IMG/VR virus record: IMGVR_UViG_3300035698_013879
Span: 1-42,469 of that record
Reading direction: 5' to 3' (one strand)
DNA: 42,469 nucleotides
Source: a virus
The position numbers and the translations under genes were made by a program. Every line of letters begins with the position of its first letter. Position 1 is the first letter of the stretch. Shown one piece after another: positions 1 through 42,469 of the stretch. The notes under the pieces are model-generated. The model saw only the letters and a list, made by a program, of their open reading frames with translations. It did no database searches and had not been told where the DNA came from.

Positions 1-40
1 CCAACAACTTCCTCGCACCCCACAGTACATTCCATCTCCC

Positions 41-66
41 AACAACCCCTACCAACAACCCCTACC
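41..66. repeat. 13-bp perfect tandem repeat
   Basis: The unit aacaacccctacc occurs twice back to back at 41-53 and 54-66, and ccaacaac also opens the window at 1-8. The strand bias (C and A on plus, almost no G) sets it apart from the surrounding AT-rich DNA. Its function is unknown. Confidence 0.85.
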
Positions 67-140
67 ACCCTATGAAACAAACGTAATACTTTTCCACAAT
101 CCTCCACAGGTTTATGCACATGTGATGATAACCGCGTCTT

Positions 141-227
141 TCTGTAAAACATTAATAATTACAATATGTTACATTTATCTGTAAAACATTAATAATTACA
201 ATTCTGTAAAACATTAATAATTACAAT
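141..227. repeat. Three copies of a 25-bp repeat, possible operator
   Basis: Identical 25-bp units lie at 141-165, 178-202 and 203-227; the last two are directly abutting. Each unit begins tctgtaaaac, ends aattacaat, and contains the dyad TGTAA-N11-TTACA around an ATTAAT core. A symmetric half-site of this kind is typical of binding sites for dimeric regulators. The repeats sit just upstream of the TTGACA hexamer and the first structural gene, so an operator or iteron role is plausible but not shown. Confidence 0.6.
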
Positions 228-249
228 TGGATCCAAAAAAATCACACCC

Positions 250-281
250 TTGACAGCATATTAGCCCTAAGTCACTATATT
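250..281 (+). promoter_or_regulatory. Possible sigma-70-type promoter for the packaging/structural genes
   Basis: A perfect -35 hexamer TTGACA lies at 250-255. The best -10 candidate is TATATT at 276-281, giving a 20-base spacer, longer than the usual 16-18. It is correctly placed about 25 bases before the TTG start of the first gene and just downstream of the 25-bp repeats. The long spacer makes this a weak call. Confidence 0.35.
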
Positions 282-305
282 GGTATCCATAAGGGGAGAT
301 ATAAA

Positions 306-1226
306 TTGGCATTTCCAACACCTCCACAGAGAGGTAGTATTCCAGACAAGAGTGCATCGACAGCACCTCCACAGAGAGGTAGTATTCCAGACAAGAGTGC
401 ATCGACAGCACCTGAAGAAACTAAGAAGATCACCACTGATGACGTGAGTACAATATTGGATATGGAGTTACATCCTGCACACCGTGATGACCCTACTGTT
501 TTAAAATTTATTAACGCTTATTTAACTACGAATAATTTGAGAGAGTCGGCTAATGCAGCTGACATAGACATTCGCTCTGCTCGTACCTTGAGATCTCGTA
601 AAGACATTCACACAGCAATAACTAAAATAAGAGATGTGGCGTTTTTGAAGTTTGGTCTTGATGCCAATGAGATTGTAGAAGCTGCTAAAGAGGTGGCGTT
701 TTTTGATATCGCTGACTTGGTTAATAAAGATGGCACTGTGAAATCGAACGTACATGATATTCCTGTACATGCTCGTCGGGCCATTAGGAAAATTAAAATT
801 AAAAATGTTTATGAGCCTGATATTAACGGTATTAAAGTTAAGGTTGGTTACATCACTGAGATTGATATGTGGGATAAGATGAAGGCTATTGAGAAACTCG
901 GCAACGAGAAAGGGCTTTTCAAAGAGACCATTAAGCAAGAGTTTGAGGTCGGTGACAACATGAAAGAAGTGTTACTAGGTAGTAAGGATCGAGCAGCTGC
1001 TCGACTCGAGCGTCTTCGTAACCGTGAGGAGATAGATGTTAGTCCTAACAGTACGGCTGGACCAAGAGATAGAATTAGTGAACCGGGAGACCGGGGAAAT
1101 AATGGCAGTAATGGTGAAAAGAGTTCGAACGATGGAGGGATCTTTAAAGAATCCGCAAATACGATTAGGATTCCAGGGGGATCGGGAGAAGTGGGAAGTG
1201 AACCGACCGGGGAGACACAAAAGTGA
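306..1226 (+). CDS. Terminase small subunit (probable)
   Basis: 306 aa. It probably recognises phage DNA for packaging, working with the large subunit encoded next. The central part (about residues 55-225) has the small-terminase layout: a helical N-terminal region resembling a DNA-binding fold (RESANAADIDIRSARTLRS), then FFDIADLVNKDG, an HARRAIRKIKIKN segment and WDKMKAIEKLGNEKGLF, as seen in many phage small terminases. The start is TTG at 306, preceded by AAGGGGAG at a spacing of 7. Residues 5-34 are an exact 15-residue duplication (TAPPQRGSIPDKSAS type). The C-terminal 80 residues are G/S/N/E-rich and probably disordered. Its stop overlaps the GTG start of the large subunit by 4 bases (GTGA), indicating coupled translation. 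Confidence 0.72.
   Translation: MAFPTPPQRGSIPDKSASTAPPQRGSIPDKSASTAPEETKKITTDDVSTILDMELHPAHRDDPTVLKFINAYLTTNNLRESANAADIDIRSARTLRSRKDIHTAITKIRDVAFLKFGLDANEIVEAAKEVAFFDIADLVNKDGTVKSNVHDIPVHARRAIRKIKIKNVYEPDINGIKVKVGYITEIDMWDKMKAIEKLGNEKGLFKETIKQEFEVGDNMKEVLLGSKDRAAARLERLRNREEIDVSPNSTAGPRDRISEPGDRGNNGSNGEKSSNDGGIFKESANTIRIPGGSGEVGSEPTGETQK
319..408 (+). repeat. 45-bp perfect tandem duplication inside the small terminase gene
   Basis: Two identical 45-bp units (319-363 and 364-408) sit immediately after the start codon. The duplication is in frame and adds 15 residues. Perfect identity at DNA level suggests a recent slippage event or an assembly artefact. Confidence 0.9.
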
Positions 1227-2839
1227 ACCTAAGTAAGACAGAACGTCCACCAACAAAAGAAGAGCTCGCAGAGTTTCAAGTAGCGATTGAAGAGAACCGT
1301 TATAATTTTTGTGAGTTGATTTATATTATATTCCCCTTTGGGCAAAAGGGCCACGACCTCGAGTTCATGGAGCCATACGACTGGCAAATGGAAGAGCTCG
1401 CTAATCTTTCCAAACATTTAATGAACCCTGCAACAAGATACAATACTTATCGACTTATAATTTCATCAGGTAACGGAGCTGCGAAAACAGCATTTGGTGC
1501 CATGGTGTTACTCATGCTCATGTACACTCAGCGACTGCAAGCTCGTATCACTGCCAACACTGACACTCAGTTAAAGCAAATTGTGTGGCCTGAGTATGAT
1601 GTGTGGTTCAGACATGCTCGCTATGCTGATCATTTTTTCGAAAAACTAGGAACCTCCATAAAAGCCCGTAACGAGGAGTTAGCTTCGAAGTGGCGTATTG
1701 ATACAGTTAACTGGTCCGAGCAGGCACCATCGAGCATATCAGGGCTTCACAACAAAGGTGGCGCTGCGGTCTATGTCTTTGAGGAGGCTCCCGGTATTCC
1801 TGCCACAATTTGGCAATACGCTTCAGGTGCTTTTACCGAGACTGAGACAATTAAAATTCACATGGCTTTCGGTAACTCCGATGACCCTGAGAGTAAGTTT
1901 GAGCAGAATATGACATCTCCAATATGGAGGTCTCGACGGATCGATACCAGAACGCTCAAACATATTGACCCACAACAAGTAGCTGATTGGTTAATGGACG
2001 CTGGTGGTGATGATGACGATGATGACTTTAGAGTTCGTGTGCGAGGCTTACCTCGTAAGAGTTCCAAAGACTCCATTCTTAGTGCTGACCTTATTGAGCC
2101 AGCTTTAGAGAGACGGATTAAATTTGATAAATCAGAAGTGGCAATACTTCCTTGCACTCTTATGTGTGATCCGGCGTGGAAGGGTGGTGATGAGACAACC
2201 ATTTGGTATCGTCAAGGTCATTACGCTTGTTTGTTGGAGAAGTATAAATTAAAAGATGTAGCTGAAGATCACATGTACACTTACAACAGGCTTTGTTATT
2301 GGGAGCGAGAAGTAAAAGCCGATGCTGTAATGCTAGATCAAGGTGAAGGAACAGGTATTTGGACGCTGGCCAATAATGCCGGTAAGTATTGGGAGCTTGT
2401 GAGCTTTGGGTCTGGTGCCAATGATGCTGCTACTTTTCAAGAGTCTGAGTATGGGAACATCAGAGCGCAAATGTATTATGAAGGTAAAAAGTTTTTACAA
2501 AAGGGTGGGATTTTAGACGCCAAAGATCCTGCGTGGATTCCAGAAATTAAAAAACAACTTTCATGGACTCATGGGCATCGACACAAAGTTCATGGCAAGA
2601 AAATGTGTGAACCGAAACTTGATATAAAATCTCGAGTTGGTAAATCTCCCGATGTTGCCGATGGGTTTATTTTAGCTTTTGCTCGAGTGGTGTCAGAACG
2701 TCTTCCTGAAAACGATACAACAGGTCAAGCTTTTGGGATGGACACTGGTCAAACAAGTTACTCAATGCCAAGTCATGGAGACCCTTATGAAGAAATCGAA
2801 GCAGAATACAGAGACCTATACGATTCAGCAGATCTATAA
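1223..2839 (+). CDS. Terminase large subunit
   Basis: 538 aa, the usual length for the family. It is the ATPase that pumps DNA into the prohead and the nuclease that cuts the concatemer. The Walker A segment is GNGAAKT (residues 83-89), Walker B is VFEEA (185-189), and the MAFGNSDDPES segment follows as a coupling-like motif. The nuclease domain shows acidic clusters in the expected order: CDPAWKGGDE near 314, MLDQGEG near 368 and PDVADGF near 479. The start is GTG at 1223, with GGGGAG 7-8 bases upstream and a 4-base overlap with the small subunit. Around residues 265-272 there is a run of aspartates (GGDDDDDDD). Confidence 0.93.
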   Translation: MNLSKTERPPTKEELAEFQVAIEENRYNFCELIYIIFPFGQKGHDLEFMEPYDWQMEELANLSKHLMNPATRYNTYRLIISSGNGAAKTAFGAMVLLMLMYTQRLQARITANTDTQLKQIVWPEYDVWFRHARYADHFFEKLGTSIKARNEELASKWRIDTVNWSEQAPSSISGLHNKGGAAVYVFEEAPGIPATIWQYASGAFTETETIKIHMAFGNSDDPESKFEQNMTSPIWRSRRIDTRTLKHIDPQQVADWLMDAGGDDDDDDFRVRVRGLPRKSSKDSILSADLIEPALERRIKFDKSEVAILPCTLMCDPAWKGGDETTIWYRQGHYACLLEKYKLKDVAEDHMYTYNRLCYWEREVKADAVMLDQGEGTGIWTLANNAGKYWELVSFGSGANDAATFQESEYGNIRAQMYYEGKKFLQKGGILDAKDPAWIPEIKKQLSWTHGHRHKVHGKKMCEPKLDIKSRVGKSPDVADGFILAFARVVSERLPENDTTGQAFGMDTGQTSYSMPSHGDPYEEIEAEYRDLYDSADL

Positions 2840-3242
2840 AATTGATTATATTGCAATGGATTTCTTATATGATGCAGGACATAAATTAAATAATATCTTT
2901 TCTCAAAATTATGATTTTAGTAAAATTGATCTTCAAGAATATGCGGATAACAACAGAATTGTCATTTGCAGAAAAGGCGAGACCGTAGTAGGAGTAATGC
3001 TTTCAAGGCTTTCACGCGCTATTTTTGACCCAACAACAATACTTTATGTTCACGACACTCTTTACACTACTCGACCTAAAGCCACATCATTACTATTGAG
3101 GGATTTTATTGACTTTGGAAAGCTTCATGCTGATCATATAATTACTATGACCACACCTCATACCAATATTAAAGGCAGGTCCTTAGAAAGATTAGGGTTT
3201 AAAGAACTTGAAACCTTTTATCGAATGGAGACCAAGCGATGA
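2787..3242 (+). CDS. GNAT-like acetyltransferase-type protein
   Basis: 151 aa from ATG 2787, chosen because GGAG lies 6 bases upstream. The frame is open further 5' but lacks a better site. The pattern is that of the GNAT fold: a beta strand GETVVGVMLSRL, then LYVHDTLYTTRPKATSLLLRDFIDFGK resembling the acetyl-CoA loop and helix, and RSLERLGFKELETFYRMET at the end. Small GNAT-like proteins are often found between the large terminase and portal genes of podoviruses; their role is unclear and some may be virion proteins. The canonical R/Q-x-x-G-x-G/A loop is not clear (RPKATS), so activity is uncertain. The start lies inside the terminase gene and the stop overlaps the next gene by 4 bases. Confidence 0.6.
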   Translation: MKKSKQNTETYTIQQIYKIDYIAMDFLYDAGHKLNNIFSQNYDFSKIDLQEYADNNRIVICRKGETVVGVMLSRLSRAIFDPTTILYVHDTLYTTRPKATSLLLRDFIDFGKLHADHIITMTTPHTNIKGRSLERLGFKELETFYRMETKR

Positions 3243-3709
3243 GCCAGGCTGACATAAACAACGTGAAACAAGTTGCTGACCCTACGCGAGCTAAAGAGAC
3301 TTTTGGTGACATAGAGGATAAGGCCAATGATTTAGCGAGGGCTAATAATTTCACTGGTGCAACAGACTTTTTCACCCAAACTCTTTCGGGTGGAATCCTT
3401 GAAGTTAATGAAGGTGGCGGGGTTGATGGTGGTCCACTTATTGATCAATACGATGAGTTCCTTGGTGAAATTACAGGGCGTAACTCTAAAAGAGAGGATC
3501 TTCATCGTCAAGAAGCGGCCCTTATTGGACAGCAAAAAGAACGTGATCGATTACTTGCTGAAGAAGCAAATGCTCGACGAGTAGATGACGTTAGTGCAAG
3601 TCGTGCTGCAGGTTCTAGACGCAGATCTTCTCGAAGTTCAAGAGATGGTGGTGGAGGGAGTGGCGGTGCTTTCTCTCTTGGTGATCAACGCGACTTCCTA
3701 GGGATATAA
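3239..3709 (+). CDS. Hypothetical protein, low-complexity C-terminus
   Basis: 156 aa; no family recognised with confidence. The N-terminal 65 residues are of mixed composition. Residues 80-110 look helical and charged (LHRQEAALIGQQKERDRLLAEEANARR). The tail is Ser/Arg-rich then Gly-rich, ending in SLGDQRDFLGI. Short proteins with basic, disordered C-termini are common directly before the portal gene in podoviruses. GGAG lies 8 bases before the ATG, and the gene overlaps its upstream neighbour by 4 bases and the portal by 1 (TAATG). Confidence 0.6.
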   Translation: MSQADINNVKQVADPTRAKETFGDIEDKANDLARANNFTGATDFFTQTLSGGILEVNEGGGVDGGPLIDQYDEFLGEITGRNSKREDLHRQEAALIGQQKERDRLLAEEANARRVDDVSASRAAGSRRRSSRSSRDGGGGSGGAFSLGDQRDFLGI

Positions 3710-5421
3710 TGAAATCTAAAAACGAATTAAATTTTATAAGAACTCAAGGTAGAGAAATTTTCGATAAGGTTCGAGGTGATTGGATCGACTATGGACGATG
3801 GGCTCTACCCCACAGAACAAGATGGTTACAGTCACAAGTTGAAGGTCGTCGAGGCAATCAACATATTGTTGATACAACTCATCTGCTCGCATTACGTTCT
3901 TTTACGGCGGGTTTTTTAGAAGGTAATACTTCAGCATCGAGACCGTGGTATCGGTATGGAACTGGTGATAGAGATATCGACTCACAACCTGAGAACCACA
4001 AATGGCTTGATATATTTAATACAAGAACTTTAAGAGCTTTAAACAATAGTAATTTTTATCACGCTGCTGGTGTGTTCTATTATGATTATGGGACTTTTAA
4101 TACAGGTGCTCATTTCATGGAAGAGCTTGCTAATAACACTCTTCATTATCATACTCTAACCCCAGGATCTTATAACGTAATAAATAATTCTTTAGGTGAA
4201 GCTGTCATGTTGGTTCGTGAGTTTAGCCTCAGAGTAAAAGCTATCGTTGATGGGTATGGGACCAAGAACGAAGACGGAACAGTTAATTGGTTCAACATTT
4301 CATCCAGTGTTAAAAAAATGTATGACGATTCAAATTACACTCAGCAAGTAGACATTGCCCAAGTCGTCATGGAGAATGATAAATTTGATCCGAGTCTCCC
4401 TATAGGTGGAGAGAATCGTCAATGGGTTTCCTACACTTGGGAAGCTGCAGGAGTTAGAGGTTCTCAAGTAAACTCAATGAGTTCGATTCATCCTGACCCA
4501 AGAGATGAGACTAAATTCTTAAAAACAAGTTACTCAAAAAGAAAACCTTTTATCATTGGTAAATCAGATAGCTCTACTAATTTTGAATATGGTGAGATCG
4601 GACCAACATCTAGTGCATTGGGTTTGATTAAGTCTCTTAACAAAAAAGCAATAGCCAAAGATAGAGCCTTGGAACAAATGGTGAACCCTGCGGTTCAAGG
4701 ACCGGCAAGCCTGCGTAAGAGCTATGTAACAACAGCTCCAGGTAAATATGTTCCATTGGATGCTACAAGCTATTCTAAGCAAGGCTTGAAGCGCATCTTT
4801 GAGATTAGCCCTGCGATACAACATTTAGTCCAGGATACTGACGATCTTAGAAAATTGGTGGATCGTCATTACTTTGCAGACTTTTTACTGTACTTAACAA
4901 AAAATCCGAAAACAAGAACAGCTACAGAAACCAATGCAATTCTTGAAGAGCAACAGCGAGTTATTGGTCCAAACTTACAAGCGTTGAATTGGACGTTTAA
5001 CAATCCTCACGTTGATTTCGTAGCTGATTATGTACTTGATAACGATCCCGATCTTCCTCCAATCCCTCAAGGACTCCAAGGTCGTGTGTTAAAGCCAGAG
5101 TTCATATCAGTATTTGCCCAAGCTCAGAATGCTGCAGATCTTCCAAGTATTGATCGTTACATGCAGGCTATGGGTAATGTAGCTCAAATGAACCCCGACG
5201 TTTTATTTAAAGTAGATGTTGATAAGTATGCTGATTTATATCAAAATCGTCTTTATTTACCTGAAGGTCTTAACAGATCTCAAGATGCTGCTGATAAATT
5301 AAAACAACAAGCTATACAGGCAAAGCAGAAGCAGCAAGAAATGGAAACCTTGACTCAAGCCAGTCAAGCAGCAAAGAATGTAGGAATTAAAGTTAATGAT
5401 AACCAAGGAGAACCAAAGTGA
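3709..5421 (+). CDS. Portal protein (head-to-tail connector family)
   Basis: 570 aa, typical of podovirus portals. A dodecamer of this protein would form the vertex through which DNA is packaged and ejected. Supporting features are the N-terminal RGDWIDYGRWALPHR segment, the DTTHLLALRSFTAGFLEGNTS region (T7 gp8-like connector family, Head_tail_con), an aromatic-rich wing region near 110-150, and a C-terminal Gln/Lys/Ala-rich helix (about 525-560). Its place between terminase and capsid genes agrees. The start overlaps the previous stop by one base, and its stop overlaps the GTG of the next gene by 4. Confidence 0.9.
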   Translation: MKSKNELNFIRTQGREIFDKVRGDWIDYGRWALPHRTRWLQSQVEGRRGNQHIVDTTHLLALRSFTAGFLEGNTSASRPWYRYGTGDRDIDSQPENHKWLDIFNTRTLRALNNSNFYHAAGVFYYDYGTFNTGAHFMEELANNTLHYHTLTPGSYNVINNSLGEAVMLVREFSLRVKAIVDGYGTKNEDGTVNWFNISSSVKKMYDDSNYTQQVDIAQVVMENDKFDPSLPIGGENRQWVSYTWEAAGVRGSQVNSMSSIHPDPRDETKFLKTSYSKRKPFIIGKSDSSTNFEYGEIGPTSSALGLIKSLNKKAIAKDRALEQMVNPAVQGPASLRKSYVTTAPGKYVPLDATSYSKQGLKRIFEISPAIQHLVQDTDDLRKLVDRHYFADFLLYLTKNPKTRTATETNAILEEQQRVIGPNLQALNWTFNNPHVDFVADYVLDNDPDLPPIPQGLQGRVLKPEFISVFAQAQNAADLPSIDRYMQAMGNVAQMNPDVLFKVDVDKYADLYQNRLYLPEGLNRSQDAADKLKQQAIQAKQKQQEMETLTQASQAAKNVGIKVNDNQGEPK

Positions 5422-6248
5422 AATTTTTAATGATGTTTATAACAGTGTTGCTTTTTGTGACCCCTGCCTTCGCGGGATTCGAAGGAATTGAAGACACAAC
5501 TAGTTTAGGAATCTTTAACAGAATTAAGTGTGATACAGGAATCACCTGTACAAAAGTTAATGGCATATTTAAAATGGATGCCCCAGGTGACCCGTTTACA
5601 TTTACCAATGGTGAAATTATCGATAATACTATTGATGACACTATTAATTTTACTTCAAATGATGAACATACAACTTTAAAAGTAACTGGGTTTGAGGGCA
5701 AAGATGCAATAATTGAAATGGCAGCAGATCAAGAAGATGACACTGCTGATTTATTTACTCTTAAAGCTTCAACTTCAAATGTATTTTCTATTCTCAATGG
5801 GGTTACCGAGTTAATCACTATATCATCTGCAGGGGCACTCGCTACTATATCATCTATAACAGGTGACGGGAGTAGCGCAGTAGTAGGTTTTCTTCAAAGC
5901 CAAGTAGCTTCAACCACTGCCAGTCTGACTATTGCTCAGTGTGGTTCTACTGTTATTTCGGATAGTGCTGACGTAATAGTTTTACCAGAAGCTTCAACGG
6001 CTCTCGGTTGTCGATACACTTTTGTTTGTGGAACGGCTGACGATTTTGATATTGATCCTGCAGACGGTACAGATCAAATTGGAGCAATCAATCTCATTGG
6101 TGCCGGAACAAGTTCTACAATCACTCCTTCCGCAGGAGATGCTATCAGGTGTACTGACATTGGGTCTTCACTAGTACTTGAAGCTGTAGCAGCAAACTTG
6201 TGGTCCATTATAGGCACCGCCAACGGAGCGTGGACGGACGTTAACTAA
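5418..6248 (+). CDS. Putative secreted beta-rich protein with Sec signal peptide
   Basis: 276 aa, GTG start with AAGGAG 8 bases upstream. Residues 1-20 form a clear signal peptide: MKFL n-region, hydrophobic core MMFITVLLFVTP, and an AFA|G cleavage site. The mature part is Thr/Ser/Asp-rich and probably beta-structured. The last third (SLTIAQCGSTVISDS to the final NLWSIIGTANGAWTDVN) resembles C-terminal domains of phage structural proteins. Six cysteines fall in near pairs (KCDTGITC; LGCRYTFVC), consistent with disulfides in an oxidising compartment. The gene sits in the head operon, directly coupled to the portal gene (4-base overlap). Whether it is a virion component or is exported from the infected cell is unknown. 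Confidence 0.7.
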   Translation: MKFLMMFITVLLFVTPAFAGFEGIEDTTSLGIFNRIKCDTGITCTKVNGIFKMDAPGDPFTFTNGEIIDNTIDDTINFTSNDEHTTLKVTGFEGKDAIIEMAADQEDDTADLFTLKASTSNVFSILNGVTELITISSAGALATISSITGDGSSAVVGFLQSQVASTTASLTIAQCGSTVISDSADVIVLPEASTALGCRYTFVCGTADDFDIDPADGTDQIGAINLIGAGTSSTITPSAGDAIRCTDIGSSLVLEAVAANLWSIIGTANGAWTDVN

Positions 6249-6626
6249 ATGTCGTTCAACATAGAAGACGAAGACTTTAAGGAGCTTGATAAAGACGATA
6301 AGCTCCTTAAGTTTGAAGATCATTTAGTCAACAAAGAATCAATCGAACAAAGAGATGCAATCATAAATCTTAGAGAGGTTTTGAACACTCCTCCCGGTAG
6401 ATCTTTCATCAAGTTTTTATTTAAAACACTTGAGGTTGGTGAACTACCCTCAAAAGGATTAGAGAGTCCTGACATGTATGAGACCTTGGGTTTTCTAAGA
6501 TCTGGTCAGGCTGTGTTTCAATTAACTTCTCAAGCTAACCGAAAACTTGCTGGCAATATGCTGGCTGAAATCCAAGGAGATATTTATAATGATGCTATTC
6601 AAAGATCACAAATTGAAAATGGATGA
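6249..6626 (+). CDS. Bbp19-like small head protein
   Basis: 125 aa. The core NLREVLNTPPGRSFIKFLFKT followed by a DMYETLGFLRSGQ segment and QANRKLAGNMLAEIQ fits the small family named after Bordetella phage BPP-1 Bbp19, encoded near scaffold and capsid genes. Its role in virion assembly is not well defined. It starts directly after the stop of the preceding gene and has only a weak ribosome binding site, so coupled translation is likely. Its end overlaps the scaffold start by 8 bases. Confidence 0.6.
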   Translation: MSFNIEDEDFKELDKDDKLLKFEDHLVNKESIEQRDAIINLREVLNTPPGRSFIKFLFKTLEVGELPSKGLESPDMYETLGFLRSGQAVFQLTSQANRKLAGNMLAEIQGDIYNDAIQRSQIENG

Positions 6627-7368
6627 GAAAAAAGATGACGTAACACCTCCAGGCGGTGGCGCGGGAGATCCTCCACCAAAAGAGAGCTTTGGCTATGATG
6701 AACCACCAGCGGGAGATCCTCCACCAAAAGAAGAGCCACCAGCGGGAGATCCTCCACCAAAAGAAGAGCCTCCAAAAGATCCACCTAATTTAAGTGGTTA
6801 TGGAGATAACCCTCCACCAAAAGATGAACCACCAGCGGGAGATCCTCCACCAAAAGATGAACCACCAGCGGGAGATCCTCCAAAAGAAGGCGACTTAAAG
6901 GTTGATGACAAAGGCGAGCTTTTGGACAAAGAAGTCACTGACATTTTGACTTTTGCTAAAAAACATAAATTGTCGCAGGACGTTGTAAATGAGATGGTTG
7001 ACGCGAAGAAAACTCAGATCTCAGATGACAAAGCCTATGACAAGAAAGCTAAAGAGGATCAGGTGAAAGCCGTTAAGGACATGCATTCCAAGTGGTATAC
7101 GGAGTTGAAAAATGACCCTGACTTTGGTGGGGAAAACTTTAGACACAACTCAAAAAAGGTCGATAAACTTGTAAATGAGTTTATGCCTAACATCAAAAAA
7201 CAGTTGACAGAAAGGGGTGGTTTGCTGCCACCATACATTATGAGGGATTTTTATAAGCTGGCTACACACCTCTACAAAACTGAAAAGTTAGTTGACGGTG
7301 AGCCGCTTAAAGATGCCAAAGACAACGAGAATCATAAGCCTGATCATATCGCGTTTTATGATTCTTAA
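6619..7368 (+). CDS. Capsid scaffold/assembly protein
   Basis: 249 aa from ATG 6619. The frame is open upstream, but that extension lies within the preceding gene. The N-terminal half is a Pro-rich tandem repeat (units of the type PPAGDPPPKDE), followed by an acidic/Lys-rich helical region. The C-terminal part (KWYTELKNDPDFGG ... GGLLPPYIMRDFYKLATHL) matches the ending commonly seen in podoviral scaffolding proteins. The location immediately upstream of the major capsid gene supports this. The scaffold would guide procapsid assembly and then leave. The long proline repeat is unusual and is nearly perfect at DNA level. Confidence 0.75.
   Translation: MDEKKDDVTPPGGGAGDPPPKESFGYDEPPAGDPPPKEEPPAGDPPPKEEPPKDPPNLSGYGDNPPPKDEPPAGDPPPKDEPPAGDPPKEGDLKVDDKGELLDKEVTDILTFAKKHKLSQDVVNEMVDAKKTQISDDKAYDKKAKEDQVKAVKDMHSKWYTELKNDPDFGGENFRHNSKKVDKLVNEFMPNIKKQLTERGGLLPPYIMRDFYKLATHLYKTEKLVDGEPLKDAKDNENHKPDHIAFYDS
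6703..6893 (+). repeat. 33-bp imperfect repeats in the scaffold gene
   Basis: Copies of a 33-bp unit beginning ccaccagcgggagatcctcc start at 6703, 6736, 6829 and 6862; a partial copy (gcgggagatcctccacc) precedes them near 6661. The first pair and the last pair are each 33 bases apart and differ mainly by GAA versus GAT. They encode the PPAGDPPPK-type repeat. Confidence 0.9.
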
Positions 7369-7380
7369 CGGGGAGAGGTA

Positions 7381-8400
7381 ATGGCAACATTAGGCGCAAA
7401 ACTCACACTATTAGATGTGAGCAAAAATAAAGATAGTAAAATTGGAAAAGTGGCAGAAGTGTTAGTGGAAGAAAATCCAATGCTGGAAGATCTTCCCTAT
7501 TTTGAAATGAACGAAGGTACAATCCATAAAGAAGAAATTCGATCTGGCTTACCTACTGTTTATTACAGAAAAGCCAACCAACCAATTCCTTCAAGTAAGA
7601 CAACTACTGAAGAGCGTTCTTATAGTGCTGCTCATTTCGAGTCTAAATCTCAAATTGATGAGATGGTGGCTAAACGTGGTGGAATGGATCGAATCGGTTA
7701 CAACCGTTGGAATCAAGCAGAGGGCCATCTTCAAGCGATGGGTCTCGAACATGCTGATCTAATAATTTATGGTTCTCCTGCCTCTGATCACCGTAAGGTG
7801 GCGGGTCTTGCAGATATTTACTCAACCCTCTCTACTGGTGTAGAGTCTTCCAAGCAAATAGTTAATGCAGGTGGATCTCAATCAGACAACACTTCAATGT
7901 ATTTAATTAATTGGGGAGAAAGAGCATTGTTTGGAGTTTATCCTTCAGGCACTGAAGTTGGAATTAAGAGAACTGATCGTAGTAAAGGTGACACAAGAGT
8001 TCAAATCCAAGGTACGGATGAGAATGGAAACCCTGGTCACTACTGGGGTTATGAAGAGCAATTTGAAATTGATCATGGACTTGTGGTTAAAGATTATCGT
8101 CAAGCTTCTCGCTTGTGTAATATCGATATCTCCAACCTTCAAACTGGAGCGGGTGCGGCAGATCTTCTCGACCTAATGATTTCAATGTACTACAAAATTC
8201 ACAACCCTAAAAACGGTGTTGGAGTATATTACTGTAACCGCACAATTGAAGCGTTCTTGCACAAGCAAGCTCGTACAGTTGTTGGAGCTGGTGCAGGACT
8301 TACTTTTGAAAATGTTGATGGTAAGAAAGTGTTAAGCTTCCTCGGAATGCCAGTTAAGCGTTCTGATGCCTTACTAAATACAGAAGCAACAGTAAGCTAA
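7381..8400 (+). CDS. Major capsid protein (BPP-1 Bbp17 type)
   Basis: 339 aa. The N-terminal run LTLLDVSKNKDSKIGKVAEV...ENPMLEDLPYFEMNEGTIHKEEIRSGLP, followed by VYYRKANQPIPSSKTTT, is the hallmark start of the podoviral major head protein family that includes BPP-1 Bbp17. It would form the icosahedral shell. A strong ribosome binding site (GGGGAGAGG) lies just before the ATG, as expected for the most abundant virion protein. It follows the scaffold and precedes a probable cement protein. A hairpin lies just after its stop. Confidence 0.87.
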   Translation: MATLGAKLTLLDVSKNKDSKIGKVAEVLVEENPMLEDLPYFEMNEGTIHKEEIRSGLPTVYYRKANQPIPSSKTTTEERSYSAAHFESKSQIDEMVAKRGGMDRIGYNRWNQAEGHLQAMGLEHADLIIYGSPASDHRKVAGLADIYSTLSTGVESSKQIVNAGGSQSDNTSMYLINWGERALFGVYPSGTEVGIKRTDRSKGDTRVQIQGTDENGNPGHYWGYEEQFEIDHGLVVKDYRQASRLCNIDISNLQTGAGAADLLDLMISMYYKIHNPKNGVGVYYCNRTIEAFLHKQARTVVGAGAGLTFENVDGKKVLSFLGMPVKRSDALLNTEATVS

Positions 8401-8416
8401 TTTGAAAAATAAATGT

Positions 8417-8437
8417 AACACCTTGTAATGAGGTGTT
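8417..8437 (+). terminator. Hairpin after the capsid gene, possible attenuator/terminator
   Basis: A perfect 7-bp stem (aacacct/aggtgtt) with a 7-base loop begins 17 bases after the capsid stop codon. A T-run (8449-8453) follows, but only 11 bases beyond the stem, so it is not a textbook intrinsic terminator. Partial termination or protection of the capsid mRNA 3' end are both reasonable. Confidence 0.45.
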
Positions 8438-8467
8438 GAAATTTAAAATTTTTACATGGAGTTTAAT

Positions 8468-8905
8468 ATGCAATTAGATGTTGAAAATCAACTTTGCTCA
8501 GCGCAAGCCTTCACGGGTTCCGCAACAGTTTCAGAAAATGCTTATCAAAAGCAATCAGCGGTCCAGGATTTATCCATTGGTCGCAGGATAGCAATTGCGG
8601 TTTTCTTCTCTGCTGCTGGTACTGGAACAACTCATACACTTGACGCTATTCAAGCCGATGTCACAGCTTTAACCACTAATAAAGAAGTATTGGCTAGTGT
8701 GAGTATCGCGACAACCGCTATTAACCTTGGCTATCCAGTGGAAGTTCCAATCCCTGCAGGTGTCATGAGTAGACAATTTCTAGGGTTCCAACACACAGCC
8801 ACAGGTGGAACAACTACTGCAACGATTGATGCTTATTTAGTACCGCAAGATGAAATTGCCGAGTATTTTAAATCGTTTCCAAAAGTTGTAGATGCTAAAA
8901 TTTAA
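8468..8905 (+). CDS. Bbp16-like capsid cement/decoration protein
   Basis: 145 aa from ATG 8468, chosen because GGAG (8458-8461) is 6 bases upstream; an in-frame ATG at 8456 is the alternative. The pattern AQAFTGSATVSEN...DLSIGRRIAIAVFFSAAGT, alternating hydrophobic strands, and the closing FLGFQHTATGGTTTATIDAYLVPQD fit the Bbp16-type proteins encoded right after the major capsid gene in BPP-1-like podoviruses. These stabilise the shell at inter-capsomer positions. Size and location agree; identity is by pattern only. Confidence 0.65.
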   Translation: MQLDVENQLCSAQAFTGSATVSENAYQKQSAVQDLSIGRRIAIAVFFSAAGTGTTHTLDAIQADVTALTTNKEVLASVSIATTAINLGYPVEVPIPAGVMSRQFLGFQHTATGGTTTATIDAYLVPQDEIAEYFKSFPKVVDAKI

Positions 8906-8925
8906 TAATTAACAAGAAGGTTGCA

Positions 8926-9339
8926 ATGAGCGAAAATAACAGAAATGGTGGAGCGCCAATGCCTCCACCACCAGTAAAATCAAATGACGAAGACGCGGCA
9001 GGTGAAATTTTTGTAACTGATGGGGTTAAACCCGCAGGTGTTGGAACAGCAAACCAAATGGATACGTCAGGTGATAAACCTGTAGCTGTCCAACTTGGAG
9101 ATCAAGCTCCCGATTCGTCTGTGGTAGTTAAACCAGCAAAGTCAGGCATCATGGTCACCGCTATTCTTAAAGGTTTTTACGGTGGTTTGAGACGGAATGT
9201 TGGCGACAAGTTCATGATCAAGACCGTTGGTAGCTGGGGTACTTGGATGGAGTGTAACGACAAGAAAGTTCAATCCGAACTGATGTTGAGTCACAAAAAT
9301 AAAATGAAGAAGATTAGAGAAAAATCTTTCAAAGCTTAA
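8926..9339 (+). CDS. Hypothetical head-module protein
   Basis: 137 aa. The first 70 residues are Pro/Gly/Asp-rich and probably disordered. The C-terminal part (VTAILKGFYGGLRRNVGDKFMI...SWGTWMEC) is a short domain often seen encoded between cement and tail-tube genes of podoviruses (pattern: gfYgg-rr-GD-f...WM). Function unknown. AGAAGG lies 6 bases before the ATG. It is in the same transcription direction and tightly spaced with its neighbours. Confidence 0.6.
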   Translation: MSENNRNGGAPMPPPPVKSNDEDAAGEIFVTDGVKPAGVGTANQMDTSGDKPVAVQLGDQAPDSSVVVKPAKSGIMVTAILKGFYGGLRRNVGDKFMIKTVGSWGTWMECNDKKVQSELMLSHKNKMKKIREKSFKA

Positions 9340-9360
9340 TCTCAATCAAAGGCGGGAGAA

Positions 9361-9987
9361 GTGTTTTCTAAAGTTGAACTTTATAATGTAGCTTTATCAA
9401 CACTTCTTCTTGAACGACAACTCGTCGATGTCACTACAGACAATTCAAATGAAAAGAAAGTTTTAGATCTCTATTATGACGCGGCTCTTTTCTCTACGTT
9501 AGAGGATATGGATTTAGACTCCACAACTACCAAAGTAACTCTAGCATTGGTTACAGCGGCGCCTGTTTCCCCTTATGATGAGCTATGGAACTATGTGTAT
9601 ACATATCCCGCGAATTGTTTATTTTTCAGAAGAATCTATTCGGGTGCTTATAAAGATAATAGGTACACCCATGAACCTAAAAATGTTGAAATGTATGACG
9701 GTAGTAAAGCTATCCTCACAAATAAAGTGGGAGCAATTGCCGAAATTATTCCCAAGGATATTGATGTCACATCTTTATCTTCTTTAGCAGGTATGGCAAT
9801 TGCTACAAGATTAGCATATTTATCAACACCTCTTATTGTTGGTAAAGGCGCTGCTAAACTTAAAGCAGACATTTTAACACAATACACATTTTATAAAGCT
9901 GAAGCTCAAGCCCATGATCAAATGGAGAACTTTAGTTATCATGAAGATGCTGTGGAGTCTGAATTTGTAGCAGAAAGGACGTCATAG
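9361..9987 (+). CDS. Tail tubular protein A-like adaptor
   Basis: 208 aa, GTG start with GGGAG close upstream. The pattern SKVELYNVALSTL near the N-terminus, WNYVYTYPANCLFFRRIY, KAILTNKVGAIAEIIPKDIDVTSLSSLAGMAIATRLAYLSTPL corresponds to the T7 gp11-type tail tubular A family. In those phages it forms the ring between portal and nozzle. The following gene has the tail tubular B signature, the expected pair. Highly acidic/aromatic C-terminus. Confidence 0.85.
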   Translation: MFSKVELYNVALSTLLLERQLVDVTTDNSNEKKVLDLYYDAALFSTLEDMDLDSTTTKVTLALVTAAPVSPYDELWNYVYTYPANCLFFRRIYSGAYKDNRYTHEPKNVEMYDGSKAILTNKVGAIAEIIPKDIDVTSLSSLAGMAIATRLAYLSTPLIVGKGAAKLKADILTQYTFYKAEAQAHDQMENFSYHEDAVESEFVAERTS

Positions 9988-12606
9988 ATGGCCTATAAAC
10001 TCCAAGCTAACTTTGCCGGTGGAGAACTCGATCCGGTATTGCGAAAGCGTATATCTCTTAACAAATATCACAACGGTTTAGCAACAGCTCGTAATGTTGT
10101 CATTGGTCGCACAGGTAGGATCATCACTCGACCTGGGCGAAAATATATTAAAGATGGTGGAAATTTAAGTGGCGGGTCTATAACTATTGGTGCTGATAAA
10201 AAAGTAATCGTTCACGCCATGCCTTGGAAAGGTCGATACCTCGAGTTTGGCGAAGGTTATGTTCAGGTTTATGAAGCCGATGGAACAGTTGTTGGTCAAA
10301 GTACACATAATGTTTGGCAAGAAGAAGACTTTGAGTATCTTCAATTCGTGAATGTGAAAATGGAAAACACATATAATGTTTCTATTAACGGTGCCGTACC
10401 AGCGTACTCTTCAGGATACGCAACAATGGTTTTCTACGGAAAGGACACTGGGTCTTCACCTCAAACAAATATAATATTTGATGATGGAACCATCTTAACT
10501 ACTCAATTAAGTAACTACTTTTTCATGCCTATTGGTGTAGCCAGTGTCACAACAGGAACATACAATGGGACAAGTTACGACGTCGATTATGTAATAGCCG
10601 CTGTAATCAACGGGCACCCAAGCACCAATGTACTAACTTTGACTCATTCATCTACTAGCGCACAACTACCTGCAGCCGCTACAGTAAACAGTTTTGCAGG
10701 AATCAAAGTGACAGATAGTGCCGCACCCACAGGTAAAACTTTATCAGGTGATGATGTTGACATTGAGGTAAGGATTTATAGAAGACCCACTAATGGTGGA
10801 GCTTATGGTTTTATAGGCTCAAGCAAAGCATATACATCGGGTACTGGTTTCATATTATTTGATTTTATTGATAGAGGACAAGACGCCGATTATACTAATC
10901 AACCCCCTGATTATGCTTCGGGTATAAAAGAAGTTGTGTCTAATCCTATTTCTTTTTTTAGTAATGAAATAATAAGAAGTGGTTCCATGTACCAAGGAAG
11001 ATTAGTAGCCAGTCATGGTGATGACTTAGTGTTTAGCAGACCTGGAAAACCTGGAAATTTTTTGAGAGACTATCCACTAAACGGAAGTTCAGCATTGAGC
11101 ACTAACATACAAGGTAACGGCAGCAACGAGATACTGGCAATAATTGAAGACAATGGCTTATTGGTTTTTACTAATGATGGTGTTTTTTTACATACGGGAA
11201 CACTAAGTCCTAGCAATTTGGCGTTTGATAAAAAGTCACCTGTTGTAATTGACTATCGTGTTCCACCTTTAAATATTTCAGGTGGAACCATTTTTGTAGA
11301 TGTGCAAAGTAATAGTGTGCGGCAACTCAGATATTTTGATGAAAAACGAAGTTATGTTGCTGATGAACTGAGTATCTTCAGTGACCATCTTTTTAGAGAA
11401 AACAGAATAACATCATGGGCTTTCAGTGAAGGATCTCTTCCTTTATTGTGGGTCGTATTCGCAGACGGAACTTACGCTACATTTACTTACGATGAGTCAC
11501 AGGAAATGAGAGCTTGGACCCGTCATGATTCAGGAACTGGAATTGAACGTGTATGCCAAATCCCTGCAGGTTTTGATAGTTCAGGAGATCGAGTATCTCC
11601 AAGACTTGTTTTTGTCTGCAAAAAAACTAATGGGACTCAACGATGGATCGAACATGGAGTCGATAGGTTTGTAACAGGTGAAGACCTTGAGACAAACCCT
11701 GAAGCTGACAAAGGTGAGAAAGCTGCGGCAATGGATTCTATGGTTTCATGGTCTGCACTTTTAAACGATGACTTAACTAATGATGATATAACAATCACTC
11801 CTGTAGTAGCTGGTACATGGGATGGAGATTTAACATTAGCTGATGTCAATGATGCAATTTTCCCTAACCCTGGAGCTGGGACAGTTGGTGAAGTTTTTAG
11901 ATGGTTCCACCCTGTGGATAGAACTTCTATCGATTTAACAATCACAGCTAGAGCAAGTGACGATTCCGTAACAGTAAGTCCAAGCGCGGAGTTTCCTTTA
12001 GCTTACGCAACCAACCCAAGACTTTATAAAACTAAAAACAGTTTCACAGGTCTTGATCATATGGACGGTGAGACTGTCGCAATAATGATGGACGGTTATG
12101 TTAAAGCTTCTCCCAACAATGATTTTGAAAATTACACTACAGTTACAGTATCAAGTGGGACAATCGCTCTACCGAACTCAGAGCTTGGTGCTATCGTTCA
12201 TATTGGACGACCTTACACTAAGGATATAGAAACTTTAAATATCAACACAGTCGAACAGAGACCGACTCATAATGAGTCTGTGACTTGCAATAAGGTTAAG
12301 ATTGAAACCTATCAGTCAAGAGGAATGTATGTTGGTTCAAAATTTCCACTAAACGACAAGATTACTGGAGATGCTAATGATTTAGCCACTGGGAGAACTC
12401 TGAAACCTTTTGATAGTTACGCTGTAAACTATGAGGACCCCAACCCTATTACAGGTAACAGGTATGATCAACCAGTCGATAAATCAATTCAAATGACTGT
12501 ACCGGGCAATTGGGAGTCCAACGGAAGAATTTGCTTGAGGGAAGTAGATCCTGTACACTTTGAACTATTGGCTATCACACCTGACATAGACGACCAAAGG
12601 AGGTAG
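9988..12606 (+). CDS. Tail tubular protein B-like nozzle protein
   Basis: 872 aa. The N-terminal signature FAGGELDPVLRKRISLNKYHNGLATARNVV followed by GRTGRIITRPGRKYI is characteristic of the tail tubular B/stabilisation protein family in podoviruses. The protein would form the tail nozzle distal to the adaptor. Length is close to the T7 gp12 range (about 790 aa). The gene abuts its partner, starting directly after that stop (TAG ATG). A strong Shine-Dalgarno (AAAGGAGG) overlapping its end serves the next gene. Confidence 0.87.
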   Translation: MAYKLQANFAGGELDPVLRKRISLNKYHNGLATARNVVIGRTGRIITRPGRKYIKDGGNLSGGSITIGADKKVIVHAMPWKGRYLEFGEGYVQVYEADGTVVGQSTHNVWQEEDFEYLQFVNVKMENTYNVSINGAVPAYSSGYATMVFYGKDTGSSPQTNIIFDDGTILTTQLSNYFFMPIGVASVTTGTYNGTSYDVDYVIAAVINGHPSTNVLTLTHSSTSAQLPAAATVNSFAGIKVTDSAAPTGKTLSGDDVDIEVRIYRRPTNGGAYGFIGSSKAYTSGTGFILFDFIDRGQDADYTNQPPDYASGIKEVVSNPISFFSNEIIRSGSMYQGRLVASHGDDLVFSRPGKPGNFLRDYPLNGSSALSTNIQGNGSNEILAIIEDNGLLVFTNDGVFLHTGTLSPSNLAFDKKSPVVIDYRVPPLNISGGTIFVDVQSNSVRQLRYFDEKRSYVADELSIFSDHLFRENRITSWAFSEGSLPLLWVVFADGTYATFTYDESQEMRAWTRHDSGTGIERVCQIPAGFDSSGDRVSPRLVFVCKKTNGTQRWIEHGVDRFVTGEDLETNPEADKGEKAAAMDSMVSWSALLNDDLTNDDITITPVVAGTWDGDLTLADVNDAIFPNPGAGTVGEVFRWFHPVDRTSIDLTITARASDDSVTVSPSAEFPLAYATNPRLYKTKNSFTGLDHMDGETVAIMMDGYVKASPNNDFENYTTVTVSSGTIALPNSELGAIVHIGRPYTKDIETLNINTVEQRPTHNESVTCNKVKIETYQSRGMYVGSKFPLNDKITGDANDLATGRTLKPFDSYAVNYEDPNPITGNRYDQPVDKSIQMTVPGNWESNGRICLREVDPVHFELLAITPDIDDQRR

Positions 12607-12608
12607 AT

Positions 12609-13091
12609 GTGGCAGTAGCAGCAGCACTAGCTTTGTATCAAGTATTTTCCAGTGTTCAAACATCTCAATTAATGAAACGCCAAGGTGAGTTTGATAAACG
12701 AGTCGCAGCGTTCAACGCAGAGTATTTAGAAAAAGATGCTTGGGAGGCTGAGTTACTTGGCTACTCTCAGACAGCTCGTTATAAAGTTCAAGAGGATAAA
12801 ATACTTGGAGATCAGGTCGCAATCTTTGAAGCTCAAAATGTTGACAGCACATCTGGCACAGCTAAAGAATTACAAGAAGAAACCAAACTCAATTCATATT
12901 TGAACACTTTGGACATTCAGAAAATAGCGAGAGCTGATGCACTTAAGTTAAAACTTGAGGCAAGTAATGTTCGCTTATTAGGAAGCTTCAGAGGACTACA
13001 AGCAAATTCAAATGCCGCTACAGTTCAGAGCGAAGGTTTAGTCAGAGGGATTACCACAGGGGTCTCAGGTTATTTGAGGAGTGAGTCGTAA
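12609..13091 (+). CDS. Internal virion protein, T7 gp14-like
   Basis: 160 aa, GTG start with AAAGGAGG 5 bases upstream. Composition is Ala/Gln/Glu-rich and largely helical, with a hydrophobic N-terminus (AVAAALALYQVFSSV). The sequence AEYLEKDAWEAELLGYSQTARYK and the small size match the first ejection protein in T7-like tail operons, which inserts in the outer membrane during DNA entry. Assignment leans on position between the nozzle gene and two large internal proteins. Its stop overlaps the next start by one base. Confidence 0.65.
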   Translation: MAVAAALALYQVFSSVQTSQLMKRQGEFDKRVAAFNAEYLEKDAWEAELLGYSQTARYKVQEDKILGDQVAIFEAQNVDSTSGTAKELQEETKLNSYLNTLDIQKIARADALKLKLEASNVRLLGSFRGLQANSNAATVQSEGLVRGITTGVSGYLRSES

Positions 13092-14980
13092 TGCCAGTTA
13101 AATTACCAACATTAGAGAGAAATAATCAAGTTGTTGAACCTGCTTCAAGCGGTCAGATAAAAGCTAACTCTATTGACGTAGCTTCAGGTCATCAGCGTTT
13201 GTCGAAAGCAATTGTAGCTGGTGGCGAAAGAATGCTTTCGATTTATGAAAAAACTCAAAGAGAAGCCTACGACTCTCGAATAGCAGAACTCGGTCATCAG
13301 CTTGATAGATTTGGTAGAGAGAAACTTGAAGGTACTCCTGATGATCCAAAGTCGGGCTTACGTCACCTAAGAGGGAACCCTGATGAAGCTTACGGAAAGT
13401 TTGATAATGAGCTAGGTCAGAAGAGAGACTCTCTTTTGTCAGGTAGTGGATTAGAAGGAAAGCATTTAGAAAGAGCTAAAGGTGTTTTAAATCGTCGTTA
13501 CAATAACGTTTATAATAGTTCTTTAAATTACTACGGTATTCAAAATGCTCGTTATAAAACTGACCTTGCAAACGCAACAGTTGAGATAGCAAATCGAGAT
13601 GCCTACACTGCACTAGCTGAGTACAATCCTAAAGATGAGAAAAGTTTAGAACCTTTCAAACAAGCAATTGATGAGATAGCCACCGCTAGGTTAAAAGAAG
13701 CAAGATCCAATGGTTGGGCCTTAGAAGTTCCGGCTAATCATAAAGGGGTTAAGTATCGAGTTCTTGAAGATGATGGTACGGCTACTTATTTAAGTCTCGA
13801 GAATAAAGCTAGAGAAAAAGTATTAGGTGACATTAGTAAAACTACCTACAATTCAATAAACGGTATGATTAAGTCAAATAAAGTTGGAGCGGCAAGAGAA
13901 CTTATCAAACTTTATGGTGACCAATTAGGTCCGGTTTATAAAGCTAAAATCGATGAGAGTTTTGAGAAAAAAGATATTGAAGTAGCTTCAGTTCTTGAGT
14001 TAGGTGAGCTCGATCATCTCACTTATAAAGAGCGATCTGAAAAACTTAAAAATCTACCTTCTAAAACATTTAGGGAAATCCAAATAAAACATGAAGCTCG
14101 TAAGTTAAATGACGCTGATGCTCGAATGATAGAGAACCAAAAGAAACGAGCGTCAACAGATATGTATGAGCCGATGATGAATCAACTTCAAACATTGGTT
14201 GACCCAAACAGAGAGGGTGGAGCATCTATAACAGATATCGACTCACTGGAAAATGCAATGGTCAACGTAAACGGAGAGCCTCAAAAATTCAAAGACGCTA
14301 TAGTGGATGTCACTAACCCCAAGCAAAGAAAAGCTTTATATAATTTAGTAGGTAAACGTTCTGAGAAAGGTGACGATAAAGTTTTTGCACAAATGATGGA
14401 TATGGCTAAGTCGGGAGCTTTGCAGCAACAATCGTTTTCCCACGTTCAACAAATGGGGAATAGTCTAAACTCTTCACAATTTAAAATCGTACAGTCTCAG
14501 TGGCTTCATAAAGGTGCTAAAGGGCGAACGGGTTATAACAAACTTATGAGTATGGCTATCCCGATGGGAATAGTAAAAGCCAACTCTCATACCAAGCGTA
14601 TATTCAATAGCAGTCTAGAAGATCTTCAAAATATCACAACTTATTATTATGATGTGATAGCCCCACTTGGTGAAGAAGGTTACTCGACTAGCGAATTAGA
14701 AAAAATGACAATGGAATATTTGAGAGGTTATAAAAATGGTAAGCGACCAAAAGCTCCTCCTCCTAAATCTCATCTTCCTGACACATCTCCAGGCGCAGCA
14801 GAATCAATTGGGGCTGAGAAGGTCTCCCCAGGCACAGCCGCGTCTAGTGGTTTTGACAGTTTAAGTAATGCTGAAGTGCAAGAGTGGGTTGGACGATACA
14901 GAAAAGAAACGGGAGCAACGAAATACTCTCGACAAGATGTAAAAGAATTTTACGAAAAGAGTGTAGATGTCCCGCAATGA
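13091..14980 (+). CDS. Internal virion protein, T7 gp15-like
   Basis: 629 aa, almost entirely predicted helical by composition, with many charged heptad-like stretches and no recognisable enzymatic motif. The order small protein / helical middle-sized protein / very large protein with a transglycosylase domain is the T7 gp14-gp15-gp16 arrangement, and that is the main basis for the call. The C-terminus has a Pro-rich stretch (KAPPPKSHLPDTSPGAA) followed by a short conserved-looking WVGRYRKETGATKYSRQDV end. It overlaps the next gene by 14 bases. Confidence 0.7.
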   Translation: MPVKLPTLERNNQVVEPASSGQIKANSIDVASGHQRLSKAIVAGGERMLSIYEKTQREAYDSRIAELGHQLDRFGREKLEGTPDDPKSGLRHLRGNPDEAYGKFDNELGQKRDSLLSGSGLEGKHLERAKGVLNRRYNNVYNSSLNYYGIQNARYKTDLANATVEIANRDAYTALAEYNPKDEKSLEPFKQAIDEIATARLKEARSNGWALEVPANHKGVKYRVLEDDGTATYLSLENKAREKVLGDISKTTYNSINGMIKSNKVGAARELIKLYGDQLGPVYKAKIDESFEKKDIEVASVLELGELDHLTYKERSEKLKNLPSKTFREIQIKHEARKLNDADARMIENQKKRASTDMYEPMMNQLQTLVDPNREGGASITDIDSLENAMVNVNGEPQKFKDAIVDVTNPKQRKALYNLVGKRSEKGDDKVFAQMMDMAKSGALQQQSFSHVQQMGNSLNSSQFKIVQSQWLHKGAKGRTGYNKLMSMAIPMGIVKANSHTKRIFNSSLEDLQNITTYYYDVIAPLGEEGYSTSELEKMTMEYLRGYKNGKRPKAPPPKSHLPDTSPGAAESIGAEKVSPGTAASSGFDSLSNAEVQEWVGRYRKETGATKYSRQDVKEFYEKSVDVPQ

Positions 14981-17900
14981 AAATATAACACTTCCACAAG
15001 AAGACGTTACTCCTGAGAAGGCTCTTACTAATATCAGAGAATCTAAGAAAAAAGATTTACCACCTGACATCTATGCTGAAATGGATAAGGTGTTAGGTAA
15101 AGATCCTGAAGATCTCAATGTGGACGTACCTACTCCTGTGGCCCGATCAATTGCTAAATCCGAACAACATGCTCAAGTGATAAAAGAAGACATCAGTCAG
15201 TTCGGAACTATTCAGAAACAACTTGAGTACGCTAAACTTGTGTTTGATGGGAAAAGTCTTGATGATGAAAAGTCCACTTTAAGTTACCGTAAAGCTGTAG
15301 GTGAGACTTTAAATGACGAAGAAGATTTTAGATTAAATGATTTAAGATTTCAATCGAATGAACTTCAAAAAGCCAAAGCGGAATATGACTACAATTTTGC
15401 ACAATCTCTCCCTGCAGAAGTAGCAGGTATTGGCTATGATGTGTACGACACCCTTCGAGATCATTACCAATTGATATTGGGGTTTGCTGGAGTAGGAGCA
15501 GGGACAGGTGCTGCTTTAGGAGCTTTGACTGTAAATCCTGTTGGTGTTGGCGCGGGTGCTCTAGCTTTAGGGGTTAAAGGTGCTGGTGTAGGAACCATGG
15601 CAGCGTTTGCAAAACATACTTATATTCAAACTACAGGTAGCGTTTACGAAGAGTTGTCGATAAGCCCTGAAGCGATTGACTTACCCGAACAAACTAAAAG
15701 AGACATTTCTAAAGGGGCAGGGATTTTAAGTGGAGCAATGATGTATGTTCTCCCCGGTTCAAAGTATGTTAAAAATACTGCATTTTTAAAGAAAATGTTA
15801 AACCCTTCTTTGATAGTTAAAAATCCAAAGATTCGATCTGTATTGATGAAGTTAGCAGGATCTTCCGCTGCTGCAGAAGGTACAGAAGAAGCCGCTCAAG
15901 AGTTAACAGAAGTGATAGCTGTGAATTTAGGTAAAACATGGGATGGAACTGAAACGTCATTCCTTGATGCAGTCGAGAGAAGCTGGTCAATGGACACAGC
16001 AGAACGTGTAGCTAAAGCTGGAACATTGGGTGCAATCGGTGGGCAAGTCATGCAGAGTGGGCTCGACGTCGCCACAGCAATACCTAATAAGATACTCGAT
16101 TCAAGAATAAAAAAAGAGCAAGCTAAAACTCCTGATTTACCTCAAGGCGAGCCTGGACAATTTCGCACAAACGTAAAAGGTAATAAAGCTGTTCAACTTA
16201 AGGTAGCACTCGACCAACATTTAGAGACTACTAAAGACACTAAGACTGGTGTGATGCTACCCGAAGAAATGGATGCTATCAGACAGGAAATGTTCGATGA
16301 CATTGGTGTCTCAGAAGTTTACATAGACCCTGATGAAATCACCGCTTGGGCAAACGATGATGAGAGAGCTGCGAAAGCCAGAGAGTTAATTGGTGTTGAA
16401 GGTGTTGCCGCAGCAGAAATGAATGCACCTATTCGTATTCAAATGTACAAGTTCTTAAGGATTGCGGAAGAGCACCCAGAGATAACCAAACTTATAAAAG
16501 CTGAACCTGATAAGAAAAGTGTAATGCAATATTTATTAGAACTTGATGAGGCCAAGCAACAAAGAGATGTTGTCCTAGGTGAAATTGGCGCAGCAAGTGG
16601 AACTACTGAGGTATCGGGGTTAACTGCACCAGAACTTCAATCTCGCATCAATACTTTAGAAGGTGAGAAACTTAATCTTAAGAAGACTAATCCCAATAGA
16701 ACTATAGAAATTGATAATGAAGTAGCTCTCCTAACAGGAGTAAGAGATAAAATAGAAGACGTTGCACTTAGAGAAAAACGTATTCGTGATGATGATATTA
16801 CTGATGAGGAAACTTATCTCGAGCAGCAAACTTTCACTAAAGACATGGAAGACATTTTACCAGCTAAAGAAATCCTCAACTTTAATGAAGCTGAAACTAT
16901 AGCTAGAGCTGAAGTAGCTGACGCAGTTCTAAACACTGTAGAGACAGAGCAGGTTGTTGATTTAGAAGAAAGATACAGAGCTGAACGTGCTGAACAAATT
17001 GCTAAATTAGATAAAGAAGCCAAGACTCCAATAGTTGATTCGTTTCTAGATAGCGACAGATCTAATGCTGAACTCACACCTGATCAGGAAAAGAGAAAAC
17101 GTAAAGGTTTACCTATTCATTCCATTAACCCTGAGCTTCTTAGTGAACGACTCAAAACTAAGTACGAAGACGACCCTGTTCTTAAAGCTAGGAATGTTTT
17201 TGTCAAGAATGGAATGAAACCTGAAGATGTAGCTGTGCTCTATGAAGAAAAAAGTGTTGAGTCATTACTTGAAACTCTTTCTAAAACTTCAACAACCGCA
17301 GAGATAGTAGCAGAGAATGATGCGCTCATTGAAGCTCACCTAGAAGAGACAGTGGACTTTAGCGATGATGTAGAATTTGAAGCCATGGGTAAAGCTTATG
17401 ATAATGTGTCTAAGTTACATTTAGAATCGGCTAAAATAATCAGAGATAAACATTGGGCTAAATTCAAAAAAGGAATGAAGAGAGTAGTTTTAGATATCTC
17501 AAGGCTAAACGCTCAATTACAAAAGAAAGCCGCCGATCAAATAAACTCCACTAAGATAGGGCAACTCAACGCTAGGCAATGGAGCACAGCAGCTCGCAGG
17601 TCGCAACGTAAAGCTGCAGAAGCTTATCTTGATGGAAAGTTTGAAGAAGGCTTTAGACAAAAGCAGAACGCAGCAGAAGCCGTTCAATTAGTTAAAGAGA
17701 CTAAGATTGCAACAGGTAGAATAAATAAAATTTACAAACGTATTGCTAAATTTAACAACGCTAAATACAAAGCTGAGTTATCCGAAGCTGGAGACACTTA
17801 TGTAAATGCGATGAATTATTTTACCGATCTTTTCAACTTCGACCCAAGCACTAAAGGTCAACAGAGAGTAGATCAATACTCGAGTTATTTACAAGAGCGA

Positions 17901-20900
17901 AGAAAACGTGGAGAGTTGGACGAACCTATCCCTCCTGAAGTATTAGAGTGGCTTAACACCAAGGTCTCACCTAAAGATATGACTGTTGGTGACTTAAATT
18001 ATGTGGCTTCAAAAATGGGTGAGATAGTTCATCAAGCAAGACTGCACAATAAACTCCAAACTAAAGAAGACCAAAGAACGACTGATGTAATTGGTGAATC
18101 AGCCTATGAGACAGCCAGCAACAGTGTTGATTGGGACCCTAAAAGATTAAAAGAGAAAACAGTAACTTCTATTAAATCAAATTGGGATAAGATAAAAGGC
18201 ATCGGTGATAATCTAGAAAATTATATAAATAATAATTTCTTCATACTTCGAGATGCTGATGGAGATATCCCTGGAGGATTCTTCCGAACAATTCTTCATG
18301 ATCCTATTGCAGGAGTAGGACAATTTGAAGGTCTTACCGGATTAAGTGCAGCGTCTAAGGTGCGTGGTGTTTATAGGAAGAGATATAATAACCTTATCAA
18401 AAAACATTATGGGTCTTTAAAAACTTTTAGGCATTTTGGTGTAGAAAAGATTGTCGTACCAGAACTAGAGCACATGTCGCATAAGGGAAAGTTTACTCGC
18501 CCTGAACTAATGATAATGCTCGCAAATATATCTAGTAATAAAAATTACGTTGAGAACTTTGGTGTAGACCCTGATGTGATGATGACTATCTTAAAGAAGT
18601 ATTTGAGCAAAAGAGATTTTGATTTTGTTCAAGAAGGAATGTGGGACACCTTTAAAACACTAGGTCCTAAAATCGTAGCTCTTCATAAGAAAAGAACAGG
18701 TCAAACTTTAAAGCTCGTTAAAGCCGAATCATTTGAAGCGTTCGATACAGTCTATGAAGGTGGTTATTTCCCTGTAATGACAGAGAGAGGAATCAGCTAT
18801 ACTCAAGAGACCAATATCTTAGAGCAAGGTATTGAGGATTATAAGAATGGTAAAATCGGTGACGGTAAACAACCTTCCAGTGAGTCAGAAGCATGGAAAG
18901 GGATAGTGCTAAGCCCTCACACCCATGAACGAAACGGCACCACTGAGAAATTAAGTTTGGATATTAGTCGTTTCTCTCAAGCTGTTGACGATATGATTTA
19001 CGACATCACTATGAGTGAGCCAATAAGAGATAACATGGTGATACTCAAGAACCCAAGAATGAGGGAAGCCTTAGTAGGTCTTGTAGGTAGAGAAAAATAT
19101 AACTTGCTCGTGCATAATACAGCAGAGCTTACTCACAACAGTACATCTAGTGACGTTAGGTTACACGCCGCCGCTGAGAGTAGAGTTAGACAGTTCATAG
19201 ATAATGTGGATGGTGCATTTGGTTTAAGTTATATTGCGGGTAACGCAAGTTCATTTTTCATGACAACACTTATCGCTCCTCAAGTGATGATGCAAATTGG
19301 TGCAGGTAACTTCGCTAAGTATGGGTCCAAGAATGCTTTAAAAGTATTAGGATCTTTAACAGAAGGTAACTTAGATTTTGTTAAAGAAGCCTACGCTCTT
19401 GCTTCAGAAATTGATCCTAATTTACAAAACTTTCGTCAAGGTATTGATGATGTTAGACACAGTGTTTTTGATAAGGACAACCCTAAGACAAGATTGGTGA
19501 ACGCTAAATGGTGGGACAATCTTGTTCAGACAAAAGAGAATGCTGCTGAGTTGGGTCTGGAAGGACTTATGGGCGGCGCTGACATGGTTGTTAAAGTTAT
19601 CACTACGCTAACTGTTTACGACATGTACATGAATGGTGACGGTAAAGGTTGGGACTACGACAAAGTTCATAAGGGGAAAGACAAAGAGCAAATAGCTAGA
19701 GAAGCCAAGAGTTTTACTTCTCATATTCTCTATTCTACAACAATGCGTTCGAGCATGTATGATAAAGCTTATCTGCAAAAAAACACTACAGGTAAATTAA
19801 TTACAAGATTTTGGAATGAAGTAAGAAACGGTTTAAACAATATAATCGGAGTTCACAAGGATGTACATCGTGACGCTAAGAAAATGGAGAGAGCCGTAAA
19901 GCAAGGTAACTACTACGAAGCTCATACTCACGCTATTGGTGCCGCAGGAAAAACAGTTAACACTTTCTTTGCGATAATTGTCGCTGAGTCCATCATGAAC
20001 ACTATCATTTATGGATTACCATTCATGACCAAAGAGGATGAAGAAGAAGGCAAGTGGGGTGTAGAGAAAACTTTATTACAACACTTCAATTCCGCTCCTC
20101 AATACGCGCATGAGAAGATTACTAATCCTATAGAAACAGTAAGTGATTATGCTCTAGCTCTAATCCCAGGGGTCAATGCTATTACTTATGCGGCAAACTC
20201 AGCATTTGGAACGGGTAAAATTACTCCTCGATATGGAGCGACTGTTCCAATAATAAAAACTATGACCGATATGGCGGCGGCTTATAATGCACCTTCAATG
20301 CTGTACGACTCCGTTACTGAAGAAGGGTTAACTTGGAGTGAAGCCATATCTCAGCTCTCAACTAAAGAGAAGGGTGCTTTAATGCACTCAATGGCAATAC
20401 CCATTGGTGGAATGCCAGGGTTAAACCAAGCTATTAAAATAATGAAAAAGATGGAACGTGAAGGTGTGGAGTTATCTGATCTTGATGTGATAAATAATTC
20501 TTATATAAAAAATATCGATGCTTATCTTAAAGGTAAAGAAGAGAGTGACCTTGCGAACGTGGACGGACTCTCTGAAGAAATGAAAAATGTTAGAGACAGG
20601 CTCAACCCTCCAGCACAAGGAGAAGCATTAACTCAACTTGGTTATGATGTGTTGAAATACACAGAGAGTAACAACAAGTGGTATGCTACTCCAGGTACAA
20701 GTAGTGCGTTTGGTCTTTATCAATTCACCGAATCAACATGGCGTAATGTGATGAAGCTCCCAGGTGGAGAGAATTTAACAGTCAAAGGACGAACAAGTAA
20801 GTCACCTAGCCAACAAGAACAAGCGATGAGAATCTTAACAAACGACAACGCTAGAATATTGAGAAAGTCCGAAGTTCCTATTAACATTAACACTATTTAT

Positions 20901-21143
20901 TTTGCTCATCATTTTGGTGCCAATAAAGCTAAGTATGTGTATGGGTCTCAACTCAAAAGTGACAGTATAAAACTCTCTAATAAACTTATGACTCCAGGCG
21001 TATTACTAGCTAACCCTGCGCTCACAAAGAGAAAGATTAGAAATGTAGGAGACATGAAAAAATATATCAAAACGCAATTAAAAGCAGGCTATGAGAAACT
21101 GGTTGATAAAGAAGGGAAGCCTCCAGTGAGACAACTTGACTAA
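14967..21143 (+). CDS. Giant internal virion protein with C-terminal lytic transglycosylase domain
   Basis: 2058 aa, larger than T7 gp16 (about 1300 aa). Near residues 166-220 there is a long Gly/Ala-rich hydrophobic stretch (GFAGVGAGTGAALGALTV) that could insert in a membrane during ejection. The middle is long and helical. The soluble lytic transglycosylase signature is at the C-terminus: catalytic Glu candidate E1900 in YTESNNKWYATPGTSSAFGL, then YQFTESTW and AHHFGANKA. In T7 the transglycosylase lies at the N-terminus of gp16, so the C-terminal location is notable. The protein would be ejected first or with gp14/gp15-like partners and open the peptidoglycan for DNA entry. Confidence 0.85.
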   Translation: MSRNENITLPQEDVTPEKALTNIRESKKKDLPPDIYAEMDKVLGKDPEDLNVDVPTPVARSIAKSEQHAQVIKEDISQFGTIQKQLEYAKLVFDGKSLDDEKSTLSYRKAVGETLNDEEDFRLNDLRFQSNELQKAKAEYDYNFAQSLPAEVAGIGYDVYDTLRDHYQLILGFAGVGAGTGAALGALTVNPVGVGAGALALGVKGAGVGTMAAFAKHTYIQTTGSVYEELSISPEAIDLPEQTKRDISKGAGILSGAMMYVLPGSKYVKNTAFLKKMLNPSLIVKNPKIRSVLMKLAGSSAAAEGTEEAAQELTEVIAVNLGKTWDGTETSFLDAVERSWSMDTAERVAKAGTLGAIGGQVMQSGLDVATAIPNKILDSRIKKEQAKTPDLPQGEPGQFRTNVKGNKAVQLKVALDQHLETTKDTKTGVMLPEEMDAIRQEMFDDIGVSEVYIDPDEITAWANDDERAAKARELIGVEGVAAAEMNAPIRIQMYKFLRIAEEHPEITKLIKAEPDKKSVMQYLLELDEAKQQRDVVLGEIGAASGTTEVSGLTAPELQSRINTLEGEKLNLKKTNPNRTIEIDNEVALLTGVRDKIEDVALREKRIRDDDITDEETYLEQQTFTKDMEDILPAKEILNFNEAETIARAEVADAVLNTVETEQVVDLEERYRAERAEQIAKLDKEAKTPIVDSFLDSDRSNAELTPDQEKRKRKGLPIHSINPELLSERLKTKYEDDPVLKARNVFVKNGMKPEDVAVLYEEKSVESLLETLSKTSTTAEIVAENDALIEAHLEETVDFSDDVEFEAMGKAYDNVSKLHLESAKIIRDKHWAKFKKGMKRVVLDISRLNAQLQKKAADQINSTKIGQLNARQWSTAARRSQRKAAEAYLDGKFEEGFRQKQNAAEAVQLVKETKIATGRINKIYKRIAKFNNAKYKAELSEAGDTYVNAMNYFTDLFNFDPSTKGQQRVDQYSSYLQERRKRGELDEPIPPEVLEWLNTKVSPKDMTVGDLNYVASKMGEIVHQARLHNKLQTKEDQRTTDVIGESAYETASNSVDWDPKRLKEKTVTSIKSNWDKIKGIGDNLENYINNNFFILRDADGDIPGGFFRTILHDPIAGVGQFEGLTGLSAASKVRGVYRKRYNNLIKKHYGSLKTFRHFGVEKIVVPELEHMSHKGKFTRPELMIMLANISSNKNYVENFGVDPDVMMTILKKYLSKRDFDFVQEGMWDTFKTLGPKIVALHKKRTGQTLKLVKAESFEAFDTVYEGGYFPVMTERGISYTQETNILEQGIEDYKNGKIGDGKQPSSESEAWKGIVLSPHTHERNGTTEKLSLDISRFSQAVDDMIYDITMSEPIRDNMVILKNPRMREALVGLVGREKYNLLVHNTAELTHNSTSSDVRLHAAAESRVRQFIDNVDGAFGLSYIAGNASSFFMTTLIAPQVMMQIGAGNFAKYGSKNALKVLGSLTEGNLDFVKEAYALASEIDPNLQNFRQGIDDVRHSVFDKDNPKTRLVNAKWWDNLVQTKENAAELGLEGLMGGADMVVKVITTLTVYDMYMNGDGKGWDYDKVHKGKDKEQIAREAKSFTSHILYSTTMRSSMYDKAYLQKNTTGKLITRFWNEVRNGLNNIIGVHKDVHRDAKKMERAVKQGNYYEAHTHAIGAAGKTVNTFFAIIVAESIMNTIIYGLPFMTKEDEEEGKWGVEKTLLQHFNSAPQYAHEKITNPIETVSDYALALIPGVNAITYAANSAFGTGKITPRYGATVPIIKTMTDMAAAYNAPSMLYDSVTEEGLTWSEAISQLSTKEKGALMHSMAIPIGGMPGLNQAIKIMKKMEREGVELSDLDVINNSYIKNIDAYLKGKEESDLANVDGLSEEMKNVRDRLNPPAQGEALTQLGYDVLKYTESNNKWYATPGTSSAFGLYQFTESTWRNVMKLPGGENLTVKGRTSKSPSQQEQAMRILTNDNARILRKSEVPININTIYFAHHFGANKAKYVYGSQLKSDSIKLSNKLMTPGVLLANPALTKRKIRNVGDMKKYIKTQLKAGYEKLVDKEGKPPVRQLD

Positions 21144-21170
21144 TACCGTAGGCTAAACGAGGATTTAACA

Positions 21171-22145
21171 ATGAGCAGGACTACATATAACGTACAACAT
21201 ACTTACACAGGAGCTAATAATAAGCTCGATTACACCTTTAGTTTTAAGATTGAGGAGTTATCTCAGTTATTGGTTGTGCAAAGGAATGCTTCTCTCGTTG
21301 AAACCTCTAGAGTTTTAGGAACCGACACCTCTGTTCTTATTGACACTGTGGTCTTTGATGCTGAAGCAGGTGGTGGAACTGTCAATCTTTTAGTTAATTT
21401 ACCAACAGGTTACAAACTTGATATTTTCTTAGCCAACGATGCTCCAACACAGGGGAGTATGTTCAGAAACAAGACTGACTTCTCAATGCCCAATATTGAG
21501 AACGCTCTCGACTGGATTGCTGGTGCGGTGCAACGTGTATCTTTTCTATCCCAAAGGTCAGTTAAGTTAGAAGATTATTTAAGTCTTGCGTCATTTGATC
21601 CAACATTACCCGCCGATATAATCGGGGAGTCTCAGAAAGTATTTGGAACCAATACAGCAGGTGACGGTTTTGAGATGGGTCCTAGCTTCGCTGATATTGA
21701 AGCCGCCGAAACGTATGCGACTTCAGCTGCTTCAGCACAGGCAGCGGCAGAGACAGCTCAAACAGCGTCTGAAACAGCGCAAGCCGCATCAGAGGTTGCA
21801 CAAGCTGCGGCGGAAGCGGCTCAACAAATTTATCAACACTCTGTAACAGGTGGACAATCCGCTACAGACCTTACCGACGAGACTTTTGACGCAAGCTTAT
21901 ACACTGCGGTATTTTATAATATTCTAGTAATCAGAGGAACCACCTTGGTTGATGACTTTGAGGTCAGGTGTCATAATGTGAATGGGACGTGGAGAACAAC
22001 TCAACTACCTTCATCATTTGGACCAACAGGTGTTACGATAACGAATAGTCAAACAACAACAATTGGTCAATTAAAGACCGCTCTAACAGCAGGTGACAAT
22101 GGGTATCTTCAAATTAAAAAACATTATTTTACTACTATTATTTAG
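21171..22145 (+). CDS. Tail fibre/adaptor with T7 gp17-like N-terminus
   Basis: 324 aa; GAGG lies 8 bases before the ATG. Residues 1-135 match the T7 tail-fibre N-terminal domain that attaches to the tail (YNVQHTYTGANNKLDYTFSFKIEE; RNKTDFSMPNIENALDWI). An Ala/Gln/Glu-rich heptad region follows (about 178-222, TAQTASETAQAASEVAQAAA), a likely trimeric coiled coil. The short C-terminal domain of about 95 residues is of unknown type. The protein is too short to be the whole receptor-binding fibre, so it may be an adaptor for another fibre. Its last 47 bases overlap the next gene in another frame. Confidence 0.82.
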   Translation: MSRTTYNVQHTYTGANNKLDYTFSFKIEELSQLLVVQRNASLVETSRVLGTDTSVLIDTVVFDAEAGGGTVNLLVNLPTGYKLDIFLANDAPTQGSMFRNKTDFSMPNIENALDWIAGAVQRVSFLSQRSVKLEDYLSLASFDPTLPADIIGESQKVFGTNTAGDGFEMGPSFADIEAAETYATSAASAQAAAETAQTASETAQAASEVAQAAAEAAQQIYQHSVTGGQSATDLTDETFDASLYTAVFYNILVIRGTTLVDDFEVRCHNVNGTWRTTQLPSSFGPTGVTITNSQTTTIGQLKTALTAGDNGYLQIKKHYFTTII

Positions 22146-24597
22146 TTTTCCGCTTTTACTACAAGCTGAGACGACTGTTAATAATGATTTTATTCATGTC
22201 GATAATATTAAGATCAATGGAAATACAATTTCTAGTGAGGACACTGATGGTGATGTTATCCTCAACCCAAACGGCACAGGTAATATTCTCTTCAATGATT
22301 TAACAGCAACAACAGTTCCCTATCTTGACGTAAATAAAGCTCTTGTGAGTTCCTCAGTGACACCAACAGAGCTTGGTTATGTAGCTGGAGTAACGAGTGG
22401 CGTTCAAACGCAGCTTGACGCTAAGATGGATGAGATTACGAGTACTGATGAAGCTATCACTAGGTTTAATGGGACCACGGGGTCCGTTCAAGACTCTGGT
22501 ATAACTATCGACGATTCTGACAACATGAACTTCGCAGCGTTAACAGCGAACAGAGTTGTCTTTCTTGACGCGAGTAAAAATTTAGCGGTCACAGGTGTAA
22601 CGGCAACAGAAATTGATTATGTGGATGCGACAAGTTCAATCCAAACTCAGCTTGATGGAAAACTCGATGAGTCTACCATCACAACCAAGGGTGACATTTA
22701 CGCCGCAACAGCTAGTGCAACACTATCTAGACTTGGTGTTGGAGCCAATACTCAAGTGCTCACAGCGGACAGTGCTGAAGCTACTGGGATGAAATGGGCC
22801 GCAGCTTCAGGCGGAGGATCAGGTACAGGGTCTAAAAACTATTTTCCTTCTGCAAGTGCAGACCTTGAGAGCTCTGTAGGAGCTTGGACTACTGATGATG
22901 GTGCTGGAAGTGCAGCATCTTATCTAACTGTTACAAGAAATACGACAACACCATTGGCAGGTACAGGTGATTTAAAAATTACCAAGTCGGCTAATGATGC
23001 GAGTGGTGAGTTTGTAAAAATAACAAGTGAAGCCATTGATATCTCAGATAGAACAACGGGCATGTTGTATGGGTCATTTAGTTTTGACACGACTGAAGAT
23101 GCTGCTTATGCGGCAGGTGATTTTATTTTAGAAGTTTATGACAACACAAATACGGCGGTTCTTTACTGTGGTCAAAGTGCTAACTTAGAAATCCCTTCAA
23201 CAAAATATTCTTTTCAGTTTAACTGCGCAATAGAATCAACTACAGCGAGTGTCGAGTATCGTTTAAAAGTTAACAGCACCAATGCTTCAGCTTACGATAT
23301 TTACTTCGATGAATTAAGACATGGACCTGCTGCAAAAATACAAGCACCAGTGGTTACAGAGTGGCAAGCGTATACACCCACAGGAGCGTGGACGACAAAC
23401 ACAACTTATACAGGTAAGTACAGAAGGGTAGGGGACACCTTAGAGGGTATGGTCAAGTTGACTCTTAGTGGGGCTCCAACGAGTGCCACTCTCACTGTAG
23501 AGATACCTAGTGGCCTAACTATCGACACGGCTAAGTTGGTCTCATCAACATTCGACATGGTTTTAGGTAACGCTGTTGTAAATGATGGAAGTACAGCGGT
23601 ATATGACTCCATTGTTTCTTACGCATCAACAACTTCAGTAGCGCCAAAAAGTGAGCTTGCCGCAAGTCCTGAAGGTAAGTACAGTTCAATAAATTCCACA
23701 TTCCCAATTACCTTTGCTTCAGGTGATTACATTATTTTTTATTATAGTGTACCTATTGTTGGTTGGGACGCAGGAGCTCTGGTAAGTGAAAATGTGCTTA
23801 GCTTAAACACACTAAGCATATCAGGGGCAGGTAATGGAGGCACATCATTAACCGCCGATGTAACAAATATAGATTTTACAGAAGTATCAGACTCCCATAG
23901 TACTTGGAACGGGACTCAATTCACAGCTCCAAAGTCTGGACGTTATGAGGCAAGGGGTGTAATATTTATAAACTCAAGCGTCGACATATCTATTAGATCT
24001 TACATTGATGGAACTCTCGATAAACTTATAGGGTACACAGGGGGAGCGACCTCGATTCACCCCTTCTCTTGGGTTGGAGATCTTGAAAAAGATGAGGTTT
24101 TGTCCTTTAGACAAAATGGGACCGCAACTCTATCTAACAGTGCAAATTTTCATTGGCTAGAAATATCAAACGCTCCTGATTACACAACCCTTGGCGTTGT
24201 TAAAAACTACGAGTATGTAGAAAGTAAAAACACATCTTTTAATAATTATGGGATAACAGCAGGTGAGTGGGGCGACCTGACTTCTGTTGTTTTAAGCGAA
24301 GGAACATGGGACATAAGTGCGTCTGCTAATTTTTATTCAAATGGCACAACAACAACAACAGCAGTAAACATTGGAGTTTCCACAACCTCGGGGAACTCTT
24401 CGACTGGACTCGCCCAACCTGATACGTCTACACAGAGGCCAATGAATAACACAAGTGGCAATACGGCACCCCTGAATTTAAGTACATTAAGAGTCAGTCC
24501 AACGTCTACAACAACGTATTACCTTAAAGCTTTCGCTGGAAGTAGCACCGCAAATTTACAGGAAGTTTATAAGCTTTCAGCAAGCCGAGTGAGATAG
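22099..24597 (+). CDS. Large fibre-like protein with Sec signal peptide
   Basis: 832 aa from ATG 22099, chosen because AGG lies 5 bases upstream. Residues 1-23 form a clear signal peptide: basic GIFKLKN, a hydrophobic core of 15 residues, cleavage after LLQA|E. Then come phage-fibre style motifs: GNTISSEDTDGDVILNPNGTGN, and two copies of a TELGYVAGVTSGVQTQLDAK-like repeat (the second as TEIDYVDATSSIQTQLDGK). A Gly/Ser linker precedes a probable carbohydrate-binding-like beta domain (about 250-415) holding the only two cysteines. The NGTQFTAPKSGRYEARG region resembles a C1q-like jelly roll. The signal-coding region lies inside the preceding gene in another frame. It could be a receptor-binding fibre or an exported protein. 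Confidence 0.75.
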   Translation: MGIFKLKNIILLLLFSFPLLLQAETTVNNDFIHVDNIKINGNTISSEDTDGDVILNPNGTGNILFNDLTATTVPYLDVNKALVSSSVTPTELGYVAGVTSGVQTQLDAKMDEITSTDEAITRFNGTTGSVQDSGITIDDSDNMNFAALTANRVVFLDASKNLAVTGVTATEIDYVDATSSIQTQLDGKLDESTITTKGDIYAATASATLSRLGVGANTQVLTADSAEATGMKWAAASGGGSGTGSKNYFPSASADLESSVGAWTTDDGAGSAASYLTVTRNTTTPLAGTGDLKITKSANDASGEFVKITSEAIDISDRTTGMLYGSFSFDTTEDAAYAAGDFILEVYDNTNTAVLYCGQSANLEIPSTKYSFQFNCAIESTTASVEYRLKVNSTNASAYDIYFDELRHGPAAKIQAPVVTEWQAYTPTGAWTTNTTYTGKYRRVGDTLEGMVKLTLSGAPTSATLTVEIPSGLTIDTAKLVSSTFDMVLGNAVVNDGSTAVYDSIVSYASTTSVAPKSELAASPEGKYSSINSTFPITFASGDYIIFYYSVPIVGWDAGALVSENVLSLNTLSISGAGNGGTSLTADVTNIDFTEVSDSHSTWNGTQFTAPKSGRYEARGVIFINSSVDISIRSYIDGTLDKLIGYTGGATSIHPFSWVGDLEKDEVLSFRQNGTATLSNSANFHWLEISNAPDYTTLGVVKNYEYVESKNTSFNNYGITAGEWGDLTSVVLSEGTWDISASANFYSNGTTTTTAVNIGVSTTSGNSSTGLAQPDTSTQRPMNNTSGNTAPLNLSTLRVSPTSTTTYYLKAFAGSSTANLQEVYKLSASRVR

Positions 24598-24612
24598 GGA
24601 GTGAGATAGGGA
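24589..24612 (+). repeat. 12-bp tandem repeat carrying duplicated ribosome-binding-like sequence
   Basis: The unit gtgagataggga occurs twice in a row, spanning the fibre stop codon (24595-24597). The second copy supplies AGGGAG for the ATG at 24618. It looks like a recent slippage duplication. Confidence 0.85.
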
Positions 24613-24617
24613 GTAAC

Positions 24618-24911
24618 ATGGGGTTATTATTAGCTTGGATATTAAAAACTCAAGCCGGAAAAGCAACAGTAATTGGAGGCACTAGTATGCTGACATTAGT
24701 TATTGCTCTTCATACTATGGCTATGACTGAAATTAAGAGTCAGAAAATTGAAACTAAAACCCAGACGGTTGAAATTAAAAAATATGTTGTTGAGAAAATA
24801 AAAGATCGGGATGAAGTTTTTAAAGCTCACGTTGAAGCCTTTAGTGACAAACAAGACACCACCAACACACGATTAGACATGTTAACTAACCATTTAATAA
24901 ATAAAAAGTAA
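24618..24911 (+). CDS. Single-pass membrane protein, holin or inner-membrane spanin candidate
   Basis: 97 aa. One hydrophobic segment (about residues 17-35, ATVIGGTSMLTLVIALHTM) is followed by a Lys/Glu-rich helical tail with coiled-coil character. An N-terminal hydrophobic patch (GLLLAWIL) may be a second short membrane contact. Size, topology and position at the head of the lysis region, upstream of a lipoprotein and an endolysin, suggest a holin or the inner-membrane partner of a spanin pair. The sequence alone does not separate these. Confidence 0.5.
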   Translation: MGLLLAWILKTQAGKATVIGGTSMLTLVIALHTMAMTEIKSQKIETKTQTVEIKKYVVEKIKDRDEVFKAHVEAFSDKQDTTNTRLDMLTNHLINKK

Positions 24912-24937
24912 CAGACCATAAGGTCAAGGAGAGTAAA

Positions 24938-25189
24938 ATGAAGACATTAACAGAAGGAAAAATCGGAGAGATTGGTGAGTACAATGTCAATCTAGAAAAC
25001 AACGATGTTCTTGATGCCAAAGCTGGAGTAGAAATTGAAGGCTTTAAGTTTGGTGTTTATGCTGGTGGAAGTTTAAAACGTTTAGTGATGAATGGTTTAA
25101 GATCTGTAGCCAACAAAACAGACAACACATGGGATAATGCTTTAGTTGATCAAATTGAGAAACTGCTTTTCCCAGATACAGAAACCTAA
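24938..25189 (+). CDS. Hypothetical small protein
   Basis: 83 aa with an excellent ribosome binding site (AAGGAGAG). No membrane segment and no recognised motif. The pattern EIGEYNVNLENNDVLDAKAGVEIEGFKFGVYAGG suggests a small beta-rich domain followed by a helical C-terminus (SVANKTDNTWDNALVDQIEKLL). It sits between the membrane protein and the next gene, with which it shares one base (TAATG). Confidence 0.5.
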   Translation: MKTLTEGKIGEIGEYNVNLENNDVLDAKAGVEIEGFKFGVYAGGSLKRLVMNGLRSVANKTDNTWDNALVDQIEKLLFPDTET

Positions 25190-25551
25190 TGAAGCGCGGG
25201 GTGGCTCTTCTCTTAGCAAGGTTTGTATCGAATCCATATCGAGATTCGTTTGCAGTCCGTCTAGGCGCTAGAGCCATTCTTCTTAAGTTTGGTATTACAG
25301 GTAGACTCGCTGATGCAATCAGTTATCCTTTAAGACTCATGATCGGTTTTATAATGGAGACAGGTGTTTTCCATATTGATCTAGCAATAGATACTTTAAA
25401 ACTAGGTATGCAATTGAGAGAGTTTAGAAAGATAGCGAGAAAAGCTTATCTTGATGCCAAAAAAGGTGTATTAGATTTAGAAGAAAAGGAGAGAATTAGA
25501 AATGAATATCGCAAAGCTCTTAGGCTTATCGGCCCTATTATTTCTGGTTAG
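25189..25551 (+). CDS. Hypothetical protein of the lysis region
   Basis: 120 aa. There is an amphipathic or hydrophobic central portion (GARAILLKFGITGRLADAISYPLRLMIGFIMETGVFHIDLAIDTL) and a basic, helical C-terminus (REFRKIARKAYLDAKKG...KERIRNEYRKAL). Comparable proteins with a KYGITG-like start and a DxxxDKL-type centre occur in many phage late regions without known function. The start overlaps the upstream stop by one base and has no clear Shine-Dalgarno, so coupling is likely. The end overlaps the lipoprotein gene by 50 bases in another frame, an arrangement reminiscent of nested spanin genes. Confidence 0.5.
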   Translation: MKRGVALLLARFVSNPYRDSFAVRLGARAILLKFGITGRLADAISYPLRLMIGFIMETGVFHIDLAIDTLKLGMQLREFRKIARKAYLDAKKGVLDLEEKERIRNEYRKALRLIGPIISG

Positions 25552-25864
25552 TTGTGCAGGTATTGGTAAAATACCAGACACAGAAACTATTATGATTGCT
25601 CCTTTTGAAGATGGTCCTGAAGCATTCAGTATTACTACTGTGAGCAAAGTTGAGAGAAGCTACACACCATTAGAGACTGAAGAACTTATGCCAACTCTTA
25701 TTTGTAAAAGAGGTAGTGATTGGAATAAGTGGCGAGCATTTGCATTGAAGGCTTGTAGACTTGCCAAAAGAGACGAACAACAATGTAATCTTGATGTTAA
25801 AAGTGTTGGTGAAGGAATTGAAATTTTAGATAAACTCAGTGAAGTTTTCAAAAAAGGTAACTAA
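25502..25864 (+). CDS. Putative outer-membrane lipoprotein (o-spanin candidate)
   Basis: 120 aa. The N-terminus is a type II signal peptide: MNIAK, hydrophobic LLGLSALLFL, then the lipobox LVSC with the lipidated cysteine at residue 18. AAGGAGAG lies about 10 bases upstream of the ATG, inside the preceding gene. The mature protein has three further cysteines (C68, C84, C95 region). A phage lipoprotein beside an endolysin suggests an outer-membrane spanin subunit, but at about 100 mature residues without a Pro-rich linker it is not a classic Rz1. Superinfection exclusion is an alternative role. An 18-bp stem-loop begins near its 3' end. Confidence 0.65.
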   Translation: MNIAKLLGLSALLFLVSCAGIGKIPDTETIMIAPFEDGPEAFSITTVSKVERSYTPLETEELMPTLICKRGSDWNKWRAFALKACRLAKRDEQQCNLDVKSVGEGIEILDKLSEVFKKGN

Positions 25865-25892
25865 TTTAAAAGAATCACTGAGTTTATCTAAA
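25825..25892 (+). promoter_or_regulatory. Large stem-loop: perfect 18-bp inverted repeat
   Basis: Arm 25825-25842 (within the lipoprotein codons for ILDKLSE) is exactly complementary to arm 25875-25892 (after its stop), with a 32-base loop. No T-run follows, so it is not an ordinary intrinsic terminator. It ends 6 bases before the Shine-Dalgarno of the next gene and could be an RNase III-type processing site, an mRNA stabiliser or a translational control element. Confidence 0.7.
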
Positions 25893-25909
25893 CTTAATAG
25901 GAGAGTAAT

Positions 25910-26221
25910 ATGTCATTAGTTCAAATAATGAAAACAGTAAGCACAGCGGGAACAGCGGAAGCACTGAGCACAGAGGATCTATGGGTGGACCAAGTGACCT
26001 TCCAAGGATTAGTTCAAACAGGTGAGGTGTATGTTGGAGACTCTAATGTTGCTGCGGCGGCTTTTGGGTTTAAGCTACCACCTACTACAGGTGACAACGT
26101 ACCACCTACTGTAACTTATCGAGGTAAGATAAATCTTAAGAATGTATACGTCGATGTTGAAACCAGCACACAAGGTGTTGCGGTGTCATACATTCCTAGT
26201 ACAACAAACAGTCGATACTAA
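25910..26221 (+). CDS. Small beta-rich hypothetical protein, possibly virion-associated
   Basis: 103 aa with a good ribosome binding site (AGGAGAG, 5 bases). The sequence runs as MSLVQIMKTVSTAGTAEALST, then GEVYVGDSNVAAAAFGFKLPP, then INLKNVYVDVETSTQGVAVSYIP. This pattern occurs in small phage proteins often encoded near tail or lysis genes, thought to be small beta-barrels on virions. No catalytic motif. It lies between the lipoprotein and the endolysin, downstream of a large stem-loop that may set its expression separately. Confidence 0.55.
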   Translation: MSLVQIMKTVSTAGTAEALSTEDLWVDQVTFQGLVQTGEVYVGDSNVAAAAFGFKLPPTTGDNVPPTVTYRGKINLKNVYVDVETSTQGVAVSYIPSTTNSRY

Positions 26222-26239
26222 CCACAAAGGATAATCATA

Positions 26240-27106
26240 ATGGATAAATTTTTTAAAGCATTGTTTGGTCAAAGTAAAATAGAACCAAAAGATACTGAAT
26301 CCGTTGGTGCAAAGCCACTTGGGGTTATCGGTCGCATTCCTAAACTCGGTGACAAGGGGTCTGACGTCGAAGCTGTACAAAAAGCTTTAAAAGTTAAAGG
26401 GTATGCTATTAAAGTTGATGGAGATTTTGGACCAGACACTGAAGAAGTGATTCGAAGATTCCAGAGAGATCAAGGCTTACAAGGATCAGGTGTGATGGGA
26501 CCAAAGACCATTGGTCACTTAAGACTCAAGGTCGTTAAGCAAGAGCCGACAGGTGACGGTAAAGCACCTTGGTTTTGGAACTTAAAGAAACATGAGGGTC
26601 AAATTGAAACCAATTCTAAGTTCTCCGCTTTCATGACAGGTTTTTGGAAAAAAGTGGGGCTTCCAGGATTCAAAGGAATCTCAGGATCAGCAAGAGCATG
26701 GTGTGGACTCTTCATTGCAGCAGGTCTTATTGGTGTCGGTCTCAACTACCAACATGATGGAGCAGGAGCTAAGAACTGGGATAAGTTCGGTATTGCTGTG
26801 GATTGGAAGTCTAACGGCTTTTGGCAGGGTGCTATTGTACGCATAAATAATAAAGGTAAATGTTCAAGTGGTTCAGGTAATCACGTCACACTGGCTAATG
26901 GTGACTGCACAGCGAAAGATCTCGTAAAGTCCGGCGCTACATTTAGTGGGTATGGCGGCAACCAAGGTAACAAAGCCAAAGTCTCAACCTATACTGTGAA
27001 TAAAATTTGCTCAGTGAGATGGCCTGCCGACAAGCCGTTACCTAGTAAAGTCACACTTTCAATTAATTGTTCAAATGGAAAAACCAGTAATGAGTCAACT
27101 AGGTAG
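26240..27106 (+). CDS. Endolysin: peptidoglycan-binding domain plus CHAP/NlpC-like peptidase
   Basis: 288 aa. Residues about 36-92 form a PG_binding_1 domain (LGDKGSDVEAVQKALKVKGY; VDGDFGPDTEEVIRRFQ; GPKTIGHL). The rest matches the phage cysteine peptidase family of the TIGR02594 type: KHEGQIETN, catalytic C155 in ARAWCGLFIAAGL, H215 in GNHVTLANG, and GGNQGN around N241 before SVRWP. It would cut the peptide part of peptidoglycan at the end of infection. It has no signal peptide, so a holin would be needed for release. AAGGA lies upstream. It ends in an 8-base tail-to-tail overlap with a leftward gene. Confidence 0.85.
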   Translation: MDKFFKALFGQSKIEPKDTESVGAKPLGVIGRIPKLGDKGSDVEAVQKALKVKGYAIKVDGDFGPDTEEVIRRFQRDQGLQGSGVMGPKTIGHLRLKVVKQEPTGDGKAPWFWNLKKHEGQIETNSKFSAFMTGFWKKVGLPGFKGISGSARAWCGLFIAAGLIGVGLNYQHDGAGAKNWDKFGIAVDWKSNGFWQGAIVRINNKGKCSSGSGNHVTLANGDCTAKDLVKSGATFSGYGGNQGNKAKVSTYTVNKICSVRWPADKPLPSKVTLSINCSNGKTSNESTR

Positions 27107-27287
27107 GTTCTTCTGTTGGTTCATATTCAAACACTATAGAAATTTCCGCATCTTCTTCATGGAAGATGTCGGATTTAATATCAATGTTGGTTGGGACAAG
27201 TTTGCTAATTACTGATTTATTAACTTGATGAAACTCTTCACTCGTCTCAGCACCGTAAGCATTGACACCTTCAATGACTATCTTCAT
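27099..27287 (-). CDS. Hypothetical small acidic protein
   Basis: 62 aa, strongly acidic at the C-terminus (HEEDAEISIVFEYEPTEEPT). No family recognised. It starts in a 4-base overlap with the upstream leftward gene, which supports it being translated. It converges with the endolysin gene with an 8-base overlap, so the two operons meet without a spacer. Confidence 0.5.
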   Translation of the reverse strand: MKIVIEGVNAYGAETSEEFHQVNKSVISKLVPTNIDIKSDIFHEEDAEISIVFEYEPTEEPT

Positions 27288-27484
27288 TTCCGCTTAACCT
27301 TGGTGAGTATCTTATGACGACGACTAACATAACGATTCCACACCAGCGCCACGTCTGGGCGCACTGCTATGTTATCTGCAAGTTGTCTCATTAATTTCTT
27401 TACTTGGGTGATGCTGAGTTCTTCAAAACCAATATCTTGTTCGCACATGTCCTTTGCTATTGAGTTCATGTTTACCTTTTTCAT
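27284..27484 (-). CDS. Hypothetical small basic protein
   Basis: 66 aa, Lys/Arg-rich (MKKVNMNSIAKDMCEQ ... RYVSRRHKILTKVKRK), helical in composition. No motif recognised, but the charge is compatible with nucleic acid binding. A strong Shine-Dalgarno (GGGGAG) lies 8 bases before the ATG, and a possible promoter with TACAAT as -10 lies just upstream. Confidence 0.55.
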   Translation of the reverse strand: MKKVNMNSIAKDMCEQDIGFEELSITQVKKLMRQLADNIAVRPDVALVWNRYVSRRHKILTKVKRK

Positions 27485-27505
27485 AGTGTTCTCCCCTTTG
27501 TGTAA

Positions 27506-27533
27506 ATTGTAATGAGCTTGTTAAGAATTGCAA
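27506..27533 (-). promoter_or_regulatory. Possible leftward promoter
   Basis: On the minus strand, TTGCAA (27533-27528) and TACAAT (27511-27506) are separated by 16 bases, close to sigma-70 consensus. The inferred start site is about 12-15 bases before the GGGGAG ribosome binding site of the 66-aa gene. The motif TTACAAT also ends each left-end repeat unit. Confidence 0.35.
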
Positions 27534-27542
27534 GGATTAATT

Positions 27543-27616
27543 GAGCAGCCGTAGCTTGTGTGTGATTCCGTTAACTCTATCAGCTTAGCGAGGTGCGCCC
27601 CTCAGAGTCACTGCTC
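27543..27616 (-). ncRNA. Candidate 74-nt structured RNA element
   Basis: The 74 bases are closed by GAGCAG/CTGCTC (27543-27548 with 27611-27616). Inside are ACTCT/AGAGT (27574-27578 with 27604-27608) and GAGG/CCTC (27590-27593 with 27600-27603), the last two stacked. On the minus strand one more G-U pair forms, favouring transcription in the direction of the neighbouring leftward genes. It lies between two genes of that strand. Its size is tRNA-like, but no T-arm or anticodon arm fits. Role unknown: leader, processing signal or separate RNA. Confidence 0.35.
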
Positions 27617-27626
27617 AAACTTTGAT

Positions 27627-27866
27627 TTATATATCTTCTCTCCACACAAACTTACCACCTCGACCACCGCCCTTACTCTCTATGGTGAATCCAGCTTCTT
27701 CCTCACCGTACTCTACCTTAGCAATGATGCGATTGATCCTATCTGCTATAATCTTCCTAGCTTCAAAGGGTGGTTCGTCACCGTAAACTTTAACGACCAA
27801 CTCAGCAATAGTTATTGGTTTCTTCTTGATGAATTTCAGTAGCTCTGTTTCTTTCTGGCTAAACAT
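27627..27866 (-). CDS. Small winged-helix-like protein
   Basis: 79 aa from ATG 27866, preferred over the ATG 12 bases upstream because GGAG lies 6 bases before it. The layout (SQKETELLKFIKKKPITIAELVVKVYG, then FEARKIIADRINRIIAKVE, then a Gly-rich GGGRGGKFVW hairpin) resembles a winged helix-turn-helix DNA-binding domain: helix, helix, recognition helix, wing. It follows the DNA polymerase with an 8-base overlap and could regulate replication or late genes. The call rests on pattern only. Confidence 0.55.
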   Translation of the reverse strand: MFSQKETELLKFIKKKPITIAELVVKVYGDEPPFEARKIIADRINRIIAKVEYGEEEAGFTIESKGGGRGGKFVWREDI

Positions 27867-29829
27867 TGTTGTCTCCAATAATTAACTTCTTAATTTCGTC
27901 CACATAAAAGTCATAGTTCAAATTGTTCCAATTGAAACGACTAGCTACGTTACATTCTTCAACGAGATAACCGGACTTAATAGTTGTAACTACTTCCGCG
28001 TACTTAGATTTATTCTTGGTGTGAATGCGCTCATCCCAAACACCTTCACCTATCTCTGTCTTGACCTGTTTATAAAAATCATCCTTGAGTTTGTTAGCTC
28101 TTTTATAGTCTCCGATTTTTCCTTTAGGCTTAGCTCGCTTCATCATCTTATAACCATTGTTGGAAATAAAATAACGAACAGTCTTGAGCATTTCCTGTTC
28201 ACCAACATAAACTTTAGTGCCTGTTGTAGTTTTATAACGAAGCATGAAATCAAATGGATCAACAATCATTTGAACAACAGCTTCAGGTGAGTAACCAAAA
28301 CGATGAACCAAGTCTATACCTTTTTGTACAGCCATCATTGAGAAATCTTTATTCCACCAACCTTCATATTCTTTTTGATTTTCAGGAAACCAGTAGGCTC
28401 CTTTTCTTTTTACTTTTCCATCGGTAGTTTCAGCCATGTAATTATTTACATCTCTAATCCACATACGAGAGTAATCAATTTCTTCCAGTACAAGACCAGT
28501 ATGTCGCTCCCACTCTCTACACCACATGTTAAAAAATGGAACGAGATCTCTTCTGATTTTAACTGTGATACCATCGGTGTTAGCTTGAATGATTTCAACC
28601 GTTGGTATCATTGAGATTCGCTCAACTAACTCCAAGAGTTGGAGCTGTCCATTGACTGTGATGAGATATAGAAATCTTGGATCAAAGAAACAAGAGTATT
28701 TGTTATTAGATTTACCAAAGAGACCATTACCTGCAAGCTTTAACACCCCATTCATTGTTGTACCTTTAGGATATTGCTTACGATCTTTTTGTAATTGTTT
28801 GTAGTGAATTAAAAACTCTTCACCTAAGTGTTCGGGATAGAATCCATTCGCGATTGCAACAGCGGGATACATACCGGATACATCGATGTCTTTGATGACA
28901 TACTCTTCGTTACTTTCGTAGTACTTAGATTCGACACTGGCATGGACTCCCCCAACTCCAAAGTGAAAGTCGAGCCCACCGAGACTGGCTTGGAGTTTAA
29001 TGTGTGAGTTATTTTTGGTCTCAATACAATCTAATCTTTTTGTTTTGAACCATTCGAGTACGTCATTGAAAGCCTTTGTTTGAAAGTTTATCTTTGGTGA
29101 TATGATAGATCCAAAATCAACATACTGCCTTGGTGTTTGTCTTGGTTTACCATTCGCAAAACATTTACCTCTACCAATCTTATTAATTAAATACTCATCA
29201 CCTATCTTTACATCGGAGTAGTTGAGTACATCACCGCGCAGTACACCAGTGTCGAGTAGTTCTTTTCTTTTTACAATGAGTTCAATGTTAAGAGTTAGAA
29301 AACTTTCAGTCTCAGTAACATCATGAACATTGTAAGGTTTCATACCATCCATTTCTTCAGGTGTTAAGATAGCGTCCCAATGGTAAGGTAGGTCTTCTAC
29401 TGAATTAGAGCGCATGGCAAATTGCAAACTCTTTAAGGGTGTACGTCGATTGGCGTTGTCGAAGTGATTGATCTTAACCAAATCAATTTGTGGAATGATT
29501 CTGTCACTTAACTTTTTGCTATAAGGACTGAACCCTCCATAGTTTTGACTACCAATAATCTTGTCACAAATTTCTTTAGCTTTATTAAAATCAAACGTGT
29601 GAGGATTAACAAGAAGTTCATGAAGTATCGGGTAATCAAAGCCAAGACTGTTAAATCCAACCATGTAAGCCCCGGTGTTTTTAATAAATGAGAGGTGACT
29701 GAGAAGTTCTGTACGTTGGTTTATACGACTTGAAATTTCAAAGTAGTAAATCTTGTCATCTCCATAAAACTTACCAGCAAATGAAAAGAAGTTGGACATT
29801 GTTTCGAGATCATACGTGTAGAATTTCAT
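27859..29829 (-). CDS. DNA polymerase, family B, with 3'-5' exonuclease
   Basis: 656 aa from ATG 29829, preferred over the ATG 18 bases upstream because GAGGTGA lies about 5 bases before it. The proofreading domain is complete: Exo I D7-x-E9, Exo II N60-x4-D65, Exo III Y166-x3-D170. Polymerase motif A is D316-VSGMYP, motif B is K364-LAGN-GLFG, and motif C is N417-TDG-I, where the family norm is DTDS. The aspartate equivalent to the second metal-binding Asp is kept (D419). It should replicate the phage genome together with the SSB, primase-helicase and ligase in the window. Compact for family B, with no protein-priming insertions that I can see. Confidence 0.9.
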   Translation of the reverse strand: MKFYTYDLETMSNFFSFAGKFYGDDKIYYFEISSRINQRTELLSHLSFIKNTGAYMVGFNSLGFDYPILHELLVNPHTFDFNKAKEICDKIIGSQNYGGFSPYSKKLSDRIIPQIDLVKINHFDNANRRTPLKSLQFAMRSNSVEDLPYHWDAILTPEEMDGMKPYNVHDVTETESFLTLNIELIVKRKELLDTGVLRGDVLNYSDVKIGDEYLINKIGRGKCFANGKPRQTPRQYVDFGSIISPKINFQTKAFNDVLEWFKTKRLDCIETKNNSHIKLQASLGGLDFHFGVGGVHASVESKYYESNEEYVIKDIDVSGMYPAVAIANGFYPEHLGEEFLIHYKQLQKDRKQYPKGTTMNGVLKLAGNGLFGKSNNKYSCFFDPRFLYLITVNGQLQLLELVERISMIPTVEIIQANTDGITVKIRRDLVPFFNMWCREWERHTGLVLEEIDYSRMWIRDVNNYMAETTDGKVKRKGAYWFPENQKEYEGWWNKDFSMMAVQKGIDLVHRFGYSPEAVVQMIVDPFDFMLRYKTTTGTKVYVGEQEMLKTVRYFISNNGYKMMKRAKPKGKIGDYKRANKLKDDFYKQVKTEIGEGVWDERIHTKNKSKYAEVVTTIKSGYLVEECNVASRFNWNNLNYDFYVDEIKKLIIGDNNV

Positions 29830-29846
29830 CTCAGTCACCTCATTCA

Positions 29847-30752
29847 TTACTGCGGTACTCCTGGAACTGGTGCCATTCCTGGCATTGGTGCTGCGACAGG
29901 TTGCGGAGCCATTGGTGGGATCGCTGTTGGTTGTGGATGTTGTACTCCCGCAGCAGGAACAGGTACTGGCACAGCCACAGCAGTTTGCGGAGCTGGTTGT
30001 AAGTTTTGCGGCAGCACTCTGTAGTGAGGCGTAGGAGCAGCGACAGGTTGCGCTGGTGCAAGAGCAGCGGGTTGTGGAACTGCATTCAGTACAAGTCGAG
30101 ATGCTGGGTTAGCAGTGATAGGTGTTGTACTTGCTCCCGGTATTGTAGGTGGTTGAGCAACACCAAATATCTGATCTCCACTCGGAGCATTAATAATCTC
30201 AGCACCATAACCAATAAATTGAACAGCCATTGGATTTAAGTACACGCCTGATTTACCTCGACCTTTAGGAGGATGAGCTTTCACACCAACTTGAACATTA
30301 ACGTAGTCACCACACTTGATACCCTCGTTGATTTGAATGTTCTGATTATTCTCCCACTTGAAATATTTAATAGGAATTGTCGTACTCAGTGCGAACACCA
30401 TGTGACCTGCATAACCTTCACGACTTGCGAAAGGTACACCTTTGTGATCAATACCCTCACCGTCTTTATACTTGTAAGCGAAGTCAGGTGGTACTTGTAG
30501 ACCTGGGTAAATTTTACCAGCCTCTTGATGAATCGCTTCCCAAATGTGACCGGGTTGTCCAGCCGCAACATTCTGAAGATCTTCTTTAGAGACAGCTAAA
30601 CCAAAACCATACTCTTTCATTTGCTCACCTTGAGCGTTAAGTTTTGGTGCATTGGTATCATAGTCAGTTTTAATTTTTCCTGCAAACAAATCACCTGATG
30701 TCCAGACGATTCGACCTTTTACCATTACTGATTGTCCTTCTGATGTACTCAT
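29847..30752 (-). CDS. Single-stranded DNA-binding protein (DUF2815-like)
   Basis: 301 aa; AAGGAG close to the ATG. Residues 10-190 carry the phage SSB-like pattern of DUF2815: GRIVWTSGDLFAG, YGFGLAVSKEDL, IWEAIHQEAGK, PFASREGYAGHMVFALSTT, CGDYVNVQVGVKAHP, GVYLNPMAVQFIGYG. The last 100 residues are Pro/Ala/Val-rich and lack the acidic tip of cellular SSBs, ending PVPGVPQ. It is encoded directly upstream of the polymerase and downstream of a nuclease, as usual for such modules. It would protect single strands during replication and recombination. Confidence 0.8.
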   Translation of the reverse strand: MSTSEGQSVMVKGRIVWTSGDLFAGKIKTDYDTNAPKLNAQGEQMKEYGFGLAVSKEDLQNVAAGQPGHIWEAIHQEAGKIYPGLQVPPDFAYKYKDGEGIDHKGVPFASREGYAGHMVFALSTTIPIKYFKWENNQNIQINEGIKCGDYVNVQVGVKAHPPKGRGKSGVYLNPMAVQFIGYGAEIINAPSGDQIFGVAQPPTIPGASTTPITANPASRLVLNAVPQPAALAPAQPVAAPTPHYRVLPQNLQPAPQTAVAVPVPVPAAGVQHPQPTAIPPMAPQPVAAPMPGMAPVPGVPQ

Positions 30753-30988
30753 TACTTACTCCTTAGTTTTGTTATTCTTTTTTGAATCTCATCTTTAATA
30801 TCAAGCCCATAACATGGGTCACTGTCTAACTTTTCAATACAACCTTTACAGAGTCCGTACCTGATACCAACAAAGTAGTTGTTTTTTGACATCAGATACA
30901 TTCTCTCTTGTTTAATGTTGGTGTGCATGAGGCAACCTTTAGGTTCCACAGACTCATCACCCTCATGGTAAACCACATCACTCGGCAT
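30752..30988 (-). CDS. Small Cys/His protein, possible zinc-binding
   Basis: 78 aa from ATG 30988, preferred over the ATG 21 bases upstream because GGAG lies 6 bases before it. It has CLMH and CKGC pairs about 30 residues apart, suggesting one zinc site of C-x2-H / C-x2-C type. No family recognised. It is sandwiched between the exonuclease (11-base overlap) and SSB genes (TAATG overlap), so it is probably a replication or recombination accessory protein. Confidence 0.55.
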   Translation of the reverse strand: MPSDVVYHEGDESVEPKGCLMHTNIKQERMYLMSKNNYFVGIRYGLCKGCIEKLDSDPCYGLDIKDEIQKRITKLRSK

Positions 30989-32078
30989 TAGGATCTCCAA
31001 ATATTTCATTAGCTTCTTTAGTTGTGTCAGCTCTCTTAAGTGTTGGTGGTTTAGGATAACGAGATGTGAGGGACTTAACTAAATCTTTACTCACTCCAGC
31101 TTTCTCAGCTTGAGCAGGACTCAACGTGCCCGTCTTACTAATGTCAATGTTCGTTAACATTTTAATAAGGTCAGCGTCTGTTCCAGGACTCCAAGCTCTA
31201 TTACTCATTCCCTGCTTGGTTACATAATTAGGAATGATGCCACCATTGTTCAGTCTATCAATAGCCAACTGTTCAAGGGAGTCTTTGCGAACCTTAAAGA
31301 TTTCTTTCATTCTATCGTAAAGATCCAATTGAAATGATAGTTCTTCATCACTAATATTATCTTGGATAAAGTTGTGGATCTCATCAACACTTCTGAAATA
31401 AGCCTTGCCAAACGCAGGACATTTAGTAGCAGCCTGACAATACTTGCAGTTCTTACTAGACACTAAATCATTATTACCTGCCGCAATCTCTTCCATTCTA
31501 AGTTCAATCAACTCTTTATACTTAAGTAGCTCACCGTATGAAAGAACCCACTGCCTAGTGTCACCGTCTTCATGATGTGGTCTTGGTTGGTGAATGCGTA
31601 ACACAATAGTTTTGAAATTTATATTTTGTCTAATCACTTCACCGATGGCGTAACTTAATAACTGCCAATTCTTCTCAGCTTCAACAAGAGACCAACCGTA
31701 TTTTATATCATCAACATAAAGAGTATCACCAACAGTAAAGCTGACATCATAGGCACCCTTAATCCAAATACCTGAACGAGTTTGCCAATCAACTCTCTTC
31801 TCGCAATTGATTTCTCTATTGCCATGATAAGATTTAGTAAGGACTTCTTCAACAATGTCTTTAGAATAGAACTTCATGTCACTGTCAAAAGGTACACCAT
31901 TCTTAGCATGTGTAGTGATTGGTTGACCTGTTAAATTCAATTCAACTAACTCGCCAAAGGCTGTGCCTTCTTTGGCTTCGTCACCATGGGTAGACTTAGG
32001 GAGATCGGTAAAGAACAATACTCCCGCACACTCCATGACTCTTGCTAAATTTGATGACTTAACTTTTTCAATTTTCAT
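30978..32078 (-). CDS. PD-(D/E)XK exonuclease, Cas4/RecB-like (DUF2800 type)
   Basis: 366 aa from ATG 32078; an upstream TTG in frame is less likely, since the ATG overlaps the previous stop (TAATG). Order of motifs: NLARVMECAG, EAKEGTAFGELVE (conserved Glu helix), IKGAYDVSFT with the first Asp, VDDIKYGW with the D-x-K catalytic pair, and NWQLLSYAIGE with the motif IV Gln. A CKYCQAATKCPAF cluster follows that may bind metal or Fe-S as in Cas4-like nucleases. Such proteins are frequent beside phage SSB and family A/B polymerase genes and are thought to act as recombination or degradation exonucleases. Confidence 0.82.
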   Translation of the reverse strand: MKIEKVKSSNLARVMECAGVLFFTDLPKSTHGDEAKEGTAFGELVELNLTGQPITTHAKNGVPFDSDMKFYSKDIVEEVLTKSYHGNREINCEKRVDWQTRSGIWIKGAYDVSFTVGDTLYVDDIKYGWSLVEAEKNWQLLSYAIGEVIRQNINFKTIVLRIHQPRPHHEDGDTRQWVLSYGELLKYKELIELRMEEIAAGNNDLVSSKNCKYCQAATKCPAFGKAYFRSVDEIHNFIQDNISDEELSFQLDLYDRMKEIFKVRKDSLEQLAIDRLNNGGIIPNYVTKQGMSNRAWSPGTDADLIKMLTNIDISKTGTLSPAQAEKAGVSKDLVKSLTSRYPKPPTLKRADTTKEANEIFGDPNAE

Positions 32079-32902
32079 TAGTCTACCTTTGTTACCCAAC
32101 CGTACTCGGCAAAGTTGTTAAACATTTCAGTAATTTTTTCTTCACTAGCAATAATGTCCCATAACTGAGCAACACCAAAGTGTTCGTTAAGTGACTGAAT
32201 GTACTCATTGGTAATGAGTTGTTGAACTTTTAGTTGAGCAATTATTTGTGCAAAATTAGCTTTAAATGTCTCAAGGTTATGAGCTGGTTTGTCTGATGTA
32301 GGGACGGGCGCTGGTTCGTAGACTTGAGCAGGTGTAATAGATTGTATAGGTGGTGCTACATGAGTGACTGGTGGAGGATTTACAGGAGGAAGTGTAGGTA
32401 CTGCAACGGGAGGTGCAACAGTAACACTAGGAACAGGTACTATCGGTTGAGGAATCGGTGTTGGAGCAAGAGGAGGTTCAATCATTGGCGACTCATTAAT
32501 TAAAGGAGCTGGGGCATTGCCATTAATCTCAGCAAGTACCTGTTCATATATATCATCAGGTAAATTTCTTTTCTTTTTCCATCCACCATCTTTAACAGTA
32601 GCTCTTGAACTAGCATGAATACGAGAGTCCCAAGGTACACCATGAGAATCAGCAGCTCCAGTAGCGGCTTGTGAAACAGCCATTGGTTGAGTCTCAACTT
32701 CCAACGGGTTTGGGTCAAATTTAGGTGCAATAGCTACAACTTCATTTCTGTTTTCCACAGGGTTTTCCACAACAGGAAGTTTCTCAATAGTAACACCATG
32801 TTGAGATGTAATCGTTTCTGTTGTTAAAGTTTGACCAACCATGTTGTTGACTTGGGTTTGTAAATCTTTCATATTCTCTACTTCAAAGCTTATCGTAAAC
32901 AT
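32078..32902 (-). CDS. Proline-rich protein with WDxRIH motif, replication module
   Basis: 274 aa; GGAG lies 7 bases before the ATG. A conserved-looking motif occurs at about 87-112 (HGVPWDSRIHASSRATVKDG then GWKKKRNL), which recurs in phage proteins encoded next to RecB-like nucleases, though its function is not known to me. Residues 130-215 are a Pro/Val/Ala-rich linker. The last 60 residues are helical (ETFKANFAQIIAQLKVQQLI ... NFAEYGW). It is the first gene of the leftward replication operon, next to the divergent control region, so it is likely made early. Confidence 0.6.
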   Translation of the reverse strand: MFTISFEVENMKDLQTQVNNMVGQTLTTETITSQHGVTIEKLPVVENPVENRNEVVAIAPKFDPNPLEVETQPMAVSQAATGAADSHGVPWDSRIHASSRATVKDGGWKKKRNLPDDIYEQVLAEINGNAPAPLINESPMIEPPLAPTPIPQPIVPVPSVTVAPPVAVPTLPPVNPPPVTHVAPPIQSITPAQVYEPAPVPTSDKPAHNLETFKANFAQIIAQLKVQQLITNEYIQSLNEHFGVAQLWDIIASEEKITEMFNNFAEYGWVTKVD

Positions 32903-33025
32903 TTCTGTTCTCCTTTTCTATAAAAACAAACTACCCTCACCACACATTGTACGTCAAGGAATTAAATAAAGAAAGAAATAATTTATAGCTTTACAATATT
33001 TACATACAATGTGTATCATTAAGTC
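32903..33025. promoter_or_regulatory. Divergent control region with 10-bp inverted repeat
   Basis: This AT-rich 123-bp gap separates the leftward and rightward replication operons. ACACATTGTA (32942-32951) and TACAATGTGT (33005-33014) are perfect inverted copies, one near each operon. For the rightward side, TTTACA (32990-32995) and TATCAT (33014-33019) with an 18-base spacer form a good sigma-70 candidate. Its start site would fall at or next to the helicase ATG at 33026, which has no Shine-Dalgarno. The paired repeats could be operators for one regulator controlling both operons. A replication origin is possible but unsupported. Confidence 0.5.
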
Positions 33026-35530
33026 ATGAAGAAAAAACTCAGACCCTATCAAACCACAGTCAGAACAAAGATTTATAATGCTTGGGACCAAGGTCATAAG
33101 AATGTGTTAGCTATCATGCCTACGGGTGCTGGTAAATGTCTCGGTGAGGACACTCCAGTTCTTATGTACGATGGTTCAATTAAAAATGTTCAAGACATTG
33201 AAAAGAATGATCTCATCATGGGACCTGATAGTAAACCTCGCAAAGTTCAAAGCACTTGTACAGGTGAGTCTGAGATGTACAAAATTGATCCAATCAAAGG
33301 CGAGCCTTGGTATTGCAACGACGTTCACGTTCTCACTTTAAGGCACACAACTACAAAAAAGATAATAGACATTCCACTCAACGAGTACCTTGAGAAGAGT
33401 AACAACTTTAAACATCTTCACAAATTACATAGAGTGGGTGTTGAGTATCCTGGTAAAATTGTTAGAAATCCATATATGTTAGGTCTTTACTTAACTAAAA
33501 AAGAATACTCTCACTCTAAAAAGTGGGGAGTTAATATAATCATAAGGTTGTGTAAATCCTGCACAACTAAAGACTCACGTTGGATACCTGATGAGTATTT
33601 GATAAACTCACGAGATGTTAGACTGCAAGTTTTAGCCGGACTACTTGACGGGGACGGGTATCTTCACAACGGATACTTTGAAATCATAACTAAATACAAA
33701 CAACTCAGCGACGATCTTTTATACTTGTGCAGGAGCTTAGGTCTTGCTGCGTACAGTTCGTTTAAGATAGGTCGAATAAAATCTACAGGTTTCGAAGGGG
33801 AATATTTTAGAGTCTCTATCTCAGGTCACTTGGATATGATTCCCAATATTGTACCAAGGAAGAAAGCTCCACCTCGCAGGCAAAAAAAAGATGTGTGTAA
33901 TACAGGTTTCTCAGTCAAGTCCGTCGGCAAAAATCAGTACTACGGATTCACTCTTGATGGCGACGGAAGGTTTTTATTAGGAGACTTTACAATTACTCAC
34001 AACACTGTCACATTTTCAAATATAGCTATTGAACATGCTATTGAACGAGCACTCATTGAACCCGTGGCAATTGTTGTTCATCGTAAAGAGTTAGTTCAAC
34101 AAATAAGTCTCACCTTGGCACATGAAGATGTCTCACATAATATAATTGCTCAACGTAAAACTATTCAAGGTATCATAGCAGGGCATCGCAAAGAGTGCGG
34201 TAAAAATTATTATAATTCTACAGGTAACATTACTGTTATATCAGTGGACACCCTCAACTCCAGATTCACTGTCTATCAGCAATGGGCAAAAGGTGTGAAG
34301 CTTTGGATCACCGATGAAGCGACTCACTTACTTAAAGACAATAAGTGGGGAAGAGCTGTTGCTATTTTCCCCAACGCTAAAGGACTTGGTGTTACCGCTA
34401 CACCAGAGCGACTAGACAAAAAAGGTTTAGGGTCTCATGTTGATGGCGTCTTTGACGTAATGATTGAAGGACCAACAACTAAGTGGCTCATTAATCAAGG
34501 TAACTTGTGTAAATATAAAGTAGCTGTGCCACATGGAGACTATCAAGATCATTTAAAACAAGCAGGTAACAACACCGACTTTACAAAGAAGGCCATGACT
34601 GAGGCAAGTAATAAGTCTCAGATTGTTGGTGATGTTGTTGTTAACCACAAGAGGTTTGCTAATGGACTGCAAACAATTCTATTTGCCACCGATGTTAAGA
34701 CAGCATTTGAAATGGAAAAGAAATTTCTCGAAGCTGGCATACCTGCAAAGACTCTGACTGGTGAGACCAATGATCAAGAGCGATTGCAAGCGATGATTGA
34801 TTTCAGAGAGAAAAAGATCAGGGTTTTAATTAATGTGGATCTCTTTGATGAAGGTCTCGATGTTCCAGGTATCGAGTGTGTTCAAATGGCTCGACCTACC
34901 ATGAGTCTCGGTAAGTTCTTACAAATGATTGGTCGGGGGCTGAGACCTGCACAGGGTAAAGCATTCCTTATGCTCATTGATCATGTTGGTAATGTGGGGA
35001 GACATGGACTTCCTGACAAACCAAGACAATGGACTCTTGATAGAATTAAGAAGCGAAGGAAAGTTAATGACTTAATGAGAGTTTGTGACAACCCGATGTG
35101 CGCCTCACCTTATGATAGAGAGTTAACGGCTTGTCCATGGTGTGGAACTGATGCGATTAGAAAAGGTGGAGGTGGAGGCGGGCGCATGCCACCTGAACAA
35201 GTTGATGGTGATTTATTTTTAATAGATCCGTTTACCTTAGAAGAAATGGCTAACGATACATGCCTTGAAGCACCTGGGGATATTGCGACAAGAGTAGGGA
35301 AAGCGGCAGGTCCAGCGGCAGCAAAGAGTGCATTAAAAAATCAACTTGCTCGGATAGCTATTCAACGAGACTTGAGTGAGCGCATTGCTCAATGGGCGGG
35401 TGAGTTTAGATCCAAAGGTTATCAGGATCGAGAGATTAATAAGAAGTTTTTCATTGAGCAAGGATTAACTATCAATCAAGCGTTAGCACAGAAGAGTGTT
35501 GATATGAAAAAACTATTGGAGGAATTATGA
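33026..35530 (+). CDS. DEAD/H-box helicase (SF2), interrupted by an intein
   Basis: 834 aa precursor; about 545 aa after intein removal. Walker A is PTGAGK(37) joined to T327 after splicing (GAGKT). Motif II is the variant DEAT (WITDEATHLL), motif III GVTATPERL, and motif VI LQMIGRGLRP. A C-terminal zinc-ribbon-like region (CDNPMCASPYDRELTACPWCG) and a tail of about 100 residues follow. This is the SSL2/UvsW-like type common in phages, acting in repair, recombination or branch migration. Splicing is required, since the intein separates the P-loop Lys from its Thr. No ribosome binding site precedes the ATG, and the candidate promoter would give a leaderless mRNA. Confidence 0.88.
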   Translation: MKKKLRPYQTTVRTKIYNAWDQGHKNVLAIMPTGAGKCLGEDTPVLMYDGSIKNVQDIEKNDLIMGPDSKPRKVQSTCTGESEMYKIDPIKGEPWYCNDVHVLTLRHTTTKKIIDIPLNEYLEKSNNFKHLHKLHRVGVEYPGKIVRNPYMLGLYLTKKEYSHSKKWGVNIIIRLCKSCTTKDSRWIPDEYLINSRDVRLQVLAGLLDGDGYLHNGYFEIITKYKQLSDDLLYLCRSLGLAAYSSFKIGRIKSTGFEGEYFRVSISGHLDMIPNIVPRKKAPPRRQKKDVCNTGFSVKSVGKNQYYGFTLDGDGRFLLGDFTITHNTVTFSNIAIEHAIERALIEPVAIVVHRKELVQQISLTLAHEDVSHNIIAQRKTIQGIIAGHRKECGKNYYNSTGNITVISVDTLNSRFTVYQQWAKGVKLWITDEATHLLKDNKWGRAVAIFPNAKGLGVTATPERLDKKGLGSHVDGVFDVMIEGPTTKWLINQGNLCKYKVAVPHGDYQDHLKQAGNNTDFTKKAMTEASNKSQIVGDVVVNHKRFANGLQTILFATDVKTAFEMEKKFLEAGIPAKTLTGETNDQERLQAMIDFREKKIRVLINVDLFDEGLDVPGIECVQMARPTMSLGKFLQMIGRGLRPAQGKAFLMLIDHVGNVGRHGLPDKPRQWTLDRIKKRRKVNDLMRVCDNPMCASPYDRELTACPWCGTDAIRKGGGGGGRMPPEQVDGDLFLIDPFTLEEMANDTCLEAPGDIATRVGKAAGPAAAKSALKNQLARIAIQRDLSERIAQWAGEFRSKGYQDREINKKFFIEQGLTINQALAQKSVDMKKLLEEL
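33137..34003 (+). mobile_element. Intein in the helicase P-loop, with degenerate LAGLIDADG region
   Basis: 289 residues, from C38 to N326 of the precursor, followed by T327 as the +1 nucleophile. Block A starts CLGEDTPVLMYDGSIKNVQD. Block B has CNDVHVLTL with the splicing His. Blocks F/G are YGFTLDGDGRFLLGDFTITHN, ending in the expected His-Asn. The second LAGLIDADG helix is intact (VLAGLLDGDGYL), but the first reads YMLGLYLTKKEY without the acidic residue. The stretch between the two helices is only about 50 residues, so the homing endonuclease is probably inactive while splicing residues are kept. Confidence 0.9.
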
Positions 35531-35568
35531 TAGAAGATTCACTTACAACGATTAATCAATGCAATTAA
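35527..35568 (+). CDS. 13-codon minicistron before the ligase gene
   Basis: The ATG at 35527 overlaps the helicase stop (ATGA) and is preceded by GGAGG at a good distance. The reading frame encodes 13 residues (MIEDSLTTINQCN) and its end overlaps the ligase ATG by 10 bases. The ligase itself has no Shine-Dalgarno, so this minicistron may couple its translation. It could also be the remnant of an older ligase start lost by frameshift. Confidence 0.4.
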   Translation: MIEDSLTTINQCN

Positions 35569-36659
35569 ATAGACTCGTTCCTCTTTATAAATTAGCTAAG
35601 TCTGGCAAGCTTCTCTATTGGGAAATCTACACTCGTGGTAATGAGATCCATTCTAAGACTGGCTTCCTTGGTGGTAAAATCCAAGAGCATTTTGATGTTG
35701 TACTGGAAGGAAAGAACCTTGGTAAAGCTAACGCTACCACACCGGAAGAGCAAGCATACAAAGAGGCAAGTTCTAAATGGCAAAAGCAAATTGATACAGG
35801 TTACAACCTTGATATTGAAGCGGCGAAGTTAGGGAAGAGTGCTAATCTTAAAGCTTGGAAGGCCATGAAAGCTCAAACTTATGACAAGCACTGGAAGAAA
35901 ATAATATTCCCTGCTTTTGCACAACCAAAACTTGATGGACTGAGAGGAATCAGAGACAATTGGTTCTATTCCTATGGTCAAAAACCTTTTCCTTTATTCA
36001 AACATTTAGAAGATGATATGAAAGCTCACAATATTGCACACCTTCCTCTTGATGGAGAGCTTTACAACCATGTGTTTAAAAAAGATTTCAATAAAATAGT
36101 GTCACTTGTCAAACGTGGAAAAGATGTTGCCAGTCATCCCGACATTTTAAAATTACAGTACCATGTTTATGATCTCAGAGTTCGCGGACCATACGGACTA
36201 AGGTGGAGCAAGCTCAACAAACATAGAGATACAGAGTATATAAAGTTTGTCCCATCATACATTGTACGTGATGATGAGGAGTTGAGAGATCTTTACGAAC
36301 AATTCTTAGGTGATGGTTACGAGGGTCTCATGGTGCGTAACTACCATGGTCCGTATGAAGAAGACACTCGAAGTTATCATTTGCAAAAGCATAAGGAGTT
36401 TGTAGAATCAGAGTTTCCAATCATTGGAATTGAAGAAGGTCGAGGAAAACTGAGAGGACATGTGGCTACATTCACTTGTAAACATAAAGGTAATACTTTC
36501 GATGTTCCTTTAAATTGTAAAAGAGAGTTTCTTAAAAAATGTTTCACTGATCATAGTTTGTGGGAAGATATGTGGATGACTGTTAAATATCAGGGGTTCA
36601 CTAACAAAAATAATTTACCAAGAATACCAAAAGGTTTACGCATACGGGGGTTAGAATGA
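35559..36659 (+). CDS. ATP-dependent DNA ligase
   Basis: 366 aa. It seals nicks in phage DNA. The nucleotidyl-transfer core shows motif I with the adenylated lysine K124 (QPKLDGLRG), motif III LPLDGELYN, motif IV YEGLMVRN and motif V around LQKHKEF. The C-terminal OB-fold begins at FPIIGIEEGRGKLRGHV. Residues 1-85 form a WGR-like N-terminal extension (YWEIYTRGNEIHSKTGFLGG ... GKNLGKANATTPEEQA) known from several phage ligases. It is downstream of the helicase and overlaps the next gene by 4 bases. Confidence 0.92.
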   Translation: MQLNRLVPLYKLAKSGKLLYWEIYTRGNEIHSKTGFLGGKIQEHFDVVLEGKNLGKANATTPEEQAYKEASSKWQKQIDTGYNLDIEAAKLGKSANLKAWKAMKAQTYDKHWKKIIFPAFAQPKLDGLRGIRDNWFYSYGQKPFPLFKHLEDDMKAHNIAHLPLDGELYNHVFKKDFNKIVSLVKRGKDVASHPDILKLQYHVYDLRVRGPYGLRWSKLNKHRDTEYIKFVPSYIVRDDEELRDLYEQFLGDGYEGLMVRNYHGPYEEDTRSYHLQKHKEFVESEFPIIGIEEGRGKLRGHVATFTCKHKGNTFDVPLNCKREFLKKCFTDHSLWEDMWMTVKYQGFTNKNNLPRIPKGLRIRGLE

Positions 36660-36859
36660 GTGAAGGTCAGATGATATATAACATGGAGACTAGAGAAGTA
36701 AGAAGAAATTTTAAAAGATTACAAGGTATTAATGGTACCTATATCGAGGTGTATCCTCAATGGATAAAGAACGATCCTGAACTTAAAAAGTATTGTGAGG
36801 CTAAAGTTAAATGTGGTGAAGGTGTATGGTCTGAAGGTGTTAAGGTTACACGAACATGA
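36656..36859 (+). CDS. Hypothetical small protein
   Basis: 67 aa, basic, no recognised motif (METREVRRNFKRLQGINGTY; WIKNDPELKKYCEAKVK). Both ends overlap neighbours by 4 bases (ATGA junctions), so it is almost certainly translated as part of the rightward replication operon. Confidence 0.55.
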   Translation: MSEGQMIYNMETREVRRNFKRLQGINGTYIEVYPQWIKNDPELKKYCEAKVKCGEGVWSEGVKVTRT

Positions 36860-37095
36860 GTAAAGATAATGTAATACCTTTAGGTGGTACAACTAGCATA
36901 GATCTACCAGCAAACCAAGTAATTGAACAGACCTTAGATAAACTAGAGTCGGTAGTTATCATTGGCTATGATAAAGATGGTGATGAATATTTTGCATCAA
37001 GTATTTCTGACGGTGCCGATGTTATGTGGTTATTGGAAAGAAGTAAGAAAAAACTTATGGAGATAGTCGAGCAAGGGTGGGAACATGAGACCTGA
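36856..37095 (+). CDS. Hypothetical small protein, widespread phage type
   Basis: 79 aa. The middle (LESVVIIGYDKDGDEYFASSISDGADVMWLLERSKKKLME) follows a pattern frequently found in small phage proteins of early or replication regions: vvvlGyd-dG-eyfasS-adg-d-lWlle. No biochemical role is known to me. It is coupled to its neighbours by a 4-base overlap upstream and an 11-base overlap downstream. Confidence 0.55.
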   Translation: MSKDNVIPLGGTTSIDLPANQVIEQTLDKLESVVIIGYDKDGDEYFASSISDGADVMWLLERSKKKLMEIVEQGWEHET

Positions 37096-37486
37096 ATCAG
37101 ACATCCAACAACTCATTCAAATTGAAGGACCCAAGTGGCATAACATTTTGTTACGCAATAACTCTGGCGCGTTAAAAGATATTGGCGGTAGAGTTGTACG
37201 CTTTGGTCTTGGTAACATCAGCAAGAAACAAAACGAAACAAGCAAGTCTTCTGATCTAATTGGTGTTCGTACGTTTGTGGTCACTCAAGAAATGGTTGGT
37301 CAAATGATGGGGCAGTTCACAGCTATTGAAGTTAAAGCTGAAGGCTGGAAGAGAAATTTAAAAGATAAACGTGAAAATGCACAGCAGGCTTTCATTGAAT
37401 GGGTGAGATTAAGGGGTGGTGTCGCAGGCTTTGCGGCAAACGAAGAACAATACCGAGAGATCATGCGAACTCGGTACGGTATTTGA
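37085..37486 (+). CDS. VRR-NUC domain nuclease
   Basis: 133 aa, the whole length of a stand-alone phage VRR-NUC protein. Key elements: an N-terminal Glu in RPESDIQQLIQIEG, NNSGALKD, SSDLIGVR with the catalytic Asp, AIEVKAEGW with the E-x-K pair, and AQQAFIEWVRLRGGVAGFA carrying the motif IV Gln and the GG-x-AGFA ending. The domain belongs to the PD-(D/E)XK nucleases and acts on branched DNA in related proteins. The location between ligase and primase-helicase genes suggests a role in resolving replication or recombination intermediates. Confidence 0.83.
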   Translation: MRPESDIQQLIQIEGPKWHNILLRNNSGALKDIGGRVVRFGLGNISKKQNETSKSSDLIGVRTFVVTQEMVGQMMGQFTAIEVKAEGWKRNLKDKRENAQQAFIEWVRLRGGVAGFAANEEQYREIMRTRYGI

Positions 37487-37487
37487 G

Positions 37488-37703
37488 ATGAATAGGGAAT
37501 ATTTGTTATGGTTATTTGATTACGACAAGGACCGTGGTGTTTTAATATGGAAGAACCATTGGCGACCTGGCATAAGAACCATTTTCATCGACAAGAAGGC
37601 AGGAACAATAGACGGAAAACAAATCCACTTAGGGTATTTTAATACAAAACTAAAAGCACACCTAGAATATTTAAAACATTTACCAAAGGAAGATAGTGTT
37701 TAA
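37488..37703 (+). CDS. HNH/AP2-type endonuclease remnant (possible)
   Basis: 71 aa from ATG 37488. The same frame is open into the preceding gene, but that part is an alternative-frame extension. REYLLWLFDYDKDRGVLIWK matches the N-terminal segment of phage HNH homing endonucleases (LLxYDpetGvltWk). The later IHLGYFNTKLKAHLEYLKHL resembles the end of an AP2 DNA-binding domain. The catalytic HNH core that would normally lie between or after these is absent. It may be a decayed homing endonuclease or a small DNA-binding protein derived from one. It overlaps the next gene by 8 bases. Confidence 0.5.
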   Translation: MNREYLLWLFDYDKDRGVLIWKNHWRPGIRTIFIDKKAGTIDGKQIHLGYFNTKLKAHLEYLKHLPKEDSV

Positions 37704-39612
37704 AGTTTTTCCTTGTGGTGCAGATAAGACCCCACTTATTTCTAATTGGAACCTGTCAGCTAGTGATGACCCCGCTCAATTAGAAACATGGGGTAGTCAG
37801 TTCAGAGATAGACTTAAGTTTTGGGGCGCACCTTGTGGAGCTATTAATAATATAATAGCTCTTGATGTAGACCGTAAGAATGATGTCGACGGGTTTAAAT
37901 CTCTTCAAGATAACAACCTGGATGTACCCAATACTTTACATCAATTTACTATTAATGGCGGTGCTCATTACATTTTTCAATACCCTAAAGATGGTATCCC
38001 TTGTGGCAACAGAGTTGGGGTTCATCCCGGTATCGATATTCGTTCAGACAACGGATACATTTTGTTATACAATTTAACCACTGACACACTAGCACCTCCT
38101 CCTGACTGGTTACTCACAGCTACTCGTAATACCTTTAAAACACCTCAAGGTGAGCCGATAGGAGTGAGCCAAGCCGTAGCATTAAATAGAATGGAAGAGT
38201 GCTTACAAGAGATCTATGAGGCTCCCGAAGGTGAGAGAAATCATACCTTTAACCGACAGGGTTTTATGATAGCTCAGCTCGTAGCAAGTGGGGCTGTTGA
38301 CACCACCATAGCTAGTGACGCATTAAGAAAAGTGGCTGTGGAAATTGGTCTAGATAATGAGGAAATAAAGCACACTCTTAACTCTTGTATGAGAAGTGGT
38401 CATCAAAAACCTTTAACCTCTCCTTTTGGTGAGCCTCCCGCAATGACCCAAGCAAGTCCAACACCTATTATAACAATAGCGGAGCGGTGGACTCCTCCCT
38501 ATTTTTCTCTCTTCCAACTCACAAATAAAACAAAGCTTAAAAAACCTCAACTCTTTAAAGATTGGTCTACTCAAGATGTACACATTACTACAGCTGATGG
38601 CGGTACAGGTAAAACCACACTTAAATTATACGAAGCAATTTGTTTGGCGCTTGGCGAGAGCTTCCTTGGTTTTGAATGTGTTAACCCTGGGAAAACCTTA
38701 TTCATCACTGGAGAAGACACCGCTGATAAACTCGGAGCAATGGTTGGAGCTATCGCAAAACAAATGGGACTTATGGAGGATGCCACACGATTAAATATAA
38801 TTCTTGATAGTATTGTGGTTAAAAAAGATTCAAACCTATGCGTTATAGCAAAAGATAAACAAAACTTCTTAAGACTTAGTGATGTTTCGTTAGAGAAAAT
38901 ATTCCAGGCAGTCGATGACATTAAACCAAAGATGATAGTCTTCGATCCGATCTCTATGTTTTGGGGGAGTGAAGCTGCACTCAATGACATGGCGTTAGCA
39001 GTATCAAAATTTATGGGCGCGGTAGCTGAGAGATCCAATGCTTGTGTTGAAATGGTAAATCATATGGGCAAGCAATCAAGTTCCAACAGAGACATGTCTC
39101 AATTTGCAGGTCGTGGTGGTACAGGACTCCCATCACATGCCAGAGTATCAAGAGTCCTAAGACCTGTTGATGATGTAGAATATAAAGAGCTAACAGGTGA
39201 GGATCTTCCAGAAAAACATAGCGCGATGATGTGCAACGTTTCAAAGTTTAGTGATGGTTCACCACTGTACAATAAACCTTTTCTAATTATCCGTAATGGG
39301 TTCTTATTTGAGCGTAAAGATGTTGAAGGTAAAACAATTCGCGATACTAAAAATGAGAAAGCTGACACATCAAGAGTCTTTGAATACATTGAAGAGCAAC
39401 GCAACAACGGCAAGCTTCCAACAAAGAACGTAATCATTGGCCACTTCATGAGTCAATCCGATAAGCTCAGTAAAGCACGAACTGTAAGAGCTATCGACAT
39501 GTTACAGTTCGTAGGTCATGGTGTGAAGAGTGTTCGCATGATCCAAGACCCTGACCCATCAAGAAGTGAGAAAGTATTTATTATCACAGATCATGATGGG
39601 AAAGAACTTTGA
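37696..39612 (+). CDS. Primase-polymerase fused to RepA-like helicase
   Basis: 638 aa, GTG start overlapping the upstream stop. Residues 1-150 form an archaeo-eukaryotic primase-type prim-pol domain: D57-x-D59 in IIALDVDRKN, GGAH91YIF, and D114 in GIDIRSDNGY. A linker with a helical segment follows (about 165-240). The ATPase core is of the RepA/RecA type, with Walker A ADGGTGKTT (K306), Walker B MIVFDP (D417), and a VNHMGKQSS segment resembling the RepA sensor His. It would both prime and unwind at the fork. It replaces the DnaB-type primase-helicase of T7. It ends in a 22-base tail-to-tail overlap with a leftward gene. Confidence 0.87.
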   Translation: MFKVFPCGADKTPLISNWNLSASDDPAQLETWGSQFRDRLKFWGAPCGAINNIIALDVDRKNDVDGFKSLQDNNLDVPNTLHQFTINGGAHYIFQYPKDGIPCGNRVGVHPGIDIRSDNGYILLYNLTTDTLAPPPDWLLTATRNTFKTPQGEPIGVSQAVALNRMEECLQEIYEAPEGERNHTFNRQGFMIAQLVASGAVDTTIASDALRKVAVEIGLDNEEIKHTLNSCMRSGHQKPLTSPFGEPPAMTQASPTPIITIAERWTPPYFSLFQLTNKTKLKKPQLFKDWSTQDVHITTADGGTGKTTLKLYEAICLALGESFLGFECVNPGKTLFITGEDTADKLGAMVGAIAKQMGLMEDATRLNIILDSIVVKKDSNLCVIAKDKQNFLRLSDVSLEKIFQAVDDIKPKMIVFDPISMFWGSEAALNDMALAVSKFMGAVAERSNACVEMVNHMGKQSSSNRDMSQFAGRGGTGLPSHARVSRVLRPVDDVEYKELTGEDLPEKHSAMMCNVSKFSDGSPLYNKPFLIIRNGFLFERKDVEGKTIRDTKNEKADTSRVFEYIEEQRNNGKLPTKNVIIGHFMSQSDKLSKARTVRAIDMLQFVGHGVKSVRMIQDPDPSRSEKVFIITDHDGKEL

Positions 39613-39965
39613 TACTTAAGAGTCAACAATTCGTAAAGTCTTTTTCCAACACCTTCATCAATCTTGTGCCCTAAAATCTTTTTGTTATACTGAATATCAC
39701 GAATAAAAAGCCCACATGTATGAATGTTAAAAGTTTCAATCACTTTAATAGCTTCAACTTCTGATATTAATAGAGTTTCTTCCTGACCTTTCAGTACTCT
39801 AAGTCTCGTTAACATTTTGAAGTTATCATCACTATTACATTGAACTCTTGTGATCAAATCACTACGCTCTTCTGTCTTTGGATCATACCCACAAGGATCA
39901 ATGATATGCTCGGATAAGTATTGATCCAAATCATCAAGAAATTTTTCGACATCTTCACAAGTCAC
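39591..39965 (-). CDS. Hypothetical protein
   Basis: 124 aa, GTG start with GGAG 6 bases upstream and a 4-base overlap (GTGA) with the upstream gene. Acidic N-terminal half (DVEKFLDDLDQYLSEHI), then mixed helices; no family recognised. It is the last gene of the leftward module and converges with the primase gene. Four cysteines, without an obvious metal motif. Confidence 0.5.
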   Translation of the reverse strand: MTCEDVEKFLDDLDQYLSEHIIDPCGYDPKTEERSDLITRVQCNSDDNFKMLTRLRVLKGQEETLLISEVEAIKVIETFNIHTCGLFIRDIQYNKKILGHKIDEGVGKRLYELLTLKYQSSFPS

Positions 39966-40264
39966 CCTTCACTCCGATATCCATAAGTATATAACCAAGG
40001 TCCCATGTTAGTAGCTATCTCAGCGCATTGGTCAGGTGAGATCCGATCGTCACAAAACAAATAGACAATAGCTTCTTGTTTTTTAATAGTATCTTTAGTG
40101 AAGCGGTAACTACGAAGATGAACGATCGGCATTGTGACTTGATCTTTAATAGTGACAACAAATCTATCTTTCTTACCATCCCACTCATAATCAGTGACTG
40201 TGATTTTATCTTCATCATTTAAAGTGATGACTGGTAACAGTCTCATTTTTATTTTATTACTCAT
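39962..40264 (-). CDS. Hypothetical protein
   Basis: 100 aa. The N-terminal half looks beta-rich (RLLPVITLNDEDKITVTDYEWDGKKDRFVVTIKD), the rest mixed. No recognised family. GGAG precedes the ATG, and the start overlaps the small gene upstream (ATGA). Part of a tight leftward gene string typical of phage early regions. Confidence 0.5.
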   Translation of the reverse strand: MSNKIKMRLLPVITLNDEDKITVTDYEWDGKKDRFVVTIKDQVTMPIVHLRSYRFTKDTIKKQEAIVYLFCDDRISPDQCAEIATNMGPWLYTYGYRSEG

Positions 40265-40389
40265 TTCTCCACCTCTCTTAAAAAGTTATTATAAATATCT
40301 TCAAGCCATTTCATTTGCTTATGAGATAAATTTCTAACTTGATAGTTTAATTTTTCAGTGACAAATCTATAGGATCTATCATCAATCAT
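40261..40389 (-). CDS. 42-aa hypothetical protein
   Basis: 42 aa (begins MIDDRSYRFVTEKLNYQVRN, ends WLEDIYNNFLREVEK). It starts in an ATGA overlap with the HTH gene and ends in an ATGA overlap with the 100-aa gene, leaving no gap on either side; this chain is the main evidence that it is real. The LSHKQMKWLEDIY part resembles helical ends of small phage proteins of unknown function. Confidence 0.55.
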   Translation of the reverse strand: MIDDRSYRFVTEKLNYQVRNLSHKQMKWLEDIYNNFLREVEK

Positions 40390-40568
40390 TTAAAGCTCCT
40401 TATATCATCCTCAAAATATTCAATGATTTTAATTATTATTTTAGGTACGTCACGTCTACCACTCAACCAATGAGCTACTGCCCCAGGTGTTACACCAATG
40501 AGATTAGCAAACTCACTAGGGCTCATTTCCAGGCTAGTTAAATAGTTATTTAATGCTTCAGGTGTCAT
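40386..40568 (-). CDS. XRE-family HTH DNA-binding protein, Cro-like
   Basis: 60 aa. A complete helix-turn-helix of the Cro/CI (XRE) type lies at residues about 16-40: MSPSEFANLIGVTPGAVAHW with LSGRRDVPK after it. There is no second domain, so it is a Cro-like single-domain regulator. It is coupled on both sides by 4-base overlaps. In a phage with no integrase it probably times early gene expression. The 25-bp repeats at the left end and the inverted repeat at 32942/33005 are candidate targets, by inference only. Confidence 0.75.
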   Translation of the reverse strand: MTPEALNNYLTSLEMSPSEFANLIGVTPGAVAHWLSGRRDVPKIIIKIIEYFEDDIRSFK

Positions 40569-41137
40569 CGTTCCACATCCTTATCTTGTATTCGTCGTTT
40601 ACCTTTCATAACCTCTCCTTCTGGTCCGGCTCTTCTAAACCTTTTTGGTTTTTGATCTTTATACTGAATGTCTTTAGCTCGTATCAAACGATATTCATTC
40701 ATCCAAAACTTAAACTTAGTTCTTGTTGGGATAATTTCTTCAACCATATCTTTTTCTATCAATTCTTTTAAAGCACAGAGTACCACAGCTCTCTCTTCAA
40801 TACCAAAATCAAAACGTGATAAACAAAGATGATCGCGTCCAATACCATGAGGGAATTTAACAATATACTCTAGAACTTTTGCGGCTTCACTAACATAAGC
40901 ATACTCTTCATAAGTTTCTGGAAGTGAAGTGTCATAGAAAAATGGTTGCTCTTGATCCAACTCATTATCAATTGCAATAGCCCCAAGTCTTGACATCGGT
41001 AATCCTTGAAGTCTTGATTGATCTTTAAGTCGAGCATGTAAAGTAGCCGACATATAAATCTTTAATGATACACCCTCAAGCTTATCACTGGATGCAAGTG
41101 GTGTTTCAGCTTTATAATATTTCTTTTTCATACTCAT
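40565..41137 (-). CDS. Probable DNA-binding protein (RHH-like plus winged helix-like)
   Basis: 190 aa; AGGAG lies upstream of the ATG. Residues about 22-58 (VSLKIYMSATLHARLKDQSR then LQGLPMSRLGAIAIDNEL) have the beta-helix-helix pattern of ribbon-helix-helix or Arc-like DNA-binding domains. Residues about 78-150 (AAKVLEYIVKFPHGIGRDHL ... RAVVLCALKELIEKDMVEEI) read as a winged-helix domain. A basic tail (KPKRFRR; MKGKRR) follows. It is therefore a likely transcription regulator acting beside the XRE protein. No exact family is claimed. Confidence 0.5.
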   Translation of the reverse strand: MSMKKKYYKAETPLASSDKLEGVSLKIYMSATLHARLKDQSRLQGLPMSRLGAIAIDNELDQEQPFFYDTSLPETYEEYAYVSEAAKVLEYIVKFPHGIGRDHLCLSRFDFGIEERAVVLCALKELIEKDMVEEIIPTRTKFKFWMNEYRLIRAKDIQYKDQKPKRFRRAGPEGEVMKGKRRIQDKDVER

Positions 41138-41347
41138 CTAGCTCTCCTCTTCTGTGTTCAGGGTTTTACCAATACAAATTAAACGTTTTGAATAAAGAAC
41201 AAAATACGGCTCAAGCCACTGGGCTATCCTAAAGTGAATAACTAAAATCGGTTGTTTACAGTACAGCAATTGCTCTTCTCTATGAAAATGTAACCATGCA
41301 AATATTACCGGAATATACATTGGTGTCTTATTAATTTTCAAAGGCAT
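41138..41347 (-). CDS. Hypothetical small protein
   Basis: 69 aa from ATG 41347; a GTG 9 bases upstream is an alternative start. Aromatic- and His-rich (MYIPVIFAWLHFHREEQLLY; IHFRIAQWLEPYFVLY), with no motif or clear membrane segment. The start overlaps the end of the upstream 39-aa gene by 10 bases, and the stop is 1 base from the next gene region. Real but of unknown function. Confidence 0.45.
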   Translation of the reverse strand: MPLKINKTPMYIPVIFAWLHFHREEQLLYCKQPILVIHFRIAQWLEPYFVLYSKRLICIGKTLNTEEES

Positions 41348-41457
41348 ACCACCCACATTATTAAACTAACCAGCACAATGATAACCACCACTTGTACCCA
41401 AGTAGTGAACACTTCCCATTCTTGCTCTATGTCTTCGTCTCGTTTATCGATTAGCAT
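41338..41457 (-). CDS. 39-aa single-pass membrane protein
   Basis: 39 aa: an acidic N-terminus (MLIDKRDEDIEQEWEVF) followed by a single hydrophobic helix (WVQVVVIIVLVSLIMWVVCL) running to the end. It starts inside the end of the lipase-like gene (14-base overlap) and ends inside the next gene. The pairing with a membrane-anchored hydrolase suggests a partner, regulator or superinfection-related membrane peptide; this is inference. Confidence 0.5.
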   Translation of the reverse strand: MLIDKRDEDIEQEWEVFTTWVQVVVIIVLVSLIMWVVCL

Positions 41458-41995
41458 TTATACCCTCCATGACCTGACTCTTAACTTTCTTAGGAAGTCC
41501 AATGTGACTGACTCCTGTGATATTGGTATTCATCGCCCCTTTAATGGGGTGACCTGAAAACATACCCGACTGATAATAATTGTGGTGTATCTTTTGAGTT
41601 GTCACATACTTGTCATTCATTGAAGACTTCCAGGACCGAGCATCCATCGTAATCATAACCTTGCAATGAACATCAGCTCGCATAAGCCTACCGCCACCAA
41701 ATGAATGACCGATACACAACGCCGCTTTGATTACACCTTTAAACGTATAAGGAACTGAATGAACTACATAACCTAATGCTTCCAAGTCACTAGCGTAAGC
41801 TTTGCGAACATAGCCAGCTTCATAGGAAGCTAACCCTTCAACAAGGTAAGCACTATTTTCTGTTGGATTTATTTTGATTTTAGATACATCAATATATTTG
41901 CTAATAAATATAGTTATAACAAAACCGATAATCAAACCAATGATTACATTTACCCAAAACTTTTTCTTGCTATTTTCCAGTTTTAAGTCATACAT
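41444..41995 (-). CDS. Membrane-anchored alpha/beta-hydrolase (lipase-like)
   Basis: 183 aa from ATG 41995; the frame is open a little further, with a TTG. One transmembrane helix at about 14-32 (WVNVIIGLIIGFVITIFI) preceded by Lys residues predicts the rest to be outside the cytoplasm. The remainder shows a nucleophile elbow C-IGHSFGGG with S98, an acid in ITMDAR (D118), and a His in GVSHIGLP (H164). This is the Ser-Asp-His order of alpha/beta hydrolases, in a compact domain. It starts 8 bases inside the upstream gene. Possible roles are cleavage of membrane lipid or acyl groups during infection, or superinfection exclusion; none is demonstrated. Confidence 0.7.
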   Translation of the reverse strand: MYDLKLENSKKKFWVNVIIGLIIGFVITIFISKYIDVSKIKINPTENSAYLVEGLASYEAGYVRKAYASDLEALGYVVHSVPYTFKGVIKAALCIGHSFGGGRLMRADVHCKVMITMDARSWKSSMNDKYVTTQKIHHNYYQSGMFSGHPIKGAMNTNITGVSHIGLPKKVKSQVMEGINANR

Positions 41996-42311
41996 TTTTA
42001 CCGCCCCCAAGCTTATTATATTTCTTGCTAACTAGTCGCTCACTTCTTATCTCACTCAACGACTCAATGACCAATAGCTCGCCTTCAAGCATTTCGTTAA
42101 GCTTGTCAAACAACGTCTCAAAGTTTTCAGGCAATGTTCGTGTTGTTCTAAACTTAACAGTGTACATATCAACCTCAGTTTTCTCACCGTTTTGAAAGTA
42201 TGCGACACGCATGTCAGGATTGTCACCCTTTGGTATTTCGTCAATCATCACAGCTAATGATTGACCACGCCTTGGCAAGTATTGCCACTTCCTAAATAGT
42301 ACTCTTTGCAT
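41988..42311 (-). CDS. Hypothetical protein
   Basis: 107 aa; GAGGG precedes the ATG. No recognised family. Sequence reads as mixed alpha/beta (YLPRRGQSLAVMIDEIPKGD; VDMYTVKFRTTRTLPENFET). The acidic middle and basic ends give no clear function. It is part of the leftward early module, coupled to the hydrolase gene. Confidence 0.5.
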   Translation of the reverse strand: MQRVLFRKWQYLPRRGQSLAVMIDEIPKGDNPDMRVAYFQNGEKTEVDMYTVKFRTTRTLPENFETLFDKLNEMLEGELLVIESLSEIRSERLVSKKYNKLGGGKNV

Positions 42312-42334
42312 CGTGTCACACCCTCTAAGTTTAA

Positions 42335-42469
42335 TTATTCAATCATTCTATTTTCACCAAAAGGCTTCTCATTTATCAAGTCACCAAGCTTCTTAATGCC
42401 CGTCTCACGAGCTATTTTCTCCTTGGTACGTTTAGCTAGCTTCTCATTAATTATTGCAACCAAGGGCAG
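42335..42469 (-). CDS. Partial gene running off the right edge
   Basis: Open frame of 44 codons on the minus strand, ending TAA at 42335-42337 and entering from beyond the window. The visible part is Lys/Glu-rich and helical (INEKLAKRTKEKIARETGIK). A possible DNA-binding or toxin-like small protein; no family is recognised. If the molecule is circular, the frame continues without a stop through bases 1-30 to an ATG at 28-30 (on the minus strand) that has GGGAG upstream. The complete protein would then be 54 aa. Confidence 0.45.
   Translation of the reverse strand: MPLVAIINEKLAKRTKEKIARETGIKKLGDLINEKPFGENRMIE

Follow-up and report, generated by a model that had tools for sequence, protein, structure and literature searches.

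By the usual view, tailed phages complete their particles inside the cytoplasm. Among the cultured relatives of the epsilon15-like podovirus considered here, Vibrio phage 1.185.O (MG592551) ends its tail operon with an adaptor that has a gp17-like domain, followed by a separate fibre. No signal peptide was found in the fibres and spikes of these cultured relatives, 1.185.O included, and the tailspike of epsilon15 is also signal-less. A cleavable Sec signal has been proven in a phage protein for the T4 antiholin RI, which is a lysis regulator and not a virion protein (PMC8385771). Phage-like fibres exported by bacteria have been described as the MAT fibres of Bdellovibrio, in which a signal peptide is directly followed by a conserved beta-rich N-terminal domain of ~130 aa and then by a phage-fibre-like architecture with C1q/TNF or lectin tips (PMC10769870). 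Our literature search, which covered only a minority of subscription journals and preprints, found no description of a tailed phage whose tail fibre or capsid spike bears a signal.

The window, meaning the whole stretch of 42,469 bases analysed from IMG/VR virus record IMGVR_UViG_3300035698_013879, has an adaptor and a separate fibre as 1.185.O does, with the difference that its fibre begins with a Sec-type signal peptide. The window fibre resembles the Bdellovibrio MAT fibres in signal and architecture, whereas MAT genes are bacterial and have no known adaptor partner (PMC10769870). The window gene lies in a phage tail operon, and does not belong with the chromosomal, surface-displayed fibres of bacteria. 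We rate the finding as known parts in a proposed assembly route for which we found no precedent in tailed phages.

Genome context and the fibre gene

By its capsid, portal and tail proteins and its gene order, the window is an epsilon15-like podovirus. The GP7 capsid, the Head-tail_con portal and gp11/gp12-like tail proteins occur in the conserved order (Table 1), which is that of epsilon15 (Uetakevirus type) and of cultured Vibrio and Pseudomonas relatives, at a major capsid protein identity of only 35-38% (~36% to epsilon15). Unlike the window, epsilon15 has no counterpart of P2, the second signal-bearing protein treated below. Elsewhere, the helicase-like ORF at 33026-35530 (+) holds an apparent intein, CLGEDTPVLMYDG ... 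GDFTITHNT, between the Walker-A motif GAGK and TVTFSN; the helicase of the related genome L040 is likewise long (883 aa). A host assignment from the MAG contig L048 (JAHFMX010000016.1), a relative binned in groundwater MAG nzgw467, was tried and rejected, as related bins measure 0.4-1.2 Mb with Omp85 in 0/8. Mis-binning is likely, since these bins lack Omp85 and the lipoprotein encoded by the phage resembles an outer-membrane spanin.

Table 1. Features of the window that bear on fibre and spike export
Feature	Position	Strand	Basis
Tail-fibre-like protein of 832 aa that starts with a Sec-type signal peptide	22099..24597	+	ATG start; C1q-like/CBM-like by homology and low-confidence fold match
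Fibre signal peptide MGIFKLKNIILLLLFSFPLLLQA	22099..22167	+	Strict rule; predicted cut after residue 23; signal kept in 19/21 relatives
First 60 mature fibre residues, proposed adaptor-docking segment VDNIKINGNTISSEDTDGD	22168..22347	+	62% identity to L043 fibre; co-variation with adaptor C-terminus
T7-gp17-type adaptor / short tail fibre, without signal peptide	21171..22145	+	phrog_5510 tail fiber; homologues
AGGTG, Shine-Dalgarno-like stretch upstream of ATG 22099	22091..22095	+	Inferred from sequence
P2, capsid-spike-like and signal-bearing; its gene separates those of portal and scaffold	5418..6248	+	Strict rule in homologues; Pa223 capsid spike fold match
P2 signal peptide MKFLMMFITVLLFVTPAFA, then GFEG after the cut	5418..5474	+	Sequence
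Portal (Head-tail_con), anchor for P2 position	3709..5421	+	PF12236, E 3.6e-77
Major capsid protein GP7, epsilon15 type	7381..8400	+	PF20911, E 1.3e-87
Probable outer-membrane spanin with a lipoprotein-type signal (LFLVSC); the third protein targeted to the envelope	25502..25864	+	Inferred from position and lipobox

The first-pass annotation had read a clear signal peptide at the start of the fibre ORF and a separate adaptor before it, and both readings hold. The ATG follows a Shine-Dalgarno-like stretch, and the classic Sec-type N-terminus has the basic n-region, hydrophobic core and small -1 residue of a Sec/SPase I precursor by the strict rule given below, with an Ala-ending cleavage site (LLLQA/ETT) after which the mature protein begins ETTVNND. 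The adaptor lacks a signal, and its N-terminal domain is of the T7-gp17 type. It had also been pointed out that the signal is coded inside the end of the adaptor gene in another frame. This is so for codons 1-16 (22099-22145), but nothing special attaches to the overlap: it is incidental, because the signal-bearing gene begins past the adaptor stop in L039, L070, L072 and L076. Translation starting downstream of the signal, which would undo the reading, is unlikely. In this frame a start codon does not recur until codon 83, with another at codon 87, and starting at either would remove a segment 62% identical to the L043 fibre.

Two further features of the fibre carry less weight. Its only two cysteines (357 and 376) are indeed close together, but their interpretation as one disulfide is weak, because conservation of the pair was not found in homologues and signal-bearing fibres are not enriched in Cys relative to ordinary phage fibres (0.90% vs 1.10%). 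Cys enrichment as proof of fibre export was rejected, the control fibres being equally Cys-rich and the parity and pair signal being confined to P2. Structure prediction gave a fibre model too weak to use (pLDDT 48), so its C1q and CBM fold matches serve as hints only.

Signal peptides across the lineage

Relatives were collected via the capsid gene and via the adaptor, and signal peptides were scored by hand-made rules, not by SignalP. The strict rule comprises an uncharged hydrophobic 11-mer, a net positive n-region and a small -1 residue. In 21 genomes a gene following the adaptor is visible (the window, L039-L045, L069-L078, L135, L142 and L143), and in these as well as in MW202898 it adjoins a gp17-like-domain adaptor. 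This gene has a signal peptide in 19 of the 21, while the fibres themselves are mosaics with little overall similarity; the two exceptions are L071, discussed below, and L044, with only ~115 nt after the adaptor. MW202898 (Manatee Spring phage) belongs to a different lineage and shows the same layout of adaptor and signal-bearing fibre. A search for more of its relatives yielded fragments only, and phage records searched with the adaptor, P2 and distant P2 proteins as queries gave no matches.

The strict rule was passed by 14/19 fibres, by 25/26 P2 homologues and, among the remaining structural homologues of the lineage, by 0/444; adaptor homologues likewise have no signal peptide (0/18). By our reading, the five fibres that fail have a polar residue within the core or a core in the wrong position. 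A loose rule accepts every fibre and flags 4/153 genes annotated in the cultured relatives (three of the four are spanin-like), but it also flags 15/39 tail-tube homologues, so the strict-rule numbers alone are to be weighed.

These counts bear on the simplest objection, that this is an ordinary fibre whose hydrophobic start arose by chance from the adaptor overlap or from a mis-called start. The position of the fibre start inside the adaptor gene would favour such a reading; however, signals persist in relatives without the overlap, the first alternative start is codon 83, and the background is 0/444. We consider it highly improbable and refuted on present evidence. As judged from the relatives, the predicted fibre signal in this lineage is not a chance feature. 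The earlier suggestion that two signal-bearing, structural-looking proteins in one genome point to real export is thereby strongly supported. That they form a deliberate export system is too strong, because the phage encodes signals only and no machinery, the host Sec pathway presumably being used.

Some genomes carry additional signal-bearing genes. L075 has two consecutive pairs of adaptor and signal-bearing fibre (5281-10232), which differ in the adaptor C-termini and in the fibre tips (Gly_rich_2 and Tail Collar) and may be a dual host-recognition set. In L039 (7817-10659), the signal-bearing fibre is followed by another four ORFs with signals: MKLLLVFVMFMFCAPVHSA, MRHIILIIILTFMQFASAQ, MKTIVILFCILFCTCANSS and MKKFSAILISILIGVIIPKVSFAE.

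A signal placed before virion-type domains

The position of the signal is best seen in the L076 type of fibre, which reads SSQA, cut, and then GIPLSTNFTVNTALPIEDR, with the same domain behind other signals in L142 and L143. L071 is nested in the same clade by the capsid tree (support 100/97) and has two fibres without a signal, beginning Met-GIPLGSNF and Met-GIQLGSNF. The former start coincides exactly with the L076 cut site (SSQA/GIPLSTNF). The domain also begins gp60 and gp61 of Cellulophaga phage phi18:1, which are recorded as structural by virion MS/MS. They share the mature N-terminal domain with the L076, L142 and L143 type but lack its signal peptide. From the L071 starts and the match to gp60 and gp61, the signal appears to be a prefix set exactly before a virion-type N-terminal domain, a domain seen in Cellulophaga virions through these homologues, not through the window fibre itself. 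Taken together, the comparisons show a predicted signal that is present and conserved, with virion-type domains right behind it.

L071 also demonstrates that this type of fibre can manage without a signal, which we count against our preferred explanation. P2 is missing from only four of the compared genomes, and two of these are L071 and L044 (capsid loci L052 and L008); the chance of both exceptions falling among P2-less genomes is ~0.04 by a hand calculation that ignores relatedness. In the same L071, the C-terminal part of a signal-less fibre (1534-2484, flipped) is 51-62% identical to the C-terminal parts of adaptors L071_A and L076_A, a module swap.

Fibre and adaptor as probable partners

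Across 22 pairs, the first 60 mature fibre residues co-vary with the last 110 residues of the adaptor (Mantel r=0.80, p<=5e-5), compared with r=0.17 only for the adaptor N-terminal domain. Omitting the last 40 adaptor residues did not change the co-variation. Docking of the mature fibre N-terminus on the adaptor C-terminus is therefore well supported as a prediction, with the co-variation counting as support and not as proof, because neighbouring gene ends can recombine as one DNA block. At the other end of the fibre, matches above Pfam cut-offs to Tail Collar, C1q and Gly_rich_2 domains were obtained in homologous genes that bear a signal. The receptor-binding tip of the window fibre is assigned by homology and a low-confidence model only (C1q-like/CBM-like, from homology to L072). 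The middle of the L076 fibre is ~33% identical to tailspikes of Stenotrophomonas phage DLP6 and of Streptomyces phages, which are signal-less by annotation. In L041 (3532-4806, flipped), the signal-bearing fibre has a C-terminal cap homologous to that of the cytoplasmic adaptors of L072, L045 and L074, indicating module swapping between adaptor and fibre.

The fibre might instead be exported without joining the virion. It might then coat the host surface or be released, block receptors against superinfection, spare progeny from binding debris, or act as an adhesin like the Bdellovibrio MAT fibres, which have signals and phage-like tips (PMC10769870). The near-universal signal would suit such roles, and some adaptors end in a cap domain of their own and could be complete short fibres. 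On the other hand, the fibre N-terminus tracks the adaptor C-terminus, virions of Cellulophaga phages contain the domain that here follows the signal, and the gene adjoins the adaptor within the tail operon, twice in L075. We regard export without virion attachment as unlikely, though it is the most serious competitor to the exported virion fibre.

P2, a second signal-bearing protein

P2 had been noticed as a second signal-bearing, structural-looking protein, and its homologues confirm this. Present in most of the lineage, it is a capsid-spike-like family with a near-universal signal. All 26 homologues have a signal-like start and then a mature segment with a CX4-6C pair. The number of mature Cys is even in 25/26 by script; the exception, L024, was cut by the script at the wrong site and is even at the conserved site. 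The even number and the conserved pair suggest that mature P2 may reside in an oxidising compartment. The P2 model matches the capsid spike of Pseudomonas phage Pa223 (PDB 9ny6; Foldseek, 9ny6_C, E 2.4e-5, probability 1.0), with a poor global superposition (TM 0.28, rmsd 20) and a weak HMM match as capsid spike (E 0.18).

The C-terminal domain of P2 has relatives in GP7 phages that are as remote as epsilon15 (L092, L105, L109, L111 and L119), in Phage_capsid_2 podoviruses (L110 and L113) and in L095, a phage whose neck and tail-tube cluster is of the HK97 type. By the loose rule, a signal is present in 18/19 complete ORFs of these distant relatives. That of L095 (1768-3417) is a signal-bearing 549-aa fibre with a P2-type tip, and its gene is flanked by those for Neck1 (HK97-gp10-like) and the tail tube in what is a long-tailed phage. 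L013 has an extra, unrelated signal-bearing protein (5555-6046) between portal and P2.

The cysteines of P2 also weigh on whether the signals are cleaved at all. An uncut signal kept as a membrane or lipid anchor could tether the fibre, along with nascent virions, to the inner membrane or provide the virion with a lipid patch. This is possible because engineered T7 with a PhoE signal on a capsid protein was reported to be phospholipid-binding and infectious (PMC5157022). Nevertheless, the signals have clear cleavage-type ends, L071 begins exactly at the cut site with the segment absent, and the Cys pattern of P2 suggests an oxidising compartment. Retention of the signal thus seems improbable to us.

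A possible assembly route

The explanation we prefer, at a probability of roughly 55%, is a Sec-exported and cleaved distal fibre that docks on the adaptor at lysis, with P2 using the same route. The protein, made as a precursor, would serve an epsilon15-like podovirus as its distal tail fibre and recognise the host. Host Sec machinery would export this precursor to the periplasm and signal peptidase I would cut it; both export and cleavage are strong predictions from the N-terminal sequence. The freed N-terminus would dock on the C-terminus of the gp17-like adaptor, itself cytoplasmic and virion-bound, and the putative attachment would accordingly take place outside the cytoplasm. Docking could occur when lysis mixes the compartments, so that the virion would be dressed during or after lysis, and holin, endolysin and spanin (the lipoprotein of Table 1) would be the simplest means of mixing. 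P2 would be exported in the same manner. It counts against late docking that a periplasmic fibre would need to meet the virion before dilution at lysis.

More broadly, tailed phages of several families may complete their virions outside the cytoplasm, with spikes and fibres passing through Sec, being folded and processed in the periplasm and joining at or after lysis; we put this forward tentatively, at slightly less than even odds. Signals that recur lineage-wide on fibres for host recognition, and in at least three capsid types on proteins resembling capsid spikes, suggest an assembly step outside the cytoplasm. They raise the testable question of where the receptor-binding protein is located while the virion is built. 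Export could explain how fibres avoid cytoplasmic sugars or debris, and may bear on how bacterial fibres such as the Bdellovibrio MATs gained export.
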